The translations under genes and the position numbers were made by a program. A DNA stretch of 64,000 nt from Senegalimassilia faecalis (GTDB lineage: Bacteria > Actinomycetota > Coriobacteriia > Coriobacteriales > Eggerthellaceae), in contig NZ_SDPW01000001.1 of the NCBI RefSeq assembly GCF_004135645.1, positions 620,001-684,000 on the forward strand, given 5' to 3'. The notes beneath the pieces are model-generated. The model was not told the origin of the DNA, made no database searches, and worked only from the letters and a program-made list of their open reading frames with translations. Each line of letters starts with the position of its first letter. The first letter of the stretch is position 1. This document shows, one piece after another, positions 1 through 64,000 of this stretch.

Positions 1-348
1 TTCGACGCCGCCTGCCGCGAGCTTGCGGATGCGGTTGCGCGCGTGGAAGACGTCGACGCCGTGGCGCAAGCAGGCTTTTGCCCCGAGGACCCGCTTGACC
101 TGTCGCCGTACTATTTCGGCGGCCCCTCGCCCGACGCGTACGCCATGCAGCTGCCCGACGATTGGAACACCACCGACGTGTGCGCCGGCGTTTGCGCGGG
201 CATGGTGGGCGCCAACCTGGTGTTTTGGCAGGACGGCACGAATTTCGTGGCGCCCATCAAACAATGGGAGTCGCACGAGATCGAATTCCTCGATGACGAA
301 GTTGCCTGCGAATACGCCACCGAACCCCAGCAAATCTCGCTGTTCTAG
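1..348 (+). CDS. hypothetical protein, 3' part only
   Basis: The reading frame is open from the first base of the window and stops at 346-348, so the gene begins upstream and only its last 115 codons are visible. The product is acidic (many Asp and Glu), has no transmembrane segment and no motif that I recognise. A GTG at 43 could in principle start it, but no ribosome binding site precedes that codon and the frame continues upstream. A strong terminator follows the stop. Function unknown. Confidence 0.6.
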   Translation, partial: FDAACRELADAVARVEDVDAVAQAGFCPEDPLDLSPYYFGGPSPDAYAMQLPDDWNTTDVCAGVCAGMVGANLVFWQDGTNFVAPIKQWESHEIEFLDDEVACEYATEPQQISLF

Positions 349-371
349 AAACCAAAGCGCACCATACGCAA

Positions 372-410
372 AAGCGCCGCCGGGCTGCATTGCCCGGCGG
401 CGCTTCGTTG
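372..410. terminator. bidirectional intrinsic terminator between convergent genes
   Basis: A perfect 14-bp stem (372-385 with 392-405) and a 6-nt loop. T-rich sequence follows on the + strand and A-rich sequence precedes it. It lies between the first gene and the convergent symporter gene and can serve both. Confidence 0.8.
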
Positions 411-428
411 TTGCAACGTTGTTACGGT

Positions 429-1940
429 TTACGCCTTGTCAACCTCGACGTCGACGGCTTCCTCAAAGTATTCCTTCACCGGAGCCTCACCGAAGTCCTT
501 CACTTCCTCAAGATGCCAGCACTCGGTTTTCGGCAGGCCCGGGATGCTATCGGCCAAAAACACCGGGTCTTTGCCGGCCGCGCGCTGCTCGGAGTAATCC
601 TTCAGCGCAGCCAGCGCCCACTTGCCCAGAAGCAGGATGGCAATCAGGTTCATGATGGCCATGAGGCCCATGAAGATGTCGGCCAGGTTCCAAGCCAGAT
701 CGAAGCTGTTCACCGCACCGTAGAAGATGACGGCCAAGCACGCCAGGCGGAAGATGACCAGCGCGGTTTTGCTGTCGTTCTTGATGAAGCGGAAGTTCGA
801 CTCGGCGTAGAAGTAATTGCCGATAAGGCTGGAGTACGCGAACATGAAGATGGCGAACGTGATGAAGTGGATGCCGATGGGGCCCACGGCGTTGTTCACG
901 GCCATCTGCACCAGCGGCATGCCATTCAGACCAGCGGCCGCGGCGGGATCTTGCACGTAGAACACCAGCACCATCATGGCCGAGCACGTGCAGATAAGCA
1001 GCGTGTCAATGTACACGGACAGGCTTTGCACCAGGCCCTGCTTCACCGGGTGTGACACGCTGGCCGTTGCGGCGGCGTTCGGGGCAGAACCCATGCCGGC
1101 CTCGTTCGAGTACAGGCCGCGCTTGATGCCCAGCATAACCACCGAGCCGGCGAAACCGCCGAAGATGGACTGGAAGTCGAACGCGCTTTCGAACATCAGG
1201 CCGAACACGGCGGGCAGCCACGTGATGTTGGAGATGGTGGTCCACAGCGCAATGGCAATGTAGGCAATGGCCATGACGGGCACGATGATGGATGTGATAA
1301 CGCTGATGCGCTTCGAGCCGCCGAAGATGACGCCGGCCGTGAACACCACCAACGCCAGGCCCGCCGCCGCCGCAACGCCGTTCGTGGCGTAATCGGGGAT
1401 GTAGTATTCAAGCGCGCTGCACGCGTTGAACGCCTGCAGGCCGTTGAAGCCGAACGCGAAGCACAAGATCAGCAACACGCTGAACAGCACGCCAAGCTTG
1501 TGGCTGCCAAGCGCCTGATGAATATAGTAAGCCGGGCCGCCGCGGAACTCGCCGTCGATGCCGCGCACCTTCCAGATCTGCGCCAGCGTGGACTCCACGA
1601 ACGCCGAAGCCGCGCCCACCAGCGCCATGAGCCACATCCAGAACACGGCGCCCGGACCGCCCGTGGCAATGGCCGTGGCCACGCCGGCGATGTTGCCCGT
1701 GCCCACGCGGCTGGCGGTGGACACCATCAGCGCCTGGAACGATGAAATGGAGCGCTCGCCCTCCACGTGCTTCTTCTCGGTCAGCTGCTTGAACATGTCC
1801 TTGATGAAGCGAATCTGCACGCCTTTCGTGCGGATGGTGAAGTACACGCCCACTGCTACCAGCAGGATAAGCAGGATATACGTGTACATGAAGCCGTCGA
1901 TTTCGCCGGTGACGTCGACAAGCCATGCGTTGAAGTCCAT
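429..1940 (-). CDS. alanine/glycine:cation symporter (AGCS family)
   Basis: A 503-residue polytopic membrane protein, probably importing alanine or glycine with Na+ or H+. The AGCS family signature SRVGTGNIAG lies at residues 77-86 and is followed by GGPG. A second conserved block, GLYSNEAGMGSAPNAA, lies at 275-290. About ten or eleven hydrophobic segments are visible, and the C-terminal ~50 residues are acidic and cytoplasmic. The start ATG is supported by a GGGGAAAG ribosome binding site. It is a single gene, divergent from the radical SAM gene; a TATAGT box on the minus strand at 2014-2019 is a possible -10. The family is clear, but the substrate cannot be read from the sequence. Confidence 0.92.
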   Translation of the reverse strand: MDFNAWLVDVTGEIDGFMYTYILLILLVAVGVYFTIRTKGVQIRFIKDMFKQLTEKKHVEGERSISSFQALMVSTASRVGTGNIAGVATAIATGGPGAVFWMWLMALVGAASAFVESTLAQIWKVRGIDGEFRGGPAYYIHQALGSHKLGVLFSVLLILCFAFGFNGLQAFNACSALEYYIPDYATNGVAAAAGLALVVFTAGVIFGGSKRISVITSIIVPVMAIAYIAIALWTTISNITWLPAVFGLMFESAFDFQSIFGGFAGSVVMLGIKRGLYSNEAGMGSAPNAAATASVSHPVKQGLVQSLSVYIDTLLICTCSAMMVLVFYVQDPAAAAGLNGMPLVQMAVNNAVGPIGIHFITFAIFMFAYSSLIGNYFYAESNFRFIKNDSKTALVIFRLACLAVIFYGAVNSFDLAWNLADIFMGLMAIMNLIAILLLGKWALAALKDYSEQRAAGKDPVFLADSIPGLPKTECWHLEEVKDFGEAPVKEYFEEAVDVEVDKA

Positions 1941-2355
1941 GTGGCTTTCCCCTTCTCGAACCGAATTTCATCCCGGGAATTTGTGCGCCCGCACAAAAGT
2001 TCACGGAAAGACCACTATACCGCATTTTGGCCTGGAAGAGAAAGGGTAGGCTTTCGCGAAACCCCGCCTCGCCGGCATGCAAAACCGCCGCAAGAACGCC
2101 GAAAGCAACGCGAATAACCTCGCCTGATTGGGCAAAACCGCGCCGCACATGACTAGCTGCAGCCGAAGCCCATCAAGCTTTCGTCAGCTTGACATCGGCG
2201 AACGGTTTAGACGTCACCCGCAGACGGCGCGTAAGCATCGGCGAGCGCAATTGTGTTCGTCGTTTTCGTTTACTTTACCGTAACCTTGCTTTTCCGCTCG
2301 AATGGCTAGAATGGTCTTTCACCGAATACAAAGCGACGACGCGTAAGGGGCGCTC
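1941..2355. other. divergent intergenic region
   Basis: This 415-bp gap between divergent genes holds the symporter leader, with a 7-bp hairpin (TTGTGCG/CGCACAA, 1981-1997) and a possible minus-strand -10 TATAGT at 2014-2019. For the + strand gene, TTGACA at 2189-2194 has no convincing -10 at the right distance. I see no further gene. Confidence 0.4.
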
Positions 2356-3696
2356 ATGCTTTCCGAACGATTTTTGACGAACCTGGTCAAGGAGATGACC
2401 AAGCGTCATCTCGACCTTCAGCCGACTGACGAGAGATTCTTCCCCAACCCGAAACCGGGCATGAAGTACATGCTGTACCTGCACGTGCCGTTTTGCCAGG
2501 TCCTGTGCCCGTACTGCAGCTTCAACCGCTACGTGTTCCACGAGGACATCGCCCGCACGTACTTCAAGAACTTGCGCCGCGAGATGATGATGCTCAAAGA
2601 ACGCGGCTGGGATTTCGAAACGCTGTACTTCGGCGGCGGCACCCCCACCATCCTGCTTGACGAGCTGTGCGAGACCATCGACTTGGCCCGCGACAACTTC
2701 CACATCAAGGAAGTGGGCGTGGAAACGAACCCGAACCACCTGACCGACCCGTGGCTTTCTGAGCTGAAAGGCCGCGTGCAACGCCTGTCCGTGGGCGTGC
2801 AAAGCTTCAATAACGACCTGCTCAAGCAGATGGATCGTTACAAGAAGTACGGCAGCGGCGAAGAGATTTTCGAGCGCATTGGGCTTGCGGCGCCATATTT
2901 CGACTCCATCAACGTCGACATGATCTTCAACTTCCCGAATCAAACTGAAGACATCCTGTTTGACGACCTGGAGAAGATCGTGGCGTGCGGTGCGCGACAG
3001 ACCACGTTCAGCCCACTGTACGTTTCCAGCGCCACCACGCGCAAGATGGAGAAGTCGCTTGGCAACATGGATTACAACCGCGAGTACCGCTACTACCAGA
3101 TTCTTGACGGCGTGCTTACCGGCGGTGACCAGCCGTTTTTCAGCCGCGACACCATCTGGACGTTCAACCGCCTAAACCACGACGGCGGTCACGACACGAA
3201 CCTGTACGCCGAAGAGCTGCAGGTGGCCTACAACGAATACCCCGGCATCGGCAGCGGCTCGATCACGCACCTCAACGGCGCGCTGTACGTGAACACGTTC
3301 AGCCTGCAGGAGTACAACGAGGCCATCGAAGCCGGGCACATGTCCATCATGGGTAAATGCATCATGTCGAAGCGCGATCTGGCGCGCTACTACTTCCTGC
3401 TGCACCTGTATCAGCTGCGCCTGGACAAGCAGGACTTCAAGCAGCAGTTCGGCCAGAGCATCGAAACGCTTTTGCCTGCGGAAATGGCGTTTTTCCGCGC
3501 GCACCGCGCATTTGAGACCGACAACGCGCAGGAGCTGACGCTCACGTGCATGGGCCGCTACCTGACGCTCATTTTGTATCGCCAGTTCCTGTCGGGCATG
3601 AACAACTTGCGCGACCAGGCCCGCGACGCGCTTTCCGGCCCCGAGCACGACCTGCTGTTCGGCGACGAAACGAACTGCAGCGCTTGCTTAGACTAG
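2356..3696 (+). CDS. radical SAM protein of the HemN/HemW (coproporphyrinogen oxidase-like) family
   Basis: A 446-residue protein with the radical SAM cluster motif C47-X3-C51-X2-C54 inside YLHVPFCQVLCPYC and the SAM-binding FGGGTPT at 92-98, as in HemN, HemW and HutW/ChuW. Members either make protoporphyrinogen oxygen-independently, insert heme (HemW) or open the heme ring (ChuW/HutW). Length fits HemN or HutW better than HemW (~380). The lone CPYCSF motif lacks the extra Cys of classical HemN, so I do not assign a specific reaction. The start ATG follows AAGGGG. It is monocistronic, with its own terminator at 3721-3750. Confidence 0.8.
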   Translation: MLSERFLTNLVKEMTKRHLDLQPTDERFFPNPKPGMKYMLYLHVPFCQVLCPYCSFNRYVFHEDIARTYFKNLRREMMMLKERGWDFETLYFGGGTPTILLDELCETIDLARDNFHIKEVGVETNPNHLTDPWLSELKGRVQRLSVGVQSFNNDLLKQMDRYKKYGSGEEIFERIGLAAPYFDSINVDMIFNFPNQTEDILFDDLEKIVACGARQTTFSPLYVSSATTRKMEKSLGNMDYNREYRYYQILDGVLTGGDQPFFSRDTIWTFNRLNHDGGHDTNLYAEELQVAYNEYPGIGSGSITHLNGALYVNTFSLQEYNEAIEAGHMSIMGKCIMSKRDLARYYFLLHLYQLRLDKQDFKQQFGQSIETLLPAEMAFFRAHRAFETDNAQELTLTCMGRYLTLILYRQFLSGMNNLRDQARDALSGPEHDLLFGDETNCSACLD

Positions 3697-3720
3697 CGTT
3701 CGCAGCAACCGCTTACTGCG

Positions 3721-3750
3721 AAACGGCACCCGTTTGGGTGCCGTTTTTGT
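3721..3750 (+). terminator. intrinsic terminator of the radical SAM gene
   Basis: An 11-bp stem (3721-3731 with 3736-3746), a 4-nt loop and a T-rich tail, 25 bp after the stop codon. Confidence 0.85.
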
Positions 3751-3861
3751 TGCTACCGCATGATGATTGGCAGCAGCGTTTGCGCTGGCGAAACGGTCGA
3801 TGGTTTCGTTTGCGACGTGTGCGCGCAGCGGGCGATTTGCAAACGCGGGCAAACTTTCTGC

Positions 3862-3890
3862 TTGCGCAGCCGCGCAGGCAGGCCTATACT
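3862..3890 (+). promoter_or_regulatory. probable promoter of the riboflavin operon
   Basis: TTGCGC (3862-3867), a 17-bp spacer and TATACT (3885-3890), ending 18 bp before the FMN aptamer. The position is as expected for a riboswitch-controlled leader. Confidence 0.6.
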
Positions 3891-3908
3891 GCCTAACCAA
3901 GATATCTG

Positions 3909-4087
3909 TTCAGGGCGAGGTGCAATTCCTCACTGGCGGTAACGCGAAGCGCTCAGGCGCCACCGCGAAGTCCGCAACCCGAGCAGGTTGCGCAAACGCC
4001 GTTTCGGCGGCGGGTTGCAACTTGCTTGGCTGATCTGGTGAAAGTCCAGGACCAACGGTTACAGTCCGGATGGAAGAACAGGAGCAC
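3909..4087 (+). promoter_or_regulatory. FMN riboswitch (RFN element)
   Basis: The conserved RFN blocks occur in order: TTCAGGGCGAGGTGCAATTC, CACTGGCGGTAA, AGTCCGC, then CTGGTGAAAGTCCAGGACC, GGTTACAGTCCGGATG and GAAGAACAGGAGC. A variable arm at about 3975-4020 forms the extra helix. It is followed by a terminator at 4193-4220 and then ribD. FMN binding should favour the terminator and lower riboflavin synthesis. Confidence 0.95.
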
Positions 4088-4192
4088 GAACGCATGCGGC
4101 CGGCAAGCCGCGTGCGCGCCGCGGTTTTCCGCGACTAAACGATGCCCACGGCGCTCACTTCGCCGGCCGGGCACCTCATCGTTGCTTGTTTA

Positions 4193-4220
4193 CGCCCGCA
4201 GATTCCCTGCGGGCGTTTTT
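4193..4220 (+). terminator. terminator of the FMN riboswitch expression platform
   Basis: A 9-bp GC stem (4193-4201 with 4207-4215), a 5-nt loop and five T. It lies between the aptamer and ribD, so it is the probable regulated terminator. It also shows that ribD must start downstream of it. Confidence 0.85.
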
Positions 4221-4263
4221 CATGCCTGGACCTCGCAGGGTGGCTACGAGAGAAAGGGCACGC

Positions 4264-5760
4264 ATGGCAGGCATAACGAAACCTCAACCCCAGAAAGGAA
4301 ACGAAAGCGCAGCTGGCGAAGCCGTGGCAGCATCCGCTTGCGATGGGCTGACGCAGCAGCCGGGCAACGCATGTGCGCCCGGCAGTGGGCAGAACGCGCA
4401 CGCGAACGCTGCGGATGCCGACGATGCGCGCGGCAAGCCATCGACGTTCGCGAATAGCGCAGGCGCCGGCTGCGAGCACGACGCCGATGACGTGCGCTTC
4501 ATGCGCCGCGCTATCGAGCTGGCGTGGCGCGGCGCTGGTTGGACGAGCCCGAACCCGCTGGTAGGCTGCGTCATCGTGCGCGAAGGGCGCGTTATCGGCG
4601 AAGGCTGGCACGAGCGCTACGGGCAGGCGCATGCCGAGCGCAACGCGCTGGCCGACTGCCCGCTGCGCAGCGGGCAAGGCGCAAGCGGCCAACCGGCCAA
4701 CCCCGACGACCCGGCGCACGGATGCGCGCAAGGCGCCACGGCGTATGTGACGCTGGAACCCTGCTGCCATACCGGCAAGCAGCCGCCGTGCACCGAAGCG
4801 CTTATCGCAGCGGGCATCGCGCGCGTGGTGGTGGGCAGCCGCGACCCAAACCCGCTCGTAGCCGGCAAAGGCTGCGAAGCGCTGCGCGCCGCCGGCATCC
4901 GCGTGGACGCAGACGTGCTGCGCGCTGCGTGCGACGAACTCAACTCCGTGTTCTTCCACTTCATCACGCACAAAACGCCGTACGTGGTGGCAAAATGGGC
5001 CATGAGCGCCGACGGTAAAATCGCTTGCGCGTCAGGCGATGCGCGCTGGATCACTGGCCCCGAAGCGCGCGTTGACGTTCACGAACTGCGCCATAGGCTT
5101 GCCGCCATCTGCGTAGGCATCGGCACCGTGCTTGCCGACGACCCGCTGCTGACCTGCCGCCGCGACACACCTGGCAGCCAACCCGTGCGCGTGGTGCTTG
5201 ACTCGCGCCTGCGCATTCCCGAAGACTGCGCGCTGGTTCGCTCGTGCAGCGAGGGCGCCGCTCCGCTTATCGTTGCAACGTGCGCACCCGTAGCCGATGA
5301 GGCATCGCCCGAGGCTGCGAAGGCAAAGCGCCTGGCCAGCAGAGGGGTCGAGGTTTTTTCCGTTGCCCCCGACGCTGCCGGACGCGTTTCCGTTTCCCAT
5401 CTGCTTGCCATGCTGGGAAGCTGCGGCATCGACTCGCTGCTGGTGGAAGGCGGCGCCGGCGTGTTGGCGGCGTTCTTCGAAGCCGGCGCCGTCAACGAGG
5501 CCGTGGTGTACGTGGCGCCGAAAGTCATCGGCGGCGCCGGGGCGCCCAGCCCCGTGGCCGGGAAAGGCGCCCCGCGCATGGCCGATGCCGTAGCGCTTGG
5601 CCGCGCAACCAGCGACGTGCTCGGCGACGACGTGAAGCTCATGTTCGCACCTGCGGGCGCCGCGCGCGTGGCAAGCCAAACGCGCATCGCGCGCAAAGCC
5701 GCCGACGATTGGCACGCGTCTGCCGCGGAAGGAGGCGCACCATGTTCACCGGCATCGTAG
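4264..5760 (+). CDS. ribD: bifunctional diaminohydroxyphosphoribosylaminopyrimidine deaminase / 5-amino-6-(5-phosphoribosylamino)uracil reductase
   Basis: It carries out the second and third steps of riboflavin synthesis from GTP: ring deamination, then NADPH reduction of the ribose. The N-terminal deaminase has the zinc site H123-A-E125 with C167 and C176 in PCCHTGKQPPC. The RibD_C reductase domain follows from about residue 235. I chose ATG 4264 because AGAAAGGG precedes it and earlier in-frame starts fall in or before the riboswitch terminator. The 498-residue product is longer than usual (~370). Much of the excess is an Ala/Gly/Asn-rich, probably disordered, N-terminal tail of about 75 residues before the deaminase. 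The last 19 bp overlap ribE. Confidence 0.95.
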   Translation: MAGITKPQPQKGNESAAGEAVAASACDGLTQQPGNACAPGSGQNAHANAADADDARGKPSTFANSAGAGCEHDADDVRFMRRAIELAWRGAGWTSPNPLVGCVIVREGRVIGEGWHERYGQAHAERNALADCPLRSGQGASGQPANPDDPAHGCAQGATAYVTLEPCCHTGKQPPCTEALIAAGIARVVVGSRDPNPLVAGKGCEALRAAGIRVDADVLRAACDELNSVFFHFITHKTPYVVAKWAMSADGKIACASGDARWITGPEARVDVHELRHRLAAICVGIGTVLADDPLLTCRRDTPGSQPVRVVLDSRLRIPEDCALVRSCSEGAAPLIVATCAPVADEASPEAAKAKRLASRGVEVFSVAPDAAGRVSVSHLLAMLGSCGIDSLLVEGGAGVLAAFFEAGAVNEAVVYVAPKVIGGAGAPSPVAGKGAPRMADAVALGRATSDVLGDDVKLMFAPAGAARVASQTRIARKAADDWHASAAEGGAPCSPAS

Positions 5761-6419
5761 AGGAGCTCGGGCGCATCGTGCGCGTGCCCTCGCCCGGCCG
5801 CGCGGGCCAGCTGGAAATCGCCGCCACCCGCGTGCTTGCCGGCACGAACGTCGGCGACAGCATCGCCGTGAACGGCGTGTGTCTTACCGCCACCACCGTT
5901 TCCGCCGCCGGATTCACCGCCGACGTCATGCCGCAAACGCTTGCGCACTCCAACCTTGGCGCGCTGCGCGCCGGCAGCCCCGTGAACCTTGAGCGCGCCA
6001 TGGCGGCCGATGGACGCTTCGGCGGGCACATCGTGTCGGGGCACATCGACGGCACGGGTACCATCCGGCGCATCCGCCGCGACCAAAACGCCGTGCGATT
6101 CGCCATCGAGGCGCCGGCGAGCATCATGGCGCTGATCGTGCAGCGCGGCTCGGTGGCCATCGACGGCATCAGCCTGACGGTGGCCGAGCTTGCCGCCGAC
6201 GCGTTCGAGGTGTCCATCATCCCCCACACCATCGAGCAGACAACGCTTTCGCACCGCAAACCGGGCGATGCGGTGAACCTGGAAAACGACGTGGTCGGCA
6301 AATACGTTCAACGGTTGTTGCATGGAGTTTGTACAACGCCAGCAGAACGCGAAGCAGCGAATGCGTCCGCTTCCCCTTCGCCGCTTTCCCTCTCCTATCT
6401 TTCCGCACACGGCTTCTAG
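5742..6419 (+). CDS. ribE: riboflavin synthase, alpha subunit
   Basis: Dismutates two 6,7-dimethyl-8-ribityllumazine molecules into riboflavin and the pyrimidine returned to the lumazine synthase step. It has the typical start MFTGIVEELG and two homologous lumazine-binding barrels; the second includes GGHIVSGHIDGTG. The ATG at 5742 follows an AAGGAGG site that lies inside the end of ribD, so the two are translationally coupled. The 225-residue length is slightly over the usual ~215 because of a short Ser/Ala-rich tail. Second gene of the rib operon. Confidence 0.95.
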   Translation: MFTGIVEELGRIVRVPSPGRAGQLEIAATRVLAGTNVGDSIAVNGVCLTATTVSAAGFTADVMPQTLAHSNLGALRAGSPVNLERAMAADGRFGGHIVSGHIDGTGTIRRIRRDQNAVRFAIEAPASIMALIVQRGSVAIDGISLTVAELAADAFEVSIIPHTIEQTTLSHRKPGDAVNLENDVVGKYVQRLLHGVCTTPAEREAANASASPSPLSLSYLSAHGF

Positions 6420-6445
6420 CCTTCCCCACCTGAAAGGACTCACTC

Positions 6446-7651
6446 ATGAGCATGAATACCATTCCCGAAGCGCTTGACGAGCTGCGCGCCGGCCACGTCA
6501 TCATCGTGGTGGACGACCCCGACCGCGAGAACGAGGGCGACCTCATCTGCGCTGCCGAATTCGCCACCCAGGCAAACGTCAATCTGATGGCCAGCGTGGC
6601 GAAGGGCCTTATCTGCATGCCGATGAGCAGCGAGATTGCACACAAGCTCAACCTGGAGCAGATGGTTTCCGAGAACACCGACAACCACGAAACGGCGTTC
6701 ACCGTCAGTATCGACCACGTGTCCACCACCACGGGCATTTCGGCCGCCGAGCGTTCCATCACGGCCATGAAGTGCGTTGACCCCGACGCCAAGCCCAGCG
6801 ATTTCCGTCGCCCCGGGCACATGTTTCCCCTGGTGGCGAAAGCAGGCGGCGTGCTTGAGCGCAACGGGCACACCGAGGCCACCGTCGATCTGATGCGCCA
6901 CGCGGGCATGAAGCAGTGCGGGCTGTGCTGCGAGATCATGCGCGAAGATGGCACCATGATGCGCACGACCGAGCTGATGGAGCTGGCACGGCAGCGCAAC
7001 CTGGTTATCGTGTCCATCAAGCAACTGCAAGACTGGTGCCGCACGCACGACAACCACATGCACGAGCAGGCGTGCGTGCAGCTGCCCACGGCGTTCGGCA
7101 CGTTCACCGCGCACGGGTTCGTAAACGACATCACCGGCGAAGAGCACGTGGCGCTGGTGAAGGGCGACTTAGGCGACGGGCGCGACGTGCTGTGCCGCGT
7201 GCATTCCGAGTGCCTGACCGGCGACGTGTTCGGCTCGATGCGCTGCGACTGCGGCGAGCAACTGCATGCGGCGCTGGCGGCCATCGAGGCCGAAGGGCGC
7301 GGCGTGCTTCTGTACATGCGCCAGGAAGGGCGCGGCATCGGGCTGATGAACAAGCTGCGCGCCTATGAGCTGCAGGAGCAGGGGCTTGACACCGTCGAGG
7401 CGAACGAGGCGCTGGGGTTCGCTCCTGACCTGCGCGAATACTGGAGCGGCGCGCAGATTCTGCGCAATTTGGGCTGCAAGTCGCTACGCCTGCTTACGAA
7501 CAACCCCGACAAGGTGTACGGGCTTTCGGGCTTCAACCTGGAAATTTCCGAGCGCGTGCCCATCGAGATTGCCCCGCAGGAGCACGACCGCCGCTATCTG
7601 CAGACGAAGGCGCACCGCATGGGGCACCTGCTGGAGCATCTGGAAGACTAG
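6446..7651 (+). CDS. ribBA: bifunctional 3,4-dihydroxy-2-butanone-4-phosphate synthase / GTP cyclohydrolase II
   Basis: It supplies both substrates of the pathway: the C4 unit from ribulose 5-phosphate and the pyrimidine from GTP. The RibB half (1-~205) shows DRENEGD at 26-32 and RRPGHMFPL at 121-129. The RibA half shows the zinc cysteines C256, C267 and C269 in [17 protein letters not shown], then the RQEGRGIGL loop. Length 401 is normal for the fusion. A GAAAGGA site precedes the ATG, 26 bp after ribE. Confidence 0.96.
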
Positions 7652-7738
7652 CTTACACACCGATGTTGTACGTGTTTCGTGCAACATCATGTCAACTTCG
7701 CATAAGCATCGCCTATACCGAAACGAAAGGATTTCATC

Positions 7739-8206
7739 ATGGCCATCAACATCATCGAAGGAAACGTTGTCAACGAGGGCATGAAGGTGGGCGTCGTGTG
7801 CGCCCGCTTCAACGAGTTCATCACGGCCAAGCTGCTTGGCGGCGCGGTGGATGCGCTGCGTCGTCACAACGTGCCCGAGGAAGACGTCACGGCGGCGTGG
7901 GTTCCTGGCGCATTCGAGATTCCCGTCACGGCCAAGCGCATGGCTGCAAGCGGCAAGTACGACGCGGTCATCTGCCTGGGCGCGGTCATCCGCGGCGCAA
8001 CGTCGCACTACGACGTGGTGTGCAACGAAGTGTCGAAAGGCATCGCGCAGGTGCAGCTGGAAACGGGCGTGCCCGTGATGATGGGCGTGCTGACCGTCGA
8101 CACCATCGAGCAGGCTATCGAACGCGCGGGCACGAAAGCCGGCAACAAGGGCTTCGAATGCGGCGTGGGCGCCATCGAGATGGTCAACGTGCTGCGCCAG
8201 CTGTAA
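7739..8206 (+). CDS. ribH: 6,7-dimethyl-8-ribityllumazine synthase
   Basis: Condenses dihydroxybutanone phosphate with the ribitylaminouracil made by RibD to give the lumazine that RibE uses. The 155-residue length is normal. Conserved features are ARFNEFIT near the N-terminus, WVPGAFEIP, and the [14 protein letters not shown] phosphate loop with the catalytic His. A GAAAGGA site precedes the ATG. Last gene of the rib operon; a GC hairpin (about 8205-8239) follows but has no T-run. Confidence 0.96.
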
Positions 8207-8378
8207 CCCGGCGTGCGGCTCAAGCGGCGCGCCGGGTTGTGGGCGGCGCAGCTTACGATTCGGCGGCTCGCCAATCACGTCGCAGTCTAGCGGCCACTGA
8301 TCGTCCGGCAAGCAGCAGCCGTCCGCACCACCCGGCCTCGTTGTGGGCAAGGGGACTTCGCAATTCGCGCCTTTCGTG

Positions 8379-8424
8379 AAGCGCTTCGGTTAGCGCCGCT
8401 GCAACCGAAGCGCTTTGCTAGACT
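8379..8424 (+). promoter_or_regulatory. perfect inverted repeat with extended -10 ahead of the VanZ-like gene
   Basis: A 13-bp perfect inverted repeat (8379-8391 with 8403-8415, 11-nt loop) runs straight into TGCTAGACT, an extended -10 with TAGACT at 8419-8424. The stem could end the rib operon (only a short CTTTGCT tail follows), be an operator, or both. Transcription from this -10 would begin at about 8431, next to the ATG at 8432. Confidence 0.5.
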
Positions 8425-8431
8425 CATCGGC

Positions 8432-8998
8432 ATGATGAAAGACGAAACCAAACCCCAAAACCCCGAAGGCGCATCACCCGCCTCCTCGGTCCAGCAGCCC
8501 CAAACCGGGCACCTCTCCCGCAAAACCGCCGCGATCATCTCCTGGATTGTCGTGGCCTTCATGCTAGCGTTCATCTTCTACATGTCCAGCCGCAGCGGCA
8601 ACGACATCGATCACAACACGGGCATTTTCTCGGCAATCAAGGAATGGCTGTCCGTCCAAGCGCTTGCGCTTTTCGGCCGCGAAGTTGACGTGAGCCCCGT
8701 CGGGCACTTCTGCGAATACCTGGCCCTAGGCGCTGCGCTTGCCAACGCGCTGCGATTCCATCTGAAACCCGAAGGTGCGGCCGGCGCGCTGCTGGTGGCC
8801 CGGCCCATCGATGCGCTGTCGAAATGGGCGCCCGCCATTGCCGCAGCGCTTTCAAGCGTGTACGGCGTCACCGACGAGTTCCATCAGATATTCACCCCCG
8901 GACGCAGCTGCGACCCCATGGACTGGCTTGTCGACACCATAGCCGCTACTATCGGTGCCCTCATCTGCTACTTCGTGCTGAAAAAGCTCCGCAAATAA
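8432..8998 (+). CDS. VanZ-like family membrane protein
   Basis: A 188-residue protein with four predicted membrane segments after a ~30-residue polar N-terminus. It has the VanZ-like landmarks SSRSG after the first segment, a conserved His in VSPVGHFCEY, and TDEFHQIFTPGRSCDPMDWLVDT before the last segment. Family members have poorly defined roles; VanZ itself gives low-level teicoplanin resistance, but most relatives are not resistance genes. No ribosome binding site precedes either ATG (8432 or 8435), and the -10 is only about 7 bp away, which suggests a leaderless mRNA. A terminator follows directly. Confidence 0.8.
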   Translation: MMKDETKPQNPEGASPASSVQQPQTGHLSRKTAAIISWIVVAFMLAFIFYMSSRSGNDIDHNTGIFSAIKEWLSVQALALFGREVDVSPVGHFCEYLALGAALANALRFHLKPEGAAGALLVARPIDALSKWAPAIAAALSSVYGVTDEFHQIFTPGRSCDPMDWLVDTIAATIGALICYFVLKKLRK

Positions 8999-9000
8999 AC

Positions 9001-9030
9001 GAAGGACCCCACGGGGTCCTTCTCTTTTTC
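9001..9030 (+). terminator. intrinsic terminator of the VanZ-like gene
   Basis: A 10-bp stem (9001-9010 with 9013-9022) followed by a T-rich tail with five T, three bases after the stop codon. Confidence 0.85.
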
Positions 9031-9151
9031 TCTCAGAAGCGAGAGCAGAGCAACGAAGCGAAAGCAACCAAAATGGAACGCTGGCGATTCGTTAGCTCCA
9101 TCGTTGATGGTGCTTGCCCCGCCCCCGCCATCGGCCCTAGTGAACCGCAGG

Positions 9152-10054
9152 TTATTGCAGCACGCGCAGCGCGGCGGGCATCACTTCGGCCTCGAACACG
9201 CTTGCCTCGATGCGTTCGCCGTCCACCTGCGCGGGCGGCATTTCGTCGAACTCGACGCGCATCTTGCGCGCCTGGTGAAACTCCATGCGCGGCGACGAAA
9301 CGTGGTTGCCGTTTTTCGCGCGAAGGAAAATAGCCGCAGCACCCACCGGCCCGATGGGCGGATTGCTGATGCACAAGTCGAACAGCCCGTCGTCCAAGCT
9401 TGCATCGGGGCAAATGCGAAATCCGCCACCGTAGTACGGCCCCATTTGCACGGCGAACGTGATGGACGCGCCCTGCATAACCGGGCCATCGTCAAGCTGC
9501 AAGCGGTAAACGCGCTCATCAAGGTGATGGAACAGCTGGTCAAACCCGCTTGCCATGTACAGCACCGTGCCGCTTTTGCCCGTGCGCTTGCGACGCTCCA
9601 TGGTGTCAAGCGCAATAGCGGCGTCAAGTCCAAACGACAGCGTTTCGGCGAAGAACTCGCCGTTGACGCAGCCGATATCAACAGGGCGCACCTTCGCGTG
9701 CAGCAGACGCGCGCAAGCTTTGTCAACCTGCGCCGGAATGCCCAGAGCACGCGCATAGTCGTTGCCGGAGCCCACGGGAATCACGCCAAGCTGCGGACGC
9801 GCAACAACAGGCAGCGCCATCAGGCCGTTCACCACCTCGTGGATAACGCCATCGCCGCCCAGCGCCACCACGGTGTCGGCCCCGTCAGCCGCCTTCGCAA
9901 GCGCGCACGCATGACGCGGCCCCGCCGTGCGCGCAACCGTTACCGCATCGGCGCCCAGCGCAGCGCGCAGCAACTCGGCCGCCCGATCAGCCGCTGCATC
10001 CCCCGCCCCGCTTTGCGCAGCCGGATTCGCAATCAACAACACCCGCCCCAGCAA
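9152..10054 (-). CDS. diacylglycerol kinase-like lipid kinase (DagK/YegS family)
   Basis: A 300-residue cytoplasmic or peripheral enzyme that probably phosphorylates a lipid such as diacylglycerol. The DAGK catalytic domain shows LLIANPAA at the start, GGDGVIHEVVNG from residue 66, and IPVGSGNDYARALG. The C-terminal half has the typical YYGGGFRICPDASLDDGLFD block. An open frame reaches GTG 10078, inside moaC, but TTG 10054 sits 8 bp after AGGAG and gives a normal N-terminus, so I prefer it. It lies 11 bp after moaC and is probably co-transcribed with the moa genes, without an obvious functional reason. Confidence 0.88.
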   Translation of the reverse strand: MLGRVLLIANPAAQSGAGDAAADRAAELLRAALGADAVTVARTAGPRHACALAKAADGADTVVALGGDGVIHEVVNGLMALPVVARPQLGVIPVGSGNDYARALGIPAQVDKACARLLHAKVRPVDIGCVNGEFFAETLSFGLDAAIALDTMERRKRTGKSGTVLYMASGFDQLFHHLDERVYRLQLDDGPVMQGASITFAVQMGPYYGGGFRICPDASLDDGLFDLCISNPPIGPVGAAAIFLRAKNGNHVSSPRMEFHQARKMRVEFDEMPPAQVDGERIEASVFEAEVMPAALRVLQ

Positions 10055-10065
10055 AGACAAGGCTC

Positions 10066-10566
10066 CTACCTCTTCCACAAGCCCGTCTTGCCGCCGTCTT
10101 TCAGCAGCAGGCGCACGTCCATGATCTCCATGCCGCGGTCAACCGCTTTGCACATATCGTAAATGGTCAGGCACGCCACGCTTGCCGCGGTCAGCGCCTC
10201 CATCTCGATGCCCGTTTTGCCCGTGACGCCCGTGGTGGTGGTCACGTGGATGCCCACGCGGCCGTCCTCGCGCTGGCCTTCGTGCACCGGCTCGCACTCC
10301 ACCTTCGCCTTCGTGATGTTCAGCGGATGGCACATGGGAATCAGCGTGCTCGTTTGCTTTGCGGCCATCACGCCCGCCACGCGCGCGCACGCCAGCACGT
10401 CGCCCTTCGCCGCTTTGCCCTCGACGATCAGCGCCAACGTGTCGGGATGCATGCTGATGAAGCCCTCGGCCACGGCCACGCGCTTCGTGATGTCCTTATC
10501 GGACACGTCCACCATGCGCACGTCGCCCTTCTCGTCGATATGCGTCAAATGCTGCTGCTCAGTCAT
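10066..10566 (-). CDS. moaC: cyclic pyranopterin monophosphate synthase
   Basis: Converts the MoaA product (3',8-cyclo-GTP) to cyclic pyranopterin monophosphate, the first stable intermediate of molybdenum cofactor synthesis. The 166-residue product has the MoaC blocks IPMCHPL (76-82), [15 protein letters not shown] and the C-terminal [12 protein letters not shown]...KDGGKTG. The ATG at 10566 follows AGGAGAAC. The open frame continues upstream through the repeat at 10667-10803, but that stretch is not MoaC. Downstream of moaA and upstream of the lipid kinase. Confidence 0.95.
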
Positions 10567-10629
10567 AGCTGTTCTCCTAAAAACGAAAACCGATCGAAGT
10601 CTTATCGCTTCGCAGCTTACTCCTACTAG

Positions 10630-10659
10630 TGGGACAAAGGGACTGTTCCCTTTGTCCCA
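10630..10659. repeat. GGGACAAAGGGAC palindrome, copy A
   Basis: A 13-bp perfect stem (10630-10642 with 10647-10659) and a CTGT loop. The same hairpin recurs at 42062-42096 and 54005-54037, each time between genes. Confidence 0.75.
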
Positions 10660-10666
10660 AAGAACA

Positions 10667-10803
10667 TCAGGGACGCCACCAAAGTCAGCGAGGGCGCCTG
10701 TGGTGCGTCGTATTCGTGGGAACGTGAAGGCGAAGCGTACTTTGGTACGCGAGTTTTCAGGTTCGCGCAAAGACGGCGTGCCACGGGCGGCTGCAGCGTC
10801 GAG
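10667..10803. repeat. dispersed palindromic element, intergenic copy
   Basis: About 137 bp in the moaA-moaC gap that align with 40591-40725 inside the flavin-reductase gene. Nearly identical blocks are GAGGGCGCCTGTGG, the central GCGTACTTTGGTACGC palindrome and the far end. Read on the minus strand, this copy has an open frame encoding residues similar to those inserted in the other gene (RTKVR...TGALAD against RTEVR...TGALTD). Confidence 0.7.
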
Positions 10804-10808
10804 TAAAT

Positions 10809-10830
10809 CCGTTTGCCGACAGGCAAACGG
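10809..10830 (-). terminator. hairpin after moaA
   Basis: A 9-bp stem (CCGTTTGCC with GGCAAACGG) just past the moaA stop codon. Only a weak T stretch follows on the minus strand, so it may terminate only partially and let moaC be co-transcribed. Confidence 0.45.
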
Positions 10831-10836
10831 AACCGC

Positions 10837-11853
10837 TTAGCCGCCGATTTGGCTCATGCGGCGTTCCGTGCCGGTGATGTCGTCGTGGTCGTCGGGCTTT
10901 GCGCCTAGCGCCAGGCGGAACACGGCGGCCAGGTCCTGCTCGATTTCCGCTTCGGACTTTCCGCTGCGCAGCACGCTGCGCACGTCGTATTCGCGGTCGC
11001 TGAACAAACACGGACGCAGCTTGCCGTCGGCCGTTAGGCGCATACGGTTGCATTCCCCGCAGAAATGCCTGCTCATGGGGCTGATGAACCCAACCGTGCC
11101 CTTTGCACCGGGGAACTCGAAATAGCGCGCCGGGCCCCAACCCAGCGGCTGATGCTGCCCGGCCGGCACCAGCTCGGGCAGTCCTTCGGCACGGGCGGCC
11201 TTGTTGATGCGCTCGTACAGCTCTTCGCACGAGATAACGTCGTCGGGGCCCCAACCGCAACCGTCCGAACCCGAGCTTTCGCCCACGGGCATATACTCGA
11301 TGAAGCGCACATGCAGCGGGCGATCGATGGACAGCTTTGCGAATGCCAAATAGTCCTGATTCAGCTGGCGCACGGCCACGGCGTTGATTTTCACGGGGTT
11401 GAAGCCCGCCGCAAGCGCCGCGTCGATGCCGTCAAGCGCCTCTTGCAGCTGCCCGCGCCGCGTGATGAAGTGGAACTGCTCGGCGTCAAGCGTGTCCAGC
11501 GAGATGTTCACGCGCGAAAGCCCCGCCTCGCGCAGCTGGTCGGCCATGCGCGGCAGCAGCACGCCGTTCGTGGTCAGCGAGATATTCTTGATGCCCGGCG
11601 TTTCGTTGATGTCGCGCACCAGGTCAACCACGCCTTTGCGCACCAGCGGCTCGCCGCCGGTCAGGCGCACGCTGCGGATGCCCAGCTTCGCGAACGCGCG
11701 CACCACCTGCGCAATCTCCTCGATGCGCAAGATGTCGGTATGGCACATGGATTCCACGCCCTGCTCGGGCATGCAGTAGATGCAGCGGTAATTGCAGCGG
11801 TCCGTCAGCGATATGCGCAGATAATCGATGGTGCGACCGTGTCCGTCCTTCAT
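10837..11853 (-). CDS. moaA: GTP 3',8-cyclase (molybdenum cofactor biosynthesis)
   Basis: A radical SAM enzyme that rearranges GTP to 3',8-cyclo-GTP, the first step of molybdopterin synthesis. The N-terminal cluster is C20-X3-C24-X2-C27 in DRCNYRCIYC. GGEPL binds SAM. The second, substrate-binding cluster uses C265, C268 and C282. The conserved C-terminal Gly-Gly is present. I chose ATG 11853 because AGAGGGGA sits correctly before it, whereas the ATG at 11868 overlaps that site. Length 338 is normal. It is followed by moaC and next to the molybdate transporter genes. Confidence 0.96.
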   Translation of the reverse strand: MKDGHGRTIDYLRISLTDRCNYRCIYCMPEQGVESMCHTDILRIEEIAQVVRAFAKLGIRSVRLTGGEPLVRKGVVDLVRDINETPGIKNISLTTNGVLLPRMADQLREAGLSRVNISLDTLDAEQFHFITRRGQLQEALDGIDAALAAGFNPVKINAVAVRQLNQDYLAFAKLSIDRPLHVRFIEYMPVGESSGSDGCGWGPDDVISCEELYERINKAARAEGLPELVPAGQHQPLGWGPARYFEFPGAKGTVGFISPMSRHFCGECNRMRLTADGKLRPCLFSDREYDVRSVLRSGKSEAEIEQDLAAVFRLALGAKPDDHDDITGTERRMSQIGG

Positions 11854-12062
11854 GAAATCCCCTCTCATTTCGAGCCCTCAGTGTACCACGAGCGCGCCGA
11901 ATGCGCCCTTGAGGGTAACAGTTGCCACACGCTGCTCGCCGAATCAACGCAACCGCCCACCGAAGCGAACGGCGAAGCGCACGAATCGCCTCGCAAACAG
12001 GCCCTCAGCCGCCAACCACCGCCCAGACAACGCCAGCCGCATCCACGCCCACAGCCCACGAA

Positions 12063-12123
12063 AAGCGAAAGCCTCCCGCCTCGTGCCACCGCAATCGTGT
12101 CCAAGAAATGGGAGGCCGTCGCT
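12063..12123 (-). terminator. probable terminator after modC
   Basis: GCCTCCC/GGGAGGC arms extended by AGCGA-type pairs (12063-12076 with 12109-12123). On the minus strand the stem is followed by TTTCGCTTTTCG. The loop is long, so this is a weak call. The 291-bp gap between moaA and modC holds nothing else that I can identify. Confidence 0.4.
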
Positions 12124-12144
12124 TACACGCAAAGCCTTCGCTGC

Positions 12145-13269
12145 CTATTTCTCAACCAGGTACAGCTTGTCGTCGGGAATACGAATCCACACTTCCTCGC
12201 CCTCGTGCGGCAAGTGCGCGGCATTCACCTTCAGCTTGTCCACGCGCCAAAACAGATGCTGGTGCAGGTACTTCATCTCGTCTTCCGTGCGCTCGACGGC
12301 AGGCGCCGCCTTCTCGCTGCGGTCGCAGAAGCCCAAAAGCACCGTGCGCTCGAAACGCGAGTCGCTCACACGGTCGACGCGCATACGGAAGCAGTTACGG
12401 CCCGGGCCATCGGCGCGCTCCAGGTAAAACGCGCGCACGCCCAGGCACTTGACCCCTTCGGGCACCTCGGCGGCCGTCTCCACCTCAACGCCCCACTTTG
12501 GCAGCCATACGCGGCGCGCGTCCACGCGCTCGGCCGGCGTGGCGTTCTTGCAGCCCGACAGCTTGATGCCGGCCTGGCTTTGCGGGCGGTTCACCAAATC
12601 GTCGCCCGTGCCCATCTCCATGATGTGCCCCGATTCCACCACGGCGATGCGGTCGCAGAAGCGCAGCGCTTCGTCGATGTCGTGCGACACGTACAGGATG
12701 GTGCCGCGGAACGCGTCGAACAGGCTGACCAGGTTCTGCTCGAGCACGCTTTCCAGGTGCGCGTCGAGCGCGGAAAACGGCTCGTCGAGCATCAAAATGC
12801 CTGGACGCGCCGCAAGCATGCGCGCAAGCGCCACGCGTTGCTGCTGGCCGCCGGAGAGCTGCACGGGATAGCGCTTCTCGAAGCCCGACAGGCCGAAGCG
12901 CTTCAGCTCCGCTTGCACCATGGCGTCGCGATCGGCCGGCGACACGTCCTTCGGGATGCCGGCCGCCACGTTCTGCGCCACGGTCAGGTTGGGGAACAAC
13001 ATGTAGTTCTGGAACAGCAAGGCGGTTTTGCGCTGCTGCGGCGTCAGGTCTACGCGCGCTTTCTTGCCCGGCGCGCGGTCGAAGAACACCGTGCCGTTTA
13101 CCACGATCTTGCCCGCGTCCGGACGCTCAATGCCGGCGATAGAGCGCATCGTCAGGCTTTTGCCGCAGCCCGATGCGCCCAGAAGACCCATCGTCTCGTC
13201 GCCTGCAGTGAACTGCGACTGCAGATGGAACCCTTTGAACTTCTTCTCGATGTCTACTTCAAGGCTCAT
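12145..13269 (-). CDS. modC: molybdate ABC transporter, ATP-binding protein
   Basis: A 374-residue ABC ATPase that powers molybdate uptake. Walker A is GASGCGKS (31-38), the signature is LSGGQQQR (138-145), and Walker B ends in LDEP (161-164), followed by the switch His in YVSHDIDEA. The region after ~residue 230 corresponds to the regulatory C-terminal part of ModC-type ATPases but shows little recognisable Mop sequence. The start ATG has a GGAG site that overlaps the modB stop codon. The specificity is assigned from its operon with modA and modB. Confidence 0.9.
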   Translation of the reverse strand: MSLEVDIEKKFKGFHLQSQFTAGDETMGLLGASGCGKSLTMRSIAGIERPDAGKIVVNGTVFFDRAPGKKARVDLTPQQRKTALLFQNYMLFPNLTVAQNVAAGIPKDVSPADRDAMVQAELKRFGLSGFEKRYPVQLSGGQQQRVALARMLAARPGILMLDEPFSALDAHLESVLEQNLVSLFDAFRGTILYVSHDIDEALRFCDRIAVVESGHIMEMGTGDDLVNRPQSQAGIKLSGCKNATPAERVDARRVWLPKWGVEVETAAEVPEGVKCLGVRAFYLERADGPGRNCFRMRVDRVSDSRFERTVLLGFCDRSEKAAPAVERTEDEMKYLHQHLFWRVDKLKVNAAHLPHEGEEVWIRIPDDKLYLVEK

Positions 13270-13272
13270 GAT

Positions 13273-14712
13273 TTACTCCGAACGCTTGCGGTACTTGGTG
13301 GTGTGCCCGCTCCACAGGTTGATGAACACGATGACCACCAGGGAGAACACGATGATGACGGCCGTCCAGAACCAGGCGACGTCGCTGTTGCCGTTCATCC
13401 ACTCGAAGTAGATGGCGATGGGGATGGTGCGCGTGATGCCCACGTAGTTGCCCGCCATGAACAGCGTGGCGCCGAACTCGCCCAGGGCGCGCGCGAACGC
13501 CAGCACCATGCCGGCGGCGATGCTCGACCACGAAAGCGGCAGCATCAGGCGCACGAAAATCTTCGCGTTCGACCAACCCAGCGTGCGGGCGGCATCGAGC
13601 ATGTTGCGGTCAAGGCTTTCGAACGCGCCAAGCGCGTTGCGGTACATAAGGGGGAACGCCACCACCACCGCGGCGATGACGCACGCCGTGGGGCTGAAAA
13701 TCAGCGGGAAGCCCGTTTCTATCCAAAAACGGCCAAACGCCGTGTTCGAGCCGCACAGAAACAGCAAGATGAAGCCGCACACCGTCGGCGGCAGCACCAT
13801 GGGGATGGTGAAGATGGCGTCGAAGATGCTTTTCACGCGCGGGCTGAGGTTCAGGCAGAAGTACGCCGCCAACAGCCCCAAGATCACGATGAACACGATG
13901 GCGATGCCCGTGGTGCGCAAGCTTACCCACAGCGGGCTCCAATCCAGGTTCTGCAAAAACTCGCTCATAGCGGCCAGACCCGTGGGAGCAGCCGTGATGG
14001 TAACCGAGTCGGCGGGCGCGATAACGCCGAAGTCGGCGAACGAAGGTTTGGCGTAGTTCGCGTTCTCGCTGTCGGTGATGTCGCTGCCATCGGCGCCGAT
14101 GACCAGCGCATACGTTTTGCCGGATATGTCCTGGTCGAACTGGAAGCGAACCGCACCCACCGCGTAAGTTTGCTGCGCGGTGAAATACCACGTGGAAATG
14201 TTGGTCAGCGGCACCGAGCCAGACGACTGCCCCGCATCAAGCGCGCAGAACAGCTTTTTCAACGCATCGACGGTTTGCGAATCGGAAAAATCGATGCTGC
14301 GCTCCTGCGCCATCTTCTGCGGGATGTAGGCCACCACGTAATCATCAACGGCAACAAGCTGCGCCACCTGACCCGAGCCCTGGCCGATCAGATACGCATA
14401 GCCGCGGTATTCCCCATCGATGCTGCGGTTGGACCCCTTCTGCGCTCGCGAGAAATCGCTTATCGCAAAACTGCTGCCGTCAAGCGCGGCGGCATCCCCG
14501 TCTTTCGACACCTGCACCGCCGACGTGTCCACCTCGCCCGACGACTGCGCACCGGATGCAGCGGACGTTTGCGCCTTCGCACCTGCCGCCGGCGTATCCA
14601 CATCGCCGAGCGCATCGTCGGCGAGGGCGGGCAACGCCGCAGCGAAAGCAAGCGCGCAAGCCACAGCAAGGCTTGCGATAAATCGCTTCGCGCGTTTTCC
14701 CCTTTTGGTCAT
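13273..14712 (-). CDS. modB: molybdate ABC transporter permease with an extra secreted N-terminal domain
   Basis: The permease part (from about residue 265) has the usual segments of ModB and the EAA loop (DAARTLGWSNAKIFVRLMLP). In front of it lie a signal-peptide-like sequence (residues 1-32, ending ALADDA) and about 230 polar residues that I do not recognise. Normal ModB proteins are ~225 residues; this one is 479. No stop or frameshift separates the parts, and one SD (AAGGATGG) precedes the ATG at 14712. The extra domain probably lies outside the membrane and may contact ModA or sense the ligand; this is inference. Middle gene of modABC. Confidence 0.88.
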   Translation of the reverse strand: MTKRGKRAKRFIASLAVACALAFAAALPALADDALGDVDTPAAGAKAQTSAASGAQSSGEVDTSAVQVSKDGDAAALDGSSFAISDFSRAQKGSNRSIDGEYRGYAYLIGQGSGQVAQLVAVDDYVVAYIPQKMAQERSIDFSDSQTVDALKKLFCALDAGQSSGSVPLTNISTWYFTAQQTYAVGAVRFQFDQDISGKTYALVIGADGSDITDSENANYAKPSFADFGVIAPADSVTITAAPTGLAAMSEFLQNLDWSPLWVSLRTTGIAIVFIVILGLLAAYFCLNLSPRVKSIFDAIFTIPMVLPPTVCGFILLFLCGSNTAFGRFWIETGFPLIFSPTACVIAAVVVAFPLMYRNALGAFESLDRNMLDAARTLGWSNAKIFVRLMLPLSWSSIAAGMVLAFARALGEFGATLFMAGNYVGITRTIPIAIYFEWMNGNSDVAWFWTAVIIVFSLVVIVFINLWSGHTTKYRKRSE

Positions 14713-14735
14713 AAAACCATCCTTAGGCGATAAGA

Positions 14736-14759
14736 GGATGGGCCGCAATCAGCCCATCC
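14736..14759 (-). terminator. hairpin between modA and modB
   Basis: An 8-bp stem (GGATGGGC with GCCCATCC) in the 101-bp gap after modA. It has no T-run. It may stabilise the modA message or partly terminate, giving more binding protein than permease. Confidence 0.35.
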
Positions 14760-14813
14760 CCTCCCATGCGTTTGTTGTTGAGACAGCGTGCTCAAGCTGC
14801 AAAGCTTAAAAGC

Positions 14814-15725
14814 TTAGGCCAGCTCGAAGCCCCACTTCTGCCAAATCTCCTGCGCCTTGTCGCTGCTCAGGCACCAATCCAGGAACTCCTGGGTGGCCTC
14901 AGCGTTCTTGCAGTTCGAGGTGATGGCGCCGGGGTACACGATGTTCTTGTGCGTGTCAGCCGGCACGGTGCCCACGATCTGCACGCCGCCGAAGCGGTAC
15001 ACGTCGGAGGTGTACACGAACGCAACGTCAACGTCGCCGGACTGCGCATGCTTGCACACGTTGCCCACGGAGGTGTCGAGAACCGGAGCGTAGCCGTCAG
15101 CGAAGGTGCCGCCCTTGCCGGAGACGTCCTTGCCCGTCTTGCCCTCGTCGGACGCCGGCGGCAGGTACACACCCACGGTGGACAGGGACTGGCAGGCGTA
15201 GTTGCCGGCCGGCACGGACTCGTCGCCCACGCAGAACGTGTACTTGCCGTCAGCGATGTCCTGCAGCGTGACGTCCTTGAGGTCGGTGCCCTCCTTGGAA
15301 ACCATCACGAGGTCGTTCTTGAACATGTCGACGCGCGTGGAGCTGTCAACGTAGCCCTTCTCCGCAGCGGTGTCCATGGAACCCTTCGAAGCGCTGATCA
15401 GCAGGTCAGCGTAGGAACCGGCGCCCAGCATCTCGTTGAGCTCGCCGGAAGCCTTGTACTGCGTGTCGGCGAAAGACACGTTGGTGTGACCGTCGGCGAT
15501 GTAGGCGGCCTCAACCTCTTCCATGGCCTTCGACAGCGAGTTAGCGGCGAACACCTGCAGCTCGACCTGCTCCTTGTTGTTGTCGGCGGACTGCTCGGTC
15601 TGGGTGGAGTCGGACTTCTGCTCCGTAGAGCTGCTGTTGTTAGACGAGCAGCCTGTCAGAGCGAAAGCGCCGACCATGGCGAACGCGCATACGGCCGCGA
15701 CTACAACGCGAAGTTGCTTCTTCAT
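14814..15725 (-). CDS. modA: molybdate ABC transporter, substrate-binding lipoprotein
   Basis: A 303-residue exported protein with a lipobox ALTGC; C26 is the lipidated residue. A Ser/Gln/Asp-rich linker leads to a PBP type II domain typical of ModA: the FAANSLSKAMEE start, FADTQYKASGEL, DLLISASKGSMD and DVAFVYTSD. It should capture molybdate (possibly tungstate) outside the cell for ModBC. The ATG follows AAGGGGAAG. First gene of the operon, with a good promoter upstream. Confidence 0.93.
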   Translation of the reverse strand: MKKQLRVVVAAVCAFAMVGAFALTGCSSNNSSSTEQKSDSTQTEQSADNNKEQVELQVFAANSLSKAMEEVEAAYIADGHTNVSFADTQYKASGELNEMLGAGSYADLLISASKGSMDTAAEKGYVDSSTRVDMFKNDLVMVSKEGTDLKDVTLQDIADGKYTFCVGDESVPAGNYACQSLSTVGVYLPPASDEGKTGKDVSGKGGTFADGYAPVLDTSVGNVCKHAQSGDVDVAFVYTSDVYRFGGVQIVGTVPADTHKNIVYPGAITSNCKNAEATQEFLDWCLSSDKAQEIWQKWGFELA

Positions 15726-15796
15726 TGCTTCCCCTTCTTACCTGTTGTTGGATTGCTCCCGCATGCAGCGGCGATGCGCTTTATGCGTTGATGACT

Positions 15797-15857
15797 ATAG
15801 TATTCGCAAACCGGTATGCTCGTCAATTGGGAATAATACCCTTTTGAGAATTATTTT
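15797..15857 (-). promoter_or_regulatory. modABC promoter with upstream AT-rich inverted repeat
   Basis: On the minus strand TTGACG (15821-15826) and TACTAT (15797-15802) are separated by 18 bp. Directly upstream lies an imperfect AT-rich dyad (GAATAAT...ATTATT, about 15831-15857). It could bind a molybdate or metal regulator, but it does not match the ModE consensus that I know. Confidence 0.6.
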
Positions 15858-15880
15858 AATATGAATACAAGCTTGCAGGT

Positions 15881-15926
15881 AAACAAACGAAAAGGCCGGC
15901 GCCTGCACAGCAGGTCACCGGCCTTT
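15881..15926 (-). terminator. intrinsic terminator of the 22.3-16 kb cluster
   Basis: AAAGGCCGG (15891-15899) pairs with CCGGCCTTT (15918-15926). On the minus strand it is followed by TCGTTTGTTT. It lies 42 bp after the stop of the MATE-ATPase gene. Confidence 0.75.
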
Positions 15927-15968
15927 CGCGTTGCTTTCGCCCGCACTCAACAGTTGCGGAAAAGGCAG

Positions 15969-17804
15969 CTATGCGCCCGGCAGCGTGACCACCACGTTGT
16001 TCAGGCCCACCGTATTCTGGTACTCCACACCGCGCACGCCTTGGCGCAGCATGCGAATGCCCACAGCCGAGCACTCGTCGACCGCCGAAAGGTCCAGGTC
16101 CATAGGGTTGAACGCCGTGCCGTTGTCACGCAGGCGCAGCACAAGCGTGCCATCGCGCTTCAGGATAAGCTTCACGTCAATGGCCGGGCGCTTCGTTTTG
16201 GCGAAGCCGTGCGCAACCGCGTTGCCGGTCATCTCCTCAACCGCCAGTGGCACCAGATAGCACCGTCGCCCGTCCACCTCGTGCTGCTCGCACCATTGCG
16301 CCACCTGCTGCGAGCAGGCAACCACGCCTTCGTTGGTGGGTTTGCACGTAAACGACGCGGATGCACGCCAATCCGCCTGAAACCCCGCCGGCAGGTACAT
16401 CATCTTGTCTAGCAGGGTCACCCTGCCAGAAGCGTTCGCCGCCGCGTCTTCGCTTGCCTCGCCAGGCGCGCCCGCGGCGCCACCTCTGCGCCTCCACAGC
16501 ACGCAGGCCACGATCAGCTGCAACACCAGCGTGATGGCCTCGCCCACCAAAAACGACGCCCACACCGCCGTGGCGCCCCAGAACCACACGGTGCCGAGCG
16601 CGAACAGCACCGCGAACAGGCCCGATTGCCCTACCGCGATGGCGCTTGCGGCGCGCACGTTGCCCGTGCCCTGGTAGTAGTTGACGAACAGCTGGTTGAC
16701 AAGGTCGATGGGCACGCACAGGATGAACGCGCGGACGGCCACCACGCCGAACGCCTCGGCGTCGCCCTCCAAGCCGAACAGGCCCACCACCTGGGGCGCG
16801 AAGACGAACACCGCCGCGCACAGCACGCACGACAGCGCAAGCCCCATGCGCATGCCGGTGCGCAGCGTGCCCTTCAGCGCCGCACGGTCTTCTTCGCCGA
16901 AGAAGATGCCGCATAAAAGCGTGGCCGTCTGGCCCACGCCGATGGTCACCGACGAGGCGAACGAGTTCACCGACGACAGCATGGACAGCGCCGCCACCGC
17001 GGCGGACGAGGCGACCACGAGCAGCAGCCAGTTGAACACGAACGTGCGCAGCATGACGGTGGCGCGCGTGAGCGAATCGGGCAGGCCCGTTTTCAGCACG
17101 CCGCCGAGCTGACGCACATGCGGCAAGGGGTTCACCCACCGCAGCGTATTGCCCTTGCTGGCGAAATGCGTGCAGCACACGGCAACCGCCACGCAGTACG
17201 CCAGCGCCGTAGCCAGCCCCATGCCGCGCAGGCCCAGGTCAAGCACGCACACCGCAACCAGGTTGAACACCACATCGCATACGCTCATGCCGACGATGGC
17301 CGCGATGCCCAACTGCGGCGCGTTGTCCAGGCGCGTGAAGCCCATGAGCAGCTGCAGCAGCACGATGGCGAACGCGCCGGAGCAGATGCCGCTCAAGTAC
17401 GCCGCCGTGTCGGCATGAAGCTGCCCCGACGCGGCGCCCAGCAACGTGGCCAGCGCATCGGCACCGGTCACGCCGCCTACCGACAGCGCCACGCCCACGA
17501 CCACCGCCGCGAACAGCGACACGCTGAACAGCACGTTCACGCGCTCGGCGTCGCGGTTGCCAAGCGCCCGGGCGCACAGGGCCACCGCGCCCGTCTCAAG
17601 GATGCCGGCGCACCCCGAGAACAGCATGAACACGGACAGCGACATGCCGATGGCGGCCACCGCGCCCGACCCCAACAAGTTGCCGGCGATGACGTTGTCG
17701 ATCATCATGCCGAGCGTTGCCGACAACGTGATGAGGATGGACATGGCAAGGTACTTGCCGAACGTCCGCTTGATAAGCTCGCTGTTCTCGGTCTGCGCCC
17801 CCAT
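15969..17804 (-). CDS. MATE-family transporter fused to a GHKL (anti-sigma-type) ATPase domain
   Basis: A 611-residue fusion. Residues 1-440 are a twelve-helix MATE-type multidrug/toxin exporter, starting with the family-like MIDNVIAGNLLG. A linker of about 40 residues rich in Ala and Gly follows. Residues ~480-611 are a HATPase_c_2 domain with an N-box EEMTGNAVAHG (523-533) and a G1-like DNG (560-562), as in RsbW/SpoIIAB-type kinases and the C-terminus of the SpoIIE-like protein of the same cluster. No frameshift separates the parts. The start ATG lies 6 bp after the GH3 stop, with GGAAG before it. The fusion suggests transport gated by, or signalling to, the STAS protein of the cluster (inference). 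Confidence 0.85.
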   Translation of the reverse strand: MGAQTENSELIKRTFGKYLAMSILITLSATLGMMIDNVIAGNLLGSGAVAAIGMSLSVFMLFSGCAGILETGAVALCARALGNRDAERVNVLFSVSLFAAVVVGVALSVGGVTGADALATLLGAASGQLHADTAAYLSGICSGAFAIVLLQLLMGFTRLDNAPQLGIAAIVGMSVCDVVFNLVAVCVLDLGLRGMGLATALAYCVAVAVCCTHFASKGNTLRWVNPLPHVRQLGGVLKTGLPDSLTRATVMLRTFVFNWLLLVVASSAAVAALSMLSSVNSFASSVTIGVGQTATLLCGIFFGEEDRAALKGTLRTGMRMGLALSCVLCAAVFVFAPQVVGLFGLEGDAEAFGVVAVRAFILCVPIDLVNQLFVNYYQGTGNVRAASAIAVGQSGLFAVLFALGTVWFWGATAVWASFLVGEAITLVLQLIVACVLWRRRGGAAGAPGEASEDAAANASGRVTLLDKMMYLPAGFQADWRASASFTCKPTNEGVVACSQQVAQWCEQHEVDGRRCYLVPLAVEEMTGNAVAHGFAKTKRPAIDVKLILKRDGTLVLRLRDNGTAFNPMDLDLSAVDECSAVGIRMLRQGVRGVEYQNTVGLNNVVVTLPGA

Positions 17805-17810
17805 GGCTTC

Positions 17811-19592
17811 CTACCCTTCGATTTCCCCGTCGATGAGCGCGAAGAAGAAGCGCCGCTTCTGCTCGGTGTCGATGATGTGCACCGGCTTGATCTGGTTCGG
17901 GGCCTTGCCGTGCATGACGCGCATGTCGCGCCACAGCTGATTCGTCTCGTCCTGCAGCACGCGCGCAACGGCGGGCGCAAACGTGCCGTCTTCGGTCATG
18001 TAGTCCACGTCGTAGTTGCCCGCGCGCAGCTCCTCGTCGGTGATGCGCGACAGTTCGGCCAGGTCGATAGCCGCGTGGTCAGCGTGATAGAACTCGAACA
18101 GGTACTCGTAGCGCGCCGGATGGTGATCGACGTTGGGATACACGCTGAAATCGACCAGGTCAAGGCCCGCGCGCTCGGCCACCTTGTCGGCCACCTTGCG
18201 CAGCACCATCTCCGTGGTCTTCTCGCCATGCATGTTCACCGTCTGGTCCAGGCGGAAGAGGAACTCCATCGTGGGCATGGTGCCCTTGTGGCCTACGCAG
18301 CGGATGGCGTCGCGCATCTTATAGCGGTAGAAGCCCGAACGGCTCGTGATGATGACCTCGTAGTCGTGGCCTTCTTCCAGGTCCTCGACGCCAAGCGTAT
18401 GGCTGTAATCGGGATCGTCGACTGGCACGAACTCGAAGTACACGCTGCGAGGCAGCAACACGCTGGCGGGGTTATCCAGCTCAAACGGCACCGAGAAGGC
18501 ACCTTCCGATGCGCTGTAACCGGTGTAGAGGATGTGCACGTCGTTGCCGATGAAGCGGCGCAAACGCTGGGTGTAGGGCGCGAAGCCGCCGCCGGCGACG
18601 CTGCGGATGACCAGCAGATTCGGCCACATGGCGGGCGTAATGGGTTCGTCGAAGCCGCGCTCGAAGATGGCGCGAAGCTCGGCGGCGCGCTCGGGGTTCG
18701 GCTTGATGCGCGCTTCCAGCGCGGCGCGCACGTCGGCCGGCATCTGGATCGAAGGGTCGATGGTGCCGCACTCGATGTCGCGCACGAGCAGCTCCCAGCT
18801 GTCCTCGATGTAGCGCATCAGATCGAGCACGCCGGTGATGAACACCGAAGAGATATCGCGGATGTCGCGCTCTTCGATGGCGAAACGCGCGTGCAGATAG
18901 CGCGTGTCGGTGCCGGGCTTGGTGAACACGGCCTCGTCGGGGCTGGTGGTGGTCGCCGCCAGGTACGGCCTGCCCTCCGCGATGGCCTTGCACGACAGCG
19001 ACCCGAACGAGATGCCGCTTTTCAGCGTGTCGTAGTGGCTTTCGATGAGCGTGAGCATGCGACCGCCGGCCAGGCCCTCGCCCGCGCCCACGTAGCTGCG
19101 GTAATAAGTGTACGCGCCCGAGTAGCCCATGAGGATTTCCGCCATGCGCTTGGTATAGGGAATGCCCTTGGGGTTGCCCATGGTGCCCGAGGTCTCGTTG
19201 AAATGCACGATCTCCTCGGTGGTCACCACGCCGCGCGTTCCGTGCTCCATCACCTCGTAGATATAGCCGGCATAGTCGTCGTACGTGGTGAACGGGACGC
19301 GGGCCTTGAATTCTTCGACCGTCTTTATGTTCGCGAAGTCGTGCTCGCGACCGAACGGCGTGTCCTTGTTCGCCTCGATCATCTCGAACAGCAGCTCTTC
19401 CTGCACCTCGCGCGCATGCAGCACGTCGGCCTCAAGCTGCTGCTCAAGGGCCTTGCCCGCCGCATATTGGCGCTCGTGCATCATGGCGCGCAGCGTCGCC
19501 ACATCGGGCATCTGCGCGGGCGCTGCCGCCGCAGGCTGCTCGCTACGTGCATCGTTGCTGGTCAGTTCTGCGATCTTCTCGTCATGCGCCAT
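17811..19592 (-). CDS. GH3-family acyl-adenylating (acid-amido synthetase-like) enzyme
   Basis: A 593-residue member of the ANL superfamily GH3 branch. Plant GH3 enzymes adenylate auxin, jasmonate or benzoates and couple them to amino acids; bacterial members are mostly uncharacterised. Visible are the nucleotide loop HFNETSGTMGNPKGIP, the GYSASEGAF motif, the SGFYRYKMRDAIRCVG block and a smaller C-terminal domain. Residues ~1-30 are an Ala/Gln-rich tail. The ATG follows AAGGGGCGG, 9 bp after the STAS gene. Because it lies between signalling genes and a MATE exporter, it may make the molecule that is exported; the substrate is unknown. Confidence 0.85.
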   Translation of the reverse strand: MAHDEKIAELTSNDARSEQPAAAAPAQMPDVATLRAMMHERQYAAGKALEQQLEADVLHAREVQEELLFEMIEANKDTPFGREHDFANIKTVEEFKARVPFTTYDDYAGYIYEVMEHGTRGVVTTEEIVHFNETSGTMGNPKGIPYTKRMAEILMGYSGAYTYYRSYVGAGEGLAGGRMLTLIESHYDTLKSGISFGSLSCKAIAEGRPYLAATTTSPDEAVFTKPGTDTRYLHARFAIEERDIRDISSVFITGVLDLMRYIEDSWELLVRDIECGTIDPSIQMPADVRAALEARIKPNPERAAELRAIFERGFDEPITPAMWPNLLVIRSVAGGGFAPYTQRLRRFIGNDVHILYTGYSASEGAFSVPFELDNPASVLLPRSVYFEFVPVDDPDYSHTLGVEDLEEGHDYEVIITSRSGFYRYKMRDAIRCVGHKGTMPTMEFLFRLDQTVNMHGEKTTEMVLRKVADKVAERAGLDLVDFSVYPNVDHHPARYEYLFEFYHADHAAIDLAELSRITDEELRAGNYDVDYMTEDGTFAPAVARVLQDETNQLWRDMRVMHGKAPNQIKPVHIIDTEQKRRFFFALIDGEIEG

Positions 19593-19601
19593 AGCCGCCC
19601 C

Positions 19602-19904
19602 TTACTGTTCGACCGTCAAGATCTCGGTGAAGCCGGTGGCGTCGAGCACATCGGCGATGTACTCGTTGGGATGGCGCAGCGTAAGGCCGCTGCCCACCTT
19701 CGCCAGCTCCTTGTGCGCGAACAAGAACACGCGCAAACCGGCGCTCGAGACGTACTGCACATCGATCAGGTCGATGGCCAAGTTGGTGACGCCTGCGAGG
19801 TTTTCCTTCAGGTACGCCTCAAGCTCGGGCGAGGTGTTCGTATCCAGGCGGCCGGACAGGGCCACCTCAAGCGCCTCGCCGTTTTTCGTTGCCTTGATTT
19901 CCAT
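19602..19904 (-). CDS. STAS-domain anti-sigma factor antagonist-like protein
   Basis: A 100-residue single-domain protein of the SpoIIAA/RsbV type. The phosphorylation loop reads DVQYVSSAGLRVFL, with Ser53/Ser54 at the normal phosphosite. Such proteins cycle between phosphorylated and free forms: a GHKL kinase phosphorylates them and a PP2C/SpoIIE phosphatase reactivates them. Both partner types are encoded in this cluster. The ATG at 19904 follows GAAAGGA. No sigma factor gene is near, so the target may be the fused ATPase of the transporter, GH3, or something encoded elsewhere. Confidence 0.92.
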   Translation of the reverse strand: MEIKATKNGEALEVALSGRLDTNTSPELEAYLKENLAGVTNLAIDLIDVQYVSSAGLRVFLFAHKELAKVGSGLTLRHPNEYIADVLDATGFTEILTVEQ

Positions 19905-19930
19905 AGGGGTCCTTTCTCGACGGTAGATGG

Positions 19931-22277
19931 TTACACGAATCGCTTCGTCATACGTAAGATGTTGCGGCCATCGGCGCGCGTGTAGCGCAAGTCGTCCATG
20001 TATTTGCGCATAAGTAAGATGCCCAGGCCGCCTTTGCGCTGCTCGTCGGTGGGGTCGACCTTCTTCGGATCGTGCGACAGAGGGTCGTAGGCTATGCCCT
20101 GGTCGCTGAACACCAAGTGCAGGCAGCCGGCGCGCTCGTCGACGGCAACCTCGATGTCCACCGGCAAGCGCGGCTGGCCGTCGGGGAAGCCGTAATGGCA
20201 GATGTTGACGAATATCTCCTCGCACACCAGCATCATCTGCGCCAGCAGCTTCGGCGTGCGACCTTCGCCTTCGCACAGAGGCTCCAGGAAGGCGAACAGG
20301 TTGTCCAGCTGCTCGTCTTGCGCCGGCAGCGTCAGGCTTGCGATGGGCAGACTCCAGCGGAACGCCAACATGGTGATGTCGTCGGCTTGCGGCGCGTTGC
20401 CTGCAAATGCGTCCACGCTTGCGGCCAGGGCATCCACTGCCGCCTGGGCAGACGACCCGCGCGGGGCGCCGCCCGCCGCCGCAGCGCCGGTTTGCGCAGC
20501 GGCGTCCAAGGCGGCAAGCGTTTGCAGCAAGCGCTCTTCGCCGTACAGCTGCTCGCGCTCATCGGCGGCTTCCGACACGCCATCGGTGTACAGCAGCAAC
20601 CCGTCGCCGGGGCTGCACGTGAAGCTTCCCTCGCTATACTTCACCACGTCCATGGCGCCAAGCACCAGCCCCGGGCGGCACGTCAGATAGCTCAGACGAC
20701 CGTTTTGCTTGAGCACGGGCGGATTGTGGCCCGCGTTCGCATAGCGCACTTCGCCAGTGGTCGTGTCAACAACGCACGCGAACGCCGTCACGAACAGCAT
20801 GGCGTCGTTGCGCTCGCACAACTGGCGGTTGGCCAGGGTAAATGCCGTGCCCAGGTCCTCGGTTTCCAGCAGGTATTGGCGCAGCAGGCTTTGCGCGCGC
20901 ATCATGAACAGCGCGGCGGGCACGCCTTTGCCCGACACGTCGCCAATGACGAACGCCACACCGTGCTCGCCCACTTCGAACACGTCGTAGAAGTCGCCGC
21001 CCACCTCGCGCGCCGGGCGCATGAAGCCGGCGATATCAAGCGCGAAGCGTTCCGTGAACGAGTCGAAATCGTGCGGCACGGCACTCATCTGAATCTGCTT
21101 CGCCACGTCAAGCTCGGTGGCCGCACGTTGGCGCTCGGCCGTGACGTTGTACAGGCGCTCGATGAACCCCACCATGTCGCGGCGCATCTTGTTCGTGGAC
21201 TCGAACAGGTCCGCGATTTCGTAGCGCGGCATCGTGCCGCGTTCGTCCACGGCGATGAGCGTGTCGCGACGCCCCTGCTCAACGTCGGTTTCCATGCGTT
21301 CGATGAATGTTTGCTGGTCGTAGGCAAGCACCTCGATCGGGCGCGTGAAGCGGCGCTCCAGGAAATGCAGGAACGCGAACATGGGTAGGAAAAAAAAGCA
21401 GCGTCAGCAGCGCAACCTCGAAGTACATGGTGTACACGACCGTCTGGAAACTCTCCTCGTCGCCCGACGCGAAGAAGATGATGGCCAGCGAGATGCCAAG
21501 CAGCAACAGCGCCGAAGCCACCACGAACGTGATAACGAAACGCTGCGTGAGGTTCGCTTCCGTGGTGTTGCGATACGGGACATGAATCCAATGCGGCGCG
21601 GTTGGCGTCAGTGGACTGCGCTCAAGCACGTACAGCAGCGGCAGGCCAACGTACAGCAGCATCCACACGTTGTTAAGCCCGCGCATGGCGAACGTAGGGC
21701 CCGACTCGGGCGAGGCGCCCACGAACAGATACACCGCCATGTTGACGCATGCGCTGTCCACCAGGGCAAGCGCCATGTACAGCGCCGTTTTCGACGCCGA
21801 ATCGAACCGCGGATACGGGCGCGCGCTCTTGCGATTGACGGCGTACCACGCCCAACGCGGCAAGCCGTTGTACATAATCTGTATAACGAAGTAACCCGCA
21901 AGCATGAAGGGCGTGGCGCCTTCGTGCAGAATGTCGGACACCAGGTTCGCCGCCGCGCAGCCAAGGATGCCCGGCAGGCCGAAGAACAGGCCGAGCACCG
22001 GGCCAAACGCCGATGCCGGGCGCACCTGCACGATGTCGTTGAACTGAGGGACGGCAAGAAAGGCTTCGAGGACTACCAGATACACGATAAAGCAAGCAGC
22101 GCCGATGCCCAACGAGTGCTTCCAGGTTCGCCGAGCGTGCGCCGCCGGAGCATTTTCGGGCGCACAGGAGCTTGCACCTTCTGCCTCATCGGAAGAGGCA
22201 GGCCCAGGCGTTGCATAGTCTTTCGGTTGAACCGAACCCATTGCCTTCCCCCGCATCTGCTCGCCGAAAACGTCCAT
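19931..22277 (-). pseudogene. membrane SpoIIE-type PP2C phosphatase with GHKL ATPase domain, frameshifted
   Basis: Two adjoining frames make one protein if a single base is removed from an A8 tract (T8 on the coding strand) at 21390-21397. The upstream part (ATG 22277) has about seven membrane segments. Restoring the frame gives a continuous last helix followed by a HAMP-like LERRFTRPIEVLA. Then come a SpoIIE phosphatase domain (GGDFYDVF, DVSGKGVPAALFM, SPGDGLLLYTDGVSEA) and a C-terminal GHKL ATPase (EEIFVNICHYG, SDQGIAYDP, GGLGILLMRKYMDD). It should dephosphorylate the STAS protein encoded 26 bp downstream. The shift may be a sequencing error, a phase-variable tract or ribosomal slippage. 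First gene of the cluster. Confidence 0.82.
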
Positions 22278-22475
22278 CGCGTTTCTTTCGCCCTTACTAT
22301 ACCGAATGCCTTCAGCGTAAGCGAAGGCAAACGCCAACGGTGTGCGAAAACAGGCATTTGCGACACGAAGCGGGAAGCCGCGTACTTGCGCTTGACGCGA
22401 GGGCAAGCCCCACGTTCCCTTTGCTGCCAAAAGCCTGGTCTAGGAGGAGATAGATCGGCAAGCGACGCGCGAATG

Positions 22476-23474
22476 CTACGACAGCGAGGCGATTGCTTCG
22501 GGAATGGCCGCCACCACGTCTTCGGCAACCACGCAGATGCTGGTCAGGCGCTTGGCCGTTGCCTGCGCGGCGCGCGCATGCAACGTGGCGGCAAGCACGC
22601 AGGCGTCAACAGGAGCAAGCTTTTGGGCAAGCAACGCCGCGGTCATGCCGGCCAGCACGTCGCCCGTGCCCGCCTTCGCGAGCGCGGGCGTTCCGTCCGA
22701 CATGCGCACGACGGTTTCGCCATCCGATATATAGGTAGTGGGGCCTTTCACCATGGCGGTGACGCCGTAGGCTTGCGACAACAGCAACGCCAGCTGCGCC
22801 GGGTCGTCGGTGGGAAGCTCAAGCGGCGCGGCAAGCCGAGCGGCCTCGCCCGCATGCGGCGTGATGACGGTGGGCAGGCCGTCCACAAAGCGACGGCGCA
22901 GCAACAGGCGGCCCTCGGGAGAGGTCAGCGCGTCAAGCGCGCCGCCGTCAACGAGCACCGGAGCCGCCGCGCCGTCAAGGACGGCGCACGTCAGCTGCGC
23001 CGAAAGCGCGTCGTCGGCGCTAAAGCCGCTGCCCACAAGGAACGCCAGCGGGTGCTTCGGGCGCGCAGGGCCCAGCGCTTTCGGGCGCGGGACCGCGTAC
23101 AAGGGACGCGCTGACCTGGCAGGATGATGCGGCGCGGCCAAGCCAGGCGCCGCGGGCGCAACAAGCGGCGCCATAGCGGCGCCGCGCTCGTCGGGATCAA
23201 GCTGCGCGTAGGCCGCCAGCTCGTCCCACGCGCGCACCACCAGCGACGGGCTCGCCGCGCGAACCGCCGACACGGACTGCGGCGCGCAAACAACTTCGGT
23301 ATACCCCGCACCCATGCGCTGCGAGGCCGTAGCCGCCAAGCACGCGGCGCCCGGATAGTCCGCGCAACCCGCAACAAGCGTCACCTTGCCGCGCGAGTAT
23401 TTGTTCGCCGCATCGTCGGGCCAAGGAAGCAACGCCGCTACCTGCTCCAACGTGTACTTTTTCGTCCGCCGCAT
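22476..23474 (-). CDS. nnrD: ADP/ATP-dependent NAD(P)H-hydrate dehydratase
   Basis: Repairs damaged NAD(P)H hydrates. The 332-residue product is a ribokinase-like YjeF C-terminal domain: GKVTLVAGCADYPGAACLAA near the start, ITPHAGEAARL, and AKAGTGDVLAGM with the catalytic Asp. A stretch of about 60 residues rich in Ala and Pro (about 105-165) looks like an insertion. The NnrE epimerase domain that is often fused is absent. The ATG at 23474 follows AGGAG. It is downstream of acpS, a frequent arrangement in actinobacteria. Confidence 0.88.
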   Translation of the reverse strand: MRRTKKYTLEQVAALLPWPDDAANKYSRGKVTLVAGCADYPGAACLAATASQRMGAGYTEVVCAPQSVSAVRAASPSLVVRAWDELAAYAQLDPDERGAAMAPLVAPAAPGLAAPHHPARSARPLYAVPRPKALGPARPKHPLAFLVGSGFSADDALSAQLTCAVLDGAAAPVLVDGGALDALTSPEGRLLLRRRFVDGLPTVITPHAGEAARLAAPLELPTDDPAQLALLLSQAYGVTAMVKGPTTYISDGETVVRMSDGTPALAKAGTGDVLAGMTAALLAQKLAPVDACVLAATLHARAAQATAKRLTSICVVAEDVVAAIPEAIASLS

Positions 23475-23732
23475 CTTCCACTCGCTCCTAACCGGCCGCC
23501 CACATTTTCCGCAAGTGTACCCCAAGCATGTAAACCCTCAGTAAAAAATAATCGCACAGGCCTTGTTTGCCCTCAAGAAGCCCGCGAGCAACCGCCGCGT
23601 CATCCGCAGAGCACAAAGTTTCTCTTTGCTTCGATTGGACTTGCCGCCCGCACACTGCCTCTGTAGGTGTTGGCGCATGTCGCCCGGCGGGGTCATCTGG
23701 GGCGTGCTGTGGTTGCTGCGTTTGAGAGAGCT

Positions 23733-24356
23733 TTACGCTTCCTTGGCGTTTTGTGCGTCGCGCACCATGTTCATGGCGGCGTGGGCATCGGGGACCTGGG
23801 GTTTTACGGTTGCCGGCTCGGCTGCGTCAAGGTCGTCGAGCAGCGTGCGCGCTTCCTTGAACTGGCGCGCAAGCTCTTCCATCGGGTCGCGGCGCTGCTG
23901 CTGCGCGCGCACCGAGCCCTCCGTGATGGCCATGGCACAGGCCACGGCATCGGTATGCGTGAACGAAAGCGAAAGCGGCAGCTCGCGCACGCCAAGCGAC
24001 TGCGCCACCTGCTTCGCGCGGCCCGAAAGCACTGCGTACGGGCGACCCTTCGACATGCGGCGAACCTCGACGTCGCGCACGCCGATGCCCTCGGAAAAGC
24101 CCGTGCCCAACGCCTTGAGCACGGCTTCCTTCGCGGCAAAGCGCGTGGCGTAGTGCACCTCGGGCTGCGAGGTGGCATCGCAATAGCAGCATTCCTCGCA
24201 ACTGAACACCTTGCGGGCGAACGCGGGGGAACGTTTCAGGATCTTGCGCATACGCTCGATTTCCACAATGTCCACGCCCAGGCCAACCGCGCCATCAACA
24301 GCGCCGAACAAGCCTTCCACCTGCGAAGATGCAGCAACGTTTTCACTATTCGCCAT
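23733..24356 (-). CDS. acpS: holo-[acyl-carrier-protein] synthase
   Basis: Transfers 4'-phosphopantetheine from CoA to acyl carrier protein. It has the AcpS signature GVDIVEIERM with its Asp and, further on, FAAKEAVLKALGTG with the catalytic Glu, then SLSFTHTDAVACA. At 207 residues it is longer than usual (~125). The extra part is a 20-residue N-terminus and a 60-70-residue polar, helical C-terminus (RAQQQRRDPMEELARQF) that I cannot assign. The ATG at 24356 follows AAGAGG. Confidence 0.9.
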   Translation of the reverse strand: MANSENVAASSQVEGLFGAVDGAVGLGVDIVEIERMRKILKRSPAFARKVFSCEECCYCDATSQPEVHYATRFAAKEAVLKALGTGFSEGIGVRDVEVRRMSKGRPYAVLSGRAKQVAQSLGVRELPLSLSFTHTDAVACAMAITEGSVRAQQQRRDPMEELARQFKEARTLLDDLDAAEPATVKPQVPDAHAAMNMVRDAQNAKEA

Positions 24357-24829
24357 AGTTTGCCTCTTGTCTGCCACAGACAGCCTTTCCCACATCGCTT
24401 CGAAGCCGCGCACCAGCGCCATAGTTCAACACGGCGAGCGCACCATCTATCTTCTTGACCGCTATTGTACGCAAAGGCGAAGGCCGAAAGCCGATCAGCC
24501 CAAGCGGCAGCGCACCAAAACCACGCAGCATTCCAGAAAGCTCCGCCAGGCCAAAATCGGTATGCGAACGGCAGAACCCGGTTGCCGGAGACGGCAGGGG
24601 GGGGCGGGACAGATACTGCCCGTCCGCTTTAGCGGCGTTTGACCGCCTCAGCCCGGCAATCACGAAAGCACGATGCGAAAGGTGCTGCGCGAGCAGCGGA
24701 AGGGGGCCCAACGCTCGCCCATCTTGACTCCAACGGTCAACGCACTTCCGCGATCGCAAAAGAGGCGCCCCAAGTTGTAAACTTGGGGCGCCTTGTCTCG
24801 CGGCAAATTTTCGCAGGTCAAACTGCGCG
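24357..24829. other. intergenic region between glmS and acpS
   Basis: 473 bp without a convincing gene. It contains the glmS terminator (24763-24793), a G8 run near 24600 and a minus-strand TACAAT (about 24464-24469) that could be the acpS -10, with no good -35. Confidence 0.35.
24763..24793 (-). terminator. intrinsic terminator of glmS
   Basis: A perfect 13-bp stem (24763-24775 with 24781-24793) and a 5-nt loop, followed on the minus strand by TCTTTTGCG. Confidence 0.8.
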
Positions 24830-26668
<1,839 letters not shown>

Positions 26669-27031
26669 GCGCATCGCTCCTTTGCCGTTAAGGATTGCAT
26701 CCCGAACATGGCGTGCGGCCTGCGCAAACGCGAGCCGGCCGCATGGTCGGGCTTGTCGTACCCGCCTATGGTACACAAGCGAAAACCCACGCCCGCGCAC
26801 CTGCGCACAATCTCTAGCGCAAGCGCCGCTTACCCCGCGCAAGCCGCCGTTTGCGGCGTGCAAAACCATGCTCAGCTCGCAAGCTTCGGCGCAAGCGACG
26901 CGACCAAAGTAGTAAGCGCACTAAAAACGGGGCGCCGTACAAGCGACGCCCCGTCCGCAAACAAACCCTGCAGGCCCTCGCGGCTTGCATGTCTCTCACC
27001 GCTCGCAAGCAAAACCCGCAAGCCCTTCGCG
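26669..27031. other. intergenic region between ridA and glmS
   Basis: 363 bp. It holds the ridA terminator at 26923-26954 and many short GCAAGC-type repeats (26880-27020). I see no gene and no clear promoter for glmS. Confidence 0.35.
26923..26954 (-). terminator. intrinsic terminator of ridA
   Basis: ACGGGGCG pairs with CGCCCCGT (left arm within 26923-26934, right arm 26947-26954), followed on the minus strand by TTTTAG. Confidence 0.75.
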
Positions 27032-27406
27032 CTACACCTCGGCGATGACCTCGACCTCCACCAGGGCGCCCTTCGGCAGCTTCGCCACGCCCACGGCCGA
27101 ACGTGCGGGGCGCGCATCGCCGAACGACTTGGCGTACTCGGCGTTGAACGCCGCAAAGTCGTTGATATCGTCAAGGAAGCACGTGGCCTTCAGCACGTGG
27201 TCGAAATCGGTGCCCGCCTCGGCCAGAATTGCCGCCACGTTCTTCATGACCTGCGCCGTCTGCTCCTCGATGGTGGTGCCCACCAGCTCGCCGGTTGCCG
27301 GGTCGAGCGCAATCTGACCGCTGGCGAACAGCAAGTTGCCGGACACGCGGCCCTGCACGTACGGACCGATTGCCGCCGGAGCGTTCGGGGTGGCGATAAC
27401 CTTCAT
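27032..27406 (-). CDS. ridA: RidA-family enamine/imine deaminase
   Basis: A 124-residue protein of the YjgF/RidA family that hydrolyses reactive enamines and imines, for example the 2-aminoacrylate or aminocrotonate released by threonine/serine dehydratases. Family features are TPNAPAAIGPY at the start, FASGQIALDP, and the RSAVGVAKLPKGALVEVE block with the Arg that binds the substrate carboxylate. The ATG at 27406 follows GAAGGAAGG. It is divergent from ilvA, whose product makes exactly this kind of intermediate, so a functional link is likely. Confidence 0.93.
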   Translation of the reverse strand: MKVIATPNAPAAIGPYVQGRVSGNLLFASGQIALDPATGELVGTTIEEQTAQVMKNVAAILAEAGTDFDHVLKATCFLDDINDFAAFNAEYAKSFGDARPARSAVGVAKLPKGALVEVEVIAEV

Positions 27407-27603
27407 GATGACCTTCCTTCCGGGCGCAATGGCCCCTCTGCGCAAAGCGCGTCTTGCCCAGCGCGGGCGCCGCAGGCAATAAATTACCGCGCAGCGGCAG
27501 CTATTTTGTCGCGCTGATATGGAACATCCCCTATTTTACCGCGCGCACGGCTATGATGGTTCCCAACACAAAACCGTCGCGAACAAAGCCAAAGGGGTGA
27601 ACT

Positions 27604-28815
27604 ATGCTGACGCTGGATGCATTCGAAGAAGCAGCCGCCAAAGTCAAGGAAGTTACACAGGAGACGAAGCTTATTGAAAGCTCCTACTTCAGCGAGATTT
27701 CCCACAATCGCGTATTTTTCAAGCCCGAGAACATGCAGCGCACCGGCGCATACAAGGTGCGCGGCGCCTACTACAAAATCAGCACGCTAACCGACGAGGA
27801 GCGCGATCGCGGCCTCATCACCGCATCGGCCGGCAACCACGCGCAGGGCGTCGCCTACGCCGCGCGCCATTACGGCGTGAAGGCCACTATCGTCATGCCC
27901 ACCACCACGCCGCTCATCAAGGTTGAGCGCACGAAAGCGCTCGGCGCCGACGTGGTGTTGGCCGGCAACGTCTACGACGAGGCCTACGAGCACGCACTGA
28001 AGCTGGCCGAAGAAAACGGCTACACGTTCATCCACCCGTTCAACGACCTGGGCGTTGCCACGGGCCAGGGCACCATCGCCATGGAAATCGTGCAGGAGCT
28101 GCCACTGGTCGACTACATCCTGGTGCCCATCGGCGGCGGCGGACTGGCCACGGGCGTGTCCACGCTGGCCAAGTTGCTGAACCCGCACATCAAGGTCATC
28201 GGCGTGGAGCCCGCCGGTGCCGCTTGCATGAAAGCCTCGCTTGAAGCCGGCCACGTGGTGAAGCTGCCCAGCGCGAACACCATCGCCGACGGCACCGCCG
28301 TGCTTGAGCCGGGCGACAAGATCTTCCCCTACATCCAGCAAAACCTCGACGGCATCATCACCGTTGACGACGATGAGATCATCGTGGCCTTCCTGGACAT
28401 GGTGGAGAACCACAAGATGATCGTGGAGAACTCCGGCCTGCTGACCGTGGCCGCCCTGCGTCACCTTGATTTCGAAGGCAAAAAGGTTGTGTCCATCCTG
28501 TCCGGCGGCAACATGGACGTCATCACCATGTCGTCGGTGGTGCAGCACGGCCTCATCCAGCGCGACCGCATCTTCACCGTCAGCGTGCTTCTGCCCGACC
28601 GCCCCGGCGAACTGGTGCGCGTGGCGTCGGTCGTCGCTGACAACAAAGGCAACGTCATCCGCCTCGACCACAACCAATTCGTCAGCACGAACCGCCAGGC
28701 CGCCGTGGAGCTGCGCGTCACCATCGAGGCGTTCGGTCCCGATCACAAGAAGCAGATCGTCAAGGCGCTTGAGGACGAAGGCTTCCGCCCGAAGCTTATC
28801 CAGGCGCACCTGTAA
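27604..28815 (+). CDS. ilvA: threonine ammonia-lyase
   Basis: Deaminates threonine to 2-oxobutyrate with PLP. The cofactor Lys is K51 in TGAYKVRGA. ASAGNHAQGVA and the phosphate-binding GGGGL (177-181) follow. A C-terminal ACT-like domain from about residue 325 (DRIFTVSVLLPDRPGELVRV) suggests allosteric control. The length of 403 and the single ACT domain resemble the TdcB-with-ACT type found in many Gram-positives. The function could be isoleucine synthesis or catabolic. The ATG follows AAAGGGG. Confidence 0.94.
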   Translation: MLTLDAFEEAAAKVKEVTQETKLIESSYFSEISHNRVFFKPENMQRTGAYKVRGAYYKISTLTDEERDRGLITASAGNHAQGVAYAARHYGVKATIVMPTTTPLIKVERTKALGADVVLAGNVYDEAYEHALKLAEENGYTFIHPFNDLGVATGQGTIAMEIVQELPLVDYILVPIGGGGLATGVSTLAKLLNPHIKVIGVEPAGAACMKASLEAGHVVKLPSANTIADGTAVLEPGDKIFPYIQQNLDGIITVDDDEIIVAFLDMVENHKMIVENSGLLTVAALRHLDFEGKKVVSILSGGNMDVITMSSVVQHGLIQRDRIFTVSVLLPDRPGELVRVASVVADNKGNVIRLDHNQFVSTNRQAAVELRVTIEAFGPDHKKQIVKALEDEGFRPKLIQAHL

Positions 28816-28856
28816 GCACCCGCGGGTCTACCCGCGCGCAGCATAACGCCGTAAAG

Positions 28857-28907
28857 GCCCCTGACCTCGCGTTTCTAAAACGCTGCAGGTCGGGGGCTTG
28901 TTTGTTG
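28857..28907 (+). terminator. intrinsic terminator of ilvA
   Basis: GCCCCTGACCT (28857-28867) pairs with AGGTCGGGGGC (28887-28897) around a small inner hairpin, followed by TTGTTTGTTG. Confidence 0.75.
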
Positions 28908-29210
28908 CCCGCCAAGGTTCCGAAAAGCCCCGTGCACGCCGGGTGAGCAGCGCCGCTGGACCTGCGGCAACGCAACGGGCAAAGGCGTCAGCGGGCAAAG
29001 ATTATCCGAAACTAGCAACGCCGCAAAACGCAAACTAATGGGAGTTTGCGCTCACAAGCGCAACGCAACAAGCAATTCCCCACAGACCGGACGACCGATC
29101 ACACCCGCTCACGTTGCTTCGCAGTCGATTTGCAATGTTTTTCAAAATGTAAGTTGACTACGGATTACTTATTGTTACTATGTTAGCCGTTTCGTACTTT
29201 AGGAGGCAGC
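28908..29210. other. intergenic region upstream of the DUF3793 gene
   Basis: About 300 bp after the ilvA terminator. Apart from the promoter at 29154-29181, I see nothing in it. Confidence 0.4.
29154..29181 (+). promoter_or_regulatory. promoter of the DUF3793-flavodoxin genes
   Basis: TTGACT (29154-29159), a 16-bp spacer and TACTAT (29176-29181). The surrounding AT-rich sequence stands out from the local GC-rich background. An iron regulator site is plausible, but I could not identify one. Confidence 0.7.
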
Positions 29211-29927
29211 ATGAGAACAACCGCAGCTAGCAATTTGCTTGAGCGAAAACTCGTCCACCACTGCTCCCCCACGCTTGCAGGACTGAAGCCGGCGAATCTT
29301 TTTGTGTGCCGTGAAGGAATCGAGCACGACGACAATCCCGGAATGCGCACGCAAAATAGCCGCCTGAACTCGGGATCCAGCGCGCTCGCACCCGAGCCGT
29401 GCCGGTTCGCCCGCGAACTTGCCGCATGCCGCGCGAAGCTTGAGCCCTGCGGCGTGCGCATCGAAGTGCTGGCGCGCCGCAAAACTGGGCTGCTGTTGTA
29501 CGTCTACCGTCCAACTATGCTGAAAGCAAGCCTTTCGCAGCCCAACATTGTCCAGTACCTGCAAAGCGAAGGCTACAACCCTGCCGACCTTTCTGCCTGC
29601 ATCCTGAAACTGCACCGCCGCATCTGCGGCACCGACCTTGCCGCCACGCTTTCGGAAAGTTGCGCATTCCCCCACGAAATCGGTTTCTTCTTGGGCTACC
29701 CCTTCGACGACGTCATCGGTTTCATCGAGAACAAGGGCGAAAACTGCCTGTGCACCGGCTGCTGGAAGGTGTACAGCCAGCAACGCGACGCGCAAGCGTG
29801 CTTCTGCTGCTACAAAACGTGCACCTCGGCCTACGAAGACCTGTACGACGAGGGCGTGCCCATTGACTGCCTGGCCACGCTCGACGACAACTTCCCCGCA
29901 GCCGAGGCATTCGCCGCAGCAGGTTGA
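29211..29927 (+). CDS. DUF3793 family protein
   Basis: A 238-residue soluble protein of unknown function. The DUF3793 hallmark is in the C-terminal half: FPHEIGFFLGYPFDDVIGFI followed by a Cys-rich CLCTGCWKVY and later CFCCYKTC, which could bind a metal or flavin-linked cluster. The N-terminal ~45 residues (rich in Asn and Ser) are not part of the family core. The ATG follows TAGGAGGC. The family is often encoded next to flavodoxins, as here (99 bp away), which suggests a role in electron transfer or iron limitation (inference). Confidence 0.8.
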   Translation: MRTTAASNLLERKLVHHCSPTLAGLKPANLFVCREGIEHDDNPGMRTQNSRLNSGSSALAPEPCRFARELAACRAKLEPCGVRIEVLARRKTGLLLYVYRPTMLKASLSQPNIVQYLQSEGYNPADLSACILKLHRRICGTDLAATLSESCAFPHEIGFFLGYPFDDVIGFIENKGENCLCTGCWKVYSQQRDAQACFCCYKTCTSAYEDLYDEGVPIDCLATLDDNFPAAEAFAAAG

Positions 29928-30025
29928 AGGCCAAAGACCCTGCGCCTTGCGCTCGGCGCGCTTGAGCAGCGCCCCGGTCGTTCGGCACAGACCGACATTT
30001 CACACACAAACGAAAGGATTTTCCC

Positions 30026-30445
30026 ATGAGCAAAGTAGCAGTGGTTTTCTGGAGCGGCACGGGCAACACCGAGGCCATGGCCGATCTGGTGGCACAGGGC
30101 GCACGCGCCGCAGGAGCAACCGCCGACATCATCCAGTGCGGCGATTTCAGCGCCGACCGCATCGCCGACTACGACGCCTTTGCGTTCGGCTGCCCCGCCA
30201 TGGGCGACGAAGAGCTTGAGGACGGCGAATTCCTGCCTATGTACGACGAAGTTGAGCCGGCGCTTTCCGGCCAGAAGGTGGCGCTGTTCGGCTCCTACGA
30301 TTGGAACGACGGCGAATGGATGGAGCTGTGGGAGCAGCGCGCCGAAGAAGCCGGCTTGAACGTGGTGGATAGCGTCATCGCGAAAGACTATCCCGACGAC
30401 GATGCCGCAACCGACTGCATGCGTCTTGGAGCTCAACTGGCATAA
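30026..30445 (+). CDS. flavodoxin
   Basis: A 139-residue FMN-binding electron carrier. The FMN phosphate loop is SGTGNTE (10-16). The other FMN loops are around GCPAMGDEELEDGEF and FGSYDWNDGEW. The protein is very acidic, as usual for flavodoxins. The ATG follows GAAAGGA. It probably forms an operon with the DUF3793 gene and ends at a terminator. Confidence 0.93.
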   Translation: MSKVAVVFWSGTGNTEAMADLVAQGARAAGATADIIQCGDFSADRIADYDAFAFGCPAMGDEELEDGEFLPMYDEVEPALSGQKVALFGSYDWNDGEWMELWEQRAEEAGLNVVDSVIAKDYPDDDAATDCMRLGAQLA

Positions 30446-30452
30446 CGCAGCG

Positions 30453-30497
30453 GCGGCTAGACCACTTGCAAAGCGCTGGTCTAGCCGCTATTTCGAT
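30453..30497 (+). terminator. intrinsic terminator of flavodoxin
   Basis: GCGGCTAGACCA (30453-30464) pairs with TGGTCTAGCCGC (30477-30488), followed by TATTTCGATTT. It can also serve the convergent gene. Confidence 0.75.
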
Positions 30498-30512
30498 TTC
30501 CCGCCGCGTCTC

Positions 30513-30881
30513 TTATCGCTGTATCACGTAGTAGCCGGCATCGCGCAAAACGTCTTTCGCGCGCCCCATGTCAAGCGGCTGCTTGGACAGCACGTGGGCG
30601 TTCTTTTCCGCAAGGTTGACGCGCGCCCACACGCCATCGATGCCGTTCAGTGCATTTTCCACGGCAGCCACGCACTTTTCGCAAGTCATGCCGCCAACGG
30701 GCACATCGGTGGTGTACGGATAGTTCGCCTCGTCGGTATCAGTCACGTGCACGCGACGGGCCTTCTTCGCGCTTTTCTTGCCGCAGCACGACCCATCGCC
30801 GGAAAACGTGCGGATAGCCTGCCGTCCAGCAAAAAAGCCAGCGACAACGATTGCTATGCAGATAATCACGGTTGCGACCAT
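30513..30881 (-). CDS. membrane-anchored heavy-metal-associated (HMA) domain protein
   Basis: A 122-residue protein with one N-terminal membrane segment (MVATVIICIAIVVAGFFAG), a basic linker containing a CC pair (SCCGKKSAKK), and a C-terminal HMA domain with the metal motif GMTCEKC. The arrangement resembles small proteins encoded near ferrous-iron or copper transporters, but no transporter gene is adjacent. The ATG at 30881 follows GAGGAGG. It probably binds Cu+ or another soft metal. Confidence 0.85.
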   Translation of the reverse strand: MVATVIICIAIVVAGFFAGRQAIRTFSGDGSCCGKKSAKKARRVHVTDTDEANYPYTTDVPVGGMTCEKCVAAVENALNGIDGVWARVNLAEKNAHVLSKQPLDMGRAKDVLRDAGYYVIQR

Positions 30882-30911
30882 AGCTTCCTCCTCATAACTT
30901 CTGAAACTTAA

Positions 30912-31469
30912 CCGATTGTAACACTTTGGCGCAACCAGGCCATTTACTTCTGCTTCTTCAGCATGGCGGGCCATTGGATGGAAATCCTTTACTGCAGCTT
31001 CATGAATATCTTCGGCATCGTGGACGCCGATTCGCTGGTGTGAGACAACCCCCTGCATCCGTTCATGGTATACGGCATCGGCGTGCTGGTGTGCGCCATC
31101 GCCCTGGTGCCGCTACGCATCCAGCTGGCAAAACGTCGCAAAACCATGTGGGGCGCCGCACTGGAATTCTTCGTCATCACCGTGCTGGTGTGCATGGCTA
31201 TGGAGCTTGCCATGGGCTTTCTGCTCAACCAGCCCGATGCCGCGGGCAACTACCCGCTGTGGGACAACTCGCAACTGCCCGGCAACATTTTGGGCCAGGC
31301 GTGGATCGTGAACGACATCTGCCTGGGCGTCGTGGCCATGCTGTACACGTGGGTCATCTACCCGCTGTGCCAAAAGGCGCTGGCAAAAGTGCCCATCCGC
31401 GTCATGCGCCCCGCTGCGGCAATCGTTGTTGCGGGCTTTGTGGTGCTGTGCGTGGTGAAATTCGCGTAA
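30912..31469 (+). pseudogene. CmpB-like (putative ABC-transporter type IV) membrane protein, broken
   Basis: One frame from 30912 to 31469 encodes a multi-pass membrane protein (IYFCFFSMAGHWMEILY at the start, YPLWDNSQLPGNILGQAW later) that resembles the ABC_trans_CmpB family. It is interrupted by TGA at 31041-31043, where the context LV-stop-DNPLHPF suggests a former Trp (TGG to TGA). No start codon with a ribosome binding site exists upstream, so the 5' end also seems lost. The intact part after the stop (ATG 31065, 134 codons, four helices) has no ribosome binding site. Family assignment is moderate. Confidence 0.6.
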
Positions 31470-31689
31470 GTACGGCAACACCGCCGCACGTTTGGCGGCG
31501 TTTCCCGAAATTAGTTACCGAAGAGCGTAACCGTGCTTGGCATCATTCGCACTGCCCCGCAGCAACTCCTTCGTGCGGACGCAGCACAACGCTATCACAA
31601 AGAGCACATCGTAACATTTGCCGTTTTCCCTGGTCAAAATCTCTTTTCGCCCGTAAGACCTATAATTTTGCTAGGCTTATCGCTCATCA

Positions 31690-31729
31690 CGCGCGCCGGG
31701 TATCGATAATTCGAAATACCCGGCGCGCG
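31690..31729. promoter_or_regulatory. 14-bp perfect inverted repeat upstream of the sulfhydrylase gene
   Basis: Left arm 31690-31703, right arm 31716-31729, with a 12-nt loop that itself contains TCGATAATTCGA. Neither strand has a T-run after it, so it is not a normal terminator. It ends 18 bp upstream of the -35 box at 31748, where an operator for a dimeric regulator could lie. The rest of the 372-bp gap shows no gene. Confidence 0.5.
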
Positions 31730-31747
31730 GAATCTCCTATATCCCTA

Positions 31748-31776
31748 TTGACCCACTTCCTTTGCTTCGGTATAAC
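31748..31776 (+). promoter_or_regulatory. promoter of O-acetylhomoserine sulfhydrylase
   Basis: TTGACC (31748-31753), exactly 17 bp, then TATAAC (31771-31776). The leader to the ATG at 31842 is about 58 nt. Confidence 0.75.
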
Positions 31777-31841
31777 TAACATCCGTCATCACGTTATACA
31801 AAAACAAGAAAGCAATAGTCATCGGTTTAGGAGATAACGAA

Positions 31842-33137
31842 ATGTCTGAGAAAGCGAAGTACGCCTTTGAAACCCTGCAGGTCCACGCCGGCCAGGAGCA
31901 GCCCGATCCAGCCACTGATTCCCGCGCCGTGCCGATCTACCTGACGTCGTCCTACGTGTTCAAGGACGCCGCCACCGCTGCCGGCCGCTTCGGCCTGACC
32001 GAGCCCGGCAACATCTACAGCCGCCTGACCAACCCCACCGTCAGCATCTTCGAAGAGCGCGTTGCCGCGCTTGAGGGAGGCGTTGGGTCCCTGGGCGTTG
32101 CCACCGGTTCTGCTGCCATCACCATCGCCGTGCAGAACATCGCCACGGCCGGCGACCACATCGTGTCCTCCACGAACCTGTACGGCGGCACGCTGAACCT
32201 GTTCGAGCACACGCTGGCTGATCAGGGCCTTTCCACCACGTTCGTCAACCCCGCCGACCTGGACGCCGTCGAGGCCGCCATCCAGGACAACACGAAGCTG
32301 TTGTACGCCGAAACGCTGGGCAACCCCAACTCCGACGTGCTTGACCTTGAGGCTTGGGCCGACATCGCGCATCGTCACAACGTGCCGCTTATCGTTGACG
32401 CCACCTTCTCCACGCCCTACCTGCTGCGCCCCATCGAGCACGGTGCCGACGTCGTCGTGCATTCCGCTACGAAGTTCATCGGCGGCCACGGCACGGCCAT
32501 GGGCGGCGTGATCACCGACGCCGGCAAGTTCGACTGGGCCGCCAACGCCGATAAATTCCCCGGCGTTGCCAAGCCCAACCCCAGCTATCACGGCGTGGTG
32601 TTCACCGAAGCCGCCGGCGAGGCTGCCTACATCACGAAGGCCCGCGCCACGCTGCTGCGCGACCAGGGCGCAACGCTTTCGCCGTTCAACGCCTGGCTGC
32701 TGCTGCTCGGCCTTGAAACGCTGTCCCTGCGCGTCGATCGCCACGTGGAGAACGCGCTGAAGGTTGTCGAGTTCCTGAACAACCACCCGCAGGTTGCTTC
32801 CGTGAACCACCCGTCGCTGGCCACCGGCCGCGCCAAGGAGCTGTACGAACAGTACTATCCCAATGGCGCCGGCTCCATCTTCACGTTCGATGTGAAGGGC
32901 ACGGCCGACGATGCCCGCAAGTTCACTGAAAGCCTGAGCCTATTCAGCCTGCTGGCCAACGTTGCTGACGTGAAGTCCCTGGTCATCCACCCGGCTTCCA
33001 CCACGCACTCCCAGCTGACCGAAGAGGAGCTGCTGGCCGCCGGCATCAAGCCCACCACCGTGCGCCTGTCCATCGGCACCGAGAACATCGACGACATCAT
33101 CGCCGACCTGGCCGCCGGCTTCGAAGCCATCAAGTAG
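31842..33137 (+). CDS. O-acetylhomoserine aminocarboxypropyltransferase (sulfhydrylase)
   Basis: A PLP enzyme of the Cys/Met metabolism family that makes homocysteine from O-acetylhomoserine and sulfide (MetY type). The PLP Lys is K211 in [10 protein letters not shown]. Other family blocks are [29 protein letters not shown], and [11 protein letters not shown] near the C-terminus. Length 431 fits MetY rather than cystathionine lyases (~380). The ATG follows TAGGAGA. It is a single gene with its own promoter and terminator. Confidence 0.94.
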
Positions 33138-33231
33138 CCTACCCCTCAACAAGCGCGAAGGCGAATCGCCGCGCTGACGTGCTCTGCATGTTTCCTTGGC
33201 TGCGCAAGCTTGGCCTTTGGCAGCCAAGCAA

Positions 33232-33267
33232 AAGCCCGCTCAACTCCCCATTGAGCGGGCTTTCTTG
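33232..33267 (+). terminator. intrinsic terminator of the sulfhydrylase gene
   Basis: A 12-bp stem (33232-33243 with 33251-33262), a 7-nt loop and a T-rich tail. Confidence 0.85.
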
Positions 33268-33458
33268 TATTTGCGAGCCGTTTGACCAGGACTGCAAGAG
33301 GAAAAGAGCGAAGGCCGGAGACGCCGCCGTTTAACGAACCCGCGACACCGCAGGCAATTTAGCTAGACCGGAGCAGCCAGCAGCCGAGGCACCACGAGCG
33401 ACCAGACGCAGCCAATACCCGGGCAGTCGCGTTTCCAAAACCTGCGCGAAAGTGGTTG

Positions 33459-33974
33459 CTACAGCAAGAACCCAACCGCACCCAGCGCAATGCCCAGCAC
33501 AGCGCCGGCAACCACATCGCGCGGAAAATGTACGCCCGACACCACGCGAATGACGGCAAGCGCAACGCCCGCCACCAGCATGGCCGGCCCTGCCCACGCA
33601 AGCGGGCACCACACGCAAAACGTCATGGCTATCACGAAGATGCTGAACGTGTGCCTGCTGGGAAACGAATTGCCCTGCGTATCTTTCGCGATGACGGGCG
33701 CCGCATCGAACACTTCGTAGGGACGCGGCGCGTTGATAGCTTTACGCAAGGCGGTGACCAGCACGAACGATACGCCTGGCACCAGCAGCGCGCACAGCAG
33801 CGGCTTTGCCGGCCAGCCAAACGCAATCTGCCACGCAGCAAGCCATGCGAGCAAGCACGGATACGCCACATACACGGCATTCGTGATGGCCTTGTTCGCC
33901 AGCACAACCGCACGTGTCGCAGCCGGCCGCGCCCGCAGCGCATTCGTCATACGTATGTACGTTGATTTCCTCAT
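33459..33974 (-). CDS. PAP2-family membrane phosphatase
   Basis: A 171-residue integral membrane protein with the three parts of the PAP2 active site: KAINAPRP (residues 78-85), SFPSRH (103-108; PSRH in place of the usual PSGH), and VSGVHFPRD (145-153), with catalytic His and Asp. It probably removes phosphate from a lipid such as undecaprenyl pyrophosphate or phosphatidic acid. ATG 33974 (GGGAAG before it) is chosen; MTNALR eight codons later is an alternative. It lies 8 bp after queF and may be transcribed with the que operon. Confidence 0.88.
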   Translation of the reverse strand: MRKSTYIRMTNALRARPAATRAVVLANKAITNAVYVAYPCLLAWLAAWQIAFGWPAKPLLCALLVPGVSFVLVTALRKAINAPRPYEVFDAAPVIAKDTQGNSFPSRHTFSIFVIAMTFCVWCPLAWAGPAMLVAGVALAVIRVVSGVHFPRDVVAGAVLGIALGAVGFLL

Positions 33975-33982
33975 GCGCTTCC

Positions 33983-34486
33983 CTAGCGGTTGTTCACCGC
34001 TTCCGGATGCAAATCGTGGTTCGCCAGGCGGTCCCACGCAACCTGCTCCCAGCGCGTGCCGGGCTTGCCGTAGTTGCAGTACGGGTCGATGGAAATGCCG
34101 CCACGCGGCAGGAACTTGCCCCACACCTCGATGTACTTCGGGTCCATCAGCGCAATGAGGTCCTTCATGATGACGTTGACGCAATCCTCATGGAAGTCCC
34201 CATGGTTGCGGAAGCTGAACAGGTACAGCTTCAGGCTTTTGCTTTCCACCATGCGGATGTTCGGCACGTACGAGATGTAGATGGTGGCGAAGTCGGGCTG
34301 GCCGGTGATCGGGCACAACGCCGTGAATTCCGGACAGTTGAACTTCACGAAGTAATCGTTGCCCGGGTGCTTGTTCTCGAACGTCTCAAGCACGCTGGGG
34401 TCGTACGTTTGCGGATATCGCACGCCCTGGTTGCCCAAAAGCGACAGGTCGTCAGCGCCTTCGCGCGTAGGTTTTTCGTTCGTCAT
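33983..34486 (-). CDS. queF: NADPH-dependent 7-cyano-7-deazaguanine reductase
   Basis: Reduces preQ0 to preQ1, the last step before insertion into tRNA. This is the short unimodular type (167 residues), with the thioimide-forming Cys58 and Asp65 in [11 protein letters not shown], and the later EDCVN block. The ATG at 34486 follows AAAGGA. It lies 181 bp downstream of queC and is the fourth gene of the preQ1 pathway here. Confidence 0.94.
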
Positions 34487-34667
34487 AAGATTCCTTTCAA
34501 GCGTGGATACGTTACGCGCATATCGTTTTATCAGCAAATGAGATGACCTTGAGAAGAAGCAGGCAGCTTCGATATCTTCTACCGCCAAGAGGCCCCGCAG
34601 TTGCTGCAGCTACATTTACCCGAAGGTACTGCGGCCTAATTGCTCGGCAAGGCCGCAGCGCCAAGCC

Positions 34668-35600
34668 CTATTCGCCCGCTTGCGCGCGCTGCGCGTCAAG
34701 CGCATCAAGCAGCGGGTCGCGCACGCCGTTCAGCTCGAACGCGCGATTGCGATCGATGCATGTGCCGCATGCGCCGCACGGGTAGTTGCCTCCCTCGTAG
34801 CAGCTCCATGTCAGTTCATAGGGAACGCCCAGCTCAAGGCCGCGTTTCACGATATCGGCCTTCGACCATTCCACAAACGGCGCCTCCATACGCAGCTCGC
34901 CGCCCGTGCCCTCCATGATGGCAAGGTTCATGGCGTACACGAACTCCAGCGAGCAGTCGGGGTACGCGTTGCCCGCCCAGTCGTCGTGGTGCGCACCGTA
35001 ATACAGCACGCTTGCGCCCAGCGACAGCGCCATGGACGCGGCCGACGACAGGAACAGCCCGTTGCGAAACGGCACGTACGTGCTGACTGGCGCGCCGTTG
35101 CTTTCGTCAAGCTGCTCGGCATAGCTTTCCTCGGGAACCTGGTCGGTGGAGTGCGCAAGCAGGCTGCAGTTGCTGTCGGCAAAAATGGCCGACAGATCCA
35201 AAAACCGCTGCTCAACGCCGTAATACGTCGCAACGGCCTTCGCGCTTTCAATCTCTTTCTCGTGGCGTTGGCCATACGAGATGCTCAGCGCGAACACGTT
35301 TTCGGCGCCATAACGCTCAACCGCCATGGCCAGAAGCGTGGTGGAATCCACGCCGCCGCTGCATAGCACCAGCGCCTTTTGCCCCTCTTGCGACGCTCCC
35401 AGCTGCGGGCCGGCCGCCTTGTGCGCCGCTGCCGCAGCAGCGAACGACCCGAACGAACGGGGGCTCTCGTTCGCCGCAGTGCCGGACGCGGCCGTAGCGT
35501 TGTGCGACTCTTCGCCGACAGCTGCCGTTCCAAAGGCGCCTTCGCGAACCGCAGCCGCGGCTTGCGCCAACGACGGGAACACTTTGTTGGATTCTTTCAT
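34668..35600 (-). CDS. queC: 7-cyano-7-deazaguanine synthase
   Basis: Converts 7-carboxy-7-deazaguanine to preQ0 using ATP and ammonia. The PP-loop is SGGVDS (81-86), and the C-terminal zinc site uses C267, C275, C278 and C281 (CYEGGNYPCGACGTC). The catalytic domain begins at about residue 74. The first ~73 residues are an Ala/Ser-rich, low-complexity extension, not part of QueC in other bacteria. The stop of queE lies 5 bp upstream of the ATG. Third gene of the operon. Confidence 0.93.
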   Translation of the reverse strand: MKESNKVFPSLAQAAAAVREGAFGTAAVGEESHNATAASGTAANESPRSFGSFAAAAAAHKAAGPQLGASQEGQKALVLCSGGVDSTTLLAMAVERYGAENVFALSISYGQRHEKEIESAKAVATYYGVEQRFLDLSAIFADSNCSLLAHSTDQVPEESYAEQLDESNGAPVSTYVPFRNGLFLSSAASMALSLGASVLYYGAHHDDWAGNAYPDCSLEFVYAMNLAIMEGTGGELRMEAPFVEWSKADIVKRGLELGVPYELTWSCYEGGNYPCGACGTCIDRNRAFELNGVRDPLLDALDAQRAQAGE

Positions 35601-35605
35601 GCCTG

Positions 35606-36442
35606 CTACACGCCCCTCTCAACGTTAGGCCAGATGATCTTGTGCAACTGCAGCTGAGCCGTTGCCCATATCATGCCGTTTTCCTGCATGAACTCGACGA
35701 TGCGCGCCGGCTCGATGCGCCCGAAGCACGGGCTGAGGTACACCGGAACGCGCCCGGGCAGGTCAAGCTGCCGCGCAACTTCAAGCACGCGCGGCAGATC
35801 GCTTTCGGCGCACACGAATTTCACGGCATCGCGCGCATCAAGCAGCGCGAAATTGGTGGGCAGCATGCGCGCCTCCATACCGCTTGAAGGCAGCTTCCAG
35901 TCCACGGTAAACGTGAGCGCACCGGGCGCCACGCCGCGAAGCTGCTGCCGCAAATTGGCAAGTTCTGCCAGGTCAGCGGCCCCGTTCGTTTCAACTTCCA
36001 CGCGCAAGCCATGCCCGGTCGGGCCCGCTTCGCCGCACAGCACGCGCACCAGCTGCGCAAGATGCGGTTGCAGCACCGGCTCGCCACCGGTCAGCGTCAC
36101 GCACTCCACGCCCGTTTCGCGCACCCACGCCACCAGCGCCGCAACCGTTTCCGATTGCACGGCAGCACCCGGCTCGTTCGCCCACATCGTGTCGCAATAC
36201 GAGCAGCGCAAGTTGCAGCCCGCAAAGCGAATGAACGCCGCCAGCTTGCCCGCGCAGCGCCCTTCGCCGTTGATGCTGATGAATTTCTCCACCACCGGCA
36301 TGGCGGCGCAGCCCGCCTCGGCGCCGTTGCCGCCAAGCAGTGCAGACGCTTCGCTCGCATCGGGCGAAGAAGCACCGGCACACACTGCCGCCTGCTTGGC
36401 TTGACGCGCGCCGCCGCGCGGCTCGCAAACCGCAGGTTGCAC
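35606..36442 (-). CDS. queE: 7-carboxy-7-deazaguanine synthase
   Basis: A radical SAM enzyme that contracts 6-carboxytetrahydropterin to 7-carboxy-7-deazaguanine. The cluster is C76-X3-C80-X2-C83 in CNLRCSYC, with FISINGEG before it and LTGGEPVLQ after it. I chose GTG 36442, which follows the queD stop and has AGGGAA at a good distance. An ATG at 36502 would lie inside queD, and ATG 36301 would remove the Ala-rich N-terminal tail of about 47 residues. Second gene of the operon. Confidence 0.9.
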   Translation of the reverse strand: MQPAVCEPRGGARQAKQAAVCAGASSPDASEASALLGGNGAEAGCAAMPVVEKFISINGEGRCAGKLAAFIRFAGCNLRCSYCDTMWANEPGAAVQSETVAALVAWVRETGVECVTLTGGEPVLQPHLAQLVRVLCGEAGPTGHGLRVEVETNGAADLAELANLRQQLRGVAPGALTFTVDWKLPSSGMEARMLPTNFALLDARDAVKFVCAESDLPRVLEVARQLDLPGRVPVYLSPCFGRIEPARIVEFMQENGMIWATAQLQLHKIIWPNVERGV

Positions 36443-36455
36443 GTTGTTTTCCCTG

Positions 36456-36875
36456 CTAGGCACGGTAAATCGCGCAGTTGTTCGGGGTTTCGTACACGTC
36501 AACCTGCGACACCGGGAAGCCCTTGGCGGCCAGCTTGTCGAAGAAATAGCGCGCCAGATTCTCCGCCGTGGTGCGGAACGGCATCATGGAAAGCGTGAAG
36601 CCCTCTTTGTGCAGGCATTCAAGCGTTTCGGGCATAAGCGAACCCTCTTCCACCACGAACGAATGGTCAAGCTCCTCGGTCAAATCGCGCAGCGCACGCT
36701 TGAACTCGGCGAAATCGATGACCATGTCCTTGTGCGTACCCTCGGTTTGCAGCTCCGCCTGCTCCAGATACGCCACCACGCGCCAACGGTGGCCGTGCAG
36801 GTTCTCGCACTTGCCGTGATAATCCGTCAGAAAATGAGCTGCATCGAAGCTGCTCTCCGTTTTCAAGCCATACAT
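36456..36875 (-). CDS. queD: 6-carboxy-5,6,7,8-tetrahydropterin synthase
   Basis: Makes 6-carboxytetrahydropterin from dihydroneopterin triphosphate. The zinc ligands are H14, H27 and H29, and the catalytic Cys is C23 (HGKCENLHGH). The C-terminal YETPNNCAIY block is conserved. At 139 residues it is slightly longer than average. The ATG at 36875 follows AAAGGC. First gene of the operon, behind the preQ1 riboswitch. No folE is present, so GTP cyclohydrolase I must be encoded elsewhere. Confidence 0.94.
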   Translation of the reverse strand: MYGLKTESSFDAAHFLTDYHGKCENLHGHRWRVVAYLEQAELQTEGTHKDMVIDFAEFKRALRDLTEELDHSFVVEEGSLMPETLECLHKEGFTLSMMPFRTTAENLARYFFDKLAAKGFPVSQVDVYETPNNCAIYRA

Positions 36876-37061
36876 AGCAAAAGCCTTTCCCGTAAAGCGA
36901 AAACCGCCGTCGGAAAAGGCCCTTGTATCGCGCGTTACCTGCCACGATGCGCGCAAACACCGCATTCGCCGCGCCGCAGAAACCGCGTCCGCCCGCGCGA
37001 GCCATGCCCAGCCGCACAAGACGCAGCACCGGCAGCTCCCGCTGCGAAAGCAAGCAAAGGT

Positions 37062-37101
37062 ACCTAGTTTTGTTTACCGACAGGAGGTTTTCGAACTGTC
37101 C
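37062..37101 (-). promoter_or_regulatory. preQ1-I-like riboswitch upstream of queD
   Basis: On the minus strand GACAG pairs with CTGTC around a loop that starts TTCGAAAACCTC, and an A-rich tail with AAACAAAACTAGG follows. ACCT in the loop can pair with AGGT after the tail to form the H-type pseudoknot. The GTTC start of the loop and the A-rich-CTA tail match preQ1 class I. It sits ~190 nt before queD, the pathway whose product it senses. Class assignment was done by eye. Confidence 0.72.
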
Positions 37102-37117
37102 ATTTCGTTGTGCAGCA

Positions 37118-37123
37118 AGTATA
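37118..37123 (-). promoter_or_regulatory. possible -10 box of the que operon
   Basis: TATACT on the minus strand, 17 bp before the riboswitch. No convincing -35 is present in the GC-rich sequence upstream. The remaining sequence of the queD leader and up to 37313 shows no gene. Confidence 0.45.
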
Positions 37124-37313
37124 CCGCGCCGCGAAAGCCGCCGCGCGCCCTTCGCACGATTACCGCAAGCGCGAAACGTTACCACTGCTCTGTCTGCAGC
37201 ATGGCGCGCCGATGGTCCATCAACGCTTGCAAACAAGACTCACCCGAGCCACCGTAGCGTCTTTACCGCCGCCGAAATGCCTCGCGAAAAGGCCGTACGG
37301 CGCATCGATTCCG

Positions 37314-37967
37314 TTAGCGAAGCCCCAAAACGCCCTTCACAAGTTCGTCCCACGTATGCGCCACGAACGTGGGATTTTCGGCCGCAAGCCGCGCTTCGTC
37401 GAACATGCCCCAGGTCACGGCCGCTGCTTTCGTGCCGGCCGCATTCCCGGCCTGCAAATCGAACGGAGCATCGCCCACGTACAGGCACTCAGCTGGCGCG
37501 AAGCCGAGTATTTCGCAGCCGCGCTGCACCGGCTGCGGATCGGGCTTGGGACGCTCGACGTCGTCCCACCCCACGCAGCAATCCAGGTACTGCGCCGCGC
37601 CGACCACCTCAAGCCCGTGCCACGCTACCTCATGGCGCTTCGACGTGACCACGCCCAGATTCAAGCCCGCCGACGCCAGCTTCGCCAGCGCTTCGACGGT
37701 GCCGGGAAACGCCTTGATCATCTGGTCGTGCACCGTTTTGTTATGCGCGCGGTACGCCTCGCAGAACCGCTCCTGCAACTGCGGGTCATCGGTGAAATCA
37801 CGCACCTGTACCGAAAGCGGCTGCCCAACCTTTTGCAGGTACTCTTCATCGCTGAGCTGCCGGCCAAGCACCGCCGGCCCCGCATAGCGAAAACTCGCAA
37901 GGATAAGATCATGCGAATCGACCAACGTTCCATCGTTGTCGAACAGCACTGCTTTCAGGCCTGCCAT
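37314..37967 (-). CDS. HAD-superfamily phosphatase (phosphoglycolate/pyrophosphatase-like)
   Basis: A 217-residue hydrolase of HAD subfamily IA. Motif I is FDNDGTLVDS with D10 and D12, motif II is VVTSK, and motif III/IV is RPKPDPQP followed by YVGDAPFDLQAG. It resembles Gph and PpaX in length and layout, but the substrate cannot be predicted. The ATG at 37967 follows AAGGAG. It lies downstream of the tRNA gene and its terminator. Confidence 0.88.
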   Translation of the reverse strand: MAGLKAVLFDNDGTLVDSHDLILASFRYAGPAVLGRQLSDEEYLQKVGQPLSVQVRDFTDDPQLQERFCEAYRAHNKTVHDQMIKAFPGTVEALAKLASAGLNLGVVTSKRHEVAWHGLEVVGAAQYLDCCVGWDDVERPKPDPQPVQRGCEILGFAPAECLYVGDAPFDLQAGNAAGTKAAAVTWGMFDEARLAAENPTFVAHTWDELVKGVLGLR

Positions 37968-38077
37968 GTTTCTCCTTCGATAATGAGCGGCCTTTGCGAA
38001 AAGCCCGGCAAATCGACGGTCCCCGCGCTTCCGACGAGCTCCCGCCTTCCGGCGTGAACCCTTTTGGCCTCCGACAT

Positions 38078-38107
38078 AAAAAAGAGCCGCCAGAAAACTG
38101 ACGGCTC
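38078..38107 (-). terminator. intrinsic terminator of tRNA-Ala
   Basis: GAGCCGCCAG (38084-38093) pairs with CTGACGGCTC (38098-38107) around AAAA (one G-T mismatch pair), followed on the minus strand by six T. Confidence 0.85.
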
Positions 38108-38118
38108 CGAAGTTTCCA

Positions 38119-38194
38119 TGGTGGAGATGATGGGATTCGAACCCACGACCCCCACGTTGCGAACGTGATGCTCTCCCAGCTGAGCTACATCCCC
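38119..38194 (-). tRNA. tRNA-Ala (anticodon CGC)
   Basis: The cloverleaf is complete: acceptor GGGGATG with CATCTCC, D-arm GCTCAGCTGGGAGAGC, anticodon loop TTCGCAA, T-arm GTGGGTTCGAATCCCAT, discriminator A. The acceptor contains the G3:U70 pair that defines alanine tRNAs. CCA is encoded (38119-38121). Confidence 0.97.
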
Positions 38195-38310
38195 ATGGGT
38201 ATTGCGCTTTGCGCGAGAAAGCATTTTCCTCGTTCGCCCTTGCTTTGTCAAACAGTTCTTGCGCAGCATTCGCAAAATGTCCATGTTTCATGCCACAGCG
38301 CGCCCATACG

Positions 38311-38339
38311 CAAAACAGGGGCCGCACCGGCCCCCGTTT
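38311..38339 (-). terminator. intrinsic terminator of veg
   Basis: AAACAGGGGCC (38313-38323) with GGCCCCCGTTT (38329-38339), followed on the minus strand by TTTTG. Confidence 0.75.
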
Positions 38340-38358
38340 CTTGCAATTTCGAAAGCGC

Positions 38359-38691
38359 CTAGGAAAGCACCTTTTCCTCAAGCATGGACATGTCCACGCC
38401 CGGCTCATCCCCCTCGGGGATGAACGGCTCGAACAGCGGCTCACCGTTCTGCGACAGCTCCACCATACCCGTCAAAACGTCGACGTACTGGTAGGACTGA
38501 CGCGCCGTGCGGCCGCGCTTGCGGTCGACTTCCATGATGAACAGCTGCGGATGCACCTGCATCAAAATGCCTTCGCTTTCGACGATCTTGGAACGACCCA
38601 TGTTCGCGCGAACCTTCAGGCGTTGACCGACGAAGTCATGTAACGTATCATGAATGGAGTCGACGATTTTTGCTTGCTTCGCTAAATCCAT
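38359..38691 (-). CDS. veg: Veg family protein
   Basis: A 110-residue homologue of Bacillus subtilis Veg (DUF1021): an N-terminal helix, then the SH3-like core with GQRLKVRANMGRSKIVESEGIL, a block ending LFIMEVDRKRG, and QSYQYVDVLTG. Veg is highly transcribed and linked to biofilm and spore outgrowth in Bacillus; its biochemical role is unsettled. The C-terminal ~25 acidic residues go beyond the core. The ATG at 38691 lacks a strong SD (AGAGC). It follows rsmA, a conserved neighbourhood in Gram-positives, but has its own promoter. Confidence 0.88.
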   Translation of the reverse strand: MDLAKQAKIVDSIHDTLHDFVGQRLKVRANMGRSKIVESEGILMQVHPQLFIMEVDRKRGRTARQSYQYVDVLTGMVELSQNGEPLFEPFIPEGDEPGVDMSMLEEKVLS

Positions 38692-38731
38692 AGTAGCTCT
38701 TTCCCGCATAACACACAGATAACAGTTCACA

Positions 38732-38740
38732 ATTATATCA
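38732..38740 (-). promoter_or_regulatory. extended -10 promoter of veg
   Basis: TGATATAAT on the minus strand, an ideal extended -10, about 40 bp before the veg ATG. There is no good -35 at 17 bp. B. subtilis veg is known for a very strong promoter. Confidence 0.65.
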
Positions 38741-38795
38741 TGCGGGTCAATGCAAGCTTACTTCTCCATCTTTTGCACCCATTTTTATAGCAGTT

Positions 38796-38833
38796 ATCAC
38801 AGAACGGCCACATCCGCTGGGCCGTTCTGTGAT
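38796..38833. repeat. 14-bp perfect hairpin between rsmA and veg
   Basis: ATCACAGAACGGCC (38796-38809) with its exact complement at 38820-38833. No T-run follows on the minus strand, so it is either an unusual rsmA terminator or a stability element. Confidence 0.55.
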
Positions 38834-38874
38834 ATTTGGCCGACAAGCGCCGGCCTTATCGGTGCATGAAAACG

Positions 38875-39822
38875 TTATTGGCCAAGCTGTGCCTGCACCG
38901 CAAGCAACTCCTGCCCCAGCTGCACGAACTCCGCAAGCGACAGCGTTTCGCCGCGCCGTTTCGGGTCGATTGACGCGCGCTCGAACAGCTCCGGCAAATG
39001 CTGCGCCACCGCCCCACCTTGCGCGCCGCGGCCGGCAAAGTACGTTTTGCAAGAATTCGAAAGCGTTTTGCGGCGGCTGGCGAATGCCGCATCGGCCATA
39101 GTGCATGCCGCGCGCACCACATTTGCATCAAGCGGCGCTCCGGAAGCATCCGTCACGGGACGGCGATTCAGGCGGATAACGGCGCTGTCCACGCGCGGCG
39201 GCGGAAAGAAGTTGTTCGGACTGACGGGAAAACGGCCAGCGGGCTGCGCGTACAGGCGCAGCTTCACCGTGTACGCCCCGTAGTTCTTCGTGCCGGGCTC
39301 GGCCGCCATGCGGTCCGCCACCTCTTTTTGCACCATCACCGTTGCAGATTGAAGCGAATCAATGCGCTGGAAGTAGTCGAGCACCACTGTGGCTGCCACG
39401 GCATACGGCAGGTTCGCCACAAGCTTCGTTGGCATAGCCTGCGCATTCAGGTCGGAAAGCTGCAGGTCAAGCGCGTCTTTCTGGATAAGCGTGAACTTGT
39501 CCCACCACGGCGCCAGCGTTTCTTCGAGCACGGCCGGCAAATCGGCATCGCGCTCAATGGACGTGACATGCGCGGCGCCTTTCAGCAGCGCCATGGTAAG
39601 CGTGCCGATGCCCGGACCGATTTCCAACACGCGATCGGCGCCGTCAAGCTCGGCAAGCGCGACGATTTTCTGCACAATGGTATCGTTGACCAGGAAGTTT
39701 TGCCCCAGCGAATACTTTGCCGTCAGGCCGTGGTCGGCCAGCACCTCGCGCGTGGCGGCAAGACTCGCAAGTGTCGACAGGCTACCCACGGCGCTTCCCC
39801 TGCTTTCCGCCGCGGTTAGCAT
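38875..39822 (-). CDS. rsmA: 16S rRNA (adenine1518-N6/adenine1519-N6)-dimethyltransferase
   Basis: Dimethylates two adjacent adenosines near the 3' end of 16S rRNA (KsgA). A Rossmann methyltransferase: SLGQNFLVN (38-46), the SAM loop EIGPGIGT (67-74) and catalytic NLPYAVA. Length 315 is slightly long. The ATG at 39822 follows AAAGGCGG and overlaps the end of the upstream flavin-reductase gene by 41 bp, which implies translational coupling. Confidence 0.94.
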   Translation of the reverse strand: MLTAAESRGSAVGSLSTLASLAATREVLADHGLTAKYSLGQNFLVNDTIVQKIVALAELDGADRVLEIGPGIGTLTMALLKGAAHVTSIERDADLPAVLEETLAPWWDKFTLIQKDALDLQLSDLNAQAMPTKLVANLPYAVAATVVLDYFQRIDSLQSATVMVQKEVADRMAAEPGTKNYGAYTVKLRLYAQPAGRFPVSPNNFFPPPRVDSAVIRLNRRPVTDASGAPLDANVVRAACTMADAAFASRRKTLSNSCKTYFAGRGAQGGAVAQHLPELFERASIDPKRRGETLSLAEFVQLGQELLAVQAQLGQ

Positions 39823-40927
39823 TGCCGCCTTTCGCGCCGCCAGCCTTGCCGCCGCCTTTGCCCTTTTGCGCGTGCGGGTTGTCGTGTTTGGCCTGCTGCA
39901 CGCCGTTTGTGCCGCGCTTAGCGTTCGCGTGCTTCTTTTGCGCGGAGCGCTTGCGCCCGTGCTGAGCCGCATCAACGCGACGGCCTTCTTCGTCAAGCTT
40001 GATGACCTGGCGCTCGGAACCGTTTTCGCCCAGGTCAAGGCGCGCACGTTGCTGTCTGCGCGCAGCCTGGGAAGCAAGTTGGGCAGCGAAGTCGTTCTCC
40101 GCGAACGCTTCAGGCGCGCTTTCGGCGGGCGCAGCCGGCTGCTCGGCCGGCGCTTCCACAGGCTCGACCGCCGCCGCAGATGCGCCGCCGGCGAACGCGC
40201 GCACAACAGGGCCGCTGATGGGATATTCGTCCGCTTCGGCTACGATTTCGCCCGACTCGTCGATCTTGCCTACCCAGTCAAGCACGCGCTCCAGACGGAA
40301 GCCCGCCACAGCAGCTGCCGAGCGAACCGTGCCCACTAGCGGGTCGAAGCCGTGCGGATCGCCGCCCTCGCCCACCACGTGCAGCGTGCAGGGGCGCCGC
40401 CGCGCGCGCTGGCGCGTCCAGAAATACGGCTGGAACCGGTCGAGCACAGCCTTGAGCTGCGACGACGGGCCCGCAAAGTACACGGGCGCCACCACAATAA
40501 GCTCGTCGGCGTCCTCAAGCAGCGGATAGATGTCGTCCATGTCGTCGCGGATAACGCACCGACGATTGGCGTCGTTGGGGTCCCCATCACTCAGGGAATT
40601 GGGAGAGTCAGTGAGGGCGCCTGTGGCAGTGCAGCCCGTGGGGAAGACGGAGGCGCCGCGTACTTCGGTACGCAAGTCTCCGGCTTCGCCGCGGGATGCG
40701 CTGCCACAGGTGGCCGCAACGTCGGCATCTCCGCCGTTCGGCAGAACAGCGGAACCACGTTTGCACCAATCGCAAGCATTGCACCCGGCCACTTCCAGCG
40801 TGGACACCGGCGCCAGGAACACCTCGTCTTCCGGGCATTCTTCGATGCAGCTTTCGAACAGCAGGTCCGCCAGCGCGCCGCTGCGGCCCTCGACGCGAGG
40901 CGACCCGACAATAATCAGGCGTTTCAT
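39782..40927 (-). CDS. flavodoxin-fold NAD(P)H:FMN reductase-like protein with an in-frame repeat insertion and basic tail
   Basis: A 381-residue protein. The N-terminus (MKRLIIVGSPRVEGRSGAL) is the FMN loop of the NADPH-dependent FMN reductase/iron-sulfur flavoprotein group, with GCNACDWC typical of that group and VVAPVYFAGPSSQLKAVLDR after it. Between CDWCK and CVIRDD, where relatives have a few residues, about 60 residues are inserted; much of this is the palindromic element at 40591-40725. The C-terminal third is low complexity: Ala/Glu-rich, then a strongly basic Lys/Arg/Gly/Asn tail like an RNA-binding extension. The ATG at 40927 follows AAAGGAA and overlaps the tatD stop by 4 bp. It sits where rnmV is often found. 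Confidence 0.82.
   Translation of the reverse strand: MKRLIIVGSPRVEGRSGALADLLFESCIEECPEDEVFLAPVSTLEVAGCNACDWCKRGSAVLPNGGDADVAATCGSASRGEAGDLRTEVRGASVFPTGCTATGALTDSPNSLSDGDPNDANRRCVIRDDMDDIYPLLEDADELIVVAPVYFAGPSSQLKAVLDRFQPYFWTRQRARRRPCTLHVVGEGGDPHGFDPLVGTVRSAAAVAGFRLERVLDWVGKIDESGEIVAEADEYPISGPVVRAFAGGASAAAVEPVEAPAEQPAAPAESAPEAFAENDFAAQLASQAARRQQRARLDLGENGSERQVIKLDEEGRRVDAAQHGRKRSAQKKHANAKRGTNGVQQAKHDNPHAQKGKGGGKAGGAKGGNANRGGKQGKRRG
40591..40725. repeat. dispersed palindromic element, copy inside a coding sequence
   Basis: About 135 bp matching 10667-10803. CCTGTGGCAG (40620-40629) and CTGCCACAGG (40701-40710) are inverted around the central GCGTACTTCGGTACGC. The insertion keeps the reading frame of the host gene and adds about 45 codons without a stop. 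Confidence 0.7.
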
Positions 40928-42000
40928 TCGCAATTCCTTTCGTTTACGGCAGCGGGCGCATGGGCTTGCTGCCAAGCGGTGGGCGGACGGTCAAGCAACG
41001 CGCGAGCGTTTTCGCGCAGCTGCGCCAGCAATTCGGCCCGGGCGGCGGCGCTTTCACACCCTAGCACTTCAGCCATGCACGCAGCGGTGAACACCGTGTG
41101 CGCCGGCCCGCACGGCACGCCGCGCATAGGCTCAGGCGTCATGTACGGGGAATCGGTTTCGGTAAGCAGCAGGTTGCGCGGCGTGCGCGCCACCGCATCG
41201 CGCGTATCCTGGCAGCGCTTGAACGTGAGCGCGCCGCCCAGCGCAACGTAGCACCCCTGTTCAACCCAGGGTTCCAGCGTTCCCCAATCCAAATCGAAGC
41301 AGTGCAGCAGCGTGCCTGCCGCCGGGAAACCCTCTTCGTGCAACATGGCGAACGCCTCGTCGTGCGCCTCGCGCACATGCAACGCCACCGGCAAGCCCGT
41401 TTCATGCGCCAGGCGAATCTGACGGCGAAACGCCTGCCGCTGATCTTCGCGCGGCGACAGATCGTAATGGTAGTCCAGCCCGATCTCGCCCACGGCGCAC
41501 ACGCGCGGATCGGCCAAACGCGCAACAAGGCGCGCCTCCATGGCGTCGTCGTAGAACTTCGCGTTGTGCGGATGCACGCCGCACGCCAGGCGTAGCCGCG
41601 GCAGCGGACGCGCGGCGGCCCCCTCGGGCAGCACGAACGCCGCCGGCAGCGCGCCATCGGGCAGATGCGTTACCGCATCGCCACCAGCCGCCAGCACCTC
41701 GCGCGTGCATTCGACTACCTGCGGCAAACGCTCGGCCGCTTCGACATACCAGCCATCGAAGCGATCGAACACCTCAGGCGCATCTTCCTGCACGTCGATG
41801 ATGTCGCACACGAAGTCGACGCCCCACACCGCGCAGCGCGCGAACTCAAGCGCCGGATCGGCCAACAGATGCACGTGCGCGTGCGTATCGGCCACCGCGC
41901 CCTCAAGCCGCGGCGGCTCTACCAGGCGAAACTTGCCGTGCTTGCGCTTCTGGCGAAACAGCGCGTCGAGAAATACGGGTTGTTCTTGCTCTTCGGTCAT
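40924..42000 (-). CDS. tatD: TatD-family metal-dependent hydrolase (DNase)
   Basis: A 358-residue TIM-barrel hydrolase. The first metal motif is THAHVH (39-44, with H40 and H42), then GVHPHNA, AVGEIGLDYHYD with the bridging Glu, LHVREAHDEA, LHCFD, and LTETDSPYM near the end. Related enzymes are 3'-5' exonucleases or deoxyribonucleases. It is longer than typical TatD (~260) through an N-terminal extension of about 35 residues and insertions. It is the first gene of a set with the flavin reductase-like gene, rsmA and veg. Confidence 0.9.
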   Translation of the reverse strand: MTEEQEQPVFLDALFRQKRKHGKFRLVEPPRLEGAVADTHAHVHLLADPALEFARCAVWGVDFVCDIIDVQEDAPEVFDRFDGWYVEAAERLPQVVECTREVLAAGGDAVTHLPDGALPAAFVLPEGAAARPLPRLRLACGVHPHNAKFYDDAMEARLVARLADPRVCAVGEIGLDYHYDLSPREDQRQAFRRQIRLAHETGLPVALHVREAHDEAFAMLHEEGFPAAGTLLHCFDLDWGTLEPWVEQGCYVALGGALTFKRCQDTRDAVARTPRNLLLTETDSPYMTPEPMRGVPCGPAHTVFTAACMAEVLGCESAAARAELLAQLRENARALLDRPPTAWQQAHAPAAVNERNCE

Positions 42001-42020
42001 TCACATTCCCTTGGTAAAAC

Positions 42021-42055
42021 GAACCTGACAAGGCACCTGTCCCCTTGTCAGGTTC
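42021..42055. repeat. GACAAGG hairpin, variant of the GGGACAAAGGGAC family
   Basis: A 13-bp perfect stem (42021-42033 with 42043-42055). The CTGTCC of the loop and the ACAAGG/CCTTGT core match the neighbouring hairpin, while GGG/CCC is changed to CTG/CAG on both arms. Confidence 0.65.
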
Positions 42056-42061
42056 AAGCTC

Positions 42062-42096
42062 AAATGGGACAAAGGGACTGTCCCCTTGTCCCATTT
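42062..42096. repeat. GGGACAAAGGGAC palindrome, copy B
   Basis: AAATGGGACAA pairs with TTGTCCCATTT, plus a GGG/CCC inner stem with a one-base bulge and the ACTGT loop. The same sequence occurs at 10630-10659 and 54005-54037. Confidence 0.75.
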
Positions 42097-42131
42097 TGCC
42101 GAGACGGCGCGGACAAACCGCGTCTCGTTCC

Positions 42132-42170
42132 AAAAAAGCGGGGCAAAAGGAAGTTCCCTTTGCCCCGCTT
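42132..42170 (-). terminator. intrinsic terminator of metG
   Basis: AAGCGGGGCAAA (42136-42147) with TTTGCCCCGCTT (42159-42170), followed on the minus strand by six T. Its core resembles the two repeat hairpins next to it, so it may be a member adapted as a terminator. Confidence 0.8.
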
Positions 42171-42181
42171 CGTACGTCCAG

Positions 42182-43771
42182 TTATTCGGCGTTGACGTCG
42201 ATCTCGTCCATGTTCAGGCGCGGGAACAGCGGGTCGCCGACGGTGACGGCGTTGCCGGCGGGCAGCTGGCCCCACTTCGTGGCGGCCTCGATGTCCACTA
42301 CGTCGGTAACCTTGCCCAGGCTGAGGCGATCGAACACCTCGTTGGACGTGTTCGGCATGAACGGAGCCATGTACAGCGCGATGATGCGGATGGCCTCAAG
42401 CGCGTTGTAGATGACAGCGGCCAGGTCGCCGGCCGTTTCCTCGCTTTTCGCCAGATTCCACGGCGCGCTTTCCTCGACGTACAGGTTCACGCGGCCGGCC
42501 AGCTCCTGCACCGCCGCGGCGGCACCGGTGAAGTCGACCTCGGACAGGCAGGCGTCGTACTTCGCGTACAGCTGCTCGACGATGGGCAGCATGGGGTTCG
42601 CCACGCGCTCGGCAGCGTCGACCGGCACGGCGGGAACCTTGCCGTCGAAGTACTTCTTCGTCATGTTGAACACGCGGCTGCACAGGTTGCCCCAGGTGTT
42701 GGCCAAATCGGCGTTGTAGACCTGCACCATGCGCTCCATGGAGATGTTGCCGTCATGGCCGAACTGCACGTCGGACATAAAGTAGTAGCGATACGCGTCC
42801 ACGCCGAAGATCTTCACCAGGTCGGCGGGCTTCATGCCGTTGCCCTTCGACTTCGACATCTTCTCGCCCTTCGTAAGCAAGAAGCCGTGGCCGAACACCG
42901 TGTGCGTGATGGGCAGGCCGGCGGCCATGAGCATGGCCGGCCAGATGACGCAGTGGAAGCGCGTGATGTCCTTGCCCACGAAGTGGTACTGCATGGGCCA
43001 ACGCTGCTCGAACTCGCCGGCGCGCTGCTCGTCGCCGTAGCCGATACCCGTGAGGTAGGCCAAAAGCGCGTCGGCCCACACGTAGGCCACGTGGCCCTCG
43101 TCAAACGGCAGCGGCACGCCCCAGTCGAACGTGGAACGGCTGATGGACAGGTCCTTCAGACCGCTTTTCACAAACGTGACCACCTCGTTTTTACGCGTTT
43201 CGGGGCGGATGAAGTCGGGGTGCTCCTCGTAGAACTTCAGCAGCGGCTCCTGGAACTCGGACAGCTTGAAGAACCAGTTCTCCTCGCCGCCGGCCTTCTG
43301 CACCGGGCGATGGCAGTCGGGGCAGACCAGCTCGCCGTCCTCGTTTTTCTCCAGGTCGGACTCGGCGTAGTACGTTTCCTCGTGCACGCAGTACCAGCCC
43401 TCGTAGCTGCCCTTGTAGCACCAACCCTTGTCGTAAAGGTCCTGCCAGAACTTCTGCACGGTGCGCGCGTGGCGCGGCTGGGTGGTACGCACGAAATCGG
43501 TGTAGGTGATGTCGAGCAGATCCCACACGTTGCGGAACGCCGGCTCCATGGAATCGCACCAAGCCTGCGGGGTCATGCCCTTCGATGCGGCGGTATCGGC
43601 CACTTTCTGGCCATGCTCGTCCATGCCCGTGACGAACGCCACGTCGTAGCCGTTCATGCGCTGGTAGAGCGCGACGGTATCGGCGGCGACGGTGGTGTAG
43701 GCCGTGCCCAGATGCGGCTCGGCGTTCACGTAATAAATAGGCGTGGTGAACGAGTAAGTTCCCTTTGACAT
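42182..43771 (-). CDS. metG: methionine--tRNA ligase
   Basis: Charges tRNA-Met. A class I synthetase with HLGTAY (20-25, HIGH-type) and KMSKSKGN (304-311). The zinc-knuckle region contains CVHEETYY and CPDCHRP. The length of 529 shows the shorter form, without the C-terminal tRNA-binding domain of MetG1. The ATG at 43771 follows AAAGGAAG. Monocistronic, with its terminator at 42132. Confidence 0.96.
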   Translation of the reverse strand: MSKGTYSFTTPIYYVNAEPHLGTAYTTVAADTVALYQRMNGYDVAFVTGMDEHGQKVADTAASKGMTPQAWCDSMEPAFRNVWDLLDITYTDFVRTTQPRHARTVQKFWQDLYDKGWCYKGSYEGWYCVHEETYYAESDLEKNEDGELVCPDCHRPVQKAGGEENWFFKLSEFQEPLLKFYEEHPDFIRPETRKNEVVTFVKSGLKDLSISRSTFDWGVPLPFDEGHVAYVWADALLAYLTGIGYGDEQRAGEFEQRWPMQYHFVGKDITRFHCVIWPAMLMAAGLPITHTVFGHGFLLTKGEKMSKSKGNGMKPADLVKIFGVDAYRYYFMSDVQFGHDGNISMERMVQVYNADLANTWGNLCSRVFNMTKKYFDGKVPAVPVDAAERVANPMLPIVEQLYAKYDACLSEVDFTGAAAAVQELAGRVNLYVEESAPWNLAKSEETAGDLAAVIYNALEAIRIIALYMAPFMPNTSNEVFDRLSLGKVTDVVDIEAATKWGQLPAGNAVTVGDPLFPRLNMDEIDVNAE

Positions 43772-44203
43772 GGTGCTTCCTTTTGCTCGCGGCCGCAGTC
43801 GGGCGAATGATGCCCCGCCAACCTGGGTTTTCGCAGTGCCCCTGATTGTACCACGCGAAAACGCCGGGCCGCGCGGAGGCAGCGGCGGGCACACGGGGGC
43901 AACACGGGGAAACCGGGCCGCAAGGCAAGTGCGAAAAGCGCTCCCGCCAAGCACCCGCTGCCCAACGGACCATCGGGCGACCGAAGGACTAGCGCACAAG
44001 AGCATGTAGCGCCGCTTTTCCCAAAAGTCCTACGGCAGCGATGAACAACCGCCGCGGCTAGTCAAGCAGAAGAATGTAAGTCGGTCGAAGCCGAGCCCCC
44101 GCGCAGGCACATTCGGACACTTGTGCGGGTTTAATGGCACGCATCTTTTGCACACAACCTGCCGGTATAATGACGGAGATTGTTATAAACCAAAGGATGG
44201 CGG
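43772..44203. other. divergent intergenic region metG / secreted protein
   Basis: 432 bp. On the plus strand TATAAT at 44166-44171 is a strong -10 for the secreted protein gene, with only a weak TCTTTT-like -35. On the minus strand TACAAT (43845-43850) may be the metG -10. No T-box or other riboswitch is recognisable and no gene is seen. Confidence 0.5.
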
Positions 44204-45376
44204 ATGTTTTCTAACAAACCACAAACGAACCCGAGCAACCGCCCTCGCCTTTGCACGCCCCTTGCCCTTGCCTTAAGCGCAACGCTGGCATTCGGCGGCG
44301 TGCCGGCAGCGGGTCTTTCGGGGCAAGCTGCCTGGGCCGAGGATATCGACATCAACGTGCAGGCAAATGCCGCACAACAAGAGGTCGAGCGCACAGCGGC
44401 CGAATACGACCAGGCCATGGACCGCATCGACCAGCTGAACCAGCAAATTGCCGACAACGAGCATCGCATCTCCGAAATCGAGGAAACGCTTCCCGAGCAG
44501 CAGGAACGCAGTTCCGCCGCCGCCGTAAAGCTGTACAAGGCGCAAGCTTCCACTCCCGGCCTTTTGGAGATGGTGCTCAGCTCTGAAAACATCGTCGACT
44601 TCTTTACGTCGTTCGAATACGTGTCTCACATCTTCAGCAGCAACCAGTCCGAGATCGAGCGCCTTCAGGAGATGAAGGACGAGCTTGACCAGACGCGTCG
44701 CAGCCTGTCGCAAGCGAAGAAGGACGCCGACACCGAGGCCGCCAACGCCGAGCAAGCGCTTGCCGCCGCGCAGGAAGCACGTCAGGAAGCCCAACGCAAA
44801 GCGCAAGAGGAAGCCGCGCGTCAAGCTGAAGAGGCAGCAAAGGCTGCAGAAGCACAGGCAGCAGCCGAGCAGGCCGCGCAAACGGAAGAAGCAGGAAAAG
44901 CCGACGATGCCGCAACTGATTCCGCAAGCAATTCGCAAGAGTCCGCTGGCACCGGCGAAAGCTCCTCGGGCACCGTTGATGCGCCCAGCAACGATGGCGC
45001 CGACTGGACAAGCGACCGCGACGCATTCGTAGCGCAGTGGGCTGGCCGCATCAACGCCTACCTTGCCGGCTCGCCCATGGCGGGCACGGGCGAAACGTTC
45101 GCCGAGGCCGCCTGGGATTACGGCGTTGACCCGCGCTGGTCGCCCGCTATCTCGAACACGGAAAGCTCCAAGGGCCTGTACTGTTTCAACAGCTGCAACG
45201 CCTGGGGCTGGGGTTCGGCCAGCTGGGACAACTGGGATGACGCCATTCGCACCCACGTTGCCGGCCTTGCCCGTGGCTATGGCTACACCATTTCCGTAGA
45301 GGCCGCCAAGAAGTACTGCCCGCCGAATTGGGAGCACTGGTACAGCGCCACGCTGGCGCAGATGAACATGATTTAA
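44204..45376 (+). CDS. secreted coiled-coil protein with C-terminal lysozyme-like (glucosaminidase-type) domain
   Basis: A 390-residue exported protein. A signal peptide (residues 1-44, ending AAWAED) is followed by a long coiled coil (about 50-225: many Glu, Gln, Ala; EIEETLPEQQERSSAAAVKLYKA as in PcsB/CwlO-type hydrolases), a Ser/Asp/Gly-rich linker (225-270) and a C-terminal domain with DYGVDPRWSPAISNTESSKG and CFNSCNAWGWGSASW. That domain resembles lytic transglycosylase/glucosaminidase domains of Gram-positive cell-wall proteins, with a likely catalytic Glu in NTESSKG. It is probably a wall hydrolase. Ribosome site AAAGGATGG. Confidence 0.8.
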   Translation: MFSNKPQTNPSNRPRLCTPLALALSATLAFGGVPAAGLSGQAAWAEDIDINVQANAAQQEVERTAAEYDQAMDRIDQLNQQIADNEHRISEIEETLPEQQERSSAAAVKLYKAQASTPGLLEMVLSSENIVDFFTSFEYVSHIFSSNQSEIERLQEMKDELDQTRRSLSQAKKDADTEAANAEQALAAAQEARQEAQRKAQEEAARQAEEAAKAAEAQAAAEQAAQTEEAGKADDAATDSASNSQESAGTGESSSGTVDAPSNDGADWTSDRDAFVAQWAGRINAYLAGSPMAGTGETFAEAAWDYGVDPRWSPAISNTESSKGLYCFNSCNAWGWGSASWDNWDDAIRTHVAGLARGYGYTISVEAAKKYCPPNWEHWYSATLAQMNMI

Positions 45377-45381
45377 CGAAC

Positions 45382-45408
45382 AACCCGGCTTCGGCCGGGT
45401 TTTCTTTT
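45382..45408 (+). terminator. intrinsic terminator of the coiled-coil protein gene
   Basis: AACCCGGC with GCCGGGTT around TTCG, followed by TTCTTTT. Confidence 0.85.
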
Positions 45409-45572
45409 GCATGAAGCCCGCTGTTTTCCGGGGTTTGTTGCGCTTTTCCAAGAAAGTCGCAGAGCGGGCCCACCATCCCCTTGCCCCTCGTTTCTAAACT
45501 GCGGAAATGTCGCGGCGTGAACGACGAAAAGCCCGCGGGTACGTTATCTTGACGAAACCGGGGGGCTTTCCC

Positions 45573-46121
45573 TTACCGCAATTTGTCGCGGCGCTGTTTC
45601 CAGTCGGGCATGAAATGGTCCATGAGCTGGTGAAACCGGGGGCCGTGGCCGCGTTCAAGCAGATGGCATAGCTCGTGCACCACCACGTACTCCAGGCAAT
45701 CGGGAGGATAGAGAGCCAGGCGCACGTTGATGCAGATGCGGCCGGTGGACGGCTGGCAGCTGCCCCAGCGGCTTGTCATGTTGCGATACGCAAGCGAGCC
45801 GACCTTCACGCCCATGATGGGTTCCCATGCGGCAATGAGCGCGGGAACGCATGCTTGCACCACCGCGCGCCACCGCGCCACCTCGGCGGGCGACGCCTGC
45901 GAAGCGCGGGCCATGGGCGTTGCCGCCACGCGCGCCATCTGCGTTTCAATCCAGTCGCGCTTGCGGCGCACGAAGTCCACCACATCGGCCTTCGTCATCC
46001 ATGTGGGCGCGGAAACTTCCACGTGGTCGCCGTCGCGGGCAATACGCAGATTGAGGTTCTTCACGCGTTTGTGCTGCAGGTGGATTTCAATGTCGTCGAC
46101 GAAGAACACCTCGGGCGGCAC
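45573..46121 (-). CDS. YgjP-like zinc metallopeptidase
   Basis: A 182-residue protein of the YgjP/SprT-like M48-type family (DUF45). The zinc site is HELCH (149-153) with the distal RGHGPRFH providing the third ligand H164. TSRWGSC before it is a family hallmark. The function is uncertain; these proteins are often encoded near restriction or housekeeping genes. The only available start is GTG 46121, without a good ribosome binding site. The frame stays open for about 145 bp upstream but contains no other start codon. Confidence 0.82.
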   Translation of the reverse strand: MPPEVFFVDDIEIHLQHKRVKNLNLRIARDGDHVEVSAPTWMTKADVVDFVRRKRDWIETQMARVAATPMARASQASPAEVARWRAVVQACVPALIAAWEPIMGVKVGSLAYRNMTSRWGSCQPSTGRICINVRLALYPPDCLEYVVVHELCHLLERGHGPRFHQLMDHFMPDWKQRRDKLR

Positions 46122-46317
46122 CGACGAGCGCGAGGAACGTGGCTGGGAGCCCGCCGACCCGCTGCGCGAGGCGCCCGCACGCGAACCGGATGCGGCTTGC
46201 GCGCCAAGCGGGGCTTGCTGCCGCCCGCGCGCCCCGCTTCCCCGCCGCGCGTCAGCTCGCTTGGGTCAACGCGACGCGTGCGCACCAGCCCCGATGCGTT
46301 GCGATATGCCATGCCGC

Positions 46318-47166
46318 TTACGCTTCCAACGCGATATCGTACGCAACGTTGCGCGGCAAGCCGAACTCGGCCGCCAGCGTTTTCGCGATGTCTTTGTTGC
46401 GAAGGCCTTCGCCTTTCAGCTGCTGGGCACGCGTGCGCGCGGCGTCTTCGGCGCTTTCTTGGGCCGCCTGGCCCTCGGCCTCGTTCGGCCCGTCGATGAC
46501 CAGCACGATCTCGCCTTTGATGCCCGGCCCGGCTGCGCGAGCGGCAAACTCGGCGGCTAGCGCGGGCAACGTTGCGCGCACCACTTCCTCGTGGAGCTTC
46601 GTCAGCTCGCGGCACACCGCCGCTTCGCGCAGGGGAAACGCTTTCGCCAGCACGTCAAGCGTTGCAGCCACGCGGTTCGGGCTTTCATAGAAGATGAGCG
46701 CCGCGTCAAGCGTGCGCACCGCATCAAGCGCCGCCTTTTGGTCGCCGGCCTTGCGCGGGAAAAAGCCGCCGAAATAGAAGCGCGGGTTCGTGCAGCCGCT
46801 GGCCACATAAGCCGTGGCCGTGGCCGTGGGGCCCGGCAACACCTCGACGGGGGCGCCCGCCTCGCGACACGCGCGCACCAGGCGCAGCCCCGGGTCGGAC
46901 ACGCCCGGCATGCCGGCGTCGCTGCAGTAGGCGATGATCTCGCCGGCCAGCACGCGCGCAACGACGCCTTCGGCGCGCGAGCCGATCATCGCCTCGTCCA
47001 GACGCTCCAGGCGCTTTTCGATGCCGAACGCCGCCAACAGCTTGCCTGTGACGCGCGTGTCCTCCGCGCACACGACATCGGCCGAGCTCAGCGCGTCAAG
47101 CGCCCGCTGCGGCATATCGCCAAGGTTGCCGATGGGCGTCGGGCATATGATCAGCTTTCCGGACAT
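46318..47166 (-). CDS. rsmI: 16S rRNA (cytidine1402-2'-O)-methyltransferase
   Basis: Adds the 2'-O-methyl of C1402 in 16S rRNA. A tetrapyrrole methylase-fold enzyme with PTPIGNLGD at the start, CAEDTR, YCSDAGMPGVSDPG, LPGPTATATA, and FFPRKAGD. ATG 47166 is chosen for its AAGGGA site; the ATG 15 bp upstream is an alternative. Length 282 is normal. Confidence 0.95.
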   Translation of the reverse strand: MSGKLIICPTPIGNLGDMPQRALDALSSADVVCAEDTRVTGKLLAAFGIEKRLERLDEAMIGSRAEGVVARVLAGEIIAYCSDAGMPGVSDPGLRLVRACREAGAPVEVLPGPTATATAYVASGCTNPRFYFGGFFPRKAGDQKAALDAVRTLDAALIFYESPNRVAATLDVLAKAFPLREAAVCRELTKLHEEVVRATLPALAAEFAARAAGPGIKGEIVLVIDGPNEAEGQAAQESAEDAARTRAQQLKGEGLRNKDIAKTLAAEFGLPRNVAYDIALEA

Positions 47167-47302
47167 GAACGTTCCCTTCACGAAGATGATGGAGAAGATG
47201 GTGTCGCGCTTCGCGCTCTTTTGAATGGGCCGAGCTTTCGCTCGGCCCTACGATACAACCAAAAATGCCTTCGCTCGACCCCACGGTGCGGCTCGCGAAC
47301 CC

Positions 47303-50300
47303 TTAAGCTCGCGTTTCCTGTACGTCGAGCTTGCCGGCTTCTTCGGCCGCCGGGGTTGCTGCCACCGTGCGGGCGGCGCGGGCCTCGGCTTCCTTGTCGG
47401 CCAGGTTGCTCTTCGCCACCGCAATCATAAGCTTGATGCGATTGAGCTGGTTAACCTCCGACGCGCCCGGGTCGTAGTCGACGGCCACGATATTGCTTTC
47501 CGGATAGCGGCGACGCAACTCCTTGATAACGGCCTTGCCCACCACGTGGTTCGGCAAGCAGGCGAACGGCTGCGTGCACACCACGTTCGGCGCGCCCGTG
47601 CGAATGAGCTCCACCATCTCGGCGGTAAGCAGCCAGCCCTCGCCCATGGAGTTGCACAGGCTCAAAATCTCGCTGGCGTATTCGGCCAACTCGTAGATGC
47701 TTGCCGGCGGGTTGAAGCGCGAAGACTCCTCGAGCGCCTTCGTCACCGGCGCGCGCAGGGCCTTCACCACTTTCAGGGCAATCTTGCTGCCGAACGCGCC
47801 CTTGGCCGAGCGGCCCAGCGGGTCTTTCTGGAAGATGCCGCCCGCGGCGCCGAACAGGAAGAACTCGATAAGCCCGGGCACCACGGCCTCGCAGCCTTCG
47901 CGCTCGATAACGTCGACGATCTGGTTGTTCGCCGTGGGGTGGAACTTCACCAAGATCTCGCCCACCACGCCGACACGGGGCTTCGTGCCCTCGCCTTGCA
48001 AAGGCAGCGTGTCGAAGTCCTCGACAATCTGCTTCACCGTTTCCTTGAACTCGCTGCGCTTCACGCCGCGTTTCAGCTGGCGCTTGCACTCGGCCATCCA
48101 ATGGTCGAACAGGGCGTTCGCGCTGCCGGGCTCCACCTCGTAGGGGCGCGTGCGGTACAGGCACATCATCAGCAGGTCGCCGTACTGCAACGCCGAGACG
48201 GCCTGGTACAGCATGGCCGGCGTGATGGAGAAGCCGGGGTTCACCTCGCCCAAGTCCTTGAAGCTGATAGCGATGACCGGGATATGCGACAGGCCCACCG
48301 ACTTGAGCGCCTTGCGGATAAGCGAGATGTAGTTCGTGGCGCGACAGCCGCCGCCTGTCTGCGTGATGAGCACGGCCAGCTTGTCGGTGTCGTACTTGCC
48401 CGACATGACCGCTTCCATGATCTGGCCCGTGACCAGGATGGACGGATAGCAGATGTCGTTGTTCACGTACTTCAGGCCCGCGTCGACCGCGCCGTGGTCC
48501 ACGGAAGGCAAAAGCTCGACGTTGTAGCCGAAGCGCTCGAAGATGGGCACCAGCAGCTCGAAGTGGTACGGCGCCATCTGCGGGGCCAGGATGGTGTAGC
48601 CCGCATCGCGCATCTCCTTCGTGAACTGGGCGCGCGGGAACTCCGTGGTGGCGCCGCTGTCGCGCTGCTTGAACTCGGCCTGCACCTCGGGCGCGGCCTT
48701 TTCCGTGAAGCTTGCGGGCGGCTTGATGGCGCGCGCCGCTTCGGCCACGGCCTCGGCATCCGCCCCGCCGGCAGTATTGCCCGCCGCACGCTCCTCGGCC
48801 TCTGCCAGCAACTGCTCCACGTCCAGGCTGCACGCGCCGCAGCCCGCGGCGTTCTGCGCCTGCTCGGCCGCGCGGGCCTCGGCCTCCTCGTCGGCCTGGT
48901 CCTTCAGGGCCGCAAGCAGGCTGCGCACGCGGATGCGCGCGGCGCCGAGGTTGGACACCTCGTCGATCTTCAGCACGGTGTACACCTTGCCCGCCTGTTC
49001 CAAGATCTCCTGCACCTGGTCGGTGGTCAGCGCGTCAAGGCCGCAGCCGAAGCTGTTCAGCTGGATGAGGTCGAGGTCCTTGCGCTCCGATGCCACCTTC
49101 GCCGCGGCATACAGGCGCGTGTGGTACATCCACTGGTCCACCAGGCGGATGGGACGCTCGAGCGTGCCCAGGTGCGCGATGGAGTCCTCGGTGAGCACCG
49201 CCAGGCCGAAGCTGGTCAGAAGCTCGGGGATGGCGTGGTTGATCTCGGGGTCGTTGTGGTACGGGCGGCCCGCCAGCACGATGCCGTGCGTGTGGGTCTT
49301 CTCCATCCACAGCAGCGTCTCGGCGCCCTTCTCGCGGATGTCGGCCTTGAACGCCTCGTCCTCAGCCCATGCGGCGTCCACCGCGGCATCGACCTCGGCC
49401 TGCGTAGGCGCCGCCACACCCTTGCCGCACAGCTCGGGATGCGCCTGGATCAGCTCCACGAACAGGCGCTTCTTCAGGTGCTCCTTCTTATCGTAGGGCA
49501 GCCACGGGTTCAGGAACTGCGTATCGGAGGTGCGCAGCTCGTCGATGTTGAGGCGCAGCGCCTCGGCGTAGCTGGCCACGATGGGGCAGTTGAAGTGATT
49601 GCCGGCGCCCTCGTCCTCCTGGCGCTCCCACTTGCTGCAGGGGAACCAGATGAAGTCGGGGTGCTTGTCCAGCAGGTTCATGATATGGCCGTGCGACAGC
49701 TTCGCCGGATAGCACACGCTCTCCGACGGCATGGACTCGATGCCGGCCTCGTAGGTTTTCTTCGTGGACGGGTCGGACAGCACCACGCGCCAGCCCAGCT
49801 TCGTGAAGAACGTGAACCAGAACGGGTAGTTCTCGTACATGTTCAGCGCGCGCGGGATGCCCACGGTGCCGCGCGGCGCGTCCTGCTCCGCCAGCGGCGT
49901 GTAGTGGTCGAACAGGCGGTGCGACTTGTACTCGAACAGGTTCGGCACCTTCTCGCCACGCGTTGCCTGGCCAAGCGCTCCGGCGCCCTTCTCGCAGCGG
50001 TTGCCCGTGATGAAGCGGTGGTGCTTGCCCGTGATCTCGTCTTTTCCGAAGTCGTTGACGGTAAGCAGGCAGTGGTTCGAGCACGCCTTGCAGCGCACGG
50101 TCTTGTGCGTGGGGGCCAGCGCCTCAAGCGCGTCAAGGGACAGCAGGCCGCTGACCTGCGAATCCTGGCGGCTGAAGCGGTCGCGGGCCAGAAGCGCCGC
50201 GCCGAACGCGCCCATGTTGCCGGCGATGTCGGGGCGCACGGCGTTGACGCCCGAAAGCTGCTCGAACGCGCGCAGCACGGCGTCGTTGAGGAACGTGCCA

Positions 50301-51955
50301 CCCTGCACGATAACCTTGTTGCCCACGTCGTGCGGGTCGCGAATCTTGATAACCTTGAACAGCGCGTTCTTGATGACGGAAATGGCCAGGCCCGCAGCAA
50401 TGTCGCCGACGGTGGCGCCTTCCTTCTGCGCCTGCTTCACGCGCGAGTTCATGAACACAGTGCAGCGACTGCCCAGGTCAACAGGGTTTTCCGCGCTGAT
50501 TGCCGTCTTGGCGAACTCGGAAACGTCCAGATTCAGGCCGCTGGCGAAGCTTTCGATGAAGCTGCCGCAGCCCGACGAGCACGCCTCGTTGAGCATGATG
50601 TGGTCGATGACGCCGTCTTTCACGCGCAGGCATTTCATGTCCTGGCCACCGATGTCCAAGATGAACTCCACGCCCGGCAGCATCTCCTGCGCGCCGCGCA
50701 GGTGCGCCACCGTCTCGATTTCGCCGGAGTCGACGCGCAGCGCCTCAAGCAGCAGGTGCTCGCCGTAGCCGGTGACGGTGGAATGCCCGATGGTCACCAG
50801 CGAGCGACCCGCCTCGTCGCAAGGCAGCTCGCGGTACAGCTTGGCGATGGCCGCCTTCGCGCACCCCAGCACGTCGCCCTTGTTCGACACGTAGTGCGTC
50901 CACAAAAGCTCGCCGTCTTGGCCGATAAGCGCCGCCTTGAACGTGGTGGAACCGGCGTCGATGCCCAGAAACGCCGTGCCGCGATAGCTTGCCAGGTCGC
51001 CGCGGCGCACACGCTCAGAGGCGTGGCGCGCATTGAACTCGTCAAGCTCAGCCTGGTCGGCGAACAGCGGGGGCAGGCGCACAACTTCGCTGCCCTGGAT
51101 GTCGCCAAGGTTCTTCAGACGGTCAAGCACGTCGGACAAAAGTTCGGCGCGCACCGTTTCGCTTGCCGCGCCCGCGATGGCGCAGCCGCCGGCCACGAAC
51201 AGGTGGGCGTTTTGCGGCACGATGCGGTGCTCTTCGTCAAGGCTCAGCGTTTCATAGAAGCGTTTGCGCAGTTCAGGCAGGTATTGCAGCGGGCCGCCCA
51301 GGAACGCCACGTAGCCGCGGATGGGACGCCCGCACGCCAGGCCGGAAATGGTCTGCGTAACCACGGACTGGAAAATGGACGCGGCGATGTCCTCGCGGCG
51401 CGCGCCCTCGTTCAGCAGCGGCTGCACGTCGGTTTTCGCGAACACGCCGCAGCGGCTGGCAATGGGATAAATGGTGGTGGCGTGCTGCGCCAGTTCGTTC
51501 AGGCCGCCGGCGTCGGTGTTCAAAAGCGCAGCCATCTGGTCGATGAACGCGCCGGTGCCGCCGGCGCACGTGCCGTTCATGCGCTGCTCGATGCCGTTGT
51601 CGAAGTAGATGATCTTCGCGTCCTCGCCACCCAGCTCGATCGCCACATCGGTTTTCGGAATGAACGTCTCAACAGCGGTTTTACTGGCAATGACTTCCTG
51701 CACGAATTCGATGCCAAGCCATTGGGCCAGAAGCAGGCCGCCTGAGCCGGTGATGGCGATGGTCATGCGCTTGTCGCCGAAGTCCTTCGCCGCCTCGGAA
51801 AGCACCTCCACGATGGTGGCGCGCACGTCGGCGTGATGGCGGCGGTACACGGCATAGCGAATCTGGTTCGCATCGTCGAGGATAGCCAGCTTCACCGTGG
51901 TCGATCCCACGTCGATGCCGATGTGCAGGTTCTCGTTCACGTTGTTCTCGCTCAT
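47303..51955 (-). CDS. giant 2-hydroxyacyl-CoA dehydratase activase / dehydratase-like fusion protein
   Basis: A 1550-residue cytoplasmic protein. Two ASKHA (BcrAD/BadF) ATPase domains lie at about 10-280 and 318-600; their phosphate loops are IDVGSTTVK and IDAGSTTFK, each with a Cys-containing cluster region (NGTCAGGTG and NEACSSGCG). Next is a DUF2229/HgdB-like region (about 640-920) and a C-terminal dehydratase-like region (from ~1110) with several conserved Cys. An Ala/Glu-rich linker lies around 1025-1090. Such fusions are common in clostridia and Coriobacteriia, but their substrate is unknown; they may activate a radical dehydratase or another double-cubane enzyme. A TetR gene precedes it by 15 bp. 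Confidence 0.88.
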
Positions 51956-51970
51956 GATCTGCTTACGTCC

Positions 51971-52588
51971 TTACAGTTTGATGGGGTCGCCGGGTTTGAT
52001 GAAGAACAGCCGTAGGGCAATTTGCGCCATGTCCTGCGAGCTTTCCTTCATGCCCGTCTCCACCCAATGGGTGATGACCCCCAGATATGCGCTGGCGTAA
52101 AACGCCACGTAATATTGCACGAACGGCGCGGGGTCGTTGCGGTAGCGTTCGTGCAGGATGGTTTGGATGATTTCGGTGCATATGGCGTCGCGCACGCGTG
52201 GGCCGAAGCTGGGGTCGCCTTTCGAGCCCATGACGGCGTGCAAGAAGCTGCCCTGTTCGCGCAGATGGTCGAACAGGCTGACCAGAAACGGCATGGGCTT
52301 TTTGCTGACGCGGTAGCGCAGCACGTCGCGCAGCTCAAGCCGCTGCATCTGCGCCTGGAAGCCCTCGAGGTCGCGCATGACGTCTTCCTCAAGCGCCGCA
52401 AGCAGGCCGTCTTTGTCGCCGAAGTTGTTGTAGAGCGTGCCGCGGTTCAGGTTCGCGCGCGAGCACAGATCGCTTGCGTTGAAGTTCGCCAAGCCGCGCT
52501 CCTCGATCAGCTCGACCAGCGCGTCTTTGAGCGCGCACTTCGAGCGCGTGATGCGCTTGTCTTCGGTTGCGGCGGTTTCCTCGGCCAT
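51971..52588 (-). CDS. TetR-family transcriptional regulator
   Basis: A 205-residue regulator. The N-terminal helix-turn-helix is recognisable (LANFNASDLCSRANLNRGTLYNNFGDKDGLLAA), of the type with C-terminal domain TetR_C found in Coriobacteriia and Lactobacillales. The ATG at 52588 follows a GGGGGG site. The giant dehydratase/activase gene starts 15 bp after its stop, so both are probably one transcript. A dyad overlapping the promoter suggests autoregulation. Confidence 0.9.
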   Translation of the reverse strand: MAEETAATEDKRITRSKCALKDALVELIEERGLANFNASDLCSRANLNRGTLYNNFGDKDGLLAALEEDVMRDLEGFQAQMQRLELRDVLRYRVSKKPMPFLVSLFDHLREQGSFLHAVMGSKGDPSFGPRVRDAICTEIIQTILHERYRNDPAPFVQYYVAFYASAYLGVITHWVETGMKESSQDMAQIALRLFFIKPGDPIKL

Positions 52589-52700
52589 ACGCCCCCCTTT
52601 CCCACAAGTTGCCTTCGGATGCGCGCAACGGCCGCGGGAAAACCCGGGCCGCCGCGCGACCTCTCGTCTTTTGAACAGCCCGGCCAATAATGCACAGGTT

Positions 52701-52742
52701 GTTCAATAGTGTTATTGTACCGAGCGCACCAAGCGGAATCAA
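52701..52742 (-). promoter_or_regulatory. tetR promoter with overlapping dyad operator
   Basis: On the minus strand TTGATT (52737-52742), a 17-bp spacer and TACAAT (52714-52719). A near-perfect dyad at 52701-52720 (GTTCAATA...TATTGTAC type) covers the -10, the expected position for self-repression by TetR. Confidence 0.7.
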
Positions 52743-52939
52743 CGAAAGCGAAACTCTTCGAAAAGCAACCGTAACCTCTCCATATATATAGGTAGTTCGA
52801 ATCGTGGCGAAAGCGCCGCCTATAGCCCAACGCCGCAGGCGGGCGAAAACCCACCGTTTACAGCCCATCTGCTGCATAGTAGACTGGGCTATCGTTTTCA
52901 CAGATAACGTCTGCCCACCTTTTCGTATGAGCAAACATA

Positions 52940-52967
52940 TTGCCCAAAAAATCCCGGTCGGTATACT
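52940..52967 (+). promoter_or_regulatory. promoter of metQ
   Basis: TTGCCC (52940-52945), 16 bp, TATACT (52962-52967). The leader is about 80 nt. Confidence 0.6.
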
Positions 52968-53053
52968 AGGCGTCATGCAAGAAACAAGGTCGCGCGCTGC
53001 CCGTCTGCAAACTCGCGGAAAGCGCTCGCACCACGATGGGAGGGAGACCCAAC

Positions 53054-53908
53054 ATGAAGAAGTCCGCATTGAAGAAGCTGGTGGCATTCGCCGCCGCCGG
53101 CGTCCTGGCCGCAGGTGTGCTGGCCGGCTGCTCCGGCTCGAACTCCGGCAGCCCGTCAAACGCAAGCTCCGACGACAAGACCATCACGGTTGCCGCAAGC
53201 CCCACGCCGCACGCGGAAATCCTCAACAACGCCGTGGCCGATCAGCTCAAGGAGCAGGGCTACACGCTGAACGTGAAGGAATTCACCGACTACGTCCAGC
53301 CGAACACGGTCACCGAGGAAGGCGAAGTTGACGCCAACTACTTCCAGCATCAGCCGTACCTGGATTCCTTCAACGAGGAGAAGGGCACGCACCTGGTTTC
53401 CGTCGAGGCCATCCACTTCGAGCCCTTCGGCCTGTACGCTGGCAAAACCGCCACGCTTGACGCGCTGGCCGACGGCGCAACCGTTGCCGTGCCGAACGAC
53501 ACCACCAACGAGGCTCGCGCCCTGCTTCTGCTGCAGCAGGAAGGCCTGATCAAACTGGCTGACGGCGCCGGCATCACCGCCACCACGAAGGACATCGTGG
53601 AGAACCCGAAGAACCTGAAGATCCAGGAGCTTGAGGCTGCCAACATCCCGAACGCCCTGGCCGACGTGGACATCGCCTGCATCAACGGCAACTACGCTCA
53701 GGCTGCTGGCCTGTCCGTGGACAAGGACGCCCTGGCCGTTGAGGCCACCGACTCCCTGGCTGCCGACACGTACGCCAACGTGCTGGTGGTGAAGGACGGC
53801 AACCAGAACTCTGAGAAGATCCAGGCTCTGGCCAAGGCCCTGAAGTCCGACGCCGTGCGCGACTATATCAACAAGACCTACGACGGCGCGGTTGTCCCGG
53901 TCTTCTAA
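53054..53908 (+). CDS. MetQ/NlpA-family substrate-binding lipoprotein
   Basis: A 284-residue exported lipoprotein with lipobox LAGC (C26) and a Ser/Asn-rich linker. The NlpA domain is clear: TVAASPTPHAEIL, a block ending GEVDANYFQHQPYL, and VAVPNDTTNEARALLLL. Relatives bind methionine (or related amino acids) for the MetNI transporter. No ATPase or permease gene is near, so the partner must be encoded elsewhere. The ATG at 53054 follows GGGAGGGAG. Single gene with its own promoter and terminator. Confidence 0.9.
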   Translation: MKKSALKKLVAFAAAGVLAAGVLAGCSGSNSGSPSNASSDDKTITVAASPTPHAEILNNAVADQLKEQGYTLNVKEFTDYVQPNTVTEEGEVDANYFQHQPYLDSFNEEKGTHLVSVEAIHFEPFGLYAGKTATLDALADGATVAVPNDTTNEARALLLLQQEGLIKLADGAGITATTKDIVENPKNLKIQELEAANIPNALADVDIACINGNYAQAAGLSVDKDALAVEATDSLAADTYANVLVVKDGNQNSEKIQALAKALKSDAVRDYINKTYDGAVVPVF

Positions 53909-53930
53909 GTCACAAGCAAGTGCACCACCA

Positions 53931-53963
53931 GAAAGCGAACCTTCGGGTTCGCTTTCTTTTTTT
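53931..53963 (+). terminator. intrinsic terminator of metQ
   Basis: An 11-bp stem (53931-53941 with 53946-53956), a TTCG loop and a run of seven T. Confidence 0.9.
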
Positions 53964-54004
53964 GCTTGCGGGACCGAAACGCCTTCACTCGCAGCCGAAA
54001 ACCG

Positions 54005-54037
54005 AATGGGACAAAGGGACAGTCCTTTTGTCCCATT
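54005..54037. repeat. GGGACAAAGGGAC palindrome, copy C
   Basis: AATGGGACAAAGGGA (54005-54019) with its near-complement at 54023-54037. Same family as 10630-10659 and 42062-42096. Confidence 0.75.
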
Positions 54038-54161
54038 TCGCAACGCCACCAAGGCGCCGTTTACACGTTAATCCTCTATGAAGCGCGGCCGCCTCGTACA
54101 CGCAGAGGCGCCCCGTTTGCTATCCTGTTCCAAAAGTTTCGCCGTCAAAAAGGACACCCTC

Positions 54162-55526
54162 ATGCAAATCACGCCGGAAGAAATCGCCGAAACGCTTGCC
54201 ATGGTCAGCAAGCAACACCTGGACATCCGCACCATCACGCTGGGCTTGAACCTGCGTTCGTGCACGGATTCCGACATCAACACCATGGCACGCAAGGTGT
54301 ACGACAAGATGACGAAGGCCGCCGAGCAGCTGGTTCCCACCGCCGAGCAGCTCGAGCGCGAATTCGGCATCCCGATTGTGAACAAGCGCATCTCCGTCAC
54401 GCCCATCGCCGAGATCTGCGCCGCCGTGCCCGATGCCGACCTGTCGCGCATCGCCGTGGCCATGGACAAGGCCGGCGCCGAGGTGGGCGTCGACTTCGTG
54501 GGCGGCTTCTCCGCGCTGGTGCACAAGGGCGCCTCAGCCGCCGACAACAAGCTGATGGAGTCCATCCCCAACGCGCTGGCCGCCACCGAGCGCGTATGCT
54601 CAAGCGTCAACGTGGGCTCCACGCGCGCCGGCATCAACATGGACGCCGCCTTCAAGATGGCCGGCATCGTGAAGAAGTCCGCCGAGCTGACCGCTGACCG
54701 CGACTGCATCGGCGCAGGCAAGCTGGTGGTGTTCTGCAACGCCGTGGAGGACAACCCGTTCATGGCCGGCGCGTTCCACGGTTCGGGCGAGGCCGACGCC
54801 GTCATCAACGTGGGCGTTTCCGGCCCCGGCGTGGTGCGCCAGGTGCTGGCGAATATGCCGAAGGACGCCGACATGACCGAGGTCGCCGAGGCCATCAAGG
54901 CCACGGCGTTCAAAATCACGCGAGCCGGCGAGCTGATGGCCCGCGAGGCAAGCCGTCGCATGGGCGTGGCGAAGGGCATTCTGGACCTGTCGCTGGCCCC
55001 CACCCCGGCCGAGGGCGACTCGGTGGCCGAAATCCTCGAGGCCATCGGCGTTGGCCAGTGCGGCGGCCCGGGCACCACGGCGGCGCTGGCCATGCTCAAC
55101 GACGCGGTGAAGAAGGGCGGCGTCATGGCGTCGTCGAGCGTCGGCGGCCTGTCCGGCGCGTTCATCCCCGTGTCCGAGGACGCCGGCATGATCCGCGCGG
55201 CCGAGTCCGGCGCGCTGTGCCTGGAGAAGCTTGAGGCCATGACGTGCGTGTGCAGCGTGGGCCTTGATATGATCGCCATCCCCGGCGACACGCCGGTCGA
55301 GGCCATCTTCGGCATCATCGCCGACGAATGCGCCATCGGCATGATCAACAACAAGACCACCGCCGTGCGCGTCATCCCCGCCATCGGCAAGAAGGTTGGC
55401 GACAAGCTGGACTTCGGCGGCCTTTTGGGCTACGCGCCGGTCATGCCCGTGAACACGCACGCCGGCACCGTCTTCGCCCACCGCGGAGGCCGCATGCCCG
55501 CCCCCATCAACTCGCTGAAGAACTAA
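54162..55526 (+). CDS. UPF0210 (DUF711) family protein
   Basis: A 454-residue soluble protein of the UPF0210 family, whose fold resembles glycyl-radical (PFL-like) enzymes but whose function is unknown. The sequence is typical along its length: [15 protein letters not shown] near the start, [37 protein letters not shown], and a C-terminal [17 protein letters not shown]. The ATG at 54162 follows AAGGAC. In most genomes it is preceded by a small ACT-domain gene (UPF0237); that partner is absent here. Terminator at 55564. Confidence 0.9.
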
Positions 55527-55563
55527 AGGGCAAGCAGGTAACTCGCCCTCTAAACGCTACAAG

Positions 55564-55608
55564 AAAGGGCTGGCCAAGCGTTAGGCAGCCAGCCCTTTAG
55601 CACTTTTT
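55564..55608 (+). terminator. intrinsic terminator of the UPF0210 gene
   Basis: AAGGGCTGGC (55565-55574) with GCCAGCCCTT (55588-55597), then TAGCACTTTTT. Confidence 0.75.
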
Positions 55609-55700
55609 ACACAATTGGATAAAATACCACGCTTCACGTTATTCCCGTGAGCGGAGCGGCTCTATGGCCAGCTGCGCCCAAGGCTTGATAGAATAGGCGG

Positions 55701-55820
55701 ACACACCAAGGGTTCGCAAATAAAAAAGCCCGGCGGCCACCGGACTTAACTAAACCGTAAACACGACCCCGCCCGCCGCCTATGAGTAACCCGGGCTTGG
55801 TGTGCACCTGCAGTATAGCA
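55701..55820 (-). ncRNA. structured intergenic element, possible small RNA
   Basis: Nested long-range stems: CACACCAAG (55702-55710) with CTTGGTGTG (55796-55804), then CCCGG with CCGGG (inside 55728-55733 and 55791-55795), then GGCGGC with GCCGCC. On the minus strand an extended -10 TGCTATACT (about 55812-55820) precedes it, and a GC hairpin with six T (55722-55727) ends it, so a transcript of about 80-90 nt is plausible. It resembles antitoxin-type small RNAs in style, but I could not identify a toxin peptide opposite. It may instead be a leader of ettA. The rest of the 348-bp gap is empty. Confidence 0.4.
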
Positions 55821-55874
55821 TGGAGCGGCTTGGCTTTGCCATACGCAAGCTGCTCGACCAGAAAGGCAACACGC

Positions 55875-57554
<1,680 letters not shown>

Positions 57555-57557
57555 GCC

Positions 57558-57842
57558 TTGCGAAAGCCGATTGCAGCGCTGCGCGCATGGTTTGACGGGT
57601 CGTGGGATAGCGTGTGTTTGCGTTGCGGCCTGTGCTGTTACGAGCGCGAAGTGGGCGAAGACGGCAGCGTGGCCGTGGATTTAAGCGATGCGTGCGAGTT
57701 CCTTGACCCGGAAACGCACCTGTGCCGTGTGTACGAGCGCCGCTTCGAATCGTGCGACCGCTGCCACCAGCTTACGCCGAAGGTTGCCCTTTTCAGCAAC
57801 CACCTGCCTCCCAGCTGCGGCTACGTGCGAAAGTTCAGGTAA
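57558..57842 (+). CDS. YkgJ-type cysteine-cluster protein
   Basis: A 94-residue protein with nine cysteines: C20-X2-C23-X2-CC (26-27), C46, C56, C66, C69 and C87, the pattern of the CxxxCxxCC zinc/iron-chelating family (YkgJ). Function unknown. It starts with TTG 57558, three bases after the ettA stop, and CAGGGAC serves as the ribosome site, so it is probably translated together with ettA. Its terminator was split by the insertion element. Confidence 0.75.
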   Translation: MRKPIAALRAWFDGSWDSVCLRCGLCCYEREVGEDGSVAVDLSDACEFLDPETHLCRVYERRFESCDRCHQLTPKVALFSNHLPPSCGYVRKFR

Positions 57843-57844
57843 GG

Positions 57845-57856
57845 AAAACAAGGGGC
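57845..57856 (+). terminator. left arm of the split ettA-ykgJ terminator
   Basis: AAAACAAGGGGC pairs with GCCCCTTGTTTT at 61642-61653. The two arms are now separated by the 3.77-kb insertion element, which entered the former loop. Confidence 0.7.
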
Positions 57857-57924
57857 GCAGTTCAATGTGAACTGCGCCCCATAACTGCAAAGGACCCCGT
57901 TTCCTGAACGGCAAAAGAAGTGAA

Positions 57925-58681
57925 TCAAGCAGCCCGGCTGAGCCTGTACTCGACCGGGCTGCTTCCGTCCAGGCGTCTCTTGATGCGCACGTTGTTGTAC
58001 CAGTCGATGTACTTCTCCAAATCCCTCTCGAAGATATCGGGGTCGTCTCCCTCCCAATCGTAGTAAAGCTCGGTCTTGACCATCGAGAAGAAGTTCTCGG
58101 CCTTCGCGTTGTCGAGGCAGTTTCCCTTGCGGGACATGGACTGGGCGATCCCCATCCGCTCGAGCGCGAGCCTGTAGGCGGGCATCTGGTACTGCCAGCC
58201 CATGTCCGAATGCAGCAACGGGGCGTCTTCGCCATCGAGCCTGCCCTCGAGGCCCGCCAGCATCTCGAGGACCATCTTCATGTTCGGGGACCTGGATATC
58301 GAGTAGGCGACGACCTCGTCGTTGTAGAGGTCGACCACGGGCGAAAGGTAGAGCTTCGTGCCGCCCACCTTGAATTCGGTGACGTCGGTCACCAGCTTGG
58401 TCATCGGGCCCTCCGCCTCGAAGTCGCGGGCCAGCAGGTTCGGGGAGGACTTGCCGACCTGGCCCATGTAGGAGCGGTATTTCCTGCGTCTGCGGGTCCG
58501 GCACAGCAGCCCCTCCTCGCGCATGACCTTGAGCACCGTCTTGTCGGCGATGCGAATGCCGGTCGCTTTGCGCAACGTGTCGGCAACGCGTCGGTATCCG
58601 TATCTGAACTGGGATTTCTCGCATATCTCCACTATGGCCGGCCGCTCGGTCGCCTGCCTGTCCGAGGGAGGGTTAGCCTCG
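57925..58681 (-). pseudogene. IS3-family transposase orfB, 3' part
   Basis: It carries the DDE catalytic core: Asp in VTDVTEF, Asp in LHSDMGWQY, and Glu in NAKAENFFSMVK. The IS21-family element entered upstream of codons reading EANPPSDRQ, so the fragment lacks the first ~50 residues. An internal ATG (58632) could start a shortened product with the full catalytic domain but without the N-terminal helix-turn-helix part, so it is probably inactive. Confidence 0.9.
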
Positions 58682-58842
58682 TGTTAGCGCTACTGTAAAA
58701 ACAACCATTTTGACCAACGCTCAATAACCAATCATGCCAACGCAATCCCGCCATTTGCGCCAACGCATTTTCACCATTTCCACCAACGCCGGGACTTACG
58801 CTTCGATCGACGAGCGAACGATGCTTTCGGGAGGAGCGGGCC

Positions 58843-60081
58843 GTGGCGGAGAAGAACCTGATCGGAGAGTTGGACATGTACAGGGAAGCGGGCATAAAGC
58901 CCAACTTCAGCGACATAGCGAAGCGCTACGGCAAGGACAGGCACACCGTGGCGTCGTACTGGAGGGCCGAGGGCGGGCGGCCCCACGACGGGCGCGGCGA
59001 CAGGGCGGGCTCGTTCGACGCGCACATCGAGGAGGTGGCAGCCAAGGCGCAACTGCCGGGAGTCACCAAGAAGGGCATCCACGAGTGGCTGCTGCACAGG
59101 TATCCCGGCGAGGACCTGGCCGGCTACAACGCCTTCACCCAGTTCATGCGCAAGAACGGCATCGCCGTCGGGGCCTCCGGGGGCCCGGAGCCGCACCCGC
59201 GCTTCGAGACGCCGCCCGGACTGCAGCTGCAGTTCGACTGGAAGGAGTCCGTCAAGATGGCAAACCGCGACGGCGAGCTGTTCGAGTTCAACGTGTTCGC
59301 GGCGACGCTGGGCCATTCCCGCAGGCACATATTCATCCGGTCGAGGACCAGGACGACCGACGACCTGGTCAGGTGCATGTACGCCACGATCGCGAGGCTC
59401 GGCGGCGTGCCGCGCGAGTGGGTCACGGACAACATGTCCGCCCTGGTGACGATCAAGGGCGGCAGGCGCCTCAAGGTCCAGCGCGCATACGAGTTCGCCA
59501 AGGCCGCCGGCTTCGAGCTGAAGCTGTGCCGCCCGCGCAGCCCCCAGACGAAGGGCAAGGTCGAGTCGTCGAACCGCTTCCTGTCGCGGCTCATGGCCTA
59601 CCAGGGCGACTTCGACGGCTGGGACGATATCGACGAGATCGTCGCGCGGATCGAGGACGCCAGCAACTCCGAGCCCAACGAGACCACGGGGCTGCCGCCC
59701 TCCGCGCTGTTCATGGAGGAGAAGGACGCGCTGCTGCCCGTCGGCAACCTGCGCGCCCTCGAGGAGGCGATGGGCGACGTGGTGCGCGTGGCCAGGGTGC
59801 CGGCCACGATGCTGGTGAGCGCGCACGGCGAGCCCATGTCGGTGCCCAGGCGCTGCATCGGCAGGCCCGCCCGCATCGTCTGCATGCCCGGCGGCGCGAT
59901 GGACTGCTACGTCGGCGGCGAGCTGGTGGCGACGCACGTGGCGGGCGGGCCGGCCTACGACCCGGCGCACTACGCCGAGGCCATGGCCGGCAAGCGGTGG
60001 TTCGGCGACGCCGCCGGCGACATCGAGGCGGCCGCCGCGGCCAACCTCGGCCTGCTCGACTCGATAGGGGGCTCGCTGTGA
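58843..60081 (+). CDS. istA: IS21-family transposase IstA
   Basis: A 412-residue DDE transposase. The N-terminal helix-turn-helix is in FSDIAKRYGKDRHTVASYW. Catalytic residues lie in LQFDWKES (Asp), WVTDNMSALV (Asp) and TKGKVESSNRF (Glu). The start is GTG 58843 after GGGAGGAGC. The end overlaps istB by 4 bp. Confidence 0.93.
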   Translation: MAEKNLIGELDMYREAGIKPNFSDIAKRYGKDRHTVASYWRAEGGRPHDGRGDRAGSFDAHIEEVAAKAQLPGVTKKGIHEWLLHRYPGEDLAGYNAFTQFMRKNGIAVGASGGPEPHPRFETPPGLQLQFDWKESVKMANRDGELFEFNVFAATLGHSRRHIFIRSRTRTTDDLVRCMYATIARLGGVPREWVTDNMSALVTIKGGRRLKVQRAYEFAKAAGFELKLCRPRSPQTKGKVESSNRFLSRLMAYQGDFDGWDDIDEIVARIEDASNSEPNETTGLPPSALFMEEKDALLPVGNLRALEEAMGDVVRVARVPATMLVSAHGEPMSVPRRCIGRPARIVCMPGGAMDCYVGGELVATHVAGGPAYDPAHYAEAMAGKRWFGDAAGDIEAAAAANLGLLDSIGGSL

Positions 60082-60866
60082 GCGCCGCCGTGCAGGCCAG
60101 CCCCCTCAACCGCCTGGCGGCCAACCTCGAGGAGCTGGGGCTCGAGGGCATGGCGTCGTCGGTGCCCGAGTACGTCAGGCTCGTCGCCGACGGGAGGAAG
60201 AGCCTGGTCGACGCCATGCTCGAGCTCACCGACGCCCAGATAGCCCTCAAGCGGCGCGCCGACGACGAGCGCCGCACGAGGATGGCCAACTTCCCCTACA
60301 TAAAGACGCTGGCCGACTTCGACTGGGGCTTCCAGCCGAGCGTGCCGCGCGGGCTGGTCGAGCAGCTGGCCACGCTCGAGTTCATCGACCGCGGCGACAA
60401 CGTCGTGCTCGTCGGCAGCCCGGGCGTCGGCAAGACCCACCTGTCGATAGCCATAGGCCACGAGGCGGTGATGGCCCGCAAGCAGGTGTACTTCGCCGAC
60501 TGCTCGAGGCTGGTCGAGGACCTCAAGCACGCCTCGGCGAAGGAGGCGCTGGCGCGCAGGATGCGGTTCTACGAGCACTGCAGCCTGCTGATAATAGACG
60601 AGCTCGGCTACCTCGACATCGGCAAGGAGGGCGCCGACCTGCTGTTCCAGCTGGTCAACAGGCGCTACGCGCTCAAGCGGTCGACCATCGTCACGACCAA
60701 CGTGCCGGTGGGCAGGTGGGGCGACGTGTTCGGCAGCAACGTCACGGCCTCGGCGGTGGCCGACAGGCTTTGCCACCATTGCGCGATGATCAAGATAACG
60801 GGACGGTCATATCGCCTGAAGGACGTATCCATCGGCGGTGAGGACGGGAAGGAGGAGGGCGCCTAG
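60078..60866 (+). CDS. istB: IS21-family ATPase IstB
   Basis: A 262-residue AAA+ helper ATPase that assembles on DNA and recruits IstA. Walker A is GSPGVGKTH, Walker B LLIIDELGYLD, sensor IVTTNVP. The GTG start at 60078 overlaps the istA stop, which indicates coupled translation. The same frame is open upstream through istA, but that part is not a gene. Confidence 0.93.
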   Translation: MSAAVQASPLNRLAANLEELGLEGMASSVPEYVRLVADGRKSLVDAMLELTDAQIALKRRADDERRTRMANFPYIKTLADFDWGFQPSVPRGLVEQLATLEFIDRGDNVVLVGSPGVGKTHLSIAIGHEAVMARKQVYFADCSRLVEDLKHASAKEALARRMRFYEHCSLLIIDELGYLDIGKEGADLLFQLVNRRYALKRSTIVTTNVPVGRWGDVFGSNVTASAVADRLCHHCAMIKITGRSYRLKDVSIGGEDGKEEGA

Positions 60867-60971
60867 ACGCCGGAAGCGGCGCATCAGCGTTGGCGAATCC
60901 GGCGCATCCGCGTTGGCGCGATTGGCGAAAATACGTTGGTGAAAATGGTGAAAAATATATTGACGCTAACA

Positions 60972-61116
60972 CCTCGTGGTAGTAATAGGTGGAACGCGGC
61001 ATCCCGATGAGCTCCAGGAGCGTGGAGAGCGGATATTCCCGCCTCAGCGACTTCACTATCTCGTGCTTCCGCCTGCTGCCGAGAGGGCCGTCGCCGAGGC
61101 GGACATTCGTTTTAAG
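60972..61116 (-). pseudogene. IS3-family transposase orfB, 5' part
   Basis: The first ~48 codons of orfB (KHEIVKSLRREYPLSTLLELIG and RSTYYYHE), cut by the IS21 element at codon YYYHE. It is entered from orfA by a -1 frameshift at CTTAAAA (61110-61116 on the minus strand), where orfA reads EILKRM and orfB reads ILKTNV. Confidence 0.85.
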
Positions 61117-61541
61117 ATCTCCACCTCCATCTCGAGGCGGGCGCACCGCTGCTCGAGCGTCTCCTCGCCCGCGGGCTCCTTCCTCCTTCGCCCCGACGGA
61201 TGGACGACGAGGGCGTCTTCGCCTCCCTCTCGGTACCGCTTCACCCAATCTCGTATCTGCGCGCTGTTGCGCACGCCATGCTCGAGAGCTAGGGCCCTGT
61301 AGTCGCCCTCGCCACGGAGATAGGCTTCGACGACGCGAAGCTTGAACTCCTGGGGGTAGCGGTTGTTCTTCTTCGGCCTGTCTATGGCCCCGACGCCACC
61401 TTGGTCGATCCTCTCCCTCCAAAGCTTCACGGTTGACTTCGTAAGGCCGAACTCGTGCTGCAGCATGGTGATGGTCGCGCCGTCGGCGTACCTGTCCGCA
61501 AAGCGCTGCTTGAACTCGGCGGAGTAATCCTTGCTCAGCAA
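61056..61541 (-). CDS. IS3-family transposase orfA
   Basis: A 161-residue DNA-binding protein of the IS150 type with two helix-turn-helix units (TITMLQHEFGLTKSTVKLW and DYRALALEHGVRNSAQIRDW) and a C-terminal leucine-zipper-like helix (EQRCARLEMEVEILKRM). The start is TTG 61541 with AGGGGG before it. The slip site CTTAAAA near its end would normally give the OrfAB fusion, now impossible as orfB is split. Confidence 0.88.
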   Translation of the reverse strand: MLSKDYSAEFKQRFADRYADGATITMLQHEFGLTKSTVKLWRERIDQGGVGAIDRPKKNNRYPQEFKLRVVEAYLRGEGDYRALALEHGVRNSAQIRDWVKRYREGGEDALVVHPSGRRRKEPAGEETLEQRCARLEMEVEILKRMSASATALSAAGGSTR

Positions 61542-61641
61542 ATCAACCCCCTAACGCAGAAGACCCCTATAGAAGGTGCAGAACATTGTCTGTCCAACTA
61601 TAGGGGTTCACTGCAGAAATGGGAGGCAGTTCAATGCTCGG

Positions 61642-61656
61642 GCCCCTTGTTTTTTG
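61642..61656 (+). terminator. right arm of the split ettA-ykgJ terminator
   Basis: GCCCCTTGTTTTTTG, complement of 57845-57856. Joining the flanks of the IS3-family element recreates a 12-bp stem with six T and a loop containing GCAGTTCAATG. Confidence 0.7.
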
Positions 61657-61728
61657 TTAGAACTCACATGCAAACCCGATTGCACTTCACCCCGCAGTTC
61701 TAGCATGCACTACCCCAAACACCTCGCG

Positions 61729-62145
61729 CTATAGATTACGGTTGTCCCTTTCCGCTGCAAGCGTAACGACGTTTTGTTGCTCGACTTTATTAAACTGGAC
61801 CTCGCTCTCAAAATCATCGTACGTCAGAGAAGGCCTATACCAACTGCACGCCTCGAAGTATGCAGATAAATCGGGGTCGTTGAATATCAATCCATGCCTA
61901 GCGTAAATCTCGTTTATTGCGATAGAAAGATCCCTATCGTTTAACTGGCTAATTTCCTTTTCAGAATAGATTCTCGCGTTGCTGTCGGGAAGAACGAACT
62001 CATTTGCATCATACGAAAAAGAGGAAGGGGATTCATCATCCGACGCAATGCCCAACAGCGCAACCAGAGCTACAGTATTGACAATTAGAAGTCCGACTAT
62101 GGCAAGCGCACAAATCGCAAGTACGGTTAACCTACTATACTTCAT
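61729..62145 (-). CDS. YARHG-domain membrane-anchored protein
   Basis: A 138-residue protein with one N-terminal membrane helix (LTVLAICALAIVGLLIVNTVALVA begins at residue 6) and a C-terminal YARHG domain (LSIAINEIYARHG then ACSWYRPS) expected outside the cell. The domain occurs in bacterial cell-surface proteins and its role is unknown. The gene is visibly less GC-rich than the core genes. It lies 24 bp downstream of the Mrr-type nuclease gene and is probably co-transcribed. The ribosome site is weak (GAGAAAC). Confidence 0.8.
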   Translation of the reverse strand: MKYSRLTVLAICALAIVGLLIVNTVALVALLGIASDDESPSSFSYDANEFVLPDSNARIYSEKEISQLNDRDLSIAINEIYARHGLIFNDPDLSAYFEACSWYRPSLTYDDFESEVQFNKVEQQNVVTLAAERDNRNL

Positions 62146-62169
62146 CGAAGTTTCTCACTATCTCACGGG

Positions 62170-63183
62170 CTAAACGTCAGGCGGAAAGTGCCGAGCAATT
62201 TCCTCCCAATCAATAACTTGATTTAGGTTGGTAGAAGGTTCCTGTCGGGCACCATCTTGCACGTTACGCGTCTGGGAGGCTGTTCTAATAAGCTGCTCTA
62301 ATTTTCCTCCGTCAATTAGCTCCATTGACTCTGGAATAGCTCGCGCATATTCGATAGCATTGCTAGTGAAGTGTGATGTGGTAATAAAAATCATTCGAGA
62401 GGCCTGCATGCATGCATTTGCGCCTACTAGCTTCTGCAGAGTGTCCCTACCAACACTTTCCGTTCTGGGGTTATAACATTTGCACTCAACGATGCAAATG
62501 CCTCCCGATGGGTCGACCATCTTAATATCAAACCCACCATCGTTTGTTTTGGGCGTAGTGGCCGCCTTGTAACCTTGTCGACGAAATAAATCGGCGCAGT
62601 ACTCCTCAAAATCTGTTGGGTGGCTTTTATAGTGCTCGTAAATATCCTGGATAGCGTTTGTAGTTGGCCTAGACGAATTCGCCAAGGAAGCACGATTTTC
62701 TGTCACGGGAAAAGTTGAGCCATTGCACGCTACGAGAGGGGCGGCAACAGCAACGTTTCGAAGTAGCAGCTCTTTATAGAGCCAGTAAATTAAATAAGGT
62801 TGCTTGCTCGAAATGCTGTAGTGAGACACCTGCAAAACAGAGGGCTTTCGAATCAGCCGATTGTTGCTACGTCGCTTGTCTCTAGAGCCGTCTTTATTCG
62901 AAAAAAGCCAATACGGGACCCGAAATGTAACCGCCGATTGACCGCACGTCGAAGCAATAGGTTTAATAGTGACTCCTCGATTTAACAATATATGGTAATG
63001 ATTTCTAAATGAAAGCCATAACGCTTCCTGGCATGTTGCCTTGAGAAATCGAGCCGACGCTATTGCAAGACATATTTCAATTGTTATGAGAATTGCGAGC
63101 ACAATCAACGAAGCTAGCTGCTCGGAAAGACCGGCAAGCACAAATTGTCGAATAGCTTCCTGTCCTATGTCCGCAGGATTCAC
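62170..63183 (-). CDS. membrane-anchored Mrr-type restriction endonuclease
   Basis: A 337-residue protein. An N-terminal membrane helix (about 22-46) is followed by ~130 residues without known domain and then, from residue 180, an Mrr_cat PD-(D/E)XK nuclease: DFEEYCADLFRRQGY, D219 in DGGFDIK, E233-C-K235 in IVECKCY, then the Q motif (QKLVGA) and FITTSHFT. Mrr-like enzymes cut modified DNA; membrane-linked versions are known in several bacteria, with unclear roles. GTG start with AAGGGA. The AT-rich composition and the adjoining insertion elements point to horizontal gain. A defence role is inferred, not shown. Confidence 0.83.
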   Translation of the reverse strand: MNPADIGQEAIRQFVLAGLSEQLASLIVLAILITIEICLAIASARFLKATCQEALWLSFRNHYHILLNRGVTIKPIASTCGQSAVTFRVPYWLFSNKDGSRDKRRSNNRLIRKPSVLQVSHYSISSKQPYLIYWLYKELLLRNVAVAAPLVACNGSTFPVTENRASLANSSRPTTNAIQDIYEHYKSHPTDFEEYCADLFRRQGYKAATTPKTNDGGFDIKMVDPSGGICIVECKCYNPRTESVGRDTLQKLVGANACMQASRMIFITTSHFTSNAIEYARAIPESMELIDGGKLEQLIRTASQTRNVQDGARQEPSTNLNQVIDWEEIARHFPPDV

Positions 63184-63220
63184 GGCGTATCCCTTCGGTT
63201 TGGTAATGTTAAGCTATTTG

Positions 63221-63226
63221 ATTATA
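63221..63226 (-). promoter_or_regulatory. -10 box of the Mrr/YARHG genes
   Basis: TATAAT on the minus strand, about 38 bp before the Mrr GTG. The -35 is unclear. Confidence 0.5.
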
Positions 63227-63367
63227 ACGTTGCTAGACCACGCAACCTTCATTGCTAAAAGGCAATAGAACGGTCGAGAGCCTAATCGGCTGCGAAATAA
63301 CTACTCAAGGTCGAATTACGAAAGAACTACGCCATGACTTCGAGGCGAAACCACACACTTCGTCCCC

Positions 63368-64000
63368 CTACTCTTTCGGTTTCTGCAACGACGCCGCTGC
63401 CGCAGCGGCCCACGTGCGCGGCACAAGGCGGCTGCCGAACACGATGGTTTTCGCCAGCACGCCCGGGCAGCACAGCAGCCGGTTGCAGCCCAGCGCTCGG
63501 ATTGCCGCGCGGGCAACGCGCGGGGCGCTGATGGTCATGCGGGCCAGCGCCGTGCCGCCCGCGTCGGCGTTATCCCAAAACGGCGTGCGAACAGGCCCGG
63601 GGCACAGCGCGGTCACGTGCACGCCGTGCGGTCGCAGCTCCATGTGCAGCGCGCTGGAGAACGATTGCACGAACGCCTTCGACGCGTAGTACGTGGACAT
63701 GTACGGGCCGGGCACGAACCCCGCCACGCTGGCAACGTTCAAGATGGCGCCGTGCCCGCGCGCGGCCATGTCGGGGGCGAATGCGTGGCACAGTTCCATG
63801 AGGGCGACGTCGTTGGTTTGCACGAGCGCGCGCTGGCGCTCCAGGCTGCTTTCCGCAAAGGGCGCGTCGTAGCCGAAGCCGGCGTTGTTCACGAGCGTTT
63901 CCACCTGCAGGTTCGCCGCCCTCACTTGGGCGACCAAGACGTCGATGGCTCCCGGCTGCGCGAAGTCGGCAACGAATACGCGAACGTCGACGTCATAGCG
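63368..64000 (-). CDS. SDR-family short-chain dehydrogenase, 5' end beyond the window
   Basis: 211 codons, open to the window edge, so the start lies at >64000. NNAGFG, the SVAGF block with catalytic Ser, and YYASK with catalytic Tyr and Lys mark a classical SDR. The C-terminus (LLCCPGVLAKTIVFGSRLVPR) contains a hydrophobic stretch like the DltE/HSD-type members that act on lipids. The substrate is unknown. Confidence 0.88.
   Translation of the reverse strand, partial: RYDVDVRVFVADFAQPGAIDVLVAQVRAANLQVETLVNNAGFGYDAPFAESSLERQRALVQTNDVALMELCHAFAPDMAARGHGAILNVASVAGFVPGPYMSTYYASKAFVQSFSSALHMELRPHGVHVTALCPGPVRTPFWDNADAGGTALARMTISAPRVARAAIRALGCNRLLCCPGVLAKTIVFGSRLVPRTWAAAAAASLQKPKE

Follow-up and report, generated by a model that had tools for sequence, protein, structure and literature searches.

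A probably mobile two-hairpin repeat of Eggerthellaceae that lies behind stop codons and, in frame, inside genes

How did a long palindromic segment come to lie, in frame, within a gene for a flavin-reductase-like protein in Senegalimassilia faecalis? The locus belongs to a 64,000-nt stretch of that genome (NZ_SDPW01000001.1, 620,001-684,000, forward strand), which we call the window and whose numbering is used throughout; genomes are given G numbers and loci L numbers, with G000 being the host genome and G001 and G002 two species of its genus. Our analysis indicates that the segment is very probably a copy of a non-autonomous mobile repeat of ~167 bp, built of two hairpins, that has multiplied in the Eggerthellaceae and neighbouring families. 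The features at this locus are as follows.

39782 to 40927, minus strand: host gene, FMN_red / flavodoxin-fold protein of 381 aa including the insert (ORF; Pfam PF03358, E 1.4e-13)
40593 to 40758, minus strand: in-gene copy A of the repeat, read in frame 0 (covariance model match 1-166, 136.8 bits, E 1e-34)
40730 to 40754, minus strand: hairpin 1 of copy A, TTCCGCTGTTCTGCCGAACGGCGGA (sequence search, RNA fold, alignment)
40612 to 40718, minus strand: hairpin 2 of copy A, the large palindrome, with arms 40612-40652 and 40678-40718 (repeat search; fold z -6.05)

By Pfam the host is a flavodoxin-like protein of the FMN_red family, and it bears a CxxCxxC motif at its N-terminus; no PDB relative of it was found. 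The earlier note had described an element of ~135 bp at 40591-40725, adding about 45 codons to the gene, with a second copy at 10667-10803 between moaA and moaC. A comparison inside the window confirms that the two are kin (70% over 120 bp, E ~1e-8). The second copy does lie directly behind the TAA of moaA (10837-10839, minus strand), with moaC downstream of it; Pfam confirms both genes. The unit itself is longer: a covariance model of 166 positions and two hairpins places it at 40593-40758 and 10670-10836, the first coordinates being too short because they left out a second, smaller hairpin on the stop-codon side, and the number of codons added is ~55. The same frame is open in both window copies, which encode related residues, as had been noticed (RTEVR/RTKVR, TGALTD/TGALAD). 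The features around the second copy are listed here.

10837 to 11877, minus strand: moaA (Pfam Radical_SAM and Mob_synth_C; stop codon 10837-10839; 11877 is the limit of the open frame)
10670 to 10836, minus strand: intergenic copy of the repeat, directly 3´ of the moaA stop codon (covariance model, 158.1 bits, E 2e-40)
10808 to 10832, minus strand: hairpin 1 of the intergenic copy, TTCCGTTTGCCTGTCGGCAAACGGA (sequence search, 0 mismatches)
10066 to 10566, minus strand: moaC, downstream of the intergenic copy (Pfam MoaC, E 8e-54)

That the unit is an inverted repeat that folds, as claimed earlier, is borne out at several levels. The arms of copy A are 41 nt long and 80% complementary, with an RNA fold z of -6.05 (-3.16 for the intergenic window copy). 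In an alignment of 19 copies, all oriented to one strand, hairpin 1 has 10 pairs and a loop that is mostly TGNC, and hairpin 2 has ~21 lower pairs beneath a variable top. Paired cells make up 92.9% in this alignment versus 75.3% in shuffles, and the covariation score is 0.475 versus 0.169 in shuffles (equalled in 0 of 500) and 0.05-0.09 when the structure is slid; changes on both sides were seen in 30 pairs in the covariation test, and 27 of 39 RNAalifold pairs show compensatory change. Hairpin 1 accompanies hairpin 2 in 21 of 22 cases, the remaining one being a truncated copy. Similarities between copies in hairpin 1 and in hairpin 2 are uncorrelated (r = 0.04; identity between L090 and L091, for example, is 98% for hairpin 2 and 65% for hairpin 1), and therefore the unit acts as a mosaic, like BIMEs.

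The ends of the element (GTTYCG ... CCTG) are not inverted repeats of each other, and neither terminal inverted repeats nor a target-site duplication came to light in a non-systematic look at the compared copies and empty orthologous sites. Neither window copy matches Rfam 15 at the gathering threshold, and the sole hit, to a microRNA below threshold, was rejected as chance. Elsewhere in the window there is an FMN riboswitch (RF00050, 93 bits) at 3902-4085 on the plus strand. A longer variant of ~225 bp occurs at L110, L113 and L114 (G000:C1 1471062-1471287, 798263-798487 and 1268730-1268954, respectively); in L110 there is an additional hairpin inside the unit, GAACAAGCCACTGGCTTGTTC, and in L114 seemingly a related one. 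A second repeat, the perfect-looking palindrome TGGGACAAAGGGA..TCCCTTTGTCCCA, lies at 10630-10659, recurs near 42065-42077 and 54007-54024, and is often found just 3´ of element copies.

BLAST-type searches and the covariance model identified ~30 full-length copies in G000 (E 7e-46 to 1e-12), so the further genomic copies that the earlier note had anticipated are there. Numbers vary within the genus, with ~30 copies in G000, ~5 clear ones in G001 (8 at E 1e-6) and 37 in G002, and relatives inside one order carry from 1 to ~40 each. In a class-wide sample of 99 genomes the model matched 20 at E 1e-12, every one of them from a single order, and of the 56 genomes sampled from other orders of the class 0 had a copy; many members of the family also lack the element. 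Named carriers include Gordonibacter, Adlercreutzia, Eggerthella sinensis, Enteroscipio and Rubneribacter. Among loci retrieved by exact pattern, every one from Coriobacteriia carries the element, and those from Streptomyces, along with other chance loci, fail the model. Neither Rfam nor the papers searched contained an earlier description of the repeat, and literature searches on repeats of Eggerthella, Gordonibacter and Adlercreutzia yielded nothing relevant. The compared flanks of L102 and L103 (G000:C1 1783894 and 2739821) are identical, which suggests that a large segment is duplicated or that the assembly overlaps near the contig end.

Most copies sit immediately behind genes. In G000, 27 of 30 copies start at a stop codon, and the hairpin 1 stem, to which distances were measured, begins 0-5 nt 3´ of the stop and in a single orientation in 26 of the 26 intergenic copies counted (one of two identical copies, from a duplicated stretch, being left out). 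The corresponding figure for G002 is 24 of 30, and stop-adjacent placement is likewise seen in other genera. The stop codon is native, since element-free orthologues have theirs at the identical position, and we rejected on that ground the idea that a stop borne by the element causes the adjacency. A preference for TAA or TAG over TGA is not clear, as TGA makes up only 10-13% of stops in G000. We also rejected the idea that hairpin 1 was there beforehand as a terminator of the host, or is a repeat in its own right: it is tied to hairpin 2 save in the one truncated copy, has no U-tract, is not called as an intrinsic terminator, and at efp lies upstream of the gene's native terminator. (Here and below, efp, fabF, pdxS-pdxT and greA-lysS are putative names that we read from the sequence.)

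Some genes run into hairpin 1 and stop in or just behind its loop, among them the putative fabF (G002 and G024), moaC (G002) and others ending at +17 to +19 nt; in these cases the element therefore supplies the stop codon. Loci L159, L201 and L218 are instances of such element-supplied stops for moaC and fabF. At L221 (carA) and L249 the element is read through in frame 0 as a C-terminal extension.

Comparison of congeneric species reveals gain or loss at individual sites. The element occupies the putative pdxS-pdxT site in G000, where G001 and G002 both have an overlapping stop-start; at the putative efp site it is present in G000 and G002 and absent from G001; and the putative greA-lysS-type site contains it in G000, is diverged in G001 and is empty in G002. 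G002 also contains remnants in which hairpin 1 is kept and most of hairpin 2 is lost. Given this variable presence between congeneric species, together with the decayed remnants, the family is mobile or was so recently. The earlier view of a mobile, folded, multi-copy unit is thus supported, with mobility inferred from the patterns of presence and absence.

The same data could be read in another way, in which the repeat is primarily a functional structured RNA at mRNA 3´ ends, serving termination or stability, that has been spread by gene conversion and kept by selection, with the in-gene copies as rare accidents. Strict stop adjacency and orientation, the strong covariation, and the independent variation of the hairpins (r = 0.04), as would be expected if both stems are retained for their structure, all speak for such a role, and hairpin 1 falls inside the 15-nt zone where E. 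coli REPs reduce translation (PMC12306157). Against it stand the gain and loss between congeneric species, the remnants, a copy number that ranges from 5 to 37 per genome within one genus and the absence from many family members, as well as the missing U-tract and terminator call at hairpin 1 and the native terminator farther downstream of the putative efp. We therefore regard this reading as possible but rather doubtful, and favor the mobile repeat.

The insert in FMN_red replaces part of a variable acidic linker of ~26 residues found in G001 and G002. Neither of the two findings that the earlier note had named as refuting its view was obtained, since further copies are present and orthologues without the segment exist: the linker is different in G001 and G002, and L077 and L079 have almost none. 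The comparison of species cannot date the insertion into FMN_red.

FMN_red is not the only host. Eight sense copies lie inside genes of six families (FMN_red, TauE twice, PcrA, PorC-PorD, TsaB-RimI twice and M18 peptidase), as identified by Pfam and NCBIfam. Three of these are in G000, namely FMN_red, a TauE/SafE permease whose copy is 92% identical to that in FMN_red over 125 bp, and PcrA, where the copy is truncated; the others are in PorC-PorD (L205), TsaB-RimI(-TsaD) (L223 and L354), an M18 aminopeptidase (L256) and the TauE of G022 (L277). Insert-free orthologues exist for each of the six families, with short variable linkers at the site, and the PcrA insert falls directly after residue 530 of 1pjr, at a junction of zero length. 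The linker of TauE (L107 and L277) and that of RimI (L223, L354 and the remnant L398) were each hit in different genera, which could reflect either insertion hot spots or old insertions lost elsewhere. The RimI linker of G024, judged by eye, resembles a decayed insert at the same site. There are also two antisense in-frame copies, L167 in a BadF/DUF2229 fusion gene (G002) and L248 in RecQ (G009), the latter preceding the zinc-binding CCSNC motif.

Frame conservation, which the earlier note had proposed to test across the family, holds for all 8 sense in-gene copies, which are read in frame 0. Intergenic copies are open in frame 0 in 52 of 128 cases, in frame 1 in 54 and in frame 2 in 34; taking the chance of frame 0 as 37%, the agreement of 8 copies has a probability of ~4e-4, a rough and non-blind estimate, as these copies were ascertained non-blind. 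A filter for harmless peptides could also produce a shared frame 0. A comparison of in-gene copies A and B over 43 codons gave 3 synonymous and 9 non-synonymous differences: the frame is kept, and purifying selection on the peptide is not visible.

These copies raise the question of whether a coding-specialised sub-lineage has moved from gene to gene, selected as harmless in-frame linkers. A and B form a sister pair (support 0.875; 84% across the full unit), each being nearer to the other than to any intergenic copy; a cluster of L117, L277 and L256 spans genera (0.945 / 0.735), and frame 0 is common to all sense copies. Yet L205 falls among intergenic copies and L223 beside a C-terminal read-through copy in the tree, frame 0 is open in ~40% of intergenic copies regardless, the peptide lacks purifying selection, and the cluster supports are modest, so that we consider such a sub-lineage unlikely. 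As to an ordinary variable protein linker with no kinship to the mobile repeat, length and sequence do vary among FMN_red orthologues, but the whole-length match to the repeat model (E 1e-34) and the 92% match to an in-gene copy in an unrelated gene refute this reading, to which we give almost no credence.

The likeness to the palindromic elements of Rickettsia drawn in the earlier note is supported as one of behavior rather than of sequence membership, most copies here being non-coding, stop-adjacent and two-hairpin. RPEs are 105-146 bp long (Ogata et al. 2000, as reviewed in PMC2229807), and in-frame insertion is known for them and for other MITE-like repeats with open frames (PMC2229807). 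Our family, a multi-copy palindrome found in frame in several unrelated conserved genes with insert-free orthologues, resembles RPEs in size class (~167 bp), in its long hairpin, in having both intergenic and in-frame intragenic copies, in its conserved host proteins and its insertion into variable parts of them, and in using one frame per family. It differs in belonging to another phylum, in its high GC, in its two hairpins and in its strict stop-codon placement. In outline, then, the in-gene repeat works like the Rickettsia elements, with translation of the insert predicted from the sequence.

Similarly, GTAG/CGTC-tagged REPs lie near gene 3´ ends, sometimes supply the stop and are sometimes intragenic (UvrD/REP helicase, recB) (PMC3733652). 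The repeat shares with REPs and BIMEs its 3´-end palindromes, stop supply, intragenic copies and mosaic combination of units. However, REPs are 20-40 bp, against ~167 bp and helices of 10 and ~21 pairs here, G000 has no RAYT/Y1 transposase, and the repeat's stop adjacency is tighter (0-5 nt); no REP tag was assigned to it, as the TAG/TAA at its left edge is the host's native stop and GACG lies between the hairpins, not at an end. MITEs with ORFs (ERIC, the 107-bp form of Correia/NEMIS, YPAL; PMC2229807) are likewise small and non-autonomous, with folded transcripts and in-frame fusions, whereas here no TIRs or target-site duplication were found where compared, and orientation to the upstream gene is fixed in stop-adjacent copies. 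The family thus shares behaviors with RPEs and REPs but not the size or RAYT linkage of REPs nor, where tested, the ends of MITEs, and it is found in a different phylum. Integron attC sites, finally, are imperfect palindromes directly behind stop codons, in which fold is conserved over sequence. Similar length, stop adjacency, imperfect palindromy and the keeping of fold rather than sequence unite the repeat with them; in contrast, its ends lack the RYYYAAC/GTTRRRY core pair, its copies are scattered behind ordinary genes of the chromosome and form no cassette arrays, and some are in-gene.

We suggest that the unit would move as a folded nucleic acid, mobilized in trans by some enzyme. It would land or survive preferentially just behind stop codons, becoming a 3´-UTR hairpin, and an arrival inside a gene would survive only with one frame open and an Ala/Ser/Gly/Thr-rich peptide that fits a surface loop; such copies would afterwards drift as tolerated linkers. 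A Y1/RAYT transposase was rejected as the mover, Y1_Tnp (PF01797) having 0 matches in the copy-carrying genomes G000, G009, G018, G021, G022 and G023, and we found no transposase or source element for the repeat; spread could alternatively occur by recombination between loci. E. coli REPs no more than 15 nt from stop codons reduce translation and are reported to stall ribosomes (PMC12306157), and by analogy a hairpin next to the stop may delay the ribosome at termination or shield the end of the mRNA. A more speculative proposal, to which we assign a distinctly low probability, is that the element recognizes translation termination or the mRNA 3´ end, in an RNA- or replication-coupled manner unlike that of REPs or MITEs, and has given off a gene-hopping in-frame coding linker.

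Palindromic repeats that encode protein are known chiefly from Rickettsia and a few Proteobacteria. Our analysis adds such a family in Coriobacteriia, including the cultured gut genera Gordonibacter, Eggerthella and Adlercreutzia, and the coexistence of stages by which a selfish hairpin enters genes: stop-adjacent, stop-supplying, C-terminal extension, internal linker and decayed remnant. The 0-5 nt precision relative to stop codons, for which we know of no transposition mechanism that would account, poses a mechanistic question that is directly testable. For the annotation of Eggerthellaceae proteins, our data imply that inserts of this kind are not domains.
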